Source: Fereydounia khargensis (Eukaryota > Basidiomycota > Ustilaginomycetes > Urocystidales > Fereydouniaceae). From it: a stretch of DNA of 64,000 bases. This document shows positions 1-64,000 of this stretch, one piece after another (position 1 is the first letter of the stretch; the number at the start of each line of letters is the position of its first letter). Below the pieces are notes generated by a model. It saw nothing but the letters and a program-made list of their open reading frames with translations, had not been told where the DNA came from and searched no databases. A program made the position numbers and the translations under genes. The stretch lies in NCBI GenBank assembly GCA_026413255.1, contig JAOCZO010000014.1, positions 278,187 through 342,186 on the forward strand, given 5' to 3'.

Positions 1-3000
1 GATGATAGTAGGAATGGTTGGAATGCCTCCTTTGTTCTGGTACTTGGACTGTGGTTGGCTGAGCGAAGAGAGCCGCCTTCGGAGGCTTTTTCCAGATGTG
101 GACGCGGCTGAGCTCAGCCTTTTGAGCCGGGCAAAAGCGAGAAGCGAGTCAGCGGCAGACGCAGAGAGCAGACGCAGAGAGCAGACGCGCGTACGAGAGA
201 CCCTCACGCTCTGCCACAAGTCAGATCACTTGCCCTTTCCCTTTGCTTCTTCCTCGACTCCACCTGGCGCCATCCAAAGCTACGTAAGCTGCAGGTGTGG
301 ACCCTACCTTCTCGTCCGAGAACTCTGCGGCTGCGCCACCGTACGTGCCCCTTCTGCCTCTCTGGAGCACGACATACTTAGGTTAGCAATGCACTGAAGG
401 CCAAGCCGCCCAAAAGAGGCATGTTGCAGGGTCATGATTACCACCTCTCCTCTGCCAGGTTCGCTGTATGCTTCATCTCGCACTGGGGTTTGCAGGTGGA
501 TGATATCGGGCGGTGAAGTGAGAAGAGAAGAAGAGCCTCGCGAATGCAGCAACATCCTCAGTCCGGACTATTGCTCGAAACACCGTCCATCGCGCATGAA
601 AAAAATGTTCAAAAATTGGCCTTCTGGTCACGACAACAATGCTTTTACAGCTGACCTGGAAAATGATTGCAAAGGTCCGAATCTTGCCTCCTCGAGCGGA
701 TAGGTTAGGAAGCTAGACCCGATAAGGCGTAGGCAAAGAGAGGGCTAGAGAGTCATGCTTAGCCAGACCCTGGCCGAGAAGTCGCCTGGCCCGACCCCGG
801 CCCCGGTCCCGTTCCCTGCTTTGCTTAAAGCGCTACAGGTGGTCTGGCGAGATAGACACACACGCATAGCTCGCCAAACGCACGCTTTTGTCATGAGTTC
901 GGTTGCAATGCTTGCTTGCTGCAGATGCACCGGGTCAGAACTGAGGCTCACGACGGTGTTGACGGCCACACACTTTTGAAAGCTCCCCACTTGACCAGCC
1001 GAGCCCAATACTGTAGATTGCGCAGGATACCGCAATGTAGTCGTGTGCTCTACTGTACTGTATTCTGTCTGTGCCCTCGTGGGTTCTCGTTTCCCTCAGA
1101 CATACGCACGCCGGCAGGTGTGCTGTATCCTGCCCAGCTGTGAATCATGCATCAATCAGCCGCAATCCCAGCTCGGAATGCTCCGCCAGGAACATTTCGA
1201 GGCTGCCTTTGCTGGATGCTGACGCGCAAAAGTTGCAACACAGAAGAAACTCGCCCGTCCCGAGGCAGCAGACAGTCAGGCCGGGCGGATGGCTGGCTGG
1301 CCCAACGTCACAGACCCCCGGGCCAGCACCTACTCGCCCTGCCTTCCGTGTACTGTACTGTACAGCACACTGAGTGTCTTGGCTCGCCAAGCGGGCCGGA
1401 GCAGCATGGCGTGGCCGTAGTTTCCATGGGTAAACTCACACTACGGTACGGTGCGTATGGGGTGCCTCCCCTCGCTCTAGCTTTCGCTTTCGGCCCATGC
1501 ATGTGATTTGAAAATGGATCGTTTCGACGCATTGAATTGCTTGCCTTTTCAAGTGCAGCCCATCCTGACGCCCACCAAACACGATCAGATCCGATTGCAT
1601 TACTGTAGTGTGCAACGCCCTCATTGTACTCTATCGACTGTGTGCGTAATGGTCGAGTGTTGCAAGGCGGGGCGAGTGGAGTGAGAGTGATCGACGCAGA
1701 CCAGCCTGCTCCAGCAGCTGCAAGCCCCGGGCCCGGGAGTGGTTGGCTCCGCAGGCAGAGGGTGAGTCTAACTGAAAGCGAGGGCCAGAGAAAAGAAAAA
1801 AGAGCGAGGGGAGCAAGGAGAGCGCGTGCCGAATCAAGTGACAGACAGGCAGGCAGGCAGGCAGGCAGGGCGCGCGGGGCGGGGCGGATGGATCGGATCA
1901 GAGCCAGGGAGGGAGGCGGAGGCGGAGGCTGAGGCTGAGCGAGAGCGAGGTTGCTTTCTTTGGCTTTCTTTGGTTTGGCTGCGCGGCAACGCAGACGCTT
2001 CTCCATTCTGATTGTCATTTGATCATTTCTGCCTATCTCGCCATCCATCGCACATCGCCCAGCCCACCCTATCCACCGGGTCCTGTCAAGAAACGGCCGC
2101 CGCCGCTGCGTTTTGCATTTGTCTTGATCTGCAATTCGGCTCAGCCCGCCGCCCCGCCCCACCACGCTCCTCCTGGACCCTTGCTACGCTCTCCCTAGGT
2201 CCCCGTTCCCGACCTGGTTCCCTCGCTCCCCCTTTCCCTGGTTGTGGTTGGATTGTCGAGACAAGCCCGGCTTTTGCCCGTTTCGTCCAGCCCGCCGCTC
2301 AAACCTAGCTCTCGCTCCAACGCCCCAACGCCATCCGCTGGCGCTTGGCCCTTTCCTCGCCGTGCTCCTTCCCCCCTCCCTCCCCTGTAGCCCGGCCTTC
2401 CCCTCCCGGCCTCGTTTGGGCCTCCCTTGCTGTGACCGTACCTCGTTTCGGTGTCTGCTCTCCGCCGTTCCTCGGCCATTCCTCGACCCTTCCCCACGCT
2501 GGCTAGGAGGGAGCCCAGAGTTTGAACGCCGTTGCGTCCCTCCTCGCCTCCCCGCCTCCCCCCTTCGGTTGCCACAATATCCGGAGGTTGCCGCCGTCGC
2601 CAACCCATCCCTCGTGGCTGGACCCTTTCCCCCTTTCCCGCATCGGTAAGTATGATTTGCCGGCAGTGCACATGGTCTCGTTTCCCTTGTTTGCGCCACA
2701 AACACTACCTTTCTTGCTTGCATGAGCAGCAAGCTCTCCCCTCATCAACCCCTTTGCCCTCTTCTTCTTCTCCTCCTCCTCCTCCTTCCCCCCCCCCCCT
2801 CCCCCCTCTCCTCCTTGACTCGGTCCTTCTCCCCTTCTTGACTTGCCCTCGCTGCTCTTGTCAGAGTTTTGCTGGTGCACGCTCATGTCATCCCGCCCGC
2901 TCGTTCGTTCGAACCTCCTTTTTCCTTCCTGGGCTGGTCCATTTGACATGGTCGTATCTGTCGAGGGGGGTCCCTCCCCCTTACTTTCCCTCGATCGATG

Positions 3001-3264
3001 CGTGTCTGCCGGTTGGAGAAGCCTTGCCCATAATTGAGGCTCGACCCGTTTCTTTCTCGATACCGTCCGTCCCTTGCTAGGGATCCGATATCGGAAAGCC
3101 TTGACAGTCGAGTGCCTCCGGCGCGGGCTGCTCTACGCTGTTTCACATAGTCACAGTGTTCCAGGAACGTACACTGACTGTTTTTCTGCTGTCTCAACCG
3201 TCTAGCTGGCCGAGTCACGTACCGCAAGCCTTGGAGTGTGCCGCTACGGCAATAAGGCACCAAG
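1..3264. other. Gene-free region and long SWI1 leader
   Basis: I see no convincing coding region here. The longest open frame (1308-2165, minus) is low complexity, translated from simple repeats. From about 2030 the plus strand is strongly pyrimidine-rich, including a C-run near 2788-2805, which is typical of fungal promoter and leader DNA. A strong donor (GTAAGTATG) at 2645 with several downstream AGs (for example 2866 or 3205) suggests a 5' UTR intron for SWI1. TACTGTA-type motifs occur near 1012, 1052, 1350 and 1601. Confidence 0.6.
1846..1869. repeat. (CAGG)6 microsatellite
   Basis: Six perfect CAGG units upstream of SWI1. The same tetranucleotide family recurs in at least four other promoters of this window. 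Confidence 0.95.
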
Positions 3265-5629
3265 ATGAATCCGCAAGGGTTACAGTTTCCACAGCAACAG
3301 CAACAGCAGCAGATGGCTGGCGGCCAGCCGCAACAGCTACAACAACAGCAGCTCTCCGGTAATCGCCCCGTACCTGGACCATTTGGTAATGTTGGGTCAG
3401 GCGTGCCGAATGGCGGGGCGCAGATGAATAACCCGCAACAGATGCTTCAGGTGAGTTTGTTTCCCACGGTTCTTGTTGCACTGGCCTTGCATGGGAGAAG
3501 GCAATGTCAAAGAGACGGCAAGATGATCTGGAGGGTCAAATGCACTGCTGGTATGACCTTGGAGCCATGCTCTTTGCCACTGCAGCGTTGGCATTGCGCA
3601 GCATTCGGTGCAGTCAGAGTCATGCACGGCTGCGAGCTCGCATGCTTTGGCTTGCTTGCTGGCTTGCTGGCTGTCTGGCTGAGGAGCAGCAAGGCGCAGT
3701 GCCAGCTGCTGACAGTTCTTGCTGGCAGCAAGCAGAGCCTGCTCCCTGCGCCTTTTTCCCCCCGCCGAATCCAAGACGCGTTGCGGGCAGGCTCTTCCCA
3801 GCCAAAATTGGATCGTCTGCGCGGCGCAGCGCAGCGCGGTGGGCAAGGCGAGGCAGGCTGGCAGGCAGAAAGAAGCAGGCAATCAGAACCAAGGCAGGGC
3901 GAGGCCAGACGACGCGTCGGGCACCTCTTCTCTCCCGCAGTTGCTGGCTGCTCTGCTCTCTCTGCCGCCTGCCTTGCCTCTGCCTTGCCTGCCTGTTGCC
4001 CATTTCGCCCCCCCCCAACCCGTCGCATCCGCTGCGCCCGATCCACCACCATTTCCATTCCTTCCCCCAACTCGACGTGATCCTTTCCTCATTTCACCCT
4101 GGAGCCACCTTGCGCTCCTGGCCGATTGTCTCTCCTTCTTTCGTGCCTTGGGGCGTCTGCTCTTCTCCACCCGTCCCTCATCCCATGCTCCGTCGCGTCT
4201 CGAGTCACCTCGCATGCCGCTCTTGACCTGCCTACTGACCACGCGTCACGTCTCTTCGCCATGTCCCTACAGTCAATACGCGGCAACATGCTCGCGCTGC
4301 AACGCCAGTGGGCCGTCATCAGCAACCAGCCTGACGGCCCCACCAAGACCGCAGCACAGCAACATCTAGCCAGCCAGATGAAGCGCCTTCAGATGATGGA
4401 GCAGTCTACCCTCATGGCTATGAACGGCAGTCAGCCACAACAACAGCCTCAGCAACAGCAGCAGCAGCAACCACAACCACAACCACAACAACAACAACAA
4501 CAACAAGCACAGCCCCAAACACCACAGCAGCAAGCCCAGTTCCAGCCGCAACAACAGATGCAGGGCATCGACCCCAGCGCCACTCTGCAACAGCAACCAC
4601 AACAACAACAACAGCAGCAGCAGCCCGGACAAGGCTTTATGATGAACGGCATGAACATGATGCAGCAGCAGCAGCAGCCGCCCACGCCGCAACAACAAGC
4701 ACAGCAGCAGCAGCAACCTGGACCTAGCGGGCAAGGTCAGCCCGGCCAAGCGCCTGGCGCCCAGCCAGCCAAGCGCGACTTTGTGGGCACCGTACGGCAT
4801 TTCATGCTCCAGAGGGGTACGCCATGGCCTGCCAACATCTCCTTGAGCTTTGTTGGCCCTGCCTCTTCCAACGTACCAGGCGAGACCCGCACTGTGGAGC
4901 TTCAAGCTCTCTTTGCAGCTGTCGTCAATGGCGGTGGATCTCAGCGTGCCAGCCAGATCCCTGGCTTCTGGGCTGTCATCGCCAGCAGGATGGGCCTCAA
5001 AGTTGGCCCCCCGGACGGAACTCAATCCGCTCCCGATGCCATTCCCACACCCGGAGAAGTCCCGGATCGGCTTGCCAACTTCTTCCGTGAGCGTCTTGGC
5101 CCATTTGAGCAGTTCTGGATGGCGCGAATGCCCCAAAGACAAGCCAGTAGTCAGGCTGCAGGCTCTGTCGGGTCTCCGGCACCTGCTACCCCACAAAGCG
5201 CGGCTGACCCACAGCTGCAACAGGCCTCGCAACAATCACAGCAATCCCAACCGCAGCAACAGCAACAACAGCAACAACAGCAGCCGCAGCCTCCGCCGCT
5301 GCAGCTGCAGCAGCAATCCCAGCCCGGCAACATGCCTCCAGGCTCATCTCAACCGGGGCAGCCAGGGCAGCAGTTCGGCTCATCTCCATCATCAGCGCAG
5401 TTTCCGGTCAACCCCGGTCAGGCGCCAAATCAGAACCAACAACAGCAGCAGCCGCCGCCGCAGCAGAAACCTGGCATGCCCAATCAACTTGGCAAACACA
5501 ATCTTCCCGCCAGCATGCAGCAGCAGATGGCTCAACTGCAGCAGCTGGTCGCTTCGGGTAGGATGACCCCCCAGCAGGCACGCGAACGGTTTGTGGCCAT
5601 GCAACAGGCGATGCGGAACGCCATGATGA

Positions 5630-5668
<39 letters not shown>

Positions 5669-5709
5669 CACAACAGCAACAGCAACAGCAGCAGCCGCCA
5701 CCGCAGCAG

Positions 5710-5743
<34 letters not shown>

Positions 5744-5784
5744 CTGGTCAGCCTCAGCTCCAGCAGTCCCATCCCCAGCAGCCA

Positions 5785-5815
<31 letters not shown>

Positions 5816-8184
5816 CGCAGTTCGGGATGCAGCAGATGGGTCAACAGCCAGGTTTCGGTGGACAACAACAGCAGCTGCAGCAGCAACCGCCACCACAGGG
5901 AATGGCACCGGGTTTCGGTATGCCGCCGCAGCCCGGGCAGCCAAATGGAGCTTCCGGATTCCCCGGCCAGATGCAGCCCAACCAGCTACAGCAGCAATTC
6001 GGAAATCAGGCAAGCTTCCAGCAGCCACAGTTCCCTGGCCAGCCAATGCCCGGAAACCAGATGGTGCCGCCACATGGTCAACAAGCCATGCCCGGTCAGC
6101 CACCAGGCGTCCCTGATCAGAGCTCCGGTATGCCAAAAACGGAAACCGGTCAGGTGCCACAGTGGCCTGCACAGCCAGTTCCGAACAAGGCAAACGGCGC
6201 CTCTCCAATCTCAAAGCCTCTTGCGACTCCTACTGCGAAAGATCAGAAACGGGACAAGAAGAAGCGCAAGAAGAACGAGCCAGAAACTCCCACACTCCCA
6301 CCTGCAACGCCTGTGACGCCCAAGCCTGACCCCTCAGTGCAACCAAAGCAGCAGCAACCTCCTGCCCAACCCCAGCCTCAGCAGCCATTGCCGCAACAGA
6401 GGCAGAACTCGGTGCAAGGACCGATGCCAGGCAAGCTGCCATCTTCGGCTCCGCAGCCCGCTACACCTGCAGTGCCACCGCCGCCACCGGGCAAGTTCAA
6501 GATCGAATACCTTCCTCTTCGACGCGATGTACACACTCACGGCGGCTGGGATCTGAACCTCATCGAGACCCAGCTTGCGCCTTCAGCAGCAACGCGTGGA
6601 CGGCCTCGAACGCTTCGGGAGCTCAGCACTGTCGATGTTCACGCACTGACCATGTCCATTCGGTCTCGGATCGAAGTCGAGGTTTCATATGCAATCAACG
6701 CGCTGCTGATTCTGTCAGCTGGCGTTGGCGCACCTCCCACATTCCAGTTTCCCCTTGCCCCATGCGAGGATCTGCTAGACGAGCTTCTCGATCTGCTCGA
6801 AGAGAGTAGCTTTGACGATGAAGCGGCGACCCAAATGCATGAGGTACCCGAAGCATCCGAAAGGGGAAGCGCAGCTGCAAGGCAGTCCCTGCCGACGTAC
6901 CGCGATTGGATCCGAGCTGCGACAGAGGAGGAGGCAGAGCTCAAGGTATGGACGCGACGCAAGACGGGACGTTCGCGCTCTGTGGCAGTCGGGCTCTCTG
7001 GAGGCAGCGAGACGGATGCACTCTCTGTGATCACGGACGGCACTCTTGAGTCCTCTGATGTGACTATCACGACAAATGGTGTTGAACTGGAAAAGGAGCG
7101 TCAAGCGGAGCACAAGGCGGCCCGAGCGCTATCGATTCTTCACATCTTGAAGAACTTTTCAACCATGCCGGACAATATCCTGTACCTGAACAAGGTGCCC
7201 AAGGTGCTCGACCTCCTTGCTCGGCTCTGCCAGGCTGACGCGTACCGGGCAGCTGCTCTTGATGAGGAGTCGGAATCTGTTCTTGGAAAGCGAAAGTCGG
7301 ACGATGCAGGTAGACCGGTTGTGGGCGACACTGTCTTCACGACCTTTGAGGCCTTCCGCGTCCGAAAGGACGTGCTTGCTATCGTCTCGAACCTGTCAGG
7401 CGAAGCGCTTACGCTGCGGAACAGGCCGAAGGATACGGTACAGGCCCTGTTTGAGCTTCTCTCGTCGTTCATCGTTGATGCGCGCAATGTTGAGGACTTG
7501 GAGTATGCCGGCGATGTGGCTGATTTGGCCGCTTCCATCCCGCCGGGTGCGGCCCCTCGAAGCCTGCCTCCGATCAACCGCAAGATTCCTTACCACGCTG
7601 ACATGGCACTGGATGCCTTCTCGCGTCTAGCGCTTCCAGATGACAACAGGCAGGTGCTTGGCGAGGTGATCAGCAGTGAGGACCAGATCAAGTTGGCGGG
7701 TGAGCTGGTCAAGATGCTGCCGGTAACGGAGCCCGACTACCAACAGCTCAAGACTGAGCCGCGACTGGGCTATACGGAGCGTGTCGCCATGTGCCTGTAC
7801 GACCTTGCATTCCTGGCGCCGCCGGATGTCAAGCTTGCCATTCGGCGCATTCCTGGCGTCTCGGGTATCGTGTTCAGGATCGTCAAGCGGCTGTCCAAGG
7901 CGGTACCAGACTTTAACCGCAATCCGTTCAGCGTGTTGTGTCGCCGGCTGATTGAGGCATTGCGACTCATCAGCGACAGCCAGGATATGTTTGGTGCACC
8001 GCCTCTCCTCGGCTTGGGCGGTCCTTCTGGCGGAGCTTCGGAGGGCAGCTCGTCAGGATTTGGCTCCAAGGGCCAGGTCGGCCTGCTTCTCAACGACGAG
8101 GAGGGTGTGGTCGAGGTGCTGGGCACAAATGAGCTTGACGGCGTCATCATCTCGGAACTGCACGCGCTGCTCGCTCTTGGGTAG
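3265..8184 (+). CDS. SWI1: SWI/SNF chromatin-remodelling subunit Swi1 (ARID, poly-Q)
   Basis: Exons 3265-3450 and 4273-8184, 1365 aa. The splice joins ...QQMLQ to SIRGNM in phase 0 over an 822-bp intron with a GTGAGT donor and CAG acceptor. Residues 1-230 and about 350-700 are dominated by glutamine runs with P, G, N and M, like the prion-forming N-terminus of yeast Swi1. An ARID DNA-binding domain lies at about 229-325 (AKRDFVGTVRHFM, then the FWAVIASRMG helix). A basic KKRKK stretch near residue 725 could be an NLS. Residues 800-1365 are helical and conserved-looking, matching the C-terminal Swi1 region that docks into the complex. The role, from the family, is targeting and assembly of SWI/SNF at promoters. 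An ATG at 4261, 12 bp before exon 2, could start a shorter form from a promoter inside the intron. Confidence 0.88.
3451..4272 (+). other. Long first intron of SWI1
   Basis: At 822 bp this intron is roughly ten times longer than most others in the window (about 45-150 bp). Its last 300 bp are pyrimidine-rich, and an ATG (4261) in frame with exon 2 overlaps the acceptor region. Both suggest an internal promoter. This is inference; no transcript is seen. Confidence 0.7.
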
Positions 8185-8419
8185 AACGCCAACACAATCA
8201 CACACACATAATCACTTTTCCCTGGTCCCGCAACCCCACCCAACACCCCATCTTAGACGGTCTATGCTCCATAGTTATGTATCAGTACCCTGCCCCAACC
8301 CAACCTGGCAACGCAATGTGAAAGGGGACAACTTCAGACAAGAAGAACAAGGCACGAGACAAGCGAGCAGAATGTGTGCAGTAGACAGATGCATTAGACT
8401 GAGGCAGTAGTGAGCGATG

Positions 8420-11167
8420 CTATGCGAACAAATGGGCAAGGGAGGAGCTGGTGCTCAGAGCGTCCTGTATCGGACGGCGGGAGGGGGCGTCTAATCTCGC
8501 GACCTGTGCTGCGACGAGGGCTGCACGGTCTGGCGACGGGTCGAGGCGAAGCGCGAGGATGGCGGTGTGTACATCTGGAATTGCGAGCGTGTGTGACCAC
8601 ACAGCCTGGAGCGCCTTGGCGCGCACGCTGTCCTGTGTATTGCGTGGGACGCGTACGCGCAGCGGGGGCTGGGTGAACGGCAGTACGGACGTCGGAATGT
8701 CAGGGAGCGGGTGCGGTGTACGCTGCGTAGCGTGGATCCACCGCAGTGCGCCGGGGAGGGTGTAGAGCAGCAGATCCTGGTGAAAGTACGACAGGCCGCC
8801 ACGCAGCGTGTCGGCGTCGATGACTCCCGCGTCGTGCGCGGCGAGCGACTGCGCGAACAGGGTCGGCGCGAGACGGAGCAGAGTGCGCGGAGACGAGTCG
8901 CGGATCAGGTCGTCGGCGATTCCCTCATTGTCGAAGAGCGCCGAGATCCAGCGCGACACGAGCGCGCGCTCGTCTGCGCCCAGATCCGCGAGGCGGTACG
9001 CGACAGCCGGGCTGCGTAGGAAGCGGGGAAAGAAGGCGTCCGCGGGGCCCAGGGAGGCCGGAGGGATACTGTACCGGTGCGGCAGGAGCTGGAGGAAGAT
9101 GAGGATGTGGGCGAGCGTCGCTGGGTCGTCGGTCGCGAGGGCTAGGTCTGGCTGCTCGAGCACGCGGGAGAGCAGGGACGCCAGGTCCGCCGGGTCCAGG
9201 TAGAGCGTGAGCACGTCCAGGCGGTCCTGATCATCCTGAAGCGCGCGGCATATACGGCTGACGGCTTCGAGGTCGTGTGCATCGAGCTGGTAGGCAAGGT
9301 GGGTGAGCAGCTGCTGCGCGAACGCAGCATGCACGCCCGGGTCAGTCGCGACGCGATTGAGCAGCTCCTCAGGGTCGTCAGCCAGACGGCCGTCGAAGAA
9401 CGTCGACATGTCCAGGCCCTCGAGCTGTGCATCCATCCGCAGCGACTGGCTCAGCGCCTGCACCTCCTCTGCAAGCTTGTGGCCCGCGGGGAACTCGTCC
9501 GTCACGGCCTCTGGGCGCGCGAGACCCGCTTCGATCAGCGACCGCAGGAGCCACGCGCGCACTGGCTCGTGCAAGGGCGTGTCGGTGCCGACGAGCGAGA
9601 CCGCCACATCCTCGGCGGCGACGGTGGTGGTTGTGTTGGTGGTGTGGGGCGCCTCGCACGCCGTCAGCCGCTCGGACATGGTGACGAGCAGGGCGAGGAG
9701 CACCGTTTCGACACGCATGTGCGGGGCATGCGTGCGCTCGCCGCGCAGCTGGGCAACCAGGTCCGGCGAAGCATCTAGCCACTGCTCGAGCTGGGCAATC
9801 ACTTCCGGCACCAGGCCGCACACAGCGTTGCGCCAGATCACGGGCGATGACGACTCGCGCCCCTCGAGGCTTGGCGGCGACTGGACGACACTTGCACATG
9901 TTTCGACAGCGGCAGACAGCAGTTCGTAGTAGAACGCGGTCAGCGACTGATCCAGCGTCACAGACGGGGCTGCGTCCGCCCGCCGCGCAAGGAATAGCAT
10001 CTTGACTGCCTCCAATTTGGCAATCCACGAGATTCGTTCGTCTAGAAGCCGATGGAGGAGTAGCGCGACTTCCGGCTCTGAGGGCTTGTTTTCGCTGCTG
10101 CCGCTGCCATTGCTTGTATCCGCATTGGCGAGTGCAGCCACGTCAATGAAATGGTCAAAAGTTGGCAACTGATCGACAGCAGTGAACCCATCCGTTACGA
10201 CTTGAGCTGGCGCTGCGCTCGAGCTTGCATCTGTATCGGTGTTCCCGGGCTTGGCGCTGGCATCCTGCGCTTGGGATACAAGGGAGCGGATCTGGGAAAT
10301 CTGGCTGGCAACGGTGCGTAAGAGGGCAATCTCGTTCTCCCAGGACGGGTTCATCGTTTCGAGTGCCGACTCGGCCAGGTCATGCACCTGCCCCGCGGCT
10401 TGGAGTGGGAATGTGGAGGATGACTTGGTCTGGTCCTGCTTGAGAAGGGCGAGAAGGAGCCCCGGCGCCGTGTTACTGAGAAGGGTGACGGCGATGCGTG
10501 GGGCGAGCAAGTTTGCAGGCTGTGGGACTGGTGCCTTGGACGCGAGCTGCACGAGCAGGAGACATGCGTGAAGGAAGGCAAAGATGGCTTCAGGTACGTC
10601 GCTGTTTGTGGGAGTAGGCGATGATGGGCCGTCATGACGAGGAACAAAGGCAGCTGCGATCATCTTGTGAAAGTCTGGGTCCTCTGCGTTGAAGCTGCCG
10701 GGTGGAGAAAAGGCGAGGAGGAGTGCCTGGCCGAGGACGGAGGAGATGGTCTCGAGAGCCGAGATTGACTGCTCGAGACGGTCCCTCTCAGTCTGTCTGT
10801 CGTCGCTGGTTGAGGAGGTGGTGAGTGTGCGGAGCTGGGCAATAAAGGCGAGGGTGGTGCTGAGCACATCGCAGAGGGGACATTCGTCGTCGTTCGTGCC
10901 GGACTGGGCGGGTGAGCCGTAGATGGAGAGGCTGAGGTACTCGACCAGGAGTGGGTCCAGCACGGTGGCAGCGAGGATTCGGTCGAGGAGAAGCACAGTG
11001 AGCGGCTCGATAGGCTGCTGGTCCGGGAACGAGGCGGCATGCTTGCGTCGGGCGTGGTGGATGAGCGACAACCACTTGGCCCCAGGCATTCTCCGCCTGA
11101 CCGCCTCGGAAGTGACAAGCTCCACCGTGGCGGCGTAGTCTTGCACCATCTCCGTTGCCGTCGCCAT
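8420..11167 (-). CDS. MED5: Mediator tail subunit Med5 (Nut1)
   Basis: Single coding exon, 915 aa. I chose the ATG at 11167 (MATATEMVQ) because the frame upstream looks like leader and a 5' UTR intron (about 11217-11287, GTGAGTG...ATAG) sits there. The N-terminus (GAKWLSLIHHARRK, then LLLDRILAATVLDPLLVEYL) and the C-terminal LRGGLSYFHQDLLLYTLPGA resemble the fungal Med5 family, which is an all-helical repeat protein of this size. Family role: a tail-module Mediator subunit linking activators to RNA polymerase II. The gene faces SWI1 tail to tail (235 bp) and is divergent from the AVT transporter. Identification rests on weak motifs recalled by eye, so another helical-repeat nuclear protein remains possible. 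Confidence 0.7.
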   Translation of the reverse strand: MATATEMVQDYAATVELVTSEAVRRRMPGAKWLSLIHHARRKHAASFPDQQPIEPLTVLLLDRILAATVLDPLLVEYLSLSIYGSPAQSGTNDDECPLCDVLSTTLAFIAQLRTLTTSSTSDDRQTERDRLEQSISALETISSVLGQALLLAFSPPGSFNAEDPDFHKMIAAAFVPRHDGPSSPTPTNSDVPEAIFAFLHACLLLVQLASKAPVPQPANLLAPRIAVTLLSNTAPGLLLALLKQDQTKSSSTFPLQAAGQVHDLAESALETMNPSWENEIALLRTVASQISQIRSLVSQAQDASAKPGNTDTDASSSAAPAQVVTDGFTAVDQLPTFDHFIDVAALANADTSNGSGSSENKPSEPEVALLLHRLLDERISWIAKLEAVKMLFLARRADAAPSVTLDQSLTAFYYELLSAAVETCASVVQSPPSLEGRESSSPVIWRNAVCGLVPEVIAQLEQWLDASPDLVAQLRGERTHAPHMRVETVLLALLVTMSERLTACEAPHTTNTTTTVAAEDVAVSLVGTDTPLHEPVRAWLLRSLIEAGLARPEAVTDEFPAGHKLAEEVQALSQSLRMDAQLEGLDMSTFFDGRLADDPEELLNRVATDPGVHAAFAQQLLTHLAYQLDAHDLEAVSRICRALQDDQDRLDVLTLYLDPADLASLLSRVLEQPDLALATDDPATLAHILIFLQLLPHRYSIPPASLGPADAFFPRFLRSPAVAYRLADLGADERALVSRWISALFDNEGIADDLIRDSSPRTLLRLAPTLFAQSLAAHDAGVIDADTLRGGLSYFHQDLLLYTLPGALRWIHATQRTPHPLPDIPTSVLPFTQPPLRVRVPRNTQDSVRAKALQAVWSHTLAIPDVHTAILALRLDPSPDRAALVAAQVARLDAPSRRPIQDALSTSSSLAHLFA

Positions 11168-12139
11168 TGCTGCGTGCACTTTGGTCTTGTTGGGGAGCCG
11201 GTGGTCGCCCGAAATCCTATGAGTGTGTGATGGAAGCCAAAAACGAGGGTGTGGACCCTTTCTTCTGACGGCACGCGCGCCACTCACCTCTCCACTCCAC
11301 TTGGCTCCCCTCCACAGGGCAGCTCGTTGCGATTGGAGACATGAGCGGCTGTTCCGAATCGAACACACTCTTGTCTGTCGTCAGCTGCATCACTTCTATG
11401 CAGAGAGACACAACACAGGTGCCATTCAGTTGGTCTGCTACGGTACTGTATTGAAACACGAACGGGCCGCCCTTGTCGTAGGTGGACCAGGCAGCATTTA
11501 GCCAATGCTTGGTAGAGCGCTTCGGCTTTCGACGGTCGGTGTGTTTGATTTGAGCTTGCTTGCAGCCATGCTGCCTGGCTTTGCTCTTGCTGTCGGTGGT
11601 CATGCGTCCGAGCGTGACTGACCAGAACCACTGAGCTGGTCATCCCATCCCAACTCGTGTGTTCGTTCGTTTGCAGGCTCGCTCGTTCGCGTGCACCACA
11701 ATTTGCCGGCCTGTTAGCCTGCCTGCCTGCCTGCCTGCACGGTTAATTTCGATGGGCGGAGAAGGGCAGAGCAACAAAGCGTCCCTCTCGTTGAGCCCCG
11801 ACAGCAAGCTACATAGCTAGCAGGCGCGTGTGCCGCCGCTGCGCTGTGTTGCTGCACGACACGTTTTCTATCTCTTCGGCCGTCCCGCAGCCGAAATGTT
11901 ACAGAGTTTGCTCCCTGGACACACTCCACTCTCTCCTGTCAAGGCAGAGCAGACAGGCACAGCTCAAGCCCCTGCTCCTAAATCGCCTCAATCCACTCGT
12001 TCGTTGTTTCAATCACACATTCCATTCCCACCTTTTGAGTGTGAGTGTATGCGACCGGAAAGCGTTTCCCCAACATCACGCTTTCCTTTCCCACCATCCA
12101 ACACTCGAGTAAAGATATCGGGGAACCCCAGCCAACACC
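11168..12139. promoter_or_regulatory. Divergent promoter of MED5 and AVT gene
   Basis: No coding region is seen. It contains the probable Med5 5' UTR intron, a GTACTGTATTGAAAC block (11443-11457) that recurs at 54720, and a (GCCT)n tract at 11717-11738. The last 200 bp before 12140 are pyrimidine-rich. Confidence 0.6.
11717..11738. repeat. (GCCT)n microsatellite
   Basis: Five and a half GCCT units in the divergent Med5/AVT promoter, the complementary form of the CAGG tract at 1846. Confidence 0.95.
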
Positions 12140-14464
12140 ATGTCTGGCCCTTCCAAGAGCATGGATATCCAGGGCGCCTCTGCCTCTCCAAGAGGCGTCC
12201 GCTCTCCCGATCAGCGTGCCTATGGCGACCTCGGTGCTTCTCCCCGTATTCCCAACATTCCTCCCCGCATTGGATCACCCGCTACCAACGGCCTTGAACC
12301 TGCCAGCTATGCTCGCTCTCCCTCACGCTACGATGGCTCCGCCTTCCCTAGCAGCTTCCACCAGCGCAGGCTCCTATCGGAGCCTCCCTCGCGCGACACA
12401 AACTCCATCCCCCCCATGGAGAGCGACGTCTCCACTCCTGTCAACATCAACGACCTCGACAGTCTGCCCATCTCGGACGAACAGAAAGCCAAGATCATTG
12501 AAAGGCATCTCGCCCGCCCAGACGCATCTGGCCTAGTCATCGAGACTCCCAGTCAGGAGGGCGGTGAGAGCCACTTCTCTTTCCCTGCCACTAATAACCA
12601 TGATGATTCGGGAGCAGCTTCCTCAAGACAGAGTGGCTCCTTCTCTACCAGCCAGTCTGACGCTGCGATCGAGGACCAAGACGACGAGGAGTACCGCGGC
12701 CCGCACAACATGCAGGGCGGTGCGATTACTGATGACGTATACCGCTGGGCGCACAAGAATCGTCGTGTCTCCACTAGACGTGCCCGGAGCGAGAGTCTGC
12801 ACCTCCCAAGAACCGCTACCATCGACCCAGAGCTCGATGTACAGGGTATCCGCGAGCCCGGAGGATTCCGTCGTTTCTTTGTACTTGCCCAAGCTGCGGA
12901 GCAGGGACGTCCCGCGCCTAGGGCACTGCGCAGCTTTATTGACTTTCTCAGTCTTTATGGCCACTTTGCTGGAGAGTATCTCGAAGAGGAGGACGAAGAT
13001 GAGGAGGAAGAGGACGAAGACGAGCTCGACGAGGAGAGCCGTGCCATTCCAGGCACCAGCCGCGAGGCGGGTCGTGGTACCAGTGAGGGTTCGCGTCTGC
13101 TGCGTGGCCGACCAGGTGTCTCGCGCTCGGATACGCAAGCTCGAATGCGCAAGGCGAGCCAAGACCGACGACGTGGCGAGGCGAGCATGCTTGATGCCGT
13201 GCTGATGCTGCTCAAATCGTTCGTCGGTACAGGTATCCTGTTCCTCGGCAAGGCCTTCTTCAACGGCGGTCTGCTATTTTCGACCATCACACTGTGTGTG
13301 GTGGCGATCGTGTCGCTCATCTCGTTCTTGCTGCTGGTCAAGACCAACCTCAAGTGCCCTGGCAGTTTCGGTGACATGGGTGGCATTCTGTACGGCGAAA
13401 AGATGCGTTTCGCTATCCTCGCCTCGATCGTTGTCTCTCAGCTGGGTTTTGTCGCGGCATACACGGTGTTTGTCGCGCAAAACATGCAGGCGTTTATCCT
13501 GGCCGTCACGCACTGCAAGACGTACGTGCCCACGGTGTACCTGATCATTGGACAGCTGGTCATCTTTCTGCCGCTCAGTCTGGTGCGAAAGATTGCCAAG
13601 CTGTCCTGGACGGCTCTGGTCGCGGATGCGTTCATCCTGTTTGGGATTGTCTACCTGTTCTACTATGAGATTGGCAAGGTGGCACGTGAGGGTATGGCGG
13701 ACGTGGTCATGTTCAACTCCAAGTCGTTCCCGCTGCTGATTGGCACTGCGGTGTTCACATTCGAGGGAATTGGGCTGATCATCCCCATCACGGAGAGCAT
13801 GAAGGAGCCAGAGCGCTTCCCTGCGGCGCTGACAGGCGTGATGGCTGTTGTGACGGTGCTCTTTGCCTCGGCGGGTGCATTCTCGTACATGGCATTCGGT
13901 AGCAAGATCCAGACGGTGGTGATCACCAACCTGCCGCAAAGCTCGCGATTCGTACAGGCGATGCAGTTCCTTTACAGTCTTGCGATTCTGCTCTCTACCC
14001 CGCTCCAGTTGTTCCCTGCGCTGGCGGTACTGGAGCGAGGACTGTTTACACGGAGCGGCAAGTACAAGTAAGTTGATTCTTGATTCTACTACTCTGTTGG
14101 ATGACACTGAGACTGATCGACACTCGATCTCACACACAGCTGGAAAGTCAAGACGGAAAAGAACCTGTTCCGGTTCCTGGTGGTGGTGGTGTGCGCACTG
14201 ACAGCCTGGGCGGGCGCCAACGATCTAGACAAGTTTGTGAGCCTGATTGGGTCGATTGCGTGCGTGCCGCTGTGCTTTATCTACCCGCCCCTGCTGCACC
14301 TCAAGGGGTGTGCGACGCGGCCGGCGACACGTGCGCTCAACTATGCGCTGTTGGCATTTGGTGTCGTTTGCGTCGTGTTTGCGGGAAGCCAGACAATCCA
14401 GGCCATGCTTGACGACTCTGCGCCTGCGGACGAGCCGGTTTGCAGGCCTCCTTTTCCTCACTAA
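12140..14464 (+). CDS. Vacuolar amino acid transporter, AVT3/AVT4-like
   Basis: Exons 12140-14067 and 14140-14464 (intron 72 bp, GTAAGT...ACACAG, splitting an Asn codon), 750 aa. Residues 1-350 are predicted cytosolic and disordered, Ser/Pro/Arg-rich, with an acidic run near 280-300. From MLDAVLMLLKSFVGTG onwards there are about 11 hydrophobic segments of the AAAP (APC-superfamily) type. GTGILFLGKAF and FTFEGIGLIIPITESM match the AVT3/AVT4/SLC36-like branch, including the TM6-TM7 signature. Family role: proton-coupled export of neutral and basic amino acids from the vacuole, important in starvation. The long N-terminal extension is usual in fungal AVT proteins. The start is supported by a clean CAACACC context before the ATG. 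Confidence 0.88.
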
Positions 14465-14624
14465 CGTTAGTTTCGCTCGTAGAGAACACATTCGCGCAAG
14501 TTGACTGCACGGGCATGAGTGTGTATGTGTGTCCGGATTGATTGATGCGGGACAAAGAGAGATAGGGAGAGAGGGAGAGAGGGAGAGAGGGAAAGCGAAT
14601 CGAGTGTGGCAAGGAAAGGAAAAA

Positions 14625-15764
14625 CTAGGCAGCAGCGACCTTGTGCTTTGGAATAGTCGGGGTTGGACCGGTACTCTGAATAATCTGGAGGACGTACTGT
14701 TTCTCATCGACAAACTGCTCGTCGTCCTTGTCATTGTGAAAGTTGGTGAGGAAAGCGACGAGGCGGTCTCGGTTGCGACGGAGGATGTTTTCAATGACGG
14801 GCGGTTTCTTGGGGTTGGCGACGAATACCTTGAATACGTGGAAGGCTTCAAACTGAATGTTCTTGGATCGGTCGCGGAGGAGGTTCATCATCATTTTGAG
14901 GTTTTCCTCGTGGGAAATGTAGCGAGTCATGATGGAAAAGTTGGTGCGGTCGAGGAGGATCTCGCCGAGGAGTTTGAGTGATTGACGCTTGGTGACATAG
15001 TTGGGTGAGAGGAGGAGGGTGGTGTACATGTCAAAGAAGCGGTCGTAGTTGGCGTCGAGGTACTCGGCGACCATGGCCTTGTGGCGTGTGAGGGTCTCTT
15101 TAAAGTTGGCGAAAGCGTCGCAGGATACGCCAAAGGTGGTCTTTTCAATGTAATCTGGGAAAGTGTAGAACCTGTCCGAGTAGAGGAGCGACTTTGCGAG
15201 TGGCTCGTGGCGGAGCATTTCGCGCAGGATCATGCCCGTGTTGAGGGCGACTTGGGCATTCTCGTAGCCGCGGAGGGCGGAGAAGAGGAGATCGGGCTTG
15301 GTGGTGAGGTACTCGACGGTCGGGGAGCGGGTGCCGATCTGTCTTCGGAGGAGGTTGTTGAAAATCTGGGAGACGTCCTTCTTGGCCTCAAACTCAAAGT
15401 GGGCAATGTGGGATACGAGGAGCTGGAGAATGTCGTGGGCATACACCTCCTGTGCGAGCTGGGCGACCTGTTCTGGCTGGGGCTCGGCGTCGCCGTCGCC
15501 GTAGAGAATGACTTTGATCTGGTAGAGGTCCTTGGACACTTCTTCGCTGGCCTTGCGTCGTGTTTCGGCGGCAGAAGAGGAGGAGGGGGCCCCTGCCGAG
15601 TGTGTTGAGCCAGGTCCAGAAGAGGCACCGGCACTGGCACTGGCACCGGCACTGGCACCGGCGGCAGTGGCAGTTGCAGTGGCATCGAGACGGAGAATGG
15701 CGTCACGGAGGTGACGCACGAGCTCTGGTGGCGTGCGCGCCTTGGACTTGAAGATAAAGTTCAT
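14625..15764 (-). CDS. HYM1: Mo25/Hym1 scaffold protein
   Basis: Single exon, 379 aa. It starts at [20 protein letters not shown], the classical Mo25/CAB39 opening, so the longer upstream frame is rejected. The rest follows Mo25 closely: [45 protein letters not shown] and the C-terminal [14 protein letters not shown]. The one departure is an Ala/Ser/Gly-rich insert at about 28-65. Family role: a helical-repeat scaffold that activates Ste20/GCK-type kinases and, with Cbk1/Orb6 (RAM network), controls polarity and cell separation. It is tail to tail with the AVT gene (160 bp) and divergent from TGS1. Confidence 0.95.
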
Positions 15765-15904
15765 CGCTTCTCGTAGTCGTTTTCGTTTTCGTTCTCGTTC
15801 GCGTAGTTGGTGGTTGTTGGTGATGGTGTGGTAGGTGTTGTTCTTGTTGTTTGTGGGCTGACAGGCCCCCACACACACCAAAAGGGGGTTGGGACTGCCT
15901 GTCC

Positions 15905-15905
15905 G

Positions 15906-15945
<40 letters not shown>
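15905..15945. repeat. (GCCT)10 microsatellite
   Basis: The longest of the GCCT/CAGG tracts in this window, located in the Mo25 upstream region. Confidence 0.95.
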
Positions 15946-16156
15946 ACTCTGCCTTGCCTCCAAAAAGCCCCTGAAATTGTCGAATCCACACGCGCTCGTG
16001 CATGTATTGTCCGTGTGTGTGTGGTCTGTTCGCAGCCACAGCGGGCGCCTTTTCTTTTTCTTTTCTCGTCCGGGAAGTGTGCAGTGCCTCTGTTGGTTCC
16101 CACGCGACAAGATTCAGTCAGCAAAGAAAGCTAGAGCTCAACCCTGCTTGGCCTGA

Positions 16157-16181
16157 CCTAGCCTAGCCTAGCCTAGCCTAG
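16157..16181. repeat. (CCTAG)5 pentanucleotide repeat
   Basis: Five perfect CCTAG units 37 bp before the TGS1 start codon. Confidence 0.95.
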
Positions 16182-16217
16182 CCTGCCTCCACCGTACAGT
16201 ACCGTAATCGTATCGGA

Positions 16218-17105
16218 ATGGCCCGCAAACGCAAGCGGCCGAGTCCGAGTAGGAGTAGCAGCGACGCCAATGCCACCACCGACACCCGTGACGGCGACGG
16301 CGAGACGAGTCGCGCGCAATGGCACGCGGTGCGCCGAGCGACAAACGCCCTCACCCGGCTGAGCGACATGCCCACCAGCCTGCACAAGTACTGGCGGCAG
16401 CGGCACACGCTCTTCTCCCTGTTCAGCGCCGGCATCCTGCTCGACGAGCAGTCCTGGTACTCGGTCACGCCCGAGGCTATCGCCGCCCGCATCGCCAAGC
16501 GCTGCGCCGCCACCACCGCCCTCGACGCCTTCTGCGGCGCCGGCGGCAACGCCATCCAGCTCGCCATGACTTGCCAACACGTCGTCGCGCTCGACATTGA
16601 TCCCAACAAGATCGCCCTCGCAAAGCACAATGCCGCCCTCTACGGCGTCCAGGACCGCATCACCTTTATCACCGCCGACTTTGTACACTTTGCCCACGCC
16701 CACCCCTTGCCCGAGTACGACGTCGTCTTCCTCTCCCCGCCATGGGGCGGCGTAGACTACCACAAACACACGCAATCCTACGACCTAGCCCAACTCGCCC
16801 CTCTTCCTGGCACACAACTCTTTGCTCTCGCCCGCACTCTCTCCAACAACATTGCCTTCTACCTCCCCCGCAACGTCCGTCTCGACCAGGTCGCCAACCT
16901 CGACCCTGACAACAAGGTAGACGTAGAGTACCAGTATCTCGCTCACAAACTCTCCGCCATCACCGTCTACTATGGCAACCTGGTCACTGACTGGGACCCA
17001 GATACCGACGACTGGCGATCATCTCGCTCAACCCCTGACCCTGACCCTGACCCTGACCCTGACCCTGCCCACCAAGAGCAAGATTACATCTCACTTGTAT
17101 ACTAG
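16218..17105 (+). CDS. TGS1: Trimethylguanosine synthase Tgs1
   Basis: Single exon, 295 aa. A basic N-terminus (ARKRKRPSPSR) precedes the catalytic domain. LHKYWRQRHTLFSLFSAGILLDEQSWYSVTPE is read as the conserved Tgs1 entry helix and substrate loop. LDAFCGAGGNAIQLA is the SAM-binding motif I, VVALDIDPNKIALAKHNA is motif II, and FLSPPWGG is the catalytic motif IV. Reaction: two SAM-dependent N2 methylations turning m7G caps of snRNAs and snoRNAs into the 2,2,7-trimethyl form, in nucleolus and Cajal-like bodies. The C-terminus carries a DPDPDPDP run from a GACCCT hexanucleotide repeat (about 17034-17068), outside the fold. It is tail to tail with the next gene (54 bp). Confidence 0.95.
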   Translation: MARKRKRPSPSRSSSDANATTDTRDGDGETSRAQWHAVRRATNALTRLSDMPTSLHKYWRQRHTLFSLFSAGILLDEQSWYSVTPEAIAARIAKRCAATTALDAFCGAGGNAIQLAMTCQHVVALDIDPNKIALAKHNAALYGVQDRITFITADFVHFAHAHPLPEYDVVFLSPPWGGVDYHKHTQSYDLAQLAPLPGTQLFALARTLSNNIAFYLPRNVRLDQVANLDPDNKVDVEYQYLAHKLSAITVYYGNLVTDWDPDTDDWRSSRSTPDPDPDPDPDPAHQEQDYISLVY

Positions 17106-17159
17106 ACCACAAGACAGTCAGTCAATCCAACACTAATGTACAATTCTTCAATATCAAAC

Positions 17160-19800
17160 TTAGATGCCATCCATCCACGCCGCAATACGCCGCCACGTCT
17201 GGCTCCGCTCGGGCTCAAACCAGTTGAACAGCAGATAGTCGTGGATCGCATCCCGCACCTCGTCCAGCACCACCTCCCGATCCTCTCGCTCCGACTCTTC
17301 CTCCACCTGCACCGCCGCCCGCGACTCGGTTCGCGATCCCGATCCCGATCCTGATCCTAGCGATCCTCGTCCACCTTTACCTTCCTCCGCCCCCTCCTTG
17401 TCCCTGTCTGGCTCCGCTGCAGAGACCGTGATCGTAGGTGCTCCTGTGCCGCTCGTCTGCTCGACATTCACCTTGGCCGTCCTTGCCTCGCCTCCCTCGA
17501 CTTTGACCGGTAGCTCTACCGCTGGCGAGCCCTCGCTCTCACCCTCATCCGACACAATCGTGCGCCATTCAGACAGTGGCGTCGACACGGCGCTCTGCAC
17601 AAAGCTCATGTCCTTGGGGCGAGGATAGTCGAACCGTGCCGCCAGTCCAACAGCATCCAGATCCTCGCTCAGCTTGTCGCCGCTGTATCGCGGCCGACCA
17701 CGTTTGGTACCTGCAGCGAGGCGGTGCGCTAGAGTCAGGTGCTGGTCGTGCGAAATCTCTGCACTTCCGCTCGTAATGTAAATATGCTTGGGAAAACCCT
17801 CGAATCCCCAGTGCGGCGGCTTGCCCCCCTTCTCCGGCGCAAGCTGCAGCGAGATGCTCGACAGGTACGGGTTGCGGTACGTCTCGCGCGCAGCAAGGTT
17901 GCCCAGGAACGCCGAAACCGCCGTGTTGCGGAATGCCAGACTCGGCGAGATAATGTCAGAATTCTTGTTCATGTACACGGACGACATGAGGTTCGGCGCA
18001 CCCGTCGGCCCGCTGTGTGAGCGCGACACGTCCGCCCATGGTGAAAGGAGGAGCAACGCGCCTGGCATGCGCTCCACCTCTTCGTCTCGTAGATATCGGC
18101 AGAGTGCCAGCGCCAGATTGCCTCCGGCGCTGTCGCCGGCAATCACGATCCGATCAGGATCAAAGCCACACACACGCACCAGGTACAGGTAGCCGGCAAG
18201 TGCATCCAAAAGTGCCGCAGGGTAGCTACCTGCCTTGGGTTTCCCTGGTACACAGAGACGGTAGTCCAGACTGAACGAACGTTGCAGCCTGCCAGCACTC
18301 GGCTGTTCCGCATAGTCGGCCGTCGATGTTTCCGCCTCGCCCTTGGTGGTCCGCTTGGATGGCTTGGCCTCGTCTGCTGCATTGTTGCTAGAGCTGGATG
18401 AAGACTCCGGATCGGAATACTGTCGACTTTGGTAGATCTCGTCCATGTACCGCAATGCTTGCGTGTTGACTGCCGCAGTGACATCCTTTTCGTGTGCGGT
18501 TCCAATCTGTGGTCTTGCTTGTCAGTAAATATGCTTAATGTAGAAGACACATCGTAAGTCTACTCACCCAGTAGGCGCCACCATGGAGATGGTACATGAC
18601 CTTTTCTCCGGGCGCGGCTCTACGACCAACGCCGCCTTGGTTCTGACAGTCGCCATACCAAAAGCCGCAAGTCCTAGTCGCAGAAATCCCCTGTGCCTTG
18701 CGTGCTCGGGCGATCTCTCCGCGGATCTCGTACTCGGGTACTGGGTCGACCCAAACAAACTTGGAGCGCACCGTCTTGGAATGTGGCACTTCCTTGGCAA
18801 GGTCACGGCCGAGGTTTGTGTGAGTGCGGAAGGTGAGCTTGGTGCCATGGCGGAAGAGGTTGATCATGGTAGCCTTCTTCCACGACCAGTTGCGACGGGC
18901 TCGCTTGGAGGGCACAGCATTGGTGACGGACCACTTGGGAAGATGGTACAACCCAATGGCGAGACCAAAGTAGGCATAGTACATGTACTTGTACGGATGC
19001 TTTGCCCAGATGGGGCACTCTTGGTTGAATTCAGACTCGTGTCCAGCACCTTGGAGAGGAAAGTCCTTGATCGGAATCGGGATCTTGGGTAGTGCAAGCT
19101 TATCGGTCAGCTGCGCGGGGACGGAGAGCCTGGGTATTGACAGGCGTCCAAAGCTGGCGGAGGATCGGGCCTGATGAGGACTGTGACTGCGGGCCCTTTG
19201 AGGTGCGGCCTTATCGTGATGGGATCGTGGTCTACCGCGACTGTCGTTACGAGAGAGGCCATCACGAGGCGAGGGGATGTCCGGGTTAGACTGCTCAAAG
19301 TCTCGCAGAGCAGCTTCTTGCGCTCGGTCCATCTCTTCCACGTTGCGCATCTGTTTCTCCTTGATGGCCTGCAGTGACTCGTCCTCGTCCTCGTCCTCGT
19401 CCTCGTCACCATTGCGATCCTCGTCGTTTTGCTGAAAAGACTGAGCCACATCGACCCAATCGTCTTGCTCGTGGGTCACGGACTGGCTACGTCGAGTGGA
19501 GCGCCTGGCAGATCTAGAGCGCGACTTGGAGAGCCGGAGACCGGCAAGGCGGAGAGATGGTCCGTCAACCTTTACACCTGGCTTGGTAGATGTCGGAGAG
19601 GTAGGGCTGGAGAGCGACTCGGAGAGATATTTGTGAGCATTGATGGAGGTGACGATACCTTGGTCGTGCTCTGGTATTGTCTGTCGGGGATCTGAGGCGA
19701 GAAAAGAGTCGAACTTTTCGCCAGGGATGGTGTGGATCGAAGGTCGTCCAGCCGGACGGGGCGGCAGCTTGGAAGAGGAAGCGGTAGATGATGATGGCAT
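17160..19800 (-). CDS. Alpha/beta hydrolase-3 domain protein (HSL-like)
   Basis: Exons 19800-18568 and 18506-17160 (intron 61 bp, GTGAGTA...CACAG, phase 0), 859 aa. The N-terminal half (1-300) is disordered with an Arg/Ser-rich block and a DEDEDEDED run. A hydrophobic stretch near 325 (YMYYAYFGLAIGLYHLP) may anchor it in a membrane. The hydrolase core has the oxyanion motif YHLHGGAYW at the exon junction and the nucleophile elbow IVIAGDSAGGNLALAL (Ser about 533), both typical of hormone-sensitive-lipase-like esterases. I do not see the usual C-terminal Gly-x-x-His of the triad; FDYPRPKDMSFV occupies its expected place, so activity is uncertain. The last 110 residues are a low-complexity tail. 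Likely a membrane-associated lipase or esterase; substrate unknown. Confidence 0.8.
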
Positions 19801-20888
19801 AGTGACCGTCTGTGTTGTTGTAGATGCAGATGCAGACTTTTCAGCTGTAGAAATATGGCGAGAGGAAAAGAGCAGCAAGTCTATGGGATGGGTGTGATAA
19901 GTAAGCAAGGCAAGGCGAGGCAAGGCAAGGCCCAAGCCAAGCAGGTCCAAAATCTGGCCGTGTGGTCTATGAATGCGTAGCAGTAATGTCGGAGCCTGAT
20001 GATGGGTGGCGTCGTGTGGCGAATAGAGGCGATATATCCGAAAGAGAACGGGGTCAGGAATGGTCAGGAATGCTGGGGTGGGTTTGTATGGGAAGGAAGA
20101 TAGGAGGCCCGAGTGGAGCCAAATGGAAGAACTGAGCAGCGAGCCGCGCCGAGTGGAGGGGGACCAGGCCAGAATGGGGTGACTTGGCAGGCCAGGCGAA
20201 ACCGGGCGACGTGCCGGCTGGCTGGCCTTGCCTGGGCTGCCGAATGCGAAAACCAAAGCGGTGCGGTGCGGTGCGGTGCGGTGCGTGACAGACAGACAGA
20301 CAGTGCAGTAGTAGTGCGCCTGTGTTTCAATCGACCTCCCTCCACTTGGTCTCGCCCCAAGCCGAATTTCCATTCTTCCAACTCTAAGTAAGTTACTCTA
20401 CTTTTTCTCTCGCAAAATCACACCACACTCTCCCTGTCTCGGCATGCTCCGCCATGCCGTTCTTACGGCAGCCCTTAGCACACCAACACGCGTGGGGGCG
20501 ACAGACAGACAGAGACAAAGATGGAGACACAGACGGGTCGGCTGGCAAGGCAGGGCAGGGCAGGTTAGGGCAGGGTTGCCTCCCTCAAGGGTTCTCCCCT
20601 TCTCGGCTCTCTAACCGGCAACGTGTCTGGGCCGCCCCTCACTCGACACACGCAGTATGACGTTTCCTACGCATCTCCCACGCGGCTCGGATCTCGGCGC
20701 ACATGCCCACAACCCGCGACCCTCAAGCCAATCAACACCACTAGCCCCACGCATACGAGCTACAGCACTGTACTGTACTGTACAGTCTGTGGTGTACCTG
20801 CAGACCCTCTGCACACTTGCACACATACAGACATGGACATAGCGAATGCAGCACAGTATTGTAGTCTACTCGTGTATGATGTATTGCA
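19801..20888. other. Gene-free region between hydrolase and UBP8
   Basis: This holds the hydrolase promoter and about 500 bp downstream of UBP8. It contains (GCGGT)n and (GACA)n repeats at 20259-20301 and a GTACTGTACTGTACAG block at about 20768-20783. No coding frame is convincing. Confidence 0.6.
20259..20301. repeat. (GCGGT)n followed by (GACA)n
   Basis: Five GCGGT/GTGCG units run directly into a GACA tract. A short GCGGT run of the same type recurs near 52447 in another promoter. Confidence 0.9.
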
Positions 20889-22967
20889 TCAGCGACCAGC
20901 CACATTTTTGAGACTTCGCCGCTTGTAGCACAACTGATACGCGCGCGCACCAAGCACATCGCCCAGCTTGGCTGGCGTCACCTTGTCGTCGTCAAACCGA
21001 TACCACTGTTCACGCCACTTGGAAAAGTTGGTGTAGTGTCCCGTGTTCATCGATCCCTCGTGCACCACCACCGTGAAGAGGTCATACAGATACGCCCTGT
21101 TGTCCAATCCCATGGTCAGATTCTCTGTTGCTGTCCATCAGCATCAGCAGTACCGCCAACACAACTCACTCTGGGTCCGGGTTCAGGCTGGCTGGGTCGT
21201 TCCGCACCACTGCTGTGGAAAACTCCCGCATGTCGAGCACCAGTGGGAACCGAACACGAGTGTCAATCTTGATTGCCGACGAATTGTGCTCAAAGCGCTG
21301 CAAGACAAGACGAGCGGTAGCCGTCAGCGTCAAGTTATCATCACAGCAGGTCCAAACTCACCTTTAGCTGGATACAAAGCACAGGAGGTAGTCGGCACAG
21401 ACTCAGCTGCTTGGTTGCTGTCGACATGCCTCCACAGGTGCTACATGTGTAGTCATCGTTGCCTAGCTTTTCCGTCGAGCAGTATCTGTGGACCAGCGCG
21501 CCAAAGGTCAGTTGGTTGCATCCCAACTATCACAAAGTAACGCGTAGCTCACCTCTGCAAGCAGATTGTCAGGTGCTGCTCCTCTTCTGTGCCTTCGCGC
21601 TCAGACGTGACCTTTTTCAGCTCGTCCTTCTTGTTCTTTGCCTTGTTCTTCTTCGAACTAGCATCATGGCCGTCGGCCAAGCTGTCTTTCCTGCGCATCG
21701 ATTCGGGCCGGACATCCAAGCTGAGGTCCAGCATGGGGTCCTTGGTCGAGTTGACTTTGCCGCACCGTTGACACGTGACGTCGCTCTGCAGTTGTCCCGA
21801 AAAGGTACGGTGCACCACGCAGGGACACGACGCAACGCTCCCTACCAGCGGTGTGCCCTCCTCGGAGGAGGATCCAGAGCCAGTACCCGAACCCTCATAG
21901 TGGTCAAATAGCACGTTACAAATGTTGCCATCCTCATAGGGGAACGATGGTAGCCGCGTCCGTTCGAGTGAGCGTGATGTCAGGGCAGCATGCACTCCGT
22001 TGAGAGCACTGATGAACAGCTCATGCGCGTCATGCTGTCCCGCTTGCGAAAGCTCGGATGAGCTCTGGTCGATCCACATGCAGTACAGGAACGAAGTCGG
22101 TCCATGAGGGCCTTTGTCTGGCGTATTGGAGAAGAACTAGCGGATGTTTAAGAGGGTTCACAAGGTCAGCGTCCTAGCACAATTCCGCGAAAACAAAGCG
22201 CACTTACCACAGAAAAGATCTTGTCCATCTCGCACGCCAGACAGGCACGCGATCCGGCACAAAGGGCGGTGTTATGACGGTCACTGAGAAAGTAGTTTCG
22301 TAGTAGCGGGTTGTGCAAGAAAGCCTGGATGATGACGTTCATAAAGCAGGTGGCACCCATGTTGCGCAGTCCTCTTGGTGACCGACATGGTAGACCGGAA
22401 TCAGTGTCTATGAGTGGGAGCTTTGCTGTCGGTCGGGCCGAGTCGAGTGAGCATGGGTGGCAGCAGGTGAGGGGCGATGGTGAGTCAACATACCAAAGCT
22501 GCTGGTGCGTGGGCCGGGCACGTTGCCTTTGCTGGTGGACGCAACTCTCCCGCGTTCCCTTTGCTGGACAGTATCAAATGTGGCGTCCAGCACAATGTCG
22601 TTGCACCCGCCGCAGAAGAGCGTGCCATGGATGATATCGAAAGCTGTGTGTGTGATGTAGATGGGATGCACAATTCTGCTGTTAGCCGCATTCACGTCGA
22701 CATCCAGGAAAGTGGCACTCACCAAAGCTATGTCCTTGTGACCGGAGGTGCTGGACAATGTGAGCACGGCCCTTGCTGTTGTTCTCGTCGGCCACAAAGC
22801 AGCCGGTGAAGGCGCAATCGAGGCAGATGAAGGGACGATGCAGTTCGATCTCACACTCGCCGCAGGTAGGGTAGTTGAGCTGTTGTTTGTGAGATGCGAA
22901 GAGATGTATCGTCAGTGTCTGCCATCAAGATGCTTGAGGTGTGTCAGTCTTACCTTTCGCCTCTTGG

Positions 22968-23007
<40 letters not shown>

Positions 23008-23256
23008 CTGTTTTGGCTGTTGCTCTTCGGTGCCCTCGCTGTCTTCTACCTGGATGATTCCCTGCCGGATCTGAGCACCCCACCTGAGGCCCGCTACGTA
23101 TCGCCTGAGAGCGGCTTTTGCCTCGGGTGGGAGACGGGCGCTGCTGCCATTGGTGTTGATGTCAGCATCGTCGTTCTCGGATTTGATAGAGACCTTGTCG
23201 GTGCCGAGCTTGAGCTTGTCCTCGAGGTGTGGACATCCAGCTGGAAGGCTCCGCAT
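20889..23256 (-). CDS. UBP8: SAGA deubiquitinase Ubp8
   Basis: Eight exons on the minus strand: 23256-22954, 22879-22723, 22643-22494, 22425-22208, 22136-21553, 21485-21362, 21297-21170, 21096-20889; 623 aa, all introns GT-AG and frame-consistent. A ZnF-UBP domain comes first: CPH at residues 8-10, then TCGECE, ICLDCAFTGC and FCGGCND. The USP core follows: Cys box LRNMGATCFMN (catalytic Cys about 230), QHDAHE box, the zinc-ribbon Cys pairs VTCQRCGK and YTCSTCGG, and His box VHEGSMNTGHY (His about 575) with a terminal GARAYQLCY. Family role: removes ubiquitin from histone H2B within SAGA. Unusual are an Asn-Gly repeat inside the zinc finger and a Lys/Asp-rich insert in the core. It is divergent from NC2-alpha. 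Confidence 0.9.
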
Positions 23257-24015
23257 CGCCAGGGAAGCGTGAGCCAGGGTTGGTCGGGTTGGCGGTGGGA
23301 GGGTGTGAGAAAAAAGCGGGGTGAGAGGATGTCTGATTTCGATTCTAGTCCTGGTACTGTATGGTGAGGAAAGTGTGTACGGTCCGCCATGTAAATTGTG
23401 TATGGATGTGCATTCTGGACGCTCTCGCCGGGCCTCGCTAAGGGTTTGGCTTGTCGGCCTGTTGGCTTGTTGGCTTGGGTCGGGGCTCAATCAGAAGGGC
23501 TTTGCGGCGGGTCGTTACTGCAAGTTCGTTGGTTTTGCATACGCGCATCATTCCTAGTACTCCCGCTACTGCACCTGCTCAGGCACTACTGTATCTCTCT
23601 GCTCATTCCCGCTTCATCATAGTCACACTCGTTATTCCACATCCATGCATGTGGTAAAGGGAGCGATTGTTTACCTTTGCCATCATTGCTCCTCCTCCTC
23701 GAGTGTAATGTGTGGGATGACCCTGTGTACAGTATTTGTCTGTATTCATTCCTCTTTAAATCCTCCCGCACCCCCGTCTAGCTTTTTTGAATTTTGTAAT
23801 TACAGCACACCCAAAGCTCGGGTTTACTGCATTGGTTTGACGCGGATCCTTTCTGGCTGGTCCGCACGGAAAAAGTGACGGATGGCTGGCCCCCCTGGCT
23901 GTTGCACACCACACATTTCATCTTCAGCACCACCACCATCTCGTCGCTATTCGCCCGCTCACCCATTCTCCCGCTAGTCTAGTGCGACCGTCATATAACA
24001 ACTACAAGAGTCAAG
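23257..24015. promoter_or_regulatory. Divergent UBP8/NC2-alpha promoter
   Basis: A 759-bp interval between two transcription-factor genes. TACTGTA-like elements lie near 23350, 23588 and 23728. No coding frame is supported. Confidence 0.55.
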
Positions 24016-24547
24016 ATGGGGAAACGAAGCGCGCAGTGCAAGTTCCCCGTTGCCAGGATCAAGAAAATCATGCAGGCCGACGAGGATGTTGGCAAGGTCG
24101 CTCAGGCTACACCCGTCCTGATCTGTAAGTAGAGTCAAGACTTGCTATCAATCGTAGGCTTGTCAATGTCCGGACGTGCTGACCGAGTATCCTCCACTTC
24201 TACCATTGGCCAGCCAAAGCACTCGAGCTCTTCATGGAGAGCATCGTCCAGGAAACAGTCAAGGAGACCCGAAGCCGAGGAGCCAAAAAGATGTCCATGT
24301 ACCATGTGTGAGTTGGTCGCACCAAACCTCTTGATCATCCGTGCATCCGTGCATCCAACGTTCAACACTGACCTCCTCTCCTCAATCCGACCCTGACAGT
24401 AAGCGCACCGTGCACTCGAACGAGAACTTTGATTTTCTCAAGGACATTGTGTCCAAGGTGGCCGACCCTGTTGAAGGCACTGAACAGACGGGCGACAACC
24501 GGGGTGGCAAGCGGCGGAAGACTGCCAAGGCCGAGGATTCGGAATGA
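24016..24547 (+). CDS. BUR6: NC2 alpha (DRAP1/Bur6) histone-fold repressor
   Basis: Exons 24016-24124, 24214-24307 and 24400-24547; 116 aa. The gene has no long open frame because the exons are short; I built it from the splice sites (GTAAGT...GGCCAG, GTGAGT...GACAG). The protein is a histone fold: [20 protein letters not shown], then [16 protein letters not shown] and the final helix [11 protein letters not shown]. These segments match DRAP1/Bur6 better than NF-YC or CHRAC subunits. A short basic tail GGKRRKTAK follows. Role from the family: it pairs with NC2-beta, binds TBP on promoter DNA and blocks TFIIA/TFIIB entry, acting as a global regulator of polymerase II. Confidence 0.9.
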
Positions 24548-25474
24548 GGCAAAGCAGCCATACTCGACACGCCATCTCGTGCCCTTCATGTATTTGACCA
24601 TGTACTCGCATTCTTGTAACATTATAGCAGCAGTCGCAGCAATCTGTCCCTGTCCAAGCGTCAAGCGTCCAATTGCAGGGTATCTCAATAGATCAATGCC
24701 GGCCGACACACAAGCCCCTGTCATGCCACCAAGCAGGATTGAGCCTGTCTGGCCGTTTGCCCGATTTGATTGACACTCGGAACCCCTGGCTGTCTGGCTG
24801 GTGCCTGTAAGTGGGGGAGAGGGAGAGGGAGAGGCGCGCGCCTTGCTCTCGGCTGGCTGAGCCACCTAGACCAGCGAGCGAGTCCGGTGTGTGAGCATGA
24901 GCCAGGCTGGGATTGAAAGCGGGAATCGTGACAAAAAAAGGGACAAGCAAGCAGGCAAGGGAGCCAGCCAACCAGCCAGCCAGCCAGCCAGCCAGCCCAG
25001 CGGCAGGCAGACACGCTCAGGCTCTCCCACCGCTGCTGCTGCTGCTGCTGCTGCTGCAACTGCGCGTGGAGGTCCCAGTTCAGACAGGCAGCAGCTCGAG
25101 GGCCAGGCAGACACCAGAGACGCACAATTCAGGCAGGCAGCTGAGGAGCGCCCGCACACAGAGAGTGTGGCCAAAGACACCCTCCCCTCTGTCCCTTTTC
25201 CAGTGACATTTCCATTTTACAAGTTGCACCTTCTCCTTCTCCCCTACCTTTCCTTCGAACCTACACGCCATATCGGCAAGGGACACTTCACGACTCGTCT
25301 CACACTCAACGCACCTACATTCCGGAACATCCAACACCGCCACATCTATCGGCACGCCACCTCTCTTCTGCGGAAAGCTCGAGGACCAGCATCTGCTCAG
25401 CCCCCTGCTTCCGTGTGGCGACCACGTCTCTTCTCAAGTGATACTCACCTCTCCGAGTCCGACACATACCCAAC
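24548..25474. other. Gene-free region upstream of RAB5
   Basis: It includes the NC2-alpha 3' end, (CCAG)6 at 24972-24995 and a GCT tract at 25032-25057, then a pyrimidine-rich leader. Open frames here (for example 24891-25583) are read through the repeats and are rejected. Confidence 0.6.
24972..24995. repeat. (CCAG)6 microsatellite
   Basis: Six CCAG units, close kin of the CAGG tracts, followed 36 bp later by about eight GCT triplets (25032-25057). Confidence 0.95.
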
Positions 25475-26620
25475 ATGTCTGCTGCTCAACAAACTCAGGC
25501 CGCCGCTGCCGCTGCCGCTGCCGATGGCGCCGCTGCTCCACAGAAGCCCTTCCAGACCAAGCTCGTCCTGCTCGGTGCGTTGAAATCGCGTGCTACGCAT
25601 GTTCTCTTCTGCTGTACTGACTAGGCATTGTCTTTCTCGTCGCTTACTATCAGGCGAGGCTGCGGTAGGCAAGTCTTCCGTTGTGCTCCGCTTTGTTCAG
25701 AATGACTTCCAGGAGAACAAGGAGCCTACTATTGGCGCTGCATTCCTCACTGTAGGTGTCACGCCCTTTTCATCGCTCTGATTGCATCACGCCCTTCCAT
25801 CGCCTGCTCACCTCAATCTCTCCCTTTCTGTGCCCTCTAGCAAAAGTGCCGTCTCGAGGACCGTTTGATCAAGTTTGAGATCTGGGACACGGCGGGACAG
25901 GAGCGCTTCCACAGCCTGGCACCCATGTATTACCGCAACGCCCAGGCCAGCGCCGTTGTCTACGATGTCACCAAGGCGGTAAGTAGAGCAAGCATACGTC
26001 ACATCATGCGACACGATATCTGACTCGATTCATCACTACCCTTGCCAACGTGATACAGAGCTCGTTCGAGAAGGCCAAGTCGTGGGTCAAGGAGCTCCAG
26101 CGCCAGGCTAACCCCAACATCGTGATTGCTCTGGTCGGCAACAAGGTTGACCTGCTCGGCGAGTCTTCTGGCTCGAATGCTGACGAGAACGACGAGGACG
26201 ACGACACGGCGACCGCCACTCCCGAGGCTGGCGACAGCAGCTCGCTGCGCGCTGTGCCCAAGGACGAGGCGGAGGCCTATGCCAAGGAGGCTGGCCTGCT
26301 CTTCTTTGAGACAAGTGCCAAGACCGGCGAGGGTGTTGTTGAGGTATTCACGGAGATTGGTGAGTACAATGCTCCGAGGGAATCCTGCTGTTCTCCCACC
26401 ATCCCAGGCGACGCAATGGTCGAGCCGCTTTCTGACCCAAAACTCCCTCTGATTGGACCCAACTACAGCCAAGAAGATCCCAATCGACCTTCACCTCGCA
26501 CGTAGTGCTGCTGCGGCAGCTACAGGCGGTGCTGCGGGAAGAGCGGGCGCCGGTGGCCAGGGCGGCGCTGTGGACCTGAACGCCAACAACCAGCAGCGAC
26601 GCGATGCTTGCAACTGCTGA
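25475..26620 (+). CDS. RAB5: Rab5-family small GTPase (Ypt51/Vps21)
   Basis: Five exons: 25475-25574, 25654-25751, 25841-25978, 26059-26359, 26469-26620; 262 aa. All G motifs are visible: P-loop GEAAVGKSS, switch [35 protein letters not shown] and [14 protein letters not shown] and the [17 protein letters not shown] segment are diagnostic of Rab5. The C-terminus ends CNC, a CXC site for double geranylgeranylation. Role: early endosome fusion and vacuolar sorting. Two departures: an Ala-rich N-terminus, and an acidic insert of about 35 residues between NKVDL and the ETSAKT region ([10 protein letters not shown]), which makes the protein longer than the usual 200-220 aa. Confidence 0.95.
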
Positions 26621-27508
26621 TTCTTGCTCGCTCGCTCGGCTTTCCTCCCAGCTATAGATGGACACCCCCGATGCGTCCAGCCTGTCCTCTTCCTGTTTTC
26701 CCCTGTTCCCGTTGCATGGATACCTGTATATATTGTGGCTGGCTTGGCTTTTGCCCCCAACTCGCTGCCTCTTCTCCCATTTTGACTCTCTATATCTCTC
26801 GCGCCGTACGTTTTGCAACCAACGATTCGTTTCGATTTGATTTGGACCCGATACGAGCCGATCTGCAAGTGATATACAGTGACTGTGAAAGAGAGAGGGT
26901 TGAGGGTGACGCTACAGTACAGCACAGTACAGTACAGTCCGGTCCCCTGCAGTCTGATACTGTCCAAAGGTGTGATTTTACTCTGTGAGTGTTTCAGAGG
27001 GTGACACCTGGGTCGGGTTTGGTCTGGTTTGGTTGGTTGGTTGGGGTGGCTCGCCCGCCATTGCGTGAGTGCTCTGACAAGCTCACCCCTCACCCGACCG
27101 GCCAAACCGAAAGAGGGGAATCAAGAAAGGCTTCCACGTCAGACGCGGATTTTCGGTTGCTGGCAAGGATCAGACAGGCAGGCAGGCAGGCAGGCACAGG
27201 CGGGCAGGCCACGCGCCTTGGGCTTTGGCTGAGCGCCCCGTGCATTGTAGCGTTGGCGGGGCGTTTCTTCTTCCAGCTCAGCAGCGCTCTTTGGGCCAAG
27301 GAAACCAACACTCTCACCAGCGACTTCTACTAACAACACCATCACAACCATCACGGAAACCACAGTCTTGAGCTCAAACAAGGGAAAGCTTCAGCCCAGC
27401 GTACCGCAGCACCGCACAGCGCTGATACACCTTCTTCTCTCAACCACTTGTAGCAAAGTCACCACATTCGTTTGATTCACACAAAGAGGGTGCCGTCAGC
27501 TCACCGTC
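26621..27508. other. Gene-free region upstream of LHS1
   Basis: It contains a dense cluster of TACAGTA/GTACAGTAC elements at 26911-26938 and (CAGG)5 at 27175-27194. The final 200 bp are a CA-rich leader to LHS1. No coding frame is supported. Confidence 0.6.
27175..27194. repeat. (CAGG)5 microsatellite
   Basis: Five CAGG units about 315 bp upstream of the LHS1 start. Confidence 0.95.
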
Positions 27509-30226
27509 ATGAAGCTGCGCTCCTCCTTTGCCAGGATGGGTTCCTTCGCCCTCCTCGCTTGCCTCGTGGCCCTCGTCACACTGACCCAGCTCGCTGCTCC
27601 CGTCAGTGCAATGGGCGTCGTCGCCTTCGACTACGGCACTGAATGGATGAAGGTTTCCCTCGTCAAGCCCGGTCTTCCGTTTGATGTAGTACTTGACCGC
27701 GACTCGAAGCGCAAGATCCAGTCAGCTGTGGCGTTCAAAAAGTGGGGCATGGATGAAGAGGTCCTCTTCGGCAGCACCGCCTATGCTCATGCTACCCGTG
27801 AACCCAAGCAGACCTTCTATGCCCTCAAGACCCTCCTTGGCAAGGGAATGGGCCCCCAAGACCAGTCCTACCGCGACCAGCTCTCCTCAATCTTTGGTAA
27901 CGACATTATTGCTTCCGAACGTGCTACCTGCGCCCTCAAGCGCCCATATGAGAAGGACGACACCTCCTCCCTTCCCGTCCTTTCCGTTGAGGAGCTCGTC
28001 GGTCTCCAGCTTGAGTATGCCAAGAAGCTTGCTGAGGAGACAGCTGGTGAGAAAGTCGCCCTTGCTCTCCCCGCCAACTTCAACATTGGCTCCTTCGGCG
28101 GTCTCGACACCGTCGTCACCGTTCCCGCCTTTTTCACAAACGCCGAGAGGCAGGCGATCCACGACGCTGCTGCCTTGGCCGGCTTCCGACCCAGGCTCGT
28201 CAGCGATGGTGCTGCCGCTGCTGTCAATTACGCACAGACCAGGAGCTTCCCCCAACCCGAGCGACACCTCTTCTACGATGCCGGCTCTGGCTCCGTCAAG
28301 GCAACTGTCGTCGAGTTCTCCACCCAGGCCATCACCGCTGACTCGATCCTCTCCATTGGCTCTACCCAGAAGGAGGCTGTCGTTGTCAATGTGCTCGGTG
28401 TCGGCTGGGACCGTGATGCGGGTGGTCTTACCTTTGACTTGATTATTCGTGACATTCTCGCCGATCGCTTCGATCAGCAGCATGGCTCAAAGTTGAGCAG
28501 CGGCTCAATTCGCACCAACCACCGCGCCATGGCTAGGCTCCTCAAGGAGGCCAATCGCGTCAAGCACATTCTCTCCGCCAACGAAGCTGCCAACAGCGGT
28601 GTCGAGAGCCTTGCTGAGGATATCGACTTCCGCACCACTATCGACCGTCAGACGTTTGAGGGCAAGGTTACCGAGCGCGGTCTGGACAAGCGGTTCCCGC
28701 AGCCCATTGACCGAGCACTCAAGAACGCCGGCCTCTCGCTCAACGACATCAAGTCGGTCGTCCTGGTCGGTGGTACCACACGAGTACCTCTCGTCCAGGC
28801 TGCGCTGAAGCAGGCAGGCGTCCCGGACGACAAACTCGCCCAAAATGTCAACGCCGACGAGGCTGCCGTCATGGGTGCTGCATTCTATGGCGCCAGCTTT
28901 AACCCGCAGTTCCGTATGAAGGCTATCCGGGCCTATGATCTCATCCCTTACGCCGTGACTATCAAGGAGCAGAACGGCCTTGAAGAGACCATTTACCCTG
29001 CAAAGTCTTACGAGGTCGAGGGCGTCCTTCGCACCTACCCTGGCCAGACCGAGGACTTTACATTCGATCTTTCGTACGACATCAGCGCCGCCAAGGATCT
29101 GGGCAAGCGTGACCGCGCGATTTCGACGATCGAGGTGACTGGAATCTCTGAGGCACTCAAGACTCTCAAGGAGAACAACGAGCTGTCCAGCGTTGAGACG
29201 AGTGTCAATGTGACGATCGTCAGCAGGCCGCTCGGAACCTACATGGTGGAAAGCGCATCGCTGACTGTCAAGCCCAAGCCTGGTGGAATCGCTGGAGCAC
29301 TCAAGAGTTTCTTTGGTGTTGTCACACCCAAGAAGGATGCGAACGCGACCAAGTCTGACAATGCGACCGACGCTGACGAGGCGACAGCAAACGAGTCTGA
29401 CTCAGAAAAGGACGACAAGGACACGATCAGCGAGGTGCCTGCCAAGGACAAGGTATTTAAGCTGACCGCCAAGACTATCCCGACCAACGACCAGATTCGA
29501 CCAATGACTGGTGAGCAGCAGAAGACGTCAAAGGACAATCTCTGGGTGATTGGCCAGGCAGCCATGCGCAAGGCAGCTCGCGAGGAGGCACGTAACGCGA
29601 TCGAGTCTTACATCTACCGAGTGCGCGATGTGCTGTACGACCCCGTGTTTGAGCGCATCTCCAAGGCGAGCGAGCGCGAGGCGATTGGCAACAAGGCGGA
29701 CGAGCTGGCCGAGTGGCTCTCGGATGAGGGCGAGCGTGCGGACACGTCTGCGCTCAAGCTCAAGCGTGCCAGCCTGGAGAGCCTGGTCAAGCCGCTCGAG
29801 GTGCGCCTGGAGCAGTCCAAGACCCGCAGTGTTGCGTTTGACATGTTCAGCCAGGCGCTGGTGGACGCGCGTGCGTTTGTGGCTGAGGCGCGGGCCAACC
29901 TGACGGCAGCGGTGGCTGCCAACGAAGGGTCCAAGTACAGCAAGACAGAGCTGGACTCGCTCGAGTCGACGATCGAGAAGGACGCAGAGTGGTTTGAGAA
30001 GGGCAAGGTGGAACAGGCCAAGCGGGGAGAGGACGAAGATCCAGTGCTGCTCAGTGCGGACCTGGACAAGCGGAGGAAGAAGGTGGAAGACTCGATCACC
30101 AAGATGAAGAAGAGGCGTATCCCCAAGACGAGGCCCGCTAAGAAGAAGGAGGCCGAAAAGGACAAGGGCAAGGACAAGAAGGAGGAGCAGGAGCCCAAGA
30201 AGGGCCAGACGCACGAAGAACTGTAA
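27509..30226 (+). CDS. LHS1: ER Hsp70-like chaperone Lhs1/Grp170
   Basis: Single exon, 905 aa. A signal peptide (hydrophobic 11-30, APVSA cleavage) is followed directly by the Hsp70-type ATPase start VVAFDYGTEWMKVSLVKPG. Further nucleotide-binding landmarks are LVSDGAAAAVNYAQ, VLGVGWDRDAGG and VVLVGGTTRVPLVQ. The substrate-binding part has a long acidic loop (about 610-650) and a helical lid, then a Lys/Glu-rich tail ending HEEL, an HDEL-like ER-retrieval signal. Length and the divergent DYGTEW motif place it with Lhs1/HYOU1 rather than Kar2. Family role: nucleotide exchange factor and holdase for Kar2/BiP in translocation and folding. The start codon is supported by the signal peptide. Confidence 0.95.
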   Translation: MKLRSSFARMGSFALLACLVALVTLTQLAAPVSAMGVVAFDYGTEWMKVSLVKPGLPFDVVLDRDSKRKIQSAVAFKKWGMDEEVLFGSTAYAHATREPKQTFYALKTLLGKGMGPQDQSYRDQLSSIFGNDIIASERATCALKRPYEKDDTSSLPVLSVEELVGLQLEYAKKLAEETAGEKVALALPANFNIGSFGGLDTVVTVPAFFTNAERQAIHDAAALAGFRPRLVSDGAAAAVNYAQTRSFPQPERHLFYDAGSGSVKATVVEFSTQAITADSILSIGSTQKEAVVVNVLGVGWDRDAGGLTFDLIIRDILADRFDQQHGSKLSSGSIRTNHRAMARLLKEANRVKHILSANEAANSGVESLAEDIDFRTTIDRQTFEGKVTERGLDKRFPQPIDRALKNAGLSLNDIKSVVLVGGTTRVPLVQAALKQAGVPDDKLAQNVNADEAAVMGAAFYGASFNPQFRMKAIRAYDLIPYAVTIKEQNGLEETIYPAKSYEVEGVLRTYPGQTEDFTFDLSYDISAAKDLGKRDRAISTIEVTGISEALKTLKENNELSSVETSVNVTIVSRPLGTYMVESASLTVKPKPGGIAGALKSFFGVVTPKKDANATKSDNATDADEATANESDSEKDDKDTISEVPAKDKVFKLTAKTIPTNDQIRPMTGEQQKTSKDNLWVIGQAAMRKAAREEARNAIESYIYRVRDVLYDPVFERISKASEREAIGNKADELAEWLSDEGERADTSALKLKRASLESLVKPLEVRLEQSKTRSVAFDMFSQALVDARAFVAEARANLTAAVAANEGSKYSKTELDSLESTIEKDAEWFEKGKVEQAKRGEDEDPVLLSADLDKRRKKVEDSITKMKKRRIPKTRPAKKKEAEKDKGKDKKEEQEPKKGQTHEEL

Positions 30227-30669
30227 ACCGTGCCTTGTCATTCTTCTTTCCTGAATACAGTAATCTAGAAGCCCCGCAGATGGATGCTGGAGTGTGTGCT
30301 GTGCTGCGATCGGGACGTTTTCTCCTCCCGTGTCAGATCCAACTTGGTAACGAGCTGATAATACAGATCGTCGGAAAGGTCTATTCAAGTACCGTATAAC
30401 AAAGATACTGCTACTGCTACGCGATATGATGATACTGTACAAGTTGCGAGGATGCGATTGTTGTTGAGGATGAAAAACTGCGAGTTAGTTATTGCTGAGA
30501 CAATTAGACGAGATACGGTGAGAGAGTAGGGATGGATGATACGGGGACGGAACTAGGTCAAACATCGTAAGCCATAGAAACATGGAAAACGTTCTGAACC
30601 TTTTCGTTACCATTCGGGTCATGCCTGGGAGCAGTATGCTGGGGTTTCTCGGGGGTTATTGGAGTGGGA
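30227..30669. other. LHS1/HNH tail-to-tail interval
   Basis: Both genes end here (443 bp). ATACAGTA near 30258 and TACTGTA near 30430 are the only recurrent motifs seen. Confidence 0.6.
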
Positions 30670-31935
30670 CTAAGAGTTGCTGTTCTTGTCGCTGCCGCCA
30701 TCGCTGTGGTCGTCCTCGTTAGACTTGGCGGCAGTAACGCTCTTTGCCCAAGTCAAGATAGCTTCATGGCTTTCAAAAAGGTGATAGGACGAAGTGTCAA
30801 GTTTGTCTGGAACATACGGACGCTTGCGAGGGTTGGTCCTTCTGTCTCCATCGCCAACGTCCCCTTCAGACACAGGGGCATTCATATCCTCTTCGTATCT
30901 TGAGGCACTGCCCCGAGTCACGTCCGAGCCCGTGTGACGCTCATCACGCTGGAGCAAATCCAGGTTGAAACCCTTGCTCCAGTCCCGGAGCGCTTGTGTG
31001 CCAAAGTGTTTCCCAAAAGTCGAAGCAGCACGGTAAGACCAGATAGCCTCAGGAGGCCAAAGAGGATCGTCATCTTCAACAGCTGCGCCTCTCATCCAGA
31101 CATGGTCTTTGAGCATGTGGCTCAATTGGACCGAAAAGACCTTGCATACTTGATATTCCCCAGTCTGGCGTTGGACATTGTAGTCATTTGGGTTGCGGTC
31201 CGAATCGAATCCAAGATTTGGGAACGGGACCATGGCAATCAAGCCAGCATCCCAATTTTTGTGGATGTTCGGGGCGAGCAGAACCAGGTTATGAGGGATT
31301 TGACGGTGGTCCAAAGGGAATTGTGGTCGATCTGAAGGGGGGAGGTTGAGGAAGAACCTTGATTCTAAATGGTGGAAAATCACCTCTACAATACTGGGGC
31401 CGCGGCGAAAGGGAATCAGGTGGCACACATGATAGTTGTATGCCTTCGGGTTGCTCAGTTGACATGCATGTATGTCTCGGGCTTCGACAGCTTTGAGGTT
31501 TTCCTTGGGTACAGCTGGTGGTCCTCCTCGTCCTGTTGGGACCGATGCCAGGAAACGGGATGGGTCCAAGTCCTTGAAATAGACCGGGAATAGCTCAGTG
31601 GTTCGAAAGAGGACAAAGTAGTCGCCGCAATAGAGCTGGGTAGCTGGAGACAGGGGCATCGAATCGTCGTCCTTGGCAGCGTAGACGTGGACATCGTCGG
31701 CCCCAACGAGGGCTGCAACAATGTATCGGATGAATGCAACGCTGCCAAGCTGCTGAAGACTGAGAGTGAGGAGGAGGTGAGCGGGAATGTTGAGGATTGG
31801 TATCCATGCGAGTGTCGGCGACGGGGCCTCCGTGGTGGGAGATAGGTGAGCATACACCACTAAAGAATTGAGCGGGCGGGGAACTTGTCTCTGATCAGCA
31901 TCCAGACTCAGACTGTGCGATTGCTGGTGAGACAT
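30670..31935 (-). CDS. Putative HNH-nuclease-domain protein
   Basis: Single exon, 421 aa from the ATG at 31935 (MSHQQSHS). The frame is open further upstream (to 32061), but that part looks like leader. Residues about 185-290 resemble the fungal HNH_2-type module: a Cys followed by YNYHVCHLIPFRRG (the CHLIPF position is where AHIIPF normally stands), a middle helix, then IPHNLVLLAPNIHKNWDAG, matching the N-L...IH..(F/W)D end of that fold. The tail is acidic with a basic RKRPYVPD patch. Such proteins are common and expanded in basidiomycetes, and their function is unknown. Nuclease activity is not demonstrated by the sequence, because the first metal residue is Cys-His rather than the standard pair. 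Confidence 0.6.
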   Translation of the reverse strand: MSHQQSHSLSLDADQRQVPRPLNSLVVYAHLSPTTEAPSPTLAWIPILNIPAHLLLTLSLQQLGSVAFIRYIVAALVGADDVHVYAAKDDDSMPLSPATQLYCGDYFVLFRTTELFPVYFKDLDPSRFLASVPTGRGGPPAVPKENLKAVEARDIHACQLSNPKAYNYHVCHLIPFRRGPSIVEVIFHHLESRFFLNLPPSDRPQFPLDHRQIPHNLVLLAPNIHKNWDAGLIAMVPFPNLGFDSDRNPNDYNVQRQTGEYQVCKVFSVQLSHMLKDHVWMRGAAVEDDDPLWPPEAIWSYRAASTFGKHFGTQALRDWSKGFNLDLLQRDERHTGSDVTRGSASRYEEDMNAPVSEGDVGDGDRRTNPRKRPYVPDKLDTSSYHLFESHEAILTWAKSVTAAKSNEDDHSDGGSDKNSNS

Positions 31936-32328
31936 GTTTTCATAGCGGTGGACGAAGAAAGCATGGTGAAAGGTGGTGCTGGAGACAGGGGAGGAAGGAG
32001 GAATGATATAGATGACGGTGATGGATGATGAGTGGAGGCAAAGCTGTGATTGCTGAAACAACTAATTTAACACAACTTGGCTTAGTAAGAAGTCGGTTGG
32101 GCTTTCTGGCTGGACACGTAAAAGTCCCAAGCGACACGCATTTGAGGCACTGCCACTACCTTCACATCACATCACATCACATCACATCACATCGGCTTTA
32201 GCTCTGGCTCTGGCTCGGCTCGGCTGCGCTGCACCCACTACGCCTTCTAACTCAAACACTGACGAAGACAACGACGACTACGGTTTTTCTCTCCCACGCT
32301 CTCCCTAAGCAGGGGATATTCACATAGC
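31936..32328. promoter_or_regulatory. Divergent HNH/DNAJC11 promoter
   Basis: 393 bp holding six CACAT units (32163-32193) and a TCGGCTCGGCT stretch. No coding frame is supported beyond the possible N-terminal extension of the HNH gene. Confidence 0.6.
32163..32193. repeat. (CACAT)6 repeat
   Basis: Six perfect CACAT units between the two divergent genes. Confidence 0.95.
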
Positions 32329-34654
32329 ATGCCGCCGCCCGCTGCTGCCACGGTGCAGGACTTTGACGAGGACGACCCATACGCACCATATACCCCGTCT
32401 CCCCGCTCATCAGCCGGGCCTTCGCGACCGCCACCACAGTCACAAGCGGAGGCTTCAACAAGCAGCAGCTCTGGCACTCCCCGCACCGGCGCTGGCACTA
32501 GCACTAGCACTAGCACTAGCACTAGCACTAGCACTGGTACGAGTGGCCAGGGCAGCTACGACTCGACTCGTAATGCTTCCCGACGTGAGGAGAGGGAGCA
32601 CGAGGTGGAGGACGATGACGAGCCCCTTTTTGGCGGGCGGCCCTTCCGGGATGCTCACGATCCTGACTCGAAGCAGACACCGGGCGCGGAGTCGGATGCA
32701 TCCAAGGAGGCAGATAAGGAGGGTCTCTACGCCATTCTCAACGTAGACAAGGAGGCGACCGAGGAGCGGATCAGAGACGCATACAAGGCACTAGCCGTTG
32801 TCCTCCACCCAGACAAGCATCAGGACCCCGCGCGCAAAGCAGCTGCCGAGTCCCGCTTCAGGGATGTGCAGCATGCTTACGAGGTGCTGACAGATCGAGA
32901 GAAGCGTGCCGTATACGATTACTTTGGTGAAGAGGGTCTCAAGTCATCCTGGACCGTCTCCCTACGAGGACGATCACCCGCCGAGATGCAGGCCGAGTTT
33001 GAGCGAGAGTCTCGACGTCGACAGGCTGCTGATGCCGAGAGCCTCGTCAAGTCCAAGGGAGACTTTACTGCGCATATCGATGCTACTGCCCTCTTCATCG
33101 ACCAGCGACGCATCCCCAGACTGAAGGGCACCGACCCTTTCCGACCCATCACCGCTGTCGACCGCTTCAACCGGATCGGCTGTACCCAGTTGATAGGCAA
33201 GCACGGCTTTGACACTCAGGTCACCAACACCACTTCGCTCAATCTTTCTGGCCAGATGGTCAGTCGTGGTGGCATGGGTGGTGGCAACCTGGTGGGCACG
33301 CTCAAGACCCACTGGAGCCCACGCCTCTTCTCCGAAGTGTCCATGACCATGCTGCGGCCGCAGATTATTACAACCAAGGGTCAGTTCACCCTCGACCAAA
33401 ACTCGTTCTTCACCTGGCAGAGTACACTACAGACTTTTGCAGTGCCCCCAACTCTCAACCTCACGTACGGCCAGCGACTGTCGAGCAAGTCCAACATTAC
33501 CGGGTTCACCGCTGTTCGGACGGGCACGTATAGTCTCGGGCCATGGGGCAAGTCGCTCTCGCCACAGGCAATGTTCCGACGTGAACCGGCGGTCGTGTCC
33601 GTCGGCATCACCAAACAAGTGGCTGAGGGCAAAGGATGGACAATGCAGACAAGCGTGTCGCAGGTAGACCAGAGCATCAGCGTCGACTACTCCACCAAGG
33701 TACTTGGCGGTATCAAGGTGCGAACAGGTTTCAACCTTGGCACCGGATCTGGCCTCAATGCTTTCACCAACGGCGAGCGACGACTCACCGAGACGGTGCG
33801 ACTAGGCCTCGGAGTCAACTTTGGTATCCCCGGCGGTGTCTCGTTGCGTGTCAAGGTGAACAGGCTGGGCCAGCGCGTGACCGTCCCCATCTTGCTTTCG
33901 CCCGAGTTCCGATCCGACCTCGTGATCCTGTTCACCGCGCTTCCCGCCATCTCGTACACAGCGCTGCACCACCTGTACCTTCAGCCACGGAAGCGAAAGC
34001 GCCTCACAGATCGACTGTCCAACCTGCGTCGGGAGAATCAGGAGATGATCGCTCAGCGACGTGCTGCAGCCGTCGAGGCGTGCGAGGTGCTGCGCGAACA
34101 GGCACTCAAGCGAGCAGAGCAAGAATTTCGCCGCGATGGTCTGGTCATCATCGAGGCGCATTATGGACGGCGCGATGCATTCCCGCCGCCGCGTCTCGGA
34201 ACTAGCACCGACCTCTACGCTGTGTGGGAGGAAGAGAGGCAGAACAGCACCGTGCCAGTACAGGACGACGAGGCAGACGAGCTCGTGTGGGACGTGCGTA
34301 TCCCGCTCCAAGCTCTCGTGGGCAAGGGTCAGCTCATCATTCCCGGCGGACGTACCAAGGTATGTTGACTAACAAGAAATCGGCTTCGTTCTTGTCTGTG
34401 TAAGGGTACTGACACCACACCTGCCCGTTACAGTCCAACATTCTCGGCTTCCACGACCCGGTCATGGGCGAACGCAAGCACCTGCGCGTTTGCTACCTGT
34501 TCCGCGGCCAGCTGCACGAGACGGTCATTGAGGACGTGGCTCCGTTTGCCGCACCCCTTCGCTGTGAGTTGTGCCCATTCCTGCTAGACGCACACTCGAT
34601 GTTATCCAGTATCCGTACTGACGACTGTCCTTGCGATCAGCACACCAACTATGA
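32329..34654 (+). CDS. DNAJC11-like J-domain protein
   Basis: Exons 32329-34359, 34434-34563 and 34641-34654; 724 aa. An N-terminal low-complexity region includes a Thr-Ser repeat coded by ACTAGC units (about 32497-32532). The J domain spans about 134-205 (LYAILNVDKEATEERIRDAY, HPD present in VVLHPDKHQ). A beta-rich middle (NRIGCTQLIG, TLKTHWSPRLFSEV) follows, then the C-terminal DUF3395-like region ending APLRSHQL. The third exon codes only the last few residues; its terminus resembles my recollection of animal DNAJC11, which supports the splice. Family role: mitochondrial outer-membrane J protein associated with MICOS/MIB and cristae organisation. Without the last intron the frame would run on about 70 residues of unrelated sequence. 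Confidence 0.85.
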
Positions 34655-35683
34655 GTCGGATTCGGTTGTCAGCTGTAACATCATTCAAACGCCGTTTTTA
34701 ACACGCCACTCTACCTCTACTACTGCCGCTCGTTTTCATCCTGTGTGTACCGTTCATGGCAACCGAACAAAGCCGTGCAGTTTGTGTCGTGTGATCTGAC
34801 CTGCGACTCTCGGCGTACTCCGAAAGCGAGGTCGGCGAGCTTTCCGATTGGACGGGGGGAAAGGGCTAACGTACTGCGGGGTAAAGAACGGACCGACATG
34901 CGTATGTGTGGGGAGAGGATAGGAGGTTCCCACCGTTTCCCATTAGCAAAGCTGATGAGAATTACTGTGCTTGGGCTGATCATCTTTTGCTATGTTGTGT
35001 CTAGAACGGGGATGGATAAAGAAGGCCCGGTCGGGTCGGTTGATGGCCATTAATCGTCCCGGCCGAGCGAGAAGTGCCCTGCCAAGAAACACGAGACAAA
35101 GGGCGAGCCTGTCGGTCAGTGGGGAGCAGACACGTTTGTTCTTTTCTTTTCTTTTTTCCTGTTTGCTGCTGCGCCACGCCCCAATCTGACAGGAAGATAA
35201 GGCTGCCTCCTGTCCCGTGCGCAGCTCTAGCAGACTACTGTAACGCGCTTTTTCCCTGCTGGGACCCCACGCTCGCTCGCTCTCGGAGTTGGCCGTGGGA
35301 GTGAAAATAAAGCAGAAACAGCAATGGCAGACGGACCGACCGACAGACAAGACCCTCTTCGCCCTCATTCCCACCTGCTGGATCTAACTTAAGACACACG
35401 CATTCACAACCTTCATTCCACTCCATTCCGCTTCATCACACCACCCCAACACGTTCGCATACGCCCAACGCCACAAGCCGCATCGATTTTAAGCTCGGTT
35501 GCTCACGCCCAATCACGACACGGCCCCTCTTCGGTGCTCCTTTGCTCTGCTCTGCATTGCGCTTGAGTCTTTCTCTTTGACTGGGCTTTCGTTCTCGATT
35601 TGGATCCGGACATAGGCACCCTTTGATACCCTCCCTATCCTTGTCTCTTCCAACATCAGCACCTGCCTCTCTTTCTGCGAGCA
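34655..35683. other. Gene-free region upstream of guanine deaminase
   Basis: No coding frame is convincing. An AGATAAG core (35194-35200) is a possible GATA-factor site, fitting a purine-catabolism gene controlled by nitrogen, but one site is weak evidence. The last 250 bp are a pyrimidine- and CA-rich leader. Confidence 0.5.
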
Positions 35684-37999
35684 ATGACGCAACCCTACCC
35701 ACCACATGTCCACGGCAATGGCTGCGTAAGTTTTACGGCAAAGTATAGCCACAAAGGCCAGGGCGGGATGATGTGATGGCTGACCCATCTTGTCTTGTCT
35801 TATCCCAATATCCTCTATTCCTGCTCGCTCTTCATTCCTTTCCATCCTCTGCGTCTTTGCAACCACTAGTCGGCATCGGAAAACTTCCGGCCAGCGATGC
35901 CTGCACCGAATCTGCTGCCTCGTCGCGTGTTTGTCGGCGCAATTATCACCTCCAAGACGGTCACAGACCTCCGCATCATTGAGCGTGGTATCCTTGGTGT
36001 AGGCACTGGCGGTGTCATTCGCTTCGTCGAAGATCTGGACGCTGTTTCTCAGTCCCAGTCCTCCGCACTCCATGCCGAGGAAGACCGCTCGTCAACCCCG
36101 GTTGCAGTTCCGAACGCCAAGCCCAGAGTCCCTTCGCTCTCGGACGCTCCGGCGCTTGAGATGCCTCCGCCCGCCGTTCCCGCTGCCAACTCTTCTCAGA
36201 ATGCGGCTCTGACTGCTGACGACGCTCTGATCCGCAGCATTGCTGAGCGCTACGGTTGGAGGCATGGGCAGTACAAGCTGGTCCGCATCCCACCAGGCAG
36301 CTTCCTCTGCTCTGGCTTCATTGACACCCATACTCACGCCTGTCAGGTGCCCAACATTGGCCTTGGTCAGCAGTACGAGCTGCTCGACTGGCTGCAGCAC
36401 GTCACCTTCCCGCGCGAGCGACGTTTCGAGGACGTCCGTTACGCGCGCAAAACGTATGAGTCGGTTGTACAGCGTCTTATCGACTCGGGAACCACGACGG
36501 CATGCTACTACGCCACTCTCCACCTTGAGGCCTCCAAGATCCTTGCTGAAATTTGCAACGAGCGCGGCCAGCGTGCCTTCGTCGGCAAGTGTCAGATGGA
36601 CCGCAACTCACCTATCGACTACCGCGAGAAGAACGCCTCCCAATCTATGGAAGATACCAAGGAGTTTGTCCGCTTCACCAGAAGCCTGCGGCCTTACGGA
36701 CAGCCGCCGGATGTCTCGTCCCCACGTATGAGCCCGGCAGATGCCCTCAGCGTTTCACCTGAGATGGATGCCAGCATCGCCCGCCTGAGCGCGACTATGG
36801 ACGAGATCATGTCACCTACCAAGGAGGCCAACACCAGCAGTCCTGGCGGCAGTCCTTCGTCTCAAAAGCTTCCTCTCAAGCCTGTAGCGGCGCGACCAAA
36901 CAGCCACGCGGCTCAGCGGACCACAAGCAGCAGCAGCCTGCGCAGCACTAGCGGCAGCTCGACGCCGTCGCGGCTCAAGGAGCGTGAGATTGCCAATGCG
37001 CTGGTCCAGCCCATCCTGACGCCGCGCTTTGCCATCTCGTGCACGGATGCGATGCTGACGGGCATCTCGGCCATGCTTTCTCGTGACCCTACGCTTCGTG
37101 TCCAGACACACATCAGCGAGAACGAGGGAGAGATCACGTTCACCAAGCAGCTATTCCCCTTTGCCAAGTCGTACACATCGGTCTACGACCACTACAGCCT
37201 TCTTGGACCACGCACGATTCTTGCACATGCCATTCACCTCGACCAGGAGGAGATGGCCATCATCAAGAAGAGGAACTGTGGTATCTCGCACTGCCCTACC
37301 AGCAACCTGAATCTGCGTTCCGGTGCGTCGCGCGTCGGTGAGATGCTCAACATGGGAATCAAGGTTGGTCTTGGCACGGACGTGTCCGGTGGCTTTGGGC
37401 TCGGCATGCTCTCGGCTATCCGTGAGGCCAGTGTTGTGGCCAAGGTGGTTGCATTCCAAAAGACATATGTTGAGGAGGAGGAAAAGGCCAAGACCGAGTT
37501 TGCTGCCGCTCCGCCCAAGCCTGATCCATCGCACGACGGACGATACCCGCGCCCGCCTGTGGAGGGACAGTACAAGCCGCGCAAGCCACAGAGCGATGTG
37601 GCTTCGGGCGCATCCTCCCCTCTGCGGCCGAATGTCGAGCTCGCGGCTACTGCTGCGGCCGCACCTGTGACAGTGGCACCGGCGCATGACTTTACTAAGG
37701 GCCCACTCTCGATTGCAACGCTCTTCTACCTGGCCACGCTGGGCGGTGCCGAGGTATGCTCGATGGCATCACGGATCGGCAGTCTGGAGGCTGGTAAGGA
37801 GTTTGATGCGCTGCTGGTGCACACGACATCGCAGTGGGGACCGAGCGGATACACGGGCAACCCGGGCTGCTTTGTCGAGGAGGACGACAGCCTGGCTGAT
37901 GTGTTTGAAAAGTGGCTGTTCACCGGCGACGACCGCAACATTGGTACGGTGTTTGTACGTGGCCGTGTCGTTGGCGGTGCAAGGCCACTTCGCGACTGA
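35684..37999 (+). CDS. GUD1: Guanine deaminase
   Basis: Proposed exons 35684-35725 and 35870-37999, 723 aa. The first exon (MTQPYPPHVHGNGC) is in frame through a GTAAGT...ACTAG intron; the alternative start is ATG 35897 (MPAPNLLPRR), which also suits the family. The protein is an amidohydrolase: CSGFIDTHTHACQ supplies the first metal histidines, and DSGTTTACYYATLH, RAFVGKCQMDRN, VQTHISENEGE, HAIHLDQEE, CPTSNLNLRSG and GLGTDVSGG follow in guanine-deaminase order. Reaction: guanine to xanthine plus ammonia. Two insertions, Ser/Pro-rich at about 290-360 and Pro/Ala-rich at about 550-610, make it much longer than the usual 450 residues. The end, LFTGDDRNIGTVFVRG, is typical. Confidence 0.92.
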
Positions 38000-40082
38000 T
38001 TGTTTGTCGTGTCCAATTTCTCCTGTAACATACTTGACAATTGTGCGTGCGCAAGCATCATGACGAGAAACGTACGGTTCCATAGCTGACTGTGACACGG
38101 TCGTTGGGCGATTCATCCAGTCAGACGAAACGAGGTGGGTGCGGCGTGCATTGCAACCCACTTGTCTCGTGTCGACAGCGAGGGCGTCGATCGGCCTTGC
38201 TACTGAGCACTGAATCTGACCACCAAACATGATGTACTGCACTGTAGAGTCGTTTTGTTCTTCTTACCAGCACTTCGGTGTTAGACTTGGCTCAGGAACA
38301 AGGAATAGAAATAGCACTCGCGCGGCGGGAAAGTGGATACGGCAGACGCTAGAGGCCGATCGTGGGAAATCAATACCACACCTTGCAGGGCTGGAATACC
38401 GTGCGTAGCTTGCCTTTGTTCAGGAACCCGCACCGTACTGTAGTGTACATTACTGGGATTGTTCGCTCGCTTAGAGATGCAGATCTCAAGCCCAGCTAGC
38501 CTCTCGTCGACAATCAACCCCACGATTTTCGCGGCGGATCCCGAAATGCGCTGAAACACACTACACTACTGTATTGTACATCAAGGTCCTGGACTGGACT
38601 GGACTGGACTGAAAAAGAAGATGCGCAAGATACTGTAGCATGAATTGTGATGCGCGGTATGCCAAGTAGCCGTGCTGCGTCGTGCCGGCAACAGTTTCCA
38701 ATATACGTACGTTTGTAGCGCACATACTGTAGTTACTTGTCGTGCGTTTCAGTTTGAGGTAGAAAAGCCACCAACGGCACATATAGTACACCACCGTACA
38801 GAAAAGTACCGTGCTGCACCCTCTTCCTGTAATCGTCGTTGCCGTCCTATTCACTCGCGGGGACACGCGCATACGACGTTACGCATGAACATAAGAGGCA
38901 CGGCAGACTGGCAGACTGCTGGCCTCAGTCGCTGCGGGCTCCCGCGTTCTAAATTGATTTGCACTTGGCGTCTCCCTGCTTCTCTGCTTCTCCGCTTCTC
39001 TGCTTCTTTGGGCTCGTGCTGAGTCGCCCGCGCCAACTCGCGGTCGCTGTCGATTTCTGCGGTTCCTGCTTGCACACTGCGCTTCCCAGCTGGGCGTCAA
39101 TCGAAACTGCTCACTGCATACGTACTCCCACTCTGACCAACACAGCCAGCATGCGATGTCACCTCTCTTCGCCTCGCTTGGCATTCGACGCGGGGACCCT
39201 GAAGATCAACAAATCTGCTCCCCTTGTTCTCTTGCCTGGTTCCAAGCTATCCTAGCGGATATGCTGGTGGTGCTTGCTTCCCCGATCCACAACGTGGGCT
39301 GTACGTGCGCCAAATACGGGAGCCTGGCAGCCAGCCGGCACAGACGCAATCGAATCATGACCACAAAGGGCCCCTCCCCCTCCCTTTTTGGTCCCCGGAG
39401 CATGAGTTGGCCCATTTCCAGCTTGTCTACCTGCCCGCATTGTTTCTCTCACGCTCTTCGAGGCCAAGCTATGGCCAAGCTCCCCATCATGGCGCTCACA
39501 CTCCTTTGTCCCTTTGTTGTTCCCGCTTCCATCATCTCACAACATCCTGCTCCTTCTCCTCCATTTTCCGCGGATTCCACTGTCCTACAACTCCGCCTCA
39601 GCTTGCCTGCTCTGTTCCACGCAGTAATTGGTTTCCACGTATTTGTCCAAGCCACCAAACCTATCAGTACCACATCTGTCTTGCCCCTCCCGTGCACAGG
39701 TCAAACATGCCGCTTCACAGCAGGTGACACGGGGTCATTCTCCAACAGTTAGGTCCAGACCGTGAATTCGTCTATATTGTTCCCCTTCCCGGCCACCATT
39801 AGCGCCTTTTTGGCACCCCCACTTTTGTTCGAACGTTACCTTTACCTCGTCCTTCTCCTTACCCGTAGCCTGGACGCATTGTCCCCCAATTGGCTGCTGT
39901 CATCACATTCATTTGACCAAGTTCCCCTACGCCAGTCAGCACGCCGCCCCCTCAACCTATATATCTCTACGCTCTTTCCTCTATTGTGTCATCTCTGCTA
40001 TTTCTGTCATCTTTGTCTCTTCTCTCCAACACACACACACTCTCTCTCGAACCATTGACCCGTGAAACGGACAGCGACCACC
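38000..40082. other. 2-kb gene-free region before glyoxal oxidase
   Basis: There is no reliable gene. TACTGTA/GTACATTAC elements are dense between 38230 and 38830. A TATATAT box at about 39958-39964 lies 120 bp before the glyoxal oxidase ATG. An open frame at 39471-39752 starts with a hydrophobic stretch but shows no family and is not called. Confidence 0.55.
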
Positions 40083-41791
40083 ATGTTTGTTCGCGGTGTC
40101 CTCCTCGCCTTGGCAACTGCGGCCATCGCCACGGCCTCCCGCTCTGAAATCATCGGTGAATGCGGTGTCACTGCACAGCTTGTACGTTGAAACAATCGAG
40201 CTTTGCCCGTCCAGCTTGACTGGGCCCTAATCCCCGATCGTTTGTCAAACAGATGTTCCTTGGTACCGAGAGCAAGGTCTACATTCTGGATAAGGACGAA
40301 AACAACCCGTTGCGCGAGTCGTTCTTCAAGCCTGCCCTCACCGCCGAGTTTGACTTGATCACTCGCAAATGTCGGCCCATGAAGACGGTGACCAACCAAT
40401 TCTGTGCTGGCGGAGGCGCTCTAGGTGATGGTTCCTGGGTCAGCTTGGGCGGCAACCCACCTTACCTCTACGGAACCAAGGACGGTCTGCAGGCGATTCG
40501 CAGAGTCACTCCATGCAACGACAAATCGTGCCAATTCCGCGAGTCGAAAAACTTTCTACTCCAGAGGAAACGATGGTACCCGTCGGTCGAGACCATGCCT
40601 GACGGCTCGCTTGCCGCCTTTGCCGGTGCTGACAACAACGTCTTCATTCCCTTACCTTGGGCGTTTGGCCCCGCCGGTACCACCAACACGGTCGAGTTTG
40701 TTCCCTCCAAGGGTCCTCCCCGCGATCTCAAAGTGCTCGCCAGGGCTGATCCCTTCTCGCTCTACCCGCTCACCACGCTTCTCTCCAACGGCGAGGTCTT
40801 TATCACTGCTGGTAACCTCAGCGTCGCTTGGAACCCGGATTCAAACAAGGAGCGATTCTATCCCGAGATGCCGAATGGCCCCCGCAATTACCCGAGTGGT
40901 GGAGCCTACGCCTTGCTGCCCATGAAGCCCAGCGACGGGTACAAGCAGACCATCCTCTACTGCGGCGGCACTAATTTGCCCAAGTGGAGCAACCGATTCT
41001 GGTCAGACATTCCGCCATGGAAATACGATGCAAACAACAAGTGTGACACGATCACACCGCTTGGCGATGGTCAATGGAAATCTACAGACAGCCTACCACA
41101 GAACCTGGTCATGGGCAATGCAGTCATTCTTCCCGATGGTAAGATCTGGATGGGTAACGGAGCGCGCAAGGGAACTCAGGGCTTCGGTCTGAATGGACTG
41201 GGCGACTCGTACTCTGACGTGCCAGCGCGCACGCCGTATATCTACGACCCCGAGGCATCCTCGGGCCAGCGGTGGACTCGTGGTGCAGACATGAGGGTTC
41301 CTCGCATGTACCACTCTTCTGCGCTTCTCCTGCCTGACGGTTCAATCCTAACTGCCGGTAGCAATCCTCACGGCGACTCGATGACCTGGGCGGCACCCTA
41401 CCCGACCGAGTACCGATTGGAGGTGTTCTACCCGGACTACTATGACCAGCCGCGACCGTCGAACGACCAGCTGCCAGACAAGCTGGACTATGGAGGAGCC
41501 AAGTTCACGGTCAAGTTCAAGACCAAGGCTGAGGCGAGTGCGGCGGTAATCCGCGTGATTCGCCCCGCGTTCTCGACACACGGCTTGCAGATGGGGCAGA
41601 GGTCGATCGAGCTGGTCAAGAAGGTCTCAAGCAACGGGCTGGATGTCACATTCGAGAATATGCCCACTAACCGGGCACTGTACCCTCCGGGCCCAGCGAT
41701 GGTTTTCTTGGTGGTGAATGGCATCCCGTCGCAGGGCAAATGGGCCATCGTTGGGTCTGGGCAAGCACATCCTGGTTTCGTCGGTCTCTGA
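40083..41791 (+). CDS. Secreted glyoxal oxidase (copper radical oxidase, AA5)
   Basis: Exons 40083-40181 and 40253-41791 (intron 71 bp, phase 0), 545 aa. A signal peptide (FVRGVLLALATAAIATAS) is coded by exon 1, which is why the ATG at 40083 was chosen over the one at the exon 2 boundary. All active-site elements of the glyoxal oxidase family are visible: the cross-linking Cys in NQFCAGGG (about residue 84) and its Tyr in RKRWYPS (about 142), the axial Tyr-His in RMYHSSALL, and the second His in FSTHGLQMGQR. A C-terminal DUF1929 domain ends the protein. Reaction: aldehydes such as glyoxal and methylglyoxal plus O2 to acids plus H2O2. In smuts a related enzyme is linked to filamentation and virulence. 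Confidence 0.94.
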
Positions 41792-42592
41792 AAGACAATC
41801 TTCCTGGCTGGACCCTATAATAGATACGATACCGTCATGCTTGTCTACGTTGCCTGCTCTCCTCCTTGGGTTTTCTTGTGTCACCTGCCTGTTATGCCGG
41901 ATTTTGCCGGACTGGGCAATACGATGCATACCGCACGCCATAAGTTAGAGTATCACAGTACGTTTTGTGAAAGTCAGACAGCCATGCTTGCTTGCTCCCC
42001 CATGAGGTCGGTCCCACTGCAGCTCTGCACGACGTCTTGGACCCACGTGGCACGGTCTATCCGTCAAGGTGTGGAGAGAGGAGATACAGGAATGGGCAAA
42101 AGCGACTCATCAACATTAGGGCTACTGTACTCGTACTGTGAGTGACTTGACCTTCCTATCCGGGAAAGAGAGGCGGGCGGGCCGGCGGTGTCGGCCATTT
42201 TCTTTTTTTTCTTTTTCTTCTCTCTTGCCTACTGTAACCGCGCGCTTGTCTTGTCTCTGCCGATACGGCACTGTGCTGTAGTGTGCCTGTGCTGCGCGAC
42301 CGTCGGTTCGACTCTTGAAGCGTTCTTTTCTTCCCGCTTTCCAGTCCAGACTCACAAAACGAAACGAATGCACAAGTCAAACCAGGCAGGCAGGTGATGG
42401 TGCCATATTGCGACATTAAGCAATTGACCAACCACGCGACCTTTTCGATTCGCCTCCCAGTCACCCGGGAGACGGCAAAGGGAGAGAGATAGGGCAGACC
42501 CTGAAAGATAAAAGTCTCGCGTGCAGCTCAACTTCACCACTACACTTACATCCCCTTCCCCATCCCCCCCCCTTCGGCACACAGCAACGACG
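41792..42592. other. Gene-free region upstream of amino acid permease
   Basis: It contains TACTGTA elements at about 42123 and 42230, a CCCACGTGG core near 42043, a T/C tract at about 42199-42225 and a possible GATA core near 42507. No coding frame is supported. Confidence 0.55.
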
Positions 42593-44363
42593 ATGGCGGA
42601 CAATCAACTCAACCAACATCAGCAGCAGCACGCTGATCTGCCTTCCATCGAGGATGGGCGGTACCATCTGCCAGACGAAAAGGACAGCAGCAAAGGCGCG
42701 ATTGGAGTCGACGACGAAGTGTTGGATCATGTCCGCGTCGTCACGCACAACGAGGAACGTGACCTCAAGCGTGGCCTGGCACAACGCCACATCTCCATGA
42801 TTGCACTCGCTGGTGCGATCGGCACAGGTCTCTTCCTCGGTCTCGGCAGCGCCATCCAGACCGGCGGCCCGCTCGGTGCCCTCCTTGGCTACGCTACCGT
42901 CGGTCTCATCGTCTGTGCCGTCCAATTCGCCCTCGGTGAGGTGTCCGCTCTGCTCCCCGTGACAGGATCCTTTGTGCGACACGCCGAGACCCTTATCGAT
43001 CCCGCTTGGGGCTTTGCTGCTGGCTGGAACATTGTATATGGCAATGCTCTCTCTATCCCTTCCGAGATCACCGCCATTTGCGTTCTCTTTCAGTTCTGGA
43101 CCGACCTCAACTCGGCAGTCTTCATCGTTATCTTTATTGCCCTCACCTTCACTGTTGGCATTGCCTTTGTCCGGGTGTTTGGAGAGGTGGAGTTTGCTTT
43201 CGCCTCCTTGAAGCTGCTGCTGGTCATCTTCCTCATCATCTTTGGACTCGTGACTAGTCTCGGTGGTATTCCCAACACGGAACGGGTCGGGTTCCGCTAC
43301 TGGAGCGAGCCCGGACCTTTCGTCGAGAACATCGCCACTGGTGCATGGGGCAAGTTCCTTGGCTACTGGGGCGTCATGACGGGTGCCGTGTTCAGCTTTG
43401 CCGGCATCGAGAGTCTCGCCATGGCAGCTGCCGAGACTCGCAACCCGTCCCGGGCGATTCCAAAGGCGTGTAAGCGCGTATTCGTTCGGATCGTGCTATT
43501 CTACCTGGTCGCCATTCTTGTCGTTGGTATGCTTGTGCCTAGCGATGACCCGCGTCTCAACGACGAGTCTGGTACCGCTGCCCAGAGCCCCTTTGTCATT
43601 GCAGCCTCCGCCGCCGGATACCCCGCTGTATCGTCCGTGGTGAATGCGGTGGTCATCACGTCCGCTTGGTCTGCATCCAACCAGGCTTTGCTCGCCGGCA
43701 CCCGTGTGCTCTACGGTCTGGCACTCAAGGGACAAGCACCACGCATCTTCCTCCGCACCACCTCCTGGGGATCGCCTTATGTTTGTGTGCTCTTCTTCAC
43801 GGCAGCCATGTTCCTCAGCTTTATGTCGCTCTCCAACGGCGCCTTAACCGTCTTCTGGTGGTTTGTCGCTCTGACATCCGCTGGTGTCCTGGTGTCCTGG
43901 TCCACAATCCTCGCCAACCACATTCGTCTCAAGCTTGCTCTCCGCAAACAGGGGATCTCTTGGTCTCGCCTGCCCTGGAACAACAACTGGACCCGTAAGT
44001 TGAATTACCTCACTTCCCCTTTAGCTCTGAGTGACGGAAGACTGACGATGTAAATTTGTCATGGCTCATTCAGTCTACTCATCCAGCGTGGCACTGGTAT
44101 TCTGCATCATTATCCTGCTGACCGGCGGTTTCCGCGTCTTCACCAAGGGCAACTGGGACGCAAACAGCTTCGTGTCGTCCTACCTCGACATTCCACTTGT
44201 TATTGCGGCATACACAATCTGGAAGCTAGTCAAAAAAACCAAGCTTGTGCGTCTCGACGAAATCCCGCTCCAGGAGGCCGTCCAGCAGGCAGAAGAGCGT
44301 CTCGAAATCGACGAGGAACGCTCCTCCGGCTGGGTCCGGATCGTCAGCTGGATCTGGGACTAG
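42593..44363 (+). CDS. YAT-family amino acid permease
   Basis: Exons 42593-43994 and 44074-44363 (intron 79 bp, GTAAGT...TTCAG, splitting a Leu codon), 563 aa. A hydrophilic N-terminus (about 60 residues) precedes about 12 membrane segments. The APC/YAT signatures are intact: KRGLAQRHISMIALAGAIGT, GLFLGLGSAIQTGGP, the GWNIVYGNALSIPSEI segment and FSFAGIESLAMAAAETRNP. The cytosolic tail is acidic and ends SWIWD, like fungal general amino acid permeases. Role: proton-driven uptake of amino acids at the plasma membrane; specificity cannot be read from the sequence. The ATG at 42593 is preceded by a pyrimidine-rich leader, and the open frame before it is not protein-like. Confidence 0.93.
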
Positions 44364-45462
44364 TCAACTCCGCACAGCGCTTGCTCCATCTCTACATAGA
44401 ATATCCCTCCCTCTGCACATTTGCATCGTACTGTTTTGGAATGGGTCAATGTCATCATTTTATCAAAAGGGAGCAAAGGGACAGTGGCTTGAATGCGTGT
44501 GAGTGACCAGCTTGGTCGCGTTACCGTGACCAATCTACAGTATTATGTGCAGTAGCAAGTACCGTACCAAAAAAACGAGGCGAGGCCCAAGCGTGCACTC
44601 ACGCGATGCCATTGTGTTGTAGCCGAACGCAACATCTGTTTTTTTTCCCGCTTCTCTCTTCTTATGACTCCTTTTTTCCTTTCGGACGCCGATGTTGCCT
44701 TCTTCCGCTCCACCAAGCCATGAGTTTGGCGAACACAATGAGGTTAAAAGCTCCGATAAAAATCACTTGTGGCGAAATGCCTCACTTCAGACAAAACGCC
44801 CTGCCTTTCCATTAAGTCGCTTGGAAAGACGAGCTCGTCGGTGAAGTGTGGGCGTGAGTGTGAGCAGCAGCGGATCCGCCTTCGCTACCACCAACCGACG
44901 CGTTAGCCGAGTTGGTATTGGAAGTGTTGCACATCTTCGCCCCGAGACTCTCATCTGAGGGGAAGAGAGCCCTCGTTTAGGTATGGCGAGGTCTTCTCGC
45001 TTTGCACGCGATGTGTGCATGCATGCACATCTCAGGAAAACGCCGACCTCAACCATGCTGACATGAAAGAAGAACACTTTTCCCCTCGAGTCAAAGCCCC
45101 ACGCATGGCCATGCCGCCTCATACAGCAGCTGTATAAAATCAGACTGCACTGTCCAAGTCAAGTACACCCCGTGAAACGCACATATTCCTATGCGAAGAG
45201 ATGAGGCTTGACATTGCCGAATAGATTGCAGCGGAGTGACGGAGTTTTTTCCCCAGGTGTGCTTGAGCCCCCTTGTCCCTATGTTCTCATGAAGACCTTT
45301 CGGCACTGCATGCGACGGCCTAGATTGACAGGCAAATCTCACATCCTGACTGAGATGTGACAACCAGGGTTTGCCTTGCTGGGCCTGAGCGGTGGGAGAG
45401 GTCTCTTGTCGACATTTATACGAGCGCCTGATGGAACGAAATCAACCAGCTTCTCCCCAAAA
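44364..45462. other. Gene-free region upstream of GDSL esterase
   Basis: Nothing coding is supported. A TTTATA-like box at about 45415-45420 lies some 45 bp before the esterase ATG. Confidence 0.55.
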
Positions 45463-46768
45463 ATGCTTTCTTCTACTTTCAGTCTTGTCTGCGTTTGGTT
45501 CAGCCTCACAGCTGCTTTCACTCAAGCCGCAGTGGTGGTGCCAAGGCAGAACGTGGGCCGCATCACGCACTTTGTCACTGTTGGTGACTCGTACACGGAC
45601 AACTGCAACCTTTGGCGACGATACAACGCAAGTCTCCGAGAGAGGGCGCAGTATCCGTTTCCCTTCTGCCCTCCTGCGCCGACCGGTCGATCTTCTGGTG
45701 GTCAATCGTGGCCGGAGCATATCAAGCTCGAACAAGGTCAGACCATTGACACGGACGCTACAAAAGGCTTTACTCCACTCAAGCCGGGGCAGTGGAATGT
45801 CACTAACTTTGCACAGGGCGGCGCTACCTGCGACAACTTTCGATTTACCGATCCTCTCGTACCCGAGTGAGTTCCAAATTACCTTAAAGATAAAGGAATG
45901 GACCACTGATTTTGTTTATCGAATTGTTTTGCTGCATCAGTGTCGGATCGCAAATTGGGTTTATCAAGACAAACTACGAGACCACACCTCCAATGACAAA
46001 GATCCCATCTGATCCAGCAACGACGGTTGCAGCCATGTTTATAGGGACCAACGACGTTGGTGAGTACACGACAAGGTGCTCCTTGAACGATTGCTCAGAC
46101 CTATCCATCTGGACTCTTGCGGTGCCACCAGGCCAATTCTTCTTGCCCAACTTGCTCGGTCTGAACCCGGTCGCTGTTGAGGGCGACTGCATCAAGCGGC
46201 GTCTCACGGCCCTGCATGACTTTGGCTATCGTCGCATTCTGCTTTTCGAAAACATCAATCTTGGCAATCTGCCAATGTACAGCGAAAACGGTCAGGAAAA
46301 TACGCAGGTGCAAGGTTTTGCACAAGGCAACAACCGGTTCCAGGCCGACCTCGTCCGGCAGCTAAATGCCCAGTGGGCTGCGGATGGTACTGAGATTCTC
46401 ATTTTCCCTACCTTTGATCTTTTGTGAGTCACACCAGTCGCATTGGCCCTACGCTGTGTGATTTCACGGCTGACCGCCTCGGCAGCAAGCGAATGTATGA
46501 CAACCCGACCGAGTACGGTTTCAAGGATGTGACATCCTACTGCAAGGAGAATAACGTCAGGTGCCAGAATCCTCAAGACTACATGTGGTACGACTGTGAG
46601 TGACAATTGCTTTCACCTCCCACTCTCTGCCGCTGCCCAAGATCTAACGGCCGCAACTGCGCAGACCTTCATCCTGGAGACGGAGCCGAGCGAATTCTGG
46701 CACGGAAAGTGATTCGGTTCTTGCAGGATGGCGCTCGGGGTGACGCTCTGATTGCTGGCCAGTCCTAG
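45463..46768 (+). CDS. Secreted GDSL/SGNH esterase (CE16-like)
   Basis: Four exons: 45463-45866, 45941-46423, 46486-46595, 46665-46768; 366 aa, with every junction GT-AG and in phase. A signal peptide (LVCVWFSLTAAFTQA) precedes the catalytic domain. Block I is VTVGDSYTDN (Ser about 43). The Gly block is FAQGGATCDN, the Asn block is IGTNDVGEY, and block V, DYLHPGDG (catalytic Asp and His), is created by the last splice. Family role: extracellular esterase acting on acetylated oligosaccharides or other esters; substrate unknown. Several Cys residues and an N-glycosylation sequon (YNAS) fit secretion. The last two exons are short and would be missed by simple ORF calling. Confidence 0.87.
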
Positions 46769-48111
46769 GCTCGCCTTGAGGCCCTTCTCCCATGCTTAAA
46801 CACTGTGCTGTACAGTGTCAGCGATTCAAAGGCCAGTCATGCTCTACTTGACTGTCTGCTCGCCAGCAGACTCGTGCTCCTGGTCAAATATATCCGAGAA
46901 TCCTTTTCACCAGCACTTCCATTCCAACCTTGTTTGACCTTATGCCTTAACGAATGAGGAAGGAAAGAGTAGAATTGAGAGCATGGGAGCTGAGGTGACA
47001 ACTGGAGGAAAAATCATACCGATACACTATGGAGGGCAAGATCACGGGGGAGAAGTTTTGCCTGTCAAGAGGAGGCTGGTATGAGTATATGGCCTTTGAT
47101 GCATCTATCTGTTGGACTCGACAACTTACAGATCCCCACTTTGGCGTCAGATGCCGAACCAGACCTTAGGGTTAGAAACTGAGCCGGAATGCTTGGGTCA
47201 GGGAAGTCAAGCCAGGGGTGCGGGGTGCCACAGATCCCAGCTTAATTGGGATAAATACCGTAGAAGGCCCACCCCGGGCAACCGATTGTGAGCGCACTTG
47301 TCCAAAATCCGCATGTGATTCTGCGTAAGGCACAGTTTGTGCAAGATCAGTGCTGCATTCAAGAAAACCAGCCACACAATAGCACTTACACTTGATCGGG
47401 AGGTGACCATTTTGCGCCAAATTTGAAACTGATGAGAGTTGAAGACAATCAGAACACAAGTCGGTATGTCCTACGTCGTATCTCGACCCATGGCAGCGTC
47501 AAAACGTACCGCGTTGCATCGAGTATTTGCTACGGCGCAATGCTAATGACACCGTGCCCGGGTGTGAAGCTCATTCGCGCAATACTGTAAAGACACTCTC
47601 AAGACGATCTTGATTCCCCTTCAGAGAGATTGAGGAGGTCGCGCATGTGCAAGTACCTTCGCTTCCTGTCTTTGGCATGGATACCCCTTATTCACCCTCC
47701 CAGTTGCTGGAAAGCGAACGTTTTCCATCACCGCTGCGTCAGTTGCGGCGTGTTTTTGTGGCGCAGGCGCCGTCGCCCGTCTCTGGGCAAGCTTGCGCCA
47801 GTCGGAGATGACTCTCTCTCAAGCAGGAGTCCGAGTACGGTAGCTGGATGAGCTGTGTGGCCGAGCCTCTCTCTATCAGGACTTCATTTGACCGCACGTT
47901 CTTCTTTGCTTGCTTGTTTGCACACGAGACTGGTCGGCATTCGTCCGAACCAGCGTCTGCTGGCTGGCCGAAACGAAGCTCAAGATTGTGATACGAACAA
48001 GGAAAGGGGGCAGCGGGTGGCCGGCAAGCGTGACTTCGGACGGCGAGAGAAACCTTCTTCTTCTTTTACTTTAGTTACCACACAGCTCTCGCTCGCTTTA
48101 CTGCATCTTGG

Positions 48112-48730
48112 CACGTGCGGCAAGTGGAGGTGGTTGGGAGCCTTGTCCAGTTCGGCAGGTCCGAGCTCGCATTCTTTTTGCCAAGCAGATCCATAAAGTC
48201 TTGGCTCTCTCCAACCTTTCGCGGGCGCTGGCTACCCGACCTATCTCGCAGACCTCATCAGACTGTGGGCGCTTCTCCTCCTTCTCCTCCTTCTCCTCCT
48301 TCTCCTCCTTCTCCTCCTCCTCCTCCCCTCTCTCTTCCCTTGCCCTTCGCAGCAGCCACCACCCTGCAGATCTAGAAGCGACCTCACTGACTCTTTCCCA
48401 TCAGTCCAGATACCCAAGGGGTCCACCTCACAAGAACATGCTCCTGCGTTGCTGCGAGTGTTCCTGCTTCTCTTTCTGCGGTATCTTCCACCCTCCCTCT
48501 TTTAGCCGACCACCCACACTTCACGGAACGTGCCCACCCGCCATGCCCAGCGTGACCCTATGCCGAACCCTGATGGCCAAGACTCACACCTGTCAGAAGT
48601 CCTTCCCCTCCCGCCGCGACCTACCAACACGTGGGCATGATAGGGTCGGAAGAACTCGACACCCGCCAACACCTCGCGATAAACGCCTTACTGAGCGAGC
48701 TCAAGGTCAATCATGAGAGCGGCGTATAAA
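48112..48730 (+). promoter_or_regulatory. Phosphatase promoter: two CACGTG sites and TATA box
   Basis: CACGTG occurs at 48112-48117 and again as CACGTGGG from 48628, about 180 bp before the ATG. CACGTGGG is the high-affinity target of the Pho4/NUC-1 type of bHLH factor. TATAAA at 48725-48730 lies 80 bp before the start codon. Phosphate control is inferred from the sites plus the enzyme; no test is seen here. Confidence 0.55.
48272..48328. repeat. CTTCTCCTC-type polypyrimidine repeat
   Basis: A tandem CT-rich nonamer-like repeat about 500 bp upstream of the phosphatase. Confidence 0.9.
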
Positions 48731-48809
48731 AGATGAGCATCGCGACTTGTTCCTTGAGATGCTTTCGTACGCCATTCGTCTTCCCTAGCCGTCAGCATAC
48801 CCATCAAGG

Positions 48810-50363
48810 ATGATCAAACTCGCTGTGTGGCATCTGCTCGCGCTCAATGTGCTTCTCTTTGCCTCCTTGGCAGCAGCAGCCGGTCGTAAGCAACCGTCCC
48901 TGATCTTCATCGTTCCTGACGGCTATGGTGTCGCTACTTCCACCCTCTCTCGCGAGTTTGACCGTGTTCGAAGTGGCAAGACCGACGACCGCTGGCACAG
49001 CCTCGCTGTCGACGAACACATTGTCGGCGCTATTCGCTCCAAGTCTGCAAGCAGCCTCGTCACCGACTCAGCTGCTGCCGGTACCGCCTTTGCCACGGGT
49101 CAGTCCACAAAGAATGGCATGATCAGCTTCAACGCCGATCTCAAGGCTCTTCCCACTGTCCTCGAGGGTGCCAAGGCCAGGAAGTACAACACCGGTCTCG
49201 TTTCCACCGCTCGCGTCACCCACGCTACCCCTGCTGCCTACTCCTCGCACGCATTTGACCGCGATGAGGAGGCCTCCATCGCTGTCCAGCAGCTCGGCGG
49301 CTACATCCTCGGCCGCCAGGTAGACCTCCTCTGGGGCGGTGGACGTGGCTTCTTCCTTCCCGGCTCGGACAAGGACAGCTCCCGCGACGATGATCGTGAC
49401 CTGATCAGCGAAGCCTGGGGCAATGGCTACCAGGTCCTGCTCAACCGCTCAGACTTTGACTCTTACGCCTCGAGTGCCTCCGATGGAGACAGGAAGAGGT
49501 GGAAGTCCAAGAACAAGGCTCACCTCCCCTCGCTTGGTCTCTTCACTCGCTCTTACATGAGCTACGAGATTGACCGTGACGAAAGCAAGGAGCCTTCGCT
49601 CAAGGAGATGAGCCTAGCAGCGCTTGATGCCCTCGACAGCCACGACGAGCCCTTCTTCCTCATGATCGAGTCTGGCCGCATTGACCACGCCGGTCACGGC
49701 AACGACCCCGCGGCCATTGCCCACGAGACACTTGCCTTTGTTGATGCTTTCAAGGCCGTTGCGGACTGGGTCGACGCGCACGAGTCCACCAAGGGCAAGA
49801 AGGGAGATGATAAGCCCGAGTACCTCCTCTTTGCCGCTGGTGACCACGAGACTGGGGGCCTGACCTTGCCAAGCGGCTGGGACCCGGCTGCTCTGGTCAA
49901 CGTCACTCACTCCTGCGAGTATCTTGCCACTGCCCTTCCAGACGAGATCGAGGGGCTCGAAGGCGACGACCTTGCCTCGTACATCCGCGAAAAGGTCTTT
50001 GGTGCGCAGCTTGGTCTGACTGGCATCGCTGACGAGGACGTTCAGGCCGTTGCCACCGCGCTTCGCAACGAGAGTGCAGGCCAGTACGACGTCAGCGAGG
50101 CGCTCGTCAAGCCCGTCAACCTCAACGCTGGCCTTGTCTGGGGTACTGGAGACCACTCGGGCGTTGACATCAGCCTCCACCTTCACACCAAGTACGACAG
50201 CTTCGATCTGCTCAAGCAGTTCCGCGGCAGCCACCCTAACGTGTGGGTCGCCGACTTTGTCAAGAAGTACCTCAACCTCGACCTCGAGCCTATTGGACAA
50301 AAGCTCGCTCAGGACAGCTCCCTCGGCAACTACACTGCACTAGAGGCCGCTACGCCCGAGTGA
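48810..50363 (+). CDS. Secreted alkaline phosphatase
   Basis: Single exon, 517 aa. A signal peptide (AVWHLLALNVLLFASLAAAA) starts the protein. The alkaline phosphatase core is complete: metal-binding IVPDGYG at the entry, nucleophile Ser about 87 in LVTDSAAAGTAFATG, the THATPAAYSSH metal site, ESGRIDHAGHGND, GDHETGG and the final TGDHSGVD. This is the PhoA/Pho8 family; a cleavable leader rather than a long N-terminal anchor suggests an exported enzyme, though an uncleaved vacuolar form is possible. Reaction: hydrolysis of phosphomonoesters with release of inorganic phosphate. The promoter carries CACGTG elements, consistent with induction by phosphate shortage. Confidence 0.93.
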   Translation: MIKLAVWHLLALNVLLFASLAAAAGRKQPSLIFIVPDGYGVATSTLSREFDRVRSGKTDDRWHSLAVDEHIVGAIRSKSASSLVTDSAAAGTAFATGQSTKNGMISFNADLKALPTVLEGAKARKYNTGLVSTARVTHATPAAYSSHAFDRDEEASIAVQQLGGYILGRQVDLLWGGGRGFFLPGSDKDSSRDDDRDLISEAWGNGYQVLLNRSDFDSYASSASDGDRKRWKSKNKAHLPSLGLFTRSYMSYEIDRDESKEPSLKEMSLAALDALDSHDEPFFLMIESGRIDHAGHGNDPAAIAHETLAFVDAFKAVADWVDAHESTKGKKGDDKPEYLLFAAGDHETGGLTLPSGWDPAALVNVTHSCEYLATALPDEIEGLEGDDLASYIREKVFGAQLGLTGIADEDVQAVATALRNESAGQYDVSEALVKPVNLNAGLVWGTGDHSGVDISLHLHTKYDSFDLLKQFRGSHPNVWVADFVKKYLNLDLEPIGQKLAQDSSLGNYTALEAATPE

Positions 50364-50514
50364 AAGGAAGCCGTCTTTGCCTAGGTCCATTAGGACCGTT
50401 TACCCCTGTCGCTCGTGCTCATCAAAGGTACATTCTTACTACATTACAAATCACAACAAAATTTTTTACAAATACATTACAGGATCAACCCACTGGCACC
50501 ATAAATACGGGAGA

Positions 50515-52296
50515 CTAGAAAGACTCCACCGCTATCACTTCGGCCGAGCTGTCACGGTCTGTGTCAAGGATGGGCTCTTCGAGAATGCGTGAAAAGTACG
50601 TCGTGGTATCCGAGAAGAGGTAGGGATCAAATCGGAATGTTCGCGGCACGAGCTCCCTCTGGACGGAGCCGTTGTCCTTCAGGTCAATGCTGAAGGACTC
50701 TCTCTCGGTGCGCACAGCCTCCAACGTCTGACTTGGCTCGGCTTGGCAGATGGCGTTCAGCCGCTCAATCCTCTGCGTCTGGAGCTGTTTGAGCTTGGGC
50801 ACCTCGGTTTCAGTCATAGGATGCGAGTGCGTGGTGGATAAAGCGTCTGTCAGCTCGCACGAGCAGCCTACCAAGTGGTGTGCGAGTTGGTAGAGGCCCT
50901 GCGACTCGGCCAAATCGGCCAGCATGAGGGTGTAGTGTGCCGCTCCTCGTGGTACAGAGCGCAAGATCATGTTGGTGTAGTCCAAGATCCCGGACTGGGC
51001 ACACCGTGAGCACAAGGGGACGAGCATGTTCAAGGCATCGAAGAACAAAGTGTTGACTGCAGCCATAGCCGTTAATGCCGCCTCTTGGTCCCCGAAGGCT
51101 TGGTGAATCCCGAGTTGGAACGAGAGAATGTGGATGCAGACGAAAGTACCCAAGTAAGTGATCTGGAGGAAAGCCTGCTGGACCGTCGTAACGAGCCTGT
51201 CTCCATGCAGTTGATCCAGATCAGCGTCAAAAGAAGGCTTCAGATGACCAGGTACAGCAGCGTACCAATCCGAAAGCTTGTCGAGGAAAGAGAGGAGCTC
51301 CACTGGATCCATTCCCTGCCGTTGAGCCCTTGCACTGAACAGAGACGTGCACGATCGTCGTAGCAGCATCGCTAGGCTAAGGAGATGATGAATTATCTCT
51401 CGAAAGAAAGGTGAGCCGAAATCATCGGGCACAGGAGGCGGATCGACTTGGCTCTCTTGGATCAGCGGCAGTTCGCCCCTCTCGAAATGGAACAAGGCTT
51501 CGTCAGCGTACACAATCCAGAAGATTAGGATGCGCAGGAGCGACTCGCTAGCGTGCTTGACTAGCACCGGAGAAGATGGCTGGTGCTCTAAAGCGGCATG
51601 AATGTTTTGGATTCCACGGGCGTTGTTGCTTGAAGATGAGAGGTGCAGTCGGTGCTGGAGGACGAGGCGGACAATAGCGTCGTCGCTGAGAGGATGTAGG
51701 CGGAGTGGGTCATGAGGACGCTCACGAAGCAGCTCGAGCCGGCATTCGGCATCCCAAACAACGAGTGCGGCCTGGATGTACTCGAGAGCTCCAGTGGTAT
51801 CGGGGGGCATGCGCTGTTCTACAGCAAACTCGACGCGCTTGATGATCTTGCGCTGCATCGCAAATCGATCGGGGAAATGTGTGAGCCTTGCGATACCCAT
51901 ACATGCCACAGCAAGGATGAGTGCCTCTGGGATCGGGGTATCTACCAAGGTATCATCACTACCGGAGGTGGCAGGGCTGGCCTCCATCTCAAAGTAGGAG
52001 TTGTATCTCGGGAGGAAAAGGTCAGGAATGACAGCCGGCTTGCAAAGCATCTCGTGTGTGAGGTACGACTGCACCGCCTGGTCCAAGATTGACTTTGTGA
52101 GACCGGGGATGCCCAGGACAAAGGTGGCCTCTGCGTTTCGTTCCGAGGAACTGTCGGCGATGGCGCACGAGTAACCGCGCAGAACGCAGTATGAGCAGGC
52201 TGGCTCGCCATTACGTATGCGCTGTTCTCGGTCGCACTTGACCTTCTTGAGGCGACATGGATCGCAGGATGCCCGGGGAGTGCCTCGCTTCCCCAT
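50515..52296 (-). CDS. Zn2Cys6 fungal transcription factor
   Basis: Single exon, 593 aa. Residues 11-44 form a binuclear zinc cluster with spacing C-x2-C-x6-C-x12-C-x2-C-x6-C (CDPCRLKKVKC, then CSYCVLRGYSC). The x12 loop is long but allowed. No clear coiled-coil linker follows. The rest is a helical fungal-type regulatory domain (DEALFHFERGELPLIQES, FFREIIHHLLSLAMLLRR), resembling regulators of the xylanolytic/Fungal_trans class. It is tail to tail with the phosphatase (151 bp) and divergent from the DUF4267-like gene, so it might control either neighbour; that is only inference. No specific target or symbol can be assigned. Confidence 0.9.
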   Translation of the reverse strand: MGKRGTPRASCDPCRLKKVKCDREQRIRNGEPACSYCVLRGYSCAIADSSSERNAEATFVLGIPGLTKSILDQAVQSYLTHEMLCKPAVIPDLFLPRYNSYFEMEASPATSGSDDTLVDTPIPEALILAVACMGIARLTHFPDRFAMQRKIIKRVEFAVEQRMPPDTTGALEYIQAALVVWDAECRLELLRERPHDPLRLHPLSDDAIVRLVLQHRLHLSSSSNNARGIQNIHAALEHQPSSPVLVKHASESLLRILIFWIVYADEALFHFERGELPLIQESQVDPPPVPDDFGSPFFREIIHHLLSLAMLLRRSCTSLFSARAQRQGMDPVELLSFLDKLSDWYAAVPGHLKPSFDADLDQLHGDRLVTTVQQAFLQITYLGTFVCIHILSFQLGIHQAFGDQEAALTAMAAVNTLFFDALNMLVPLCSRCAQSGILDYTNMILRSVPRGAAHYTLMLADLAESQGLYQLAHHLVGCSCELTDALSTTHSHPMTETEVPKLKQLQTQRIERLNAICQAEPSQTLEAVRTERESFSIDLKDNGSVQRELVPRTFRFDPYLFSDTTTYFSRILEEPILDTDRDSSAEVIAVESF

Positions 52297-52745
52297 TGTG
52301 TGGCAGGTCGTTGGTGGGGAGGCTCAAAGAACCATGCGAAACGAACCCAAACCCACGGCGGTTAAAAAAGGAAGCGGGACGGTGGACAGCGGAGACCTCC
52401 ACATACTGAGCGTGAATGTGTTACGCGCGGTAAAGTACAGTCCCAGTGCGGTGCGGTGCGGTACGGTCAGCGACGTCGAGTCGTTCTTGCAGACGGGCTG
52501 GCGGGCAGGCTGGCTGGCGCGTCATGCCAAGGCTGACAGCTGCGAAACCGCCTCCGGAGCTTTGGATGCGCAGTCCGGAGCTTTCCAAACCATCCCGGCG
52601 ACACCTGTCTCGAGGATATAAGGAAGGGTTTTGGACGTCCTCGTCCAGATGTAATCGCCTCACAAATCAAGCCTAGTTTTTATCCTCAGCGTCTCATCTT
52701 ACACCAACAAGGGCTTCTCCCCTCACTCTAGTCTGGCAATCCACC
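52297..52745. promoter_or_regulatory. Divergent promoter of Zn2Cys6 and DUF4267-like genes
   Basis: 449 bp with a GTACAG plus (GCGGT)n block around 52434-52464 and CCGGAG-type words (CTCCGGAG at 52552, again near 52575) that could suit a zinc-cluster factor. No coding frame is supported. Confidence 0.45.
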
Positions 52746-53111
52746 ATGTCTTCGCAATTCTCTAACGTTCTCGCCCTCTCGCACATTGGTGTGGGCCTTT
52801 CTTCTCTCATCTCGCCCATGGCCACGCTCAAGTTCTTCCAGCTAGGCACTGCCTCGGACGCGTTTTTCATCGCACGCCTCTTTGGTAGCCGCGACTTCAC
52901 CCTCGGTACCGCAATTTGGACCTCTTCGAGCAAGCCCGAGCTCCGTAGAGCGCTGCTCGCCGCCAATATTGTCAACGGAATCGATGCGATCAGCGCAATT
53001 GTGTGCTACTGTCAGGGTTCAATCGATAGCACCGCGGCTGTGCTTGGTGGAGTTGGCGCAGCACTCCTCCTTGTACTCGGAGTCACCGCCGATGCCTATG
53101 TATCACGATAA
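52746..53111 (+). CDS. Small membrane protein, DUF4267-like
   Basis: Single exon, 121 aa. Four hydrophobic segments are visible. The motif FFIARLFGSRDFTLGTAIWT is the kind of R-x-F-G-x-R-D signature found in DUF4267 proteins of fungi and bacteria, whose length (110-130 aa) fits. The function is unknown. It starts 450 bp from the Zn2Cys6 gene in divergent orientation, and its end abuts the remains of the MFS gene on the other strand. Confidence 0.75.
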   Translation: MSSQFSNVLALSHIGVGLSSLISPMATLKFFQLGTASDAFFIARLFGSRDFTLGTAIWTSSSKPELRRALLAANIVNGIDAISAIVCYCQGSIDSTAAVLGGVGAALLLVLGVTADAYVSR

Positions 53112-53149
53112 AACGCGCCCTTTCAAGTGTAGCGTGTCCAGACCCTTTG

Positions 53150-54567
53150 CCAATACGATTCCCATGACAAATTGCTCGATTTTGAAAGTGCGGCAGTGCT
53201 GACATCTGACCATTTGAAGGCCGATCGACTGTTCATGGTGCCAATGCCAAGCGCAGTGCTGTAGTGGAGTGACCACAAGGGAACCGATACAAGCTGAAAC
53301 GCCACGGGACATGGAGATGACAGCGACCGCACCGGTCGATCGACCAGGATTGGTATCCAACATGTAGGAGAGCTGTGAATGCCAAATACATTCGCCAACA
53401 TGTTGACAGAGCAAAGACGAGGGGATAATTCTTACCGTTCCACTATAGGCCCAGTTCTGGGTCTGGCCAATCAGAAATAGAGTGATGGCGGATCTACTTA
53501 TGTGAACGTGAGCCTTGGTAGCCCAAGCAAAAGCAATCATGGCCATGGGAAAGGTGATGAAGGCAGGTAAGATGCAGCGGGTGCGCTGCTCATGGTCTAT
53601 CCCTCCTCCTGGCACTGGATGAGTGCGGAGACATCTGTCCGAATACCAGCCACCAAAAAGAGATCCGACGATTCCACCAACACCCATTGAGAAGAACAGC
53701 GCCGACCTGGAGGAGGCTCAGGTTGTAGGGTGCCGCAGCAAAGGTGCGTGTGGCACTGTAGTTCAATACGTAATTACTCGCAAAGATGATGCCGCTGAGC
53801 AAGAGCGAAATCCGATTGTCGGGGCGTACAAGTACCCGTCCAGCAGAAGAGAGCGGCGACACAGTAAATCAGCAAAGCGGGGGCGGATTTTGCTGGGAGC
53901 TGGCAAAGGGGGTACTCCGTACCAGTCGGAGCCGATGGATCGAGTTGGTGGGAGTGCCGGGCTAGTGCTACTTGGTGAATTGAGTCAGCAGACCACCGAC
54001 AAATGGGCTGATCGCAGTCCCCAGAATTGGCATTGCGTAGTAGATGCCAACCTTTCCAACCCGCTCGCGCGGCTCGTACATCTCTGCTAAACTTCCCGTT
54101 GCAATGGAAGGAATGGCATTTGCACCCATGGCTTGCAACACTTGGAATGCAAAAAGTTCTGGCCTGTTTGATACAACGCCCGTGACTCCTGAGGAGATGG
54201 AAAGGAGAACCAAAAAGGCTATGAAGATTGGTTTTCGGCCCAACATATCCGACAAAGGAGCCCATGCCAGCGGTGTTACACCTTGAATCAAGATGTAAAG
54301 CGAGACTGTCAGGGCAATCAGCCCGTCAGTGGTATCCAAATCCTCCCGAATGTCCTTGAGAGCAGAAAACCAGATGTTAGCGGCCATGGAAGGAAGCATT
54401 GCTGCCCAAGCAAGGATCGCCAGTGTGACCAACTCGCTCGAAGCGCTCCAATTGAGAGGGCCGTCATTGACTGGGATATGATCCAAATCAATGTCGGAGG
54501 CTGTGACTGAGGCTGATTGTGGTGCATTATGGGGGAAGATGGATTTTGGACGCCGACGGGATCGCAC
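53150..54567 (-). pseudogene. Decayed DHA1-type MFS transporter
   Basis: The 5' part (54567-53968) codes TM1-TM5 of a drug:H+ antiporter (LAWAPLSDMLGRKPIFIAF is motif A; AISPFVGGLLTQF is TM5). The frame then stops at TAG about 53966. TM6 and the central loop, normally about 110 residues, are missing. Homology resumes in another frame near 53850 (LLSGIIFASNYVLNYSATR), shifts again at about 53680 (VGAVLL, then MGVGGIVGSLFGGWYSD), passes a plausible intron after NWAYSGT, and shifts once more near 53260 (PLQ, then TALGIGTM). No ATG precedes the first segment in frame. The order of segments leaves no doubt about the family; the breaks make a functional product unlikely. Confidence 0.85.
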
Positions 54568-55111
54568 TTGGGTGGGCGCCGGTGTCTGAACTCGTGCACT
54601 TCTTCCTGCACAGAAGGAGCCGTGGTCAGCGCCATGGCCTCTGACCCATTATGGATTTGGCTGTGATATGCTCGCGAGACAAACTGTGCAGTGGCAAAGA
54701 GGGGGTGAAAAGGTGCACAGTACTGTATTGAAACTCGTCGTGATGGGTGGAGCAATACACTTGTTCTTGGAATGGCATCACTTGCCAAACGAAGATTTAG
54801 TGCGATGCAAGAGTGCCAAAGTAATAGGTCGGAGGGTTTGATGGACCGGCCAGGGCTGATTGAACGCAGCACTGTGGCTCCAGCGTTGGAACGTTGAGGG
54901 ATCCCGCCAGGCAAGACACGCGTGTACAGTATCCGAAGCATATTGAACTCGTGGGCATGACACAGTTTCAGATCAAATGCTGCAGCAAATGGAAAGTCGT
55001 TTGGACTGGGAGACTGGTTCAGGGGCTTAGCTACTTCTGCTTCCCTGACAAGCAGGTTGATCGAAGATACAGTGATTCAGAACTTGAACAGCCCTTCGAC
55101 CAATCAGCACC
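54568..55111. other. Gene-free subtelomeric interval
   Basis: No gene is seen. A GTACTGTATTGAAAC block at 54720-54734 is identical over 15 bp to 11443-11457. Confidence 0.55.
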
Positions 55112-55372
55112 CTAACGCTCGTCGCTCCATTTAAAGATAATCTTCCTGACGCCAAAGTCGGAGGGACTGATACCACCGCCGCCACTGTCACCGCCGCAGC
55201 ATCCAAAGCAGCCCTCTTTGCATTCGGCTTCGACACCGCCCTTAGCCTCAGGAAGGGACTCGGCAAGGCCACTCAGCTCGTCAATCGGGGGTACCGGGTG
55301 ACACTCGGTTAAGGAAGGGGCTGAAATTGCCAGGGCGGCAACCATAACGAGAGCAGCGCACTCGAGCTTCAT
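55112..55372 (-). CDS. Small secreted protein A (subtelomeric family)
   Basis: 86 aa from ATG 55372 (MKLECAALVMVAALAISAP), chosen because this leader aligns with three other small genes nearby; the frame is open upstream but enters an intron. A signal peptide of about 23 residues is predicted. The mature part has four clustered Cys (CKEGCFGCC), a Gly run and a basic/aromatic end (KIIFKWSDER). The 5' UTR intron is about 55458-55393 (GTAAGTGT...AATTAG), ending 20 bp before the ATG, and TATAAG lies at 55526-55521. It matches no protein family I know. Secretion and an effector-like role are inferred from size, leader and subtelomeric location. Confidence 0.72.
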   Translation of the reverse strand: MKLECAALVMVAALAISAPSLTECHPVPPIDELSGLAESLPEAKGGVEAECKEGCFGCCGGDSGGGGISPSDFGVRKIIFKWSDER

Positions 55373-55392
55373 TGTCTTGCTGGGGGGAGGGC

Positions 55393-55458
55393 CTAATTTC
55401 AACAAATGATGTTAGCGACTGATGTCATCTGCAGTGGTGATCTTTTCTCTACACTTAC
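55393..55458 (-). other. 5' UTR intron of secreted protein A
   Basis: 66 bp, GTAAGTGT donor and AATTAG acceptor, 20 bp upstream of the ATG. Preceded by a CATCAGCTCAA element (55484-55474) that is identical to one in the leader of gene D. Confidence 0.65.
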
Positions 55459-55529
55459 TCGGTCCTGATGAAGTTGAGCTGATGGGTGAAAAAGAAGGAG
55501 AAGTACACTAACTGAACGTTCTTATACCT

Positions 55530-56818
55530 TTTTTCTGCGCAACGACAGATGGCTCAGTAATTCCATGGCTCGGTCATGTCATGCATAGGGATAAAGGACT
55601 GGTTTGAAGAGGATTTAAGAGACTAGCAGGAGGACCCGAGGCATTTCAGCGGTGAACCTGCAGCAATCGACATGGGGAGCTGAGGCTGAGTGGCTTGAGC
55701 TAACACTAGCACCCCTTCTCGAACTGCTCCGAGCTTTTGCAACGAGCGCAAAGCCAGACCGCATGGGGTGGGATCAGATTGAATCCCATTCAGCAACGGA
55801 GGCTAGCCTTCCAGGCCCTCCGAGCCCATGCGTCTCCGCAGCCTAGGGTCAGCCCATATCAAGCCTCGACCTCTGGCTGAGTAGCGCGATAGCGCTGCAC
55901 TTGTCCACGGAGTGAGCTAACGTCAATCCGCTTCACCAAGCCACGGTGCTAGTCTCGGAGTCATGGCGCTAGTCTCCGTTTGGAGACCTGCCAAGACGCC
56001 TCGCCAGCCAGACCACTGAAGTCTGTCAGTATGAACAAGCCGCAGTCCATCGCGTTCATGCCTTCCGAAAGCTTGCTTTGATCTCGGATTGAGGAATACT
56101 AAAGCACGCCTGTGCGGGCCAGTGACGCTTCATGCTCGCTCACTGCTCGGTCTTGGTGTCGCTAATCTCTGATTCATAAGTCATGTACTCAGTTGAAGTA
56201 GTCACAACGATGGCGGCGTCCGATTTCAAGTTAGCGCCGACATTCTATTAGGCCAAGGAGATGGCAAGCGTACGAACATACAGTAGCAGCAACTTGACGA
56301 CCACAATTGAAACATTTCCGGAAGCACCCAACTCAGTGTGTTACTGATACGAACAAATCGACGCTCAACACTCTAGGAGGGCAAGCACGCTCGGCCTGAT
56401 TTGCCTTGAGGCGTTTCGCTCAGACATTCAAGTGCGGAATGAGTGCTTTAGCATGAAGTCAAGTCCCCGAACAGTACAGCAATGACGCTTGAATGGCTTT
56501 GGAATTTGAGGCTGAATTTTAGCGCCGGAGCACTTTGGGACACTTTCGGCACACTCTTACCTTTTTCTGTCCAAGTACAATTATTCTGTATCCATAAAGG
56601 GAATTGAGAGAAGCTACAAGCCTCGAAAGAGTACCAAAAGTACATCTGCTGCTGCGCGATGTGCACCACCATCCGAGGCCCTATCTCCGGATGCAAGGTG
56701 ATAAGAATCAAGTGCCATGCTGGGAGGCCCACCAAGTACGAGTGCGCTTACTGTAGTTGGTGTACCCAAAATTCCAGGCTAGGTGCCATCACGCATGCTC
56801 TTGTCAACAGACAAAAAG
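55530..56818. other. Gene-free subtelomeric interval
   Basis: There is no supported gene. Two adjacent 'ctagtctc' phrases around 55950-55978 hint at a short local duplication. Open frames on both strands are short and without family resemblance. Confidence 0.5.
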
Positions 56819-56998
56819 CATAAAAGGAGCCTGATCAAGCGTACTGCTCCCATCCATTCATCAAGCAACGCATTCCTCTCCCTTTCCCCCCCTCGCCATT
56901 ACTTGAAGGTAAGCCAAGAGTTGGGCAAGTATTCATTGCCCCGGTATTGACGGCCTTACATTCTTTGCTCAAATGTTTCAAGCGTCGTTTGCATCACC
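56819..56998 (+). promoter_or_regulatory. Core promoter and 5' UTR intron of secreted protein B
   Basis: CATAAAAGGAGCCTGATCAA begins at 56819 and matches the promoter of gene D (63086-63108) at 20 of 23 positions. A TTCATCAAGCAACGCATTCC leader follows, then a 74-bp intron (56909-56982, GTAAGCC...TTCAAG) ending 16 bp before the ATG. Confidence 0.65.
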
Positions 56999-57268
56999 AT
57001 GAAGCTCGCCTTCTCTGTCGTCACTCTGGCGGCCTCTCTGGCCATCTGGGCCCCTTTCGCGGCTTGTATCCCCGTCATGGAGTTCACCAGTCTTGATGAC
57101 TTTGGAACCATCCTGACAGATGGCCTGAACAACAACTTTGGACTCAAGAAATGGGCCCCAGGAGGTTCTGGCGGCTACCGTTCGGAATCGCAAAGGTCCG
57201 AGTACGTTGACCCCATCAACGACGGTAGCAAGAGCGATGATGACGACGATCGTACCCTGAAAGGATGA
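56999..57268 (+). CDS. Small secreted protein B (subtelomeric family)
   Basis: 89 aa. The leader MKLAFSVVTLAASLAIWAPF aligns with the leaders of A, C and D. The mature part has no Cys, a Gly/Ser-rich middle (APGGSGGYRSESQ) and an acidic end with SDDDDDR. No family is recognised. The ATG sits just after a 5' UTR intron, as in the other members. Base composition of the surroundings is lower in GC than the housekeeping arm. It may be an effector or another secreted peptide; nothing in the mature part gives a biochemical role. Confidence 0.72.
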   Translation: MKLAFSVVTLAASLAIWAPFAACIPVMEFTSLDDFGTILTDGLNNNFGLKKWAPGGSGGYRSESQRSEYVDPINDGSKSDDDDDRTLKG

Positions 57269-58881
57269 GTTCACTTATGCTGAGGTGATCACTTGTCAAG
57301 CGTACTACATGCTTTCTCTTCAGGCCTGTCTTCTTTGTACTTACAGTACATTTCACAATCCTTGAAACCAATACAACCTCACTTTACACCTGCTAGGTGA
57401 ACATTCCTTCCTTGTGACGAAGTTTGGAAGACCGAGTGACGAAGGATGTTTGGATACCAAACAGAATCTAGGTCTTTCATGAATGGAGAAGGTGCGTGAT
57501 TTGTTAGACGTACGAAATGGCTGAATGCGAGGAAGAAAGCGGCTAACACGGCCGTCAAGTACTCCAGCTGCAACCCTGAAGCGATGATCATCTGCCCTGG
57601 ACCGACCGGTACAAGCGCATTCTTTGAATGAAAGGTTCAAGATCCGTTACACTCTTGTGCGTGGCATCTGAATGCCTCAAAAGGTCCTGGGACATTGCTG
57701 ACTAAATCCTTTCCACCTGTCATAGGGCATCGTGCCTTGAGCCGAAATACACACAGTAGCCGGGTGCCATTAGAGGAGGGGTCCAAGATACGGCATAATG
57801 CGTGCTGCATGTCCCCGTTCTCGGATTGATCTGGTTTCATTATCGCGCCCAGGTGCACAAAGCACCTGTGAGGTCTGAGAAATATTGGTATTGTGTACCC
57901 ACCGGAGCATCCAATCAACGACAATCGCATGCTCGAATTGCCATTGTCCACTCGACCTGAACATTCTGTGTTGTTCATGTCGCCCTCACACTGATGACTG
58001 GATCTATTGGACAGCGGGTCTGTGCACAGACTGTTGCTTTTGATCTGTAAGAATGATTAGCCTCCCTCTAGCTCTTCAAGGTGGGACCAACAGCAAGGAG
58101 TGAGGACCTCGGCAATCATAGCGGGGGAACGATTTTGACCAACGATCTCCGACAAGTTTTCCACCCTTTTTTTCCGTCACTGTGAAGAAGGTTGATGCCC
58201 GGAGCCTAACAGCCGAAAGCAGCGCTTCAAGTGGTTTTGCTGGAGTGCTAGCCTAGCATCCAAATGCTGAATTGGAGAGAGATAGGCACCGAAATTCTTC
58301 CGAGCCGGTGGCTGTCGGTTGTGGCGTGGACATGTGAGAGGAATTATTATATGAAGAAAATGTGACGAGCCATAGTGTGCGCCGAGCATGGAGCTCCACA
58401 AGCCTGCATCCGAAATCATCAGCGTGAAGTAAGCGATATCAAGTCCGGCGTTTTGAGTCGCACTGCTGATGTGCACTTCTGACTAAAGAAGCCCGTCGCC
58501 AGCCATATTTGTGGACGAAGCGTTTGAGACAGTTTAGAAAGTTCCCTGAGGCACCAACATACTAGTAAGATTACCTTACGTTAAGTTGCAACAGAGAGAC
58601 ATCCGAAAATGGTGAAAAACACAAGCCGGACCGAGACTAAAGGCATGGCTTGGAGAAGTGGCTGGACTGCAGCAAAGCGGATTAGCAAAATTGAACACGA
58701 CACTGCCGAGCAGTACAGTGAGAATGCCTGATTTCGATGGGCAAGCTTCCTTGATACGTCTAGCTCCAGGGTCCGATTCGATGCGGTCTGGGCATGTCTA
58801 TCTCTCGGTAAGCAGCCTGGGAGGCAGGGCCTCAAGGAAGGCTACAAGCGGCAGCCCTACGTAAAGAGACTCCGATAAAGG
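57269..58881. other. Gene-free subtelomeric interval
   Basis: No supported gene on either strand. Short frames (for example 58177-58476 minus) lack a leader, a start context and family resemblance. Confidence 0.5.
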
Positions 58882-59050
58882 CATAAAATGGTGGCAGACA
58901 ATGCTCCTTCTGCCTTTTCATCAATCAACTCACTCTCCTTATAATTGTTCTTAGCATCCTCAACTCAAAGGTGAGCAATCAGGCTCAAAACTACCCGGCT
59001 TACTGCGCTATGGCACTAACTTCCTATGCTGAAAGCCTCTCAGCATTTCA
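58882..59050 (+). promoter_or_regulatory. Core promoter and 5' UTR intron of secreted protein C
   Basis: CATAAAA at 58882 is followed by TTCATCAATCAACTCACTCT near 58918, much like gene B. A GTGAGC donor at 58971 and CTCAG acceptor (59043) define a 73-bp intron ending 7 bp before the ATG; an AAAG acceptor at 59035 is an alternative. Confidence 0.62.
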
Positions 59051-59272
59051 ATGGAGCTCACTTGCGCTGTACTTGCAATCATTGCTTCTCTAGCCATCTT
59101 AATCCCTATGGCCCAGTGTAGCCCCCCCTTTGAACTTGGAGGCTTTGGCAACTCTCTCTTGGACGTTGATAACATCCTTGCAGGTGGTTTCAAGTTCAAA
59201 CCCAATCGCATGAAGGAATACGACAGTGACGATGACGATGACGACGGGCGCATTAATCCCGACGATGATTGA
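59051..59272 (+). CDS. Small secreted protein C (subtelomeric family)
   Basis: 73 aa. The leader MELTCAVLAIIASLAILIP differs from that of D by only a few residues. The mature part is about 50 residues: a Gly/Phe/Leu segment (FELGGFGNSLLDVDN), a short basic patch (FKFKPNRMK), and an Asp-run ending (SDDDDDDGR). The acidic tail resembles that of B, so B and C may be sister copies. No family is recognised. Secreted localisation is predicted from the leader; the function is unknown. Confidence 0.72.
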   Translation: MELTCAVLAIIASLAILIPMAQCSPPFELGGFGNSLLDVDNILAGGFKFKPNRMKEYDSDDDDDDGRINPDDD

Positions 59273-60824
59273 TCACGCCAGCGAACACAAAGAGGCAAAG
59301 CGCTTCTGGTGAACCTTTTGGTCAGATATCTGTTATTTCCCAAGACAATCACAGTGTCTCTCCCTTTTTTTGCTTTGCTACTGCCTGTCCATTACCCAAG
59401 AACGCACATTGTTCACAACAAACACGTCAATTCACCTCCTTTCAACGTTGAAATCCAACTCTATGAGCTTTGAGTCATGAGAAGGCGACCTGATTCGACT
59501 GATAGCACCAACAAGAAGTTTTTGAATCTGAAATTCTGTCAAGACCGAGCAAGCCAGTCCTAGCAACGAGCATGAATGAAGATCCACTTGAATTCGGAAC
59601 AAAGTACCAACGACAAAGAGCGTGACTGCAGAGATTGGAGGAGGCATTGGGAGAAGTATTCAGTGACGTGTTTGAGAGCTGCTGCACTGTGGGTAAGAGA
59701 ATAAATGTAGCTTAGCTTTCTTGTATCAAAAGGGATGTGCTGGTTGATGAGGACCTCGCCATATGGAATTTGGACTTCATCGCGATCACAGCCTTATGAG
59801 CAAGTCAATTGGCATAGGCATAAACGTGTGAGATACTGTAACGGGCACAAGCCTGTACAAGTGGACACTGAATGAATACAACCAGCGTTTTTGAATTCGA
59901 TATTAAAAGTCCCTTGCAGGGCGCGCGGGGGTCTCTCACAGATCGCAAGTACTGTATTCAATTGAGGTTCAGAATAGGGTGCAGGCCATAAGTTACAGCA
60001 CAAACCTCAATGGTTCGTCATAACTGACGCTGCGGCTCGCTTCGCTCTCTTCGAGTGATCACAATACACCGTCAGTGCAACGCGTACAGTAATACAGCAC
60101 AGTATGTACAGTACCGTACGGTACATTACTGCACTTTACGCGCGGTGCTCTCCTATTTCCCGGCCCGAATCCGAAATCTCGCCTCCGTGACGTGCCGCGG
60201 CAGTATGTTGGGACACCGGCGGGAGGACAAAAAAAATGGTCGCCGGCCAACTGAGACGGGGCCACAGGGGTCAACTTCGCTTGGATATCTCCGATCTGCC
60301 AGTAACATGCAGCTCTGATTCCTCCCGACCAACCAGGGAAGGAGCTTTTTTACTCCTGTTTGCATCAAAACAAACTTCGGCACTTTCCGTCCATCCGTGC
60401 ATCGGTTGATCCCAACGGTTGAGATTCTCGTCGGCTACCCCAACCGAACTACTGTAGTTCAGCTGCTTGTCATGTCGTTTGACCGTCAAGCCACCTTGTG
60501 CCTTGTGCCTTGCCACCCGAGATTGTCCGCTCTCGTGATTGGACGCATGGGCAGATACAGTAGCGTGGCATCCTGCAGAGGAGACAAGCTAGTCATCGCA
60601 GGCCATATGGCTCTGAGTCAAGGTCGGGCGCATTGTGGCGGAGCCCCACCCCGTCCTAAAGCCCAGCCAATGATGCTCGTCAGACAGAGAGGGTCGTTCC
60701 TGGAGTAAAGAAAATTTGCCAGCCAGACTAGACCGAAAAGGAGGGGCCCCCTTACAATTGCGAATGCCCCCTGTCCTCTCTGTCTTCTCGTCTAACCACC
60801 ACCACCACCACCGACACCATAGAC
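59273..60824. other. Gene-free interval before the sugar transporter
   Basis: No gene is supported. It contains the densest group of TACAGTA/GTACGGTAC elements (60086-60132). A short minus-strand frame at 59432-59687 has a hydrophobic start but nothing else. Confidence 0.5.
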
Positions 60825-62384
60825 ATGCTGAACTTTCGAGGTTCAACGCTGCAAAACTTGCAGACCTCTCTCATCCTTGGCTTTTCCTTTGTCTCGTTTG
60901 GTTACAACCAGGCAGGCGTTGGTAGTCTCACCTCTGACAACTCTTGGACTCGTACCTTTCCAGAGATTGACACGGTTCACACAACCGGCCAAGTTAAATC
61001 TGACCATGCCACGCTACAGGGTCTGACCATTGCGGTCTTTACACTCGGTGCCCTGGTCACGACGCTACTGACCTCGGTCATCAACAATTCGGTCTCGCGA
61101 AAGAGCATTATCTATGCCGGCGCCGCTGTCTCTATTATTGGCGGCATCCTCCAGTCAACTGCCTTCACCTGGGCCCACTTTATTGTCGGACGAACCATTC
61201 TCGGCATGGGCATCGGCTTTTACAGCGCCGCTGTGCCCACATGGCAGTCGGAATGCTCTGCTACCAAGAATCGCGGCCAGCAGGTCATCACTACTGGTGT
61301 CTTTATGGCCCTCGGCTACGCTCTTGCTGCTTGGATTGACTTTGGTTTCCACCACCTGCAAAACTCGTCCGTCTCATGGCGCGCTCCTGTGGCTCTACCC
61401 ATCTTGCTTTCGGTTTTCGTCGCCATTCTCCTCCCCTTCTTCCCAGAGTCGCCGCGATGGCTCATTCTAAAAGGTCGTCACGAGGAGGCCGCCCATGAGC
61501 TCTCCCGTCTCCGCGACCTGCCGCTTGACGATCCTCGCCTGATCCAAGAGGTTGAGAGCATTCAGCGTTCGCTCAACCAGAGTACGCACGACGGGAAGAA
61601 GGAAGGCGAGAACGATGGCACCGAAACTCCAGCCTCTGGTGTGCCTGCACCTGCTCCGCGCGTCTACGGCAACAGAGCGATCCATCGCCTTCTTCTTTGC
61701 TTGCTCATCCAGTTCTACCAGCAAATGTGCGGCGGCAACCTGATTTCGGTCTATTCTACGACCCTATTCAAGTCGTACATGCACCAGAGCGACAGCGTCT
61801 CGCGCATCCTGGCCGCCTCGGCACTCACCTGGAAAGTATTTGCCAGCTTTGTCGGCTATCTCACCATTGACCGATTTGGCCGACGACCCATCATGATGTT
61901 CAGCGGTGGCGGTATGGCCATTTGCATGTTCATCCTCGCCGGCACGGCGAGCCAACCTGACAACAAGGTTGCCAACGCCTTTACCGCTCTGTTCCTCTTC
62001 CTATTCAACTTTGTCTACCCAATCGGCTTCCTTGGTGCCAACTTTGTCTACGTCACCGAACTGTCGCCAAACCACCTCCGCTCAGTCTTTACACCCCTTT
62101 CCGTGGCCAACCACTGGCTCTTCCAGTTCCTCGTCCAGATGATCACTCCTCTCGCCATTGAGGAGATTGCCTGGCGCTATTTCCTGGTCTATGGCTCGGT
62201 ATCAGCTTGCATTCCTGTGACAATCTTCCTCCTCTATCCCGAGACAATGGGCATGGGTCTCGAGCAGATTGACCAGTGCTTTGCCGCCCCGACAGTACTG
62301 CACGTTCCTGGATATGCAGCACAGATGCGCAAGGAAATGTTGGCCCAGAACACTTCCACTGCCTTTCCCCAAGACCTTGCCTAG
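60825..62384 (+). CDS. MFS sugar transporter
   Basis: Single exon, 519 aa with about 12 membrane segments. Sugar-porter signatures are present: FGYNQAGVGSL in TM1, VGRTILGMGIGFYSAAVP, PESPRWLILKGR after TM6, YQQMCGGNLISVYS in TM7, DRFGRRP between TM8 and TM9, and YPETMGMGLEQID at the end of TM12 (the PETKG-type motif). QQMCGGN departs from the usual QQ(I/L)(S/T)G(I/V)N. Role: uptake of a hexose, pentose or disaccharide at the plasma membrane; the substrate is not readable. Intact and intronless within the otherwise gene-poor subtelomere. Confidence 0.92.
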   Translation: MLNFRGSTLQNLQTSLILGFSFVSFGYNQAGVGSLTSDNSWTRTFPEIDTVHTTGQVKSDHATLQGLTIAVFTLGALVTTLLTSVINNSVSRKSIIYAGAAVSIIGGILQSTAFTWAHFIVGRTILGMGIGFYSAAVPTWQSECSATKNRGQQVITTGVFMALGYALAAWIDFGFHHLQNSSVSWRAPVALPILLSVFVAILLPFFPESPRWLILKGRHEEAAHELSRLRDLPLDDPRLIQEVESIQRSLNQSTHDGKKEGENDGTETPASGVPAPAPRVYGNRAIHRLLLCLLIQFYQQMCGGNLISVYSTTLFKSYMHQSDSVSRILAASALTWKVFASFVGYLTIDRFGRRPIMMFSGGGMAICMFILAGTASQPDNKVANAFTALFLFLFNFVYPIGFLGANFVYVTELSPNHLRSVFTPLSVANHWLFQFLVQMITPLAIEEIAWRYFLVYGSVSACIPVTIFLLYPETMGMGLEQIDQCFAAPTVLHVPGYAAQMRKEMLAQNTSTAFPQDLA

Positions 62385-62721
62385 TTTGCTTCGACTATGT
62401 ATCAGTAGATTCAATTGCAGATGCTACTACATTCCTATGCGAGCGAGCCTTGCCCCAGGCCTTTGTCCTCTTTTCGTAAATGATCACTCGGTATCGGGAA
62501 ATGTAACAATGCACTCCAGGCAAATAAGCGTGTGAGTGATCACTGACTGCCATGGAGACAAAAGCGACTGCCATCAGCCCGCGTGATGGACCGAGCAACT
62601 TTGCGGTTGTGTTGGATCCGGACGCCTTTCAATATTGTACGTTACATTTGGGTATCGGAGGGCCAGGTTTAGCTCGCTTGATAGATCTGCATACTGTGGT
62701 AACTAGTCTCCAACACTGTAC

Positions 62722-62985
62722 TGACTAGAGTCGGAGACAGAGCCGGGCCCGGACACAGAGCTGATTAGACTCGGACACCCAGCTGACTAGGCTCGGACAC
62801 AGAGCTAGGCCCGGACACAGAGCTGATCAGACTCGGACACACAGCTGACTAGACTCGGACACAGAGCTAGACTCGGACACAGAGCTAGACTCGGATACAG
62901 AGCTACACAGAGCTAGACTCGGAAACAGAGCTAGACTTGCACACAGAGCTGGCTACACTCGGACACAGAGCGACACAGAGCTGGA
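62722..62985. repeat. Subtelomeric minisatellite (GACTCGGACACAGAGCTA type)
   Basis: About 14 imperfect copies of an 18-bp unit (GACTCGGACACAGAGCTA), some lengthened to about 22-23 bp by an extra CTGA/CTAG piece and some shortened to CACAGAGCTA. It lies between the sugar transporter and secreted protein D, 100 bp before D's TATA box. No coding frame runs through it. Confidence 0.92.
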
Positions 62986-63085
62986 ATGTGAGGGGAGGAT
63001 AGGCCTGAAGCTAGCCACCATGAGACAAGTTGCTCGACGCTGCACTGCTTGGAAGCACTGGCAATGCTTTGTCTTCAGTTTCAGA

Positions 63086-63338
63086 CATAAAAGGAGACTG
63101 GTCAAGCAAGTCCCTCCAACCCTTTCCCTCATCAGCTCAATCCCCTCTCTCACCTTCACCCTTATCATCCACAATCATCTCCCATCTCCTCTCTTTGCAG
63201 TTACCCCTCTCTGTTGGCCTCTTTTGCCTCTGCATCAACTATCCTCAGTCCAAGGTGAGCTACACACAGGGCCTTTTTTATTCACATTTTTTTTGCTAAT
63301 GTCCTGAATCATTATTTGTTGGGCAACTCAGCTACACC
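63086..63338 (+). promoter_or_regulatory. Core promoter and 5' UTR intron of secreted protein D
   Basis: CATAAAAGGAGACTGGTCAA begins at 63086, the counterpart of the gene B promoter. A CATCAGCTCAA element (63130-63140) is shared with gene A. The 5' UTR intron is 63255-63331 (77 bp, GTGAGC...CTCAG), ending 7 bp before the ATG. Confidence 0.65.
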
Positions 63339-63572
63339 ATGAAGCTCACCTGCACTGTCCTTGCCATGGTTGCCTCCCTGGCTGTCTTGGCCCCTCTCAC
63401 CAAAGCTCTCCCTGCCCTTCAGGTTGGGGAGATTGGTGAAGCCATTGCAAACTCAGCTCATGACATTTCTGAGGTTACTATCCATGACCCAGATGGTTGG
63501 TCCTACATTTACCCTGATACTGGGGGCAACATGTGGATTCACAAATACAGGACAGCCGACGGCGAGAACTAG
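63339..63572 (+). CDS. Small secreted protein D (subtelomeric family)
   Basis: 77 aa. The leader MKLTCTVLAMVASLAVLAPL is near-identical to that of C. The mature part begins ALPALQVGEIGEAIANS and continues with DPDGWSYIYPDTGG and MWIHKYRTADGEN, rich in Trp/Tyr and His, with no Cys and no Asp-run. No family is recognised. It is the last gene before the telomere, whose repeat array starts about 350 bp further on, so its expression could be under telomere position effect. Secretion is predicted; the role is unknown. Confidence 0.72.
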   Translation: MKLTCTVLAMVASLAVLAPLTKALPALQVGEIGEAIANSAHDISEVTIHDPDGWSYIYPDTGGNMWIHKYRTADGEN

Positions 63573-63925
63573 GTCAACCATCATAAACAAGACTCAAAGT
63601 TTAAGGGTTCCCAGACACACAACTCAAGAAGCTGCAGTCCCTTCCACCCTGTTCCTTACTTTCCTTCCTAGCACTCATTCCCATTCTCCCCTACCTCTAG
63701 CTTGCCTGGAGCAACATTCCTTGCTGTATTTTCCTTTCTTCTTCAGTATGTCCTGGCCTTGATAAGCCAGGTTGAGTTAGGAGGCAGACCTACAAATCAA
63801 ATTCTTTCAAACCTAGTACTAGGCCTTGGTGTTATGGCCGCTAGTGCCTAGGCCGGAATGGAGGGGTTTAAGCCTGCAGTGAGGGCGCGGTAGGCTTAGG
63901 GGTATCCAGGCGGTAGTGCTAACAA
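63573..63925. other. Telomere-adjacent unique sequence
   Basis: About 350 bp without a gene. It is rich in CTAG/CCTAGG words (CTAGTACTAGGCC near 63813, CTAGTGCCTAGG near 63841). Confidence 0.5.
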
Positions 63926-64000
63926 GGGTTAGGGTTAGGGTTAGGGTTAGGGTTAGGGTTAGGGTTAGGGTTAGGGTTAGGGTTAGGGTTAGGGTTAGGG
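63926..64000 (+). repeat. Telomeric (TTAGGG)n array, right chromosome end
   Basis: Twelve and a half perfect GGGTTA units to the last base of the window. G-rich strand 5'->3' towards the end marks this as a right-hand chromosome terminus. TTAGGG is the usual repeat of basidiomycetes. Confidence 0.97.

Follow-up and report, generated by a model that had tools for sequence, protein, structure and literature searches.

Four short genes next to a telomere

The window, a 64,000-nucleotide stretch of DNA from the fungus Fereydounia khargensis, ends in a telomeric TTAGGG tract that is adjoined by four short genes, A, B, C, and D (Table 1). A check of the open reading frames (ORFs) in the window returned these genes at exactly the positions, strands, and lengths given by a first-pass annotation, whose siting of them by the telomere was likewise borne out. 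The annotation had also claimed a common gene architecture, which is upheld by an intron signature in the 5' UTR of all four genes: a GTRAGY motif 79–102 nt before the ATG, together with a branch-like motif and an AG. This signature is present in 12 of the 13 members of the family described below (the intronless member is C3a), against a mean of 0.03 and a maximum of 1 of 13 in 2,000 shuffles, with the distance ranges fixed after the genes had been inspected. The 3' site of the A intron was assumed to be at -9, the AGs at -5 and -22 being other options, and an AG at -17 is an alternative 3' site for C. A TATA-like box, as seen in the sequence with patterns that were picked after viewing, is common to the family genes.

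Table 1. Features of genes A–D and of the adjoining contig end
Feature	Position	Strand	Description	Basis
Gene A	55112-55372	-	86 aa; Cys-pair type tail with Gly run	ORF and family matches
Leader of A, codons 1-23	55304..55372	-		alignment, hydrophobic core, DNA matches
Predicted 5'-UTR intron of A	55380..55458	-		GTAAGT at -86, CTAAC at -43
TATA-like box of A	55521..55527	-		pattern match
Gene B	56999-57268	+	89 aa; Asp-run tail	ORF and weak family matches
Leader of B, codons 1-23	56999..57067	+		77% DNA identity to D over 64 nt
Predicted 5'-UTR intron of B	56909..56982	+		GTAAGC at -90, CTTAC at -44, AG at -18
TATA-like box of B	56819..56827	+	CATAAAAGG	pattern match
Gene C	59051-59272	+	73 aa; Asp-run tail	ORF and family matches
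Leader of C, codons 1-23	59051..59119	+		alignment
Predicted 5'-UTR intron of C	58971..59043	+		GTGAGC at -80, CTAAC at -35, AG at -9
TATA-like box of C	58882..58888	+		pattern match
Gene D	63339-63572	+	77 aa; Trp/Tyr-rich tail	ORF and family matches
Leader of D, codons 1-23	63339..63407	+		86% DNA identity to C13 (+1..64) and to C30 (-4..65)
Residues 24-45 of D	63408..63473	+	conserved acidic block	alignment; helix 26-42 in one low-confidence model
Predicted 5'-UTR intron of D	63255..63331	+		GTGAGC at -84, CTAAT at -43, AG at -9
TATA-like box of D	63086..63094	+	CATAAAAGG	pattern match
Telomeric TTAGGG tract at contig end	63926..64000	+	starts about 350 bp past D	

A gene family enriched at contig ends

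A search of the genome contigs yielded a family of at least 13 genes, A–D included, in the 10.46-Mb genome. The first-pass annotation would take more copies at other chromosome ends as support, and such copies occur at other contig ends, their leaders conserved and their tails diverse. No more than 15.3 kb, a cut-off derived from the data themselves, separates 12 of the 13 genes and eight of nine independent loci from a contig end; zones of this width take up about 12% of the assembled sequence (binomial 7.6e-11 for genes and 2.8e-7 for loci). The sole internal member is C14:73168. Telomere repeats are present at six of the eight contig ends concerned (C14, C3, C6, C25, C13, and C30) and absent from the ends that adjoin members on C19 and C16. 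A further candidate, C5:388729 (E 0.3), matched inside another ORF and was removed before counting. When the genome was scanned with a 24-nt leader DNA core, allowing up to three mismatches, we obtained six forward, no reverse, and no control matches. Four of the six are members (C30, C13, D, and C25), and the other two, C8:458814 and C16:190893, show no family-like gene in the surrounding 601 and 401 bases, respectively. Database matches to the family comprise 13 proteins, two of them encoded by the window itself. For one of these proteins, P0006, the genome lacks a close counterpart (the best-scoring match is 47% identical over 58 residues), which is consistent with gain and loss.

None of the 12 members tested, all but C3a, matched Pfam at E 1, and the PDB gave no convincing match, the best two (E 0.26 and 0.71) both being ribosomal protein P0 and taken as chance. 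Database searches that needed shared 5-residue words found no named ustilaginomycete protein, and we found no fungal family of such design that fits in the literature as judged by titles and abstracts. The Mo25 protein encoded in the window is 79% identical to its counterpart in Violaceomyces palustris and 64–77% identical to those of the other named smut-group fungi inspected among at least 120 matches; on the basis of this one protein, the fungus is probably an ustilaginomycete. The pheromone precursors of basidiomycetes have a CaaX ending; we dropped this reading because none of the 13 members ends in CaaX. Kex2-type processing was not adopted either, since a dibasic pair occurs in the mature part of only 4 of the 13.

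The leader is conserved down to its silent sites

The leader (codons 1–23) is the best conserved part of the family, in amino acids as well as at silent sites. Mean protein identity is 0.47 in the leader, 0.30 in residues 24–45, and 0.09 in the tail; pN is lower in the leader than in residues 24–45 in 71 of 78 pairs, and pS is lower in the leader in 63 of 78. All 13 leaders are hydrophobic, with a 13-residue Kyte-Doolittle maximum of 2.1–3.1 versus 0.13–0.97 in the rest of the protein. Residue 2 is mostly Lys or Arg (Glu in C), and small residues precede a plausible cut.

The leaders of A–D align as protein, as the first-pass annotation had it, and also as DNA for most pairs tested. Two findings that would have spoken against the annotation, a lack of other copies and chance-level leader DNA, did not arise: other copies exist, and among all 66 pairs of the 12 intron-bearing genes, leader DNA identity lies more than 3 sd above the shuffle mean in 34. 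The same test singles out 7 pairs for residues 24–45, 8 for the intron, 4 for the 5' UTR, and 1 for the tail (wide null, low power), and none for either the 3' flank or the 80 nt upstream. From about -11 to +60, the DNA of A matches that of D, C13, C25, C30, and C6. The upstream alignment of D with its sister C25 extends for about 500 bp, and that of D with C30 for only 52 nt. Matches of gene B to other members are weak (E 0.04 and 0.07; E 0.009 with P0006).

Where two members share a leader residue, they use the same codon in 449 of 747 cases (0.601), in a test that counts related genes as independent. Three null models gave 0.36–0.44, among them synonymous shuffling within each leader (0.435) and the codon usage of 13 ORFs in the window (0.364), and the observed value was reached in 0 of 1,000 trials under each. 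In gap-free sets of four and three genes, the leader excess was reached in 1 and 8 of 2,000 shuffles. The rare codon TTG, which makes up 7% of Leu codons in the 13 window ORFs, occupies column 18 of the leader in five of the seven members with Leu there. That the leader evolves more slowly than the cargo, as had been claimed, stands across the family and fails for A and its near-identical database relative P0009, which differ at 4 of 86 residues: 3 of 23 in the leader and 1 of 22 in residues 24–45, with all 41 tail residues the same. Nor is slower change of leader silent sites clear in the two recent pairs, where dS in the leader versus residues 24–45 is 0.37 versus 0.46 (D-C25) and 0.51 versus 0.32 (C13-C16).

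An acidic block precedes divergent tails

The mature parts had been described as unrelated. This description fits residues 46 onward, which differ almost completely, but not residues 24–45, which align. Conservation of this block is weak, and its silent sites lie close to chance: codon identity is 0.426 versus null values of 0.401, 0.361, and 0.382, and was reached by 89, 4, and 69 of 1,000 trials, respectively. A gap-free set of six genes gave 63 of 121 shared codons, a figure reached by 30 of 2,000. Net charge ranges from -2 to -10 in all 17 mature parts computed (the 13 genomic ones plus P0006, P0008, P0011, and P0012).

Some of the tails fall into classes by eye. A [DE]-C-x(3-6)-C pair recurs in A, C30, C6, and C3a, and D, C25, and P0008 share a DG/aromatic stretch. 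Cysteine is present in the mature part of 4 of the 13 members and absent from the other 9. Among database relatives, P0001 differs from C at 3 of 73 residues, and P0008, 57% identical to D, differs from it at 2 of 23 leader and 23 of 34 tail columns. P0011 matches C30 at every residue from 1 to 45, but their tails differ at 25 of 50 columns. When the mature peptide was examined for positive selection, silent sites in the tail turned out to be saturated, the two closest pairs included (pS 0.74 and 0.86). A low-confidence model of D from a 16-sequence alignment (mean pLDDT 64, pTM 0.34), too weak for a fold search, places a helix at residues 26–42 and strands at 45–49, 54–59, and 68–71.

Comparison with known leader-and-cargo systems

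A leader conserved to its silent letters, joined to tails that are almost wholly different, is a design familiar above all from venom toxin genes. The venom-like layout proposed in the first-pass annotation is apt as a pattern, with leader silent sites conserved beyond codon bias. We regard it as only partly supported because conservation passes the leader and reaches roughly as far as residue 45, some tails resemble one another, certain close relatives have an altered leader but an unaltered tail, and a role as effector or toxin is itself a proposal. In buthid scorpion toxin genes, the leader is conserved in amino acids with silent sites below the neutral rate, the mature region has diverged, and one intronless copy is reported (PMC2651877, excerpt). 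The Fereydounia family is alike in each of these respects, C3a being its intronless copy. Unlike the scorpion toxins, it has acidic mature parts and no common cysteine scaffold, and it carries its intron signature in the 5' UTR, with introns mostly unalignable, rather than near the leader end (PMC2651877, excerpt); it also belongs to a fungus and is not known to have toxin activity. Cone snail peptides show position-specific codon conservation, as cited in an excerpted reference.

The SSSGP genes of the Hessian fly, which encode small secreted salivary gland proteins, combine a near-constant signal peptide with a super-diversified mature region, and strong conservation there extends to the promoter, UTRs, and intron (PMC2955719, excerpt). 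Both families encode small proteins, secreted in the fly and putatively so here, with a steady leader and a diverse rest, but intron, 5' UTR, and 3' flank here exceed shuffles by 3 sd in just 8, 4, and 0 of 66 pairs. The ribosomal MSDIN peptides of Amanita likewise come from short fungal genes with a constant leader (Met-Ser-Asp-Ile-Asn) and a variable core; their precursors, of 35–36 aa, also have a conserved follower and are cut by POPB (PMC10356791, excerpt); the leader here is instead hydrophobic, and by eye an MSDIN-type leader and follower are absent from all 13 members. Within the same subphylum, Sporisorium scitamineum carries subtelomeric clusters of genes of unknown function, some expressed only in planta (PMC4466345, excerpt). 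These resemble our family in their place near chromosome ends, and differ in that the 5-residue-word searches found no sequence relation to named ustilaginomycete proteins.

Origin and maintenance of the family

Judging from sequence, A–D probably belong to a birth-and-death family of small, acidic, secreted proteins that is restricted to one lineage and lies mostly in subtelomeres. The leader would take the protein into the ER and be removed near residues 23–25, and the rest would be released outside the cell, where it may act on a host plant or a competing microbe. Recombination and duplication of chromosome ends, along with replacement or rapid change of the tails, would diversify the family, while selection on its RNA or peptide, or short conversion between copies, would hold the leader. 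We lean toward selection, with conversion as a possible contributor. The products are likely secreted peptides that face a host or competitor and might serve as effectors or toxins.

Other accounts of the leader have to be weighed. Short gene conversion would copy leader-only tracts of about 70 bp among members, making leader age independent of gene age. Leader distance does not clearly track the distance of residues 24–45 (Mantel r 0.27, p 0.11 for 13 genes; r 0.09, p 0.35 without C3a; r -0.08 and -0.27 for leader silent sites), the leader of D is nearer to C30 (dS 0.25) than to its sister C25 (0.37) despite the upstream alignment of D and C25, and the A-P0009 pair changes in the leader with its tail intact. 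However, D-C30, D-C13, and C13-C30 were chosen for a good leader match, so that their low dS is partly an effect of choice, and with about 17–19 silent sites per pair, single dS values are noisy. Because the tracts would also be very short, flanked by mostly unalignable intron and tail, and an average of 31% of nonsynonymous sites differ between leaders, we consider this account unlikely.

A fast-evolving secreted family of plain old paralogues, with the leader kept only by the need for a hydrophobic signal peptide and by codon bias, would accommodate the ordinary silent divergence of leaders in recent pairs, as well as the conservation and slight codon excess of residues 24–45. We judge it improbable, given that neither synonymous shuffles nor ORF codon usage (0.435 and 0.364) reach the 0.601 of the leader in any of 1,000 trials each, and given the rare TTG at column 18. 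Distinctly improbable, in our view, is that the leader DNA acts as an RNA element, for instance by promoting mRNA export or translation as a signal-sequence coding region. In animal cells, silent adenines have a partial inhibitory effect on such elements (PMC3077370, excerpt), and A content is 13.4% in the leader versus 22.8% in the remaining coding sequence, but hydrophobic codons by themselves reduce A content, and the constraint is relaxed in genes with a 5'-UTR intron (PMC3077370, excerpt), the signature of which is carried by all members here but one.

Returning to the birth-and-death family, we tentatively raise, as a reading more doubtful than not, that a basidiomycete has converged on the gene design of venom toxins, with a leader protected at the DNA level, tail replacement at chromosome ends, and uncoupled leader and tail histories; such protection may come from RNA-level selection or leader-only conversion. 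With 13 short genes in a 10-Mb genome and allele-like public relatives, this family could separate RNA-level constraint from short conversion. It may also suggest a route by which a small-genome smut relative renews its secreted peptides at chromosome ends.

Results

The four open reading frames A–D, which the first-pass annotation had described as subtelomeric, are all present, and TTAGGG repeats end the contig just after D; the window forms the right-hand terminus of a contig of 342 kb, one of 40 in a 10.46-Mb assembly. For the Mo25 protein of the window, the nearest named organism is Violaceomyces palustris (79% identity), followed by other smut-group fungi, so that the source is probably an ustilaginomycete. 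Single-protein searches of this genome found nine further members, giving a family of at least 13, a minimum because only the best candidates were scored. The database member P0006, which has no near-identical counterpart in this genome, retrieved 12 of the 13 at E ≤0.009, including C3a (1.6e-4) but not C6. Some links are weak: B as query matched other members only at E 0.04 and 0.07.

Family members and other genes of the window (A–D, transporter and oxidase in window coordinates; others as contig:position)
Feature	Location	Strand	Remark
A	55112-55372	-	
B	56999-57268	+	
C	59051-59272	+	
D	63339-63572	+	
Member	C25:146750	+	
Member	C19:245529	+	
Member	C13:338361	+	
Member	C30:116293	+	
Member	C16:298670	-	
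Member	C14:73168	+	
Member C3b	C3:3151	+	
Member C3a	C3:1238	+	
Member	C6:10393	+	
Sugar transporter ORF, single exon	60825-62384		Pfam Sugar_tr; flanked by C and D; distance to contig end 1.6 kb
Glyoxal oxidase-like gene	40253-41791		Pfam Glyoxal_oxid_N

A contig end lies within 15.3 kb, a limit derived from the data themselves, for 12 of the 13 genes and 8 of the 9 loci. The relevant ends of C14, C3, C6, C25, C13, and C30 carry telomere repeats; those of C19 and C16 were inspected and do not. Among the contigs listed, telomere repeats cap both termini of C3, C5, C6, and C7 (~0.5 Mb each), suggesting that this 10.5-Mb genome is divided into many small chromosomes. The last 10 kb of the window (54001-64000) has a GC content of 0.48-0.55, against 0.51-0.65 elsewhere in it, and a minisatellite-like array of CGGACACAGAGCT units occupies 62700-62990, between the sugar transporter and D. 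CGGACA units were also seen by eye near the C3 telomere (extracted sequence L067).

Upstream of the ATG, 12 of the 13 genes have a predicted 5'-UTR intron signature (GTRAGY at 79-102 nt, a branch-like motif, and AG; shuffles: mean 0.03/13, maximum 1/13) and all 13 have a TATA-like match at 155-287 nt, both being predictions from sequence with ranges and patterns set after inspection. Among the 13 members checked, only C3a lacks the intron signature, which could reflect intron loss or a retroposed copy.

We then scored, in aligned columns where two members have the same amino acid, how often they also share the codon: 449/747 in the leader (codons 1-23), 210/493 in the acidic middle block (residues 24-45), and 33/102 in the tail. 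Leader sharing (0.601) exceeded null means of 0.435, 0.378, and 0.364 (codons permuted inside the leader, permuted across the gene, or sampled from 13 ORFs of the window) and was reached by 0/1000 in each, counts that are not exact probabilities because related genes are not independent. The result held in reduced sets (0.592 for 11 genes, two closer copies removed; 0.689 for 8 genes, five removed). For residues 24-45, the nulls (means 0.401, 0.361, and 0.382) reached the observed value in 89, 4, and 69 of 1000 runs, which leaves room for a weak excess there. A gap-free subset of six showed some excess across residues 24-49 (0.521; 30/2000), which was gone without C25 and C16 (0.415; 272/2000). 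Over all 78 pairs, pS averaged 0.51 for the leader against 0.64 for residues 24-45, with the leader lower in 63/78. Distances in the two regions showed no clear correlation (Mantel r 0.27, p 0.11, 13 genes; 0.09, p 0.35 without C3a).

The 12 intron-bearing genes form 66 pairs, in which region-by-region DNA identity, each set against shuffles, was 0.667 versus 0.540 for the leader, 0.617 versus 0.545 for the intron, 0.563 versus 0.515 for residues 24-45, 0.564 versus 0.529 for the 5' UTR, 0.612 versus 0.607 for the tail, and 0.520 versus 0.518 for the 3' flank. Leader matches between members in blastn start at -11 to +38 from the ATG and end at +9 to +119, mostly +44 to +92; C13-C16 extends to +139 and D-C25 spans about -495 to +114. 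Extra matches join C30 and D (52 nt, -211 to -161, 79%) and B and D (22 nt around the TATA-like box), while C3a gave short or repeat-like matches. C30, D, and C6 have telomere-side sequence in common. Over ~130 bp telomere-side of the genes (extracted sequence L005 1861-1990; window 63672-63801), C30 and D are 79% identical, and the stretch after C6 is partly alike (71% and 78% in pieces).

Past residue 45, silent sites are saturated even in the closest pairs (pS 0.74 and 0.86), which leaves replacement, indels, and very fast change as possible modes of tail change. Each of the 17 mature parts for which charge was calculated is net negative; the charge of the 24-45 block, taken as mature minus tail, is negative in 13/13 genes as well.

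A database of 5.8 billion proteins, which does contain named smut proteins, was searched with two profiles. Each gave 9 hits, together 13 different proteins, and none of them carries a name or a Pfam domain; distant relatives may have escaped, since the search depends on 5-residue words in common. P0002 and P0005 correspond to D and B of the window itself, P0003 and P0013 are identical to C14:73168 and C6, and P0001, P0004, P0007, and P0010 each differ from members here by 1-3 residues. Differences in leader, middle, and tail are 0/23, 0/22, and 25/50 for P0011 versus C30; 2/23, 12/22, and 23/34 for P0008 versus D; 7/23, 15/22, and 26/36 for P0006 versus C16; 3/23, 1/22, and 0/41 for P0009 versus A; and 12/23, 10/22, and 24/42 for P0012 versus A, which nevertheless have ECKEGCFGCCGGD in common. 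Database relatives change in both directions, tail more than leader or leader more than tail. The constant-leader, variable-cargo family proposed in the first-pass annotation is real and larger than the four genes named, its main point being right; the corrections to it concern the middle block and the pairs that resemble alleles.

Discussion

What keeps the leaders alike at silent sites? Short gene conversion between members is one answer, selection another. Among the five pairs with computed dS, the leader values run from 0.25 to 0.51 regardless of how closely the genes are related, while residues 24-45 give 0.32-0.46 for the two sister pairs and 0.61-3.4 for the three others, a contrast biased by the choice of those three for good leader matches, so mean pS across all pairs is the fairer figure. 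Because of that choice we rate conversion lower, and think it rather unlikely. Silent constraint might also act through the mechanism proposed for signal-sequence regions; the study concerned reports, from animal data, that constraint is weaker where the gene carries an intron in its 5' UTR (PMC3077370), which, if it applies to fungi, weighs against this mechanism here.

Scorpion toxin leaders are reported to be conserved in peptide and DNA, with wobble sites ~two-fold slower than the intron and one intronless copy, and the authors favor purifying selection on DNA, holding recent exon-specific gene conversion unlikely (PMC2651877); the pattern is the same in kind here, without the cysteine scaffold. 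In Hessian fly SSSGPs, UTRs and intron are conserved too, unlike in this family, and homogenization is invoked (PMC2955719). MSDINs have another leader, plus a follower (PMC10356791). In a smut fungus, clusters of unknown genes are described close to chromosome ends (PMC4466345). Any function of the present family is one that we infer; the pattern of its leaders would be explained either by selection acting on some of the silent sites or by recurrent conversion over short tracts.
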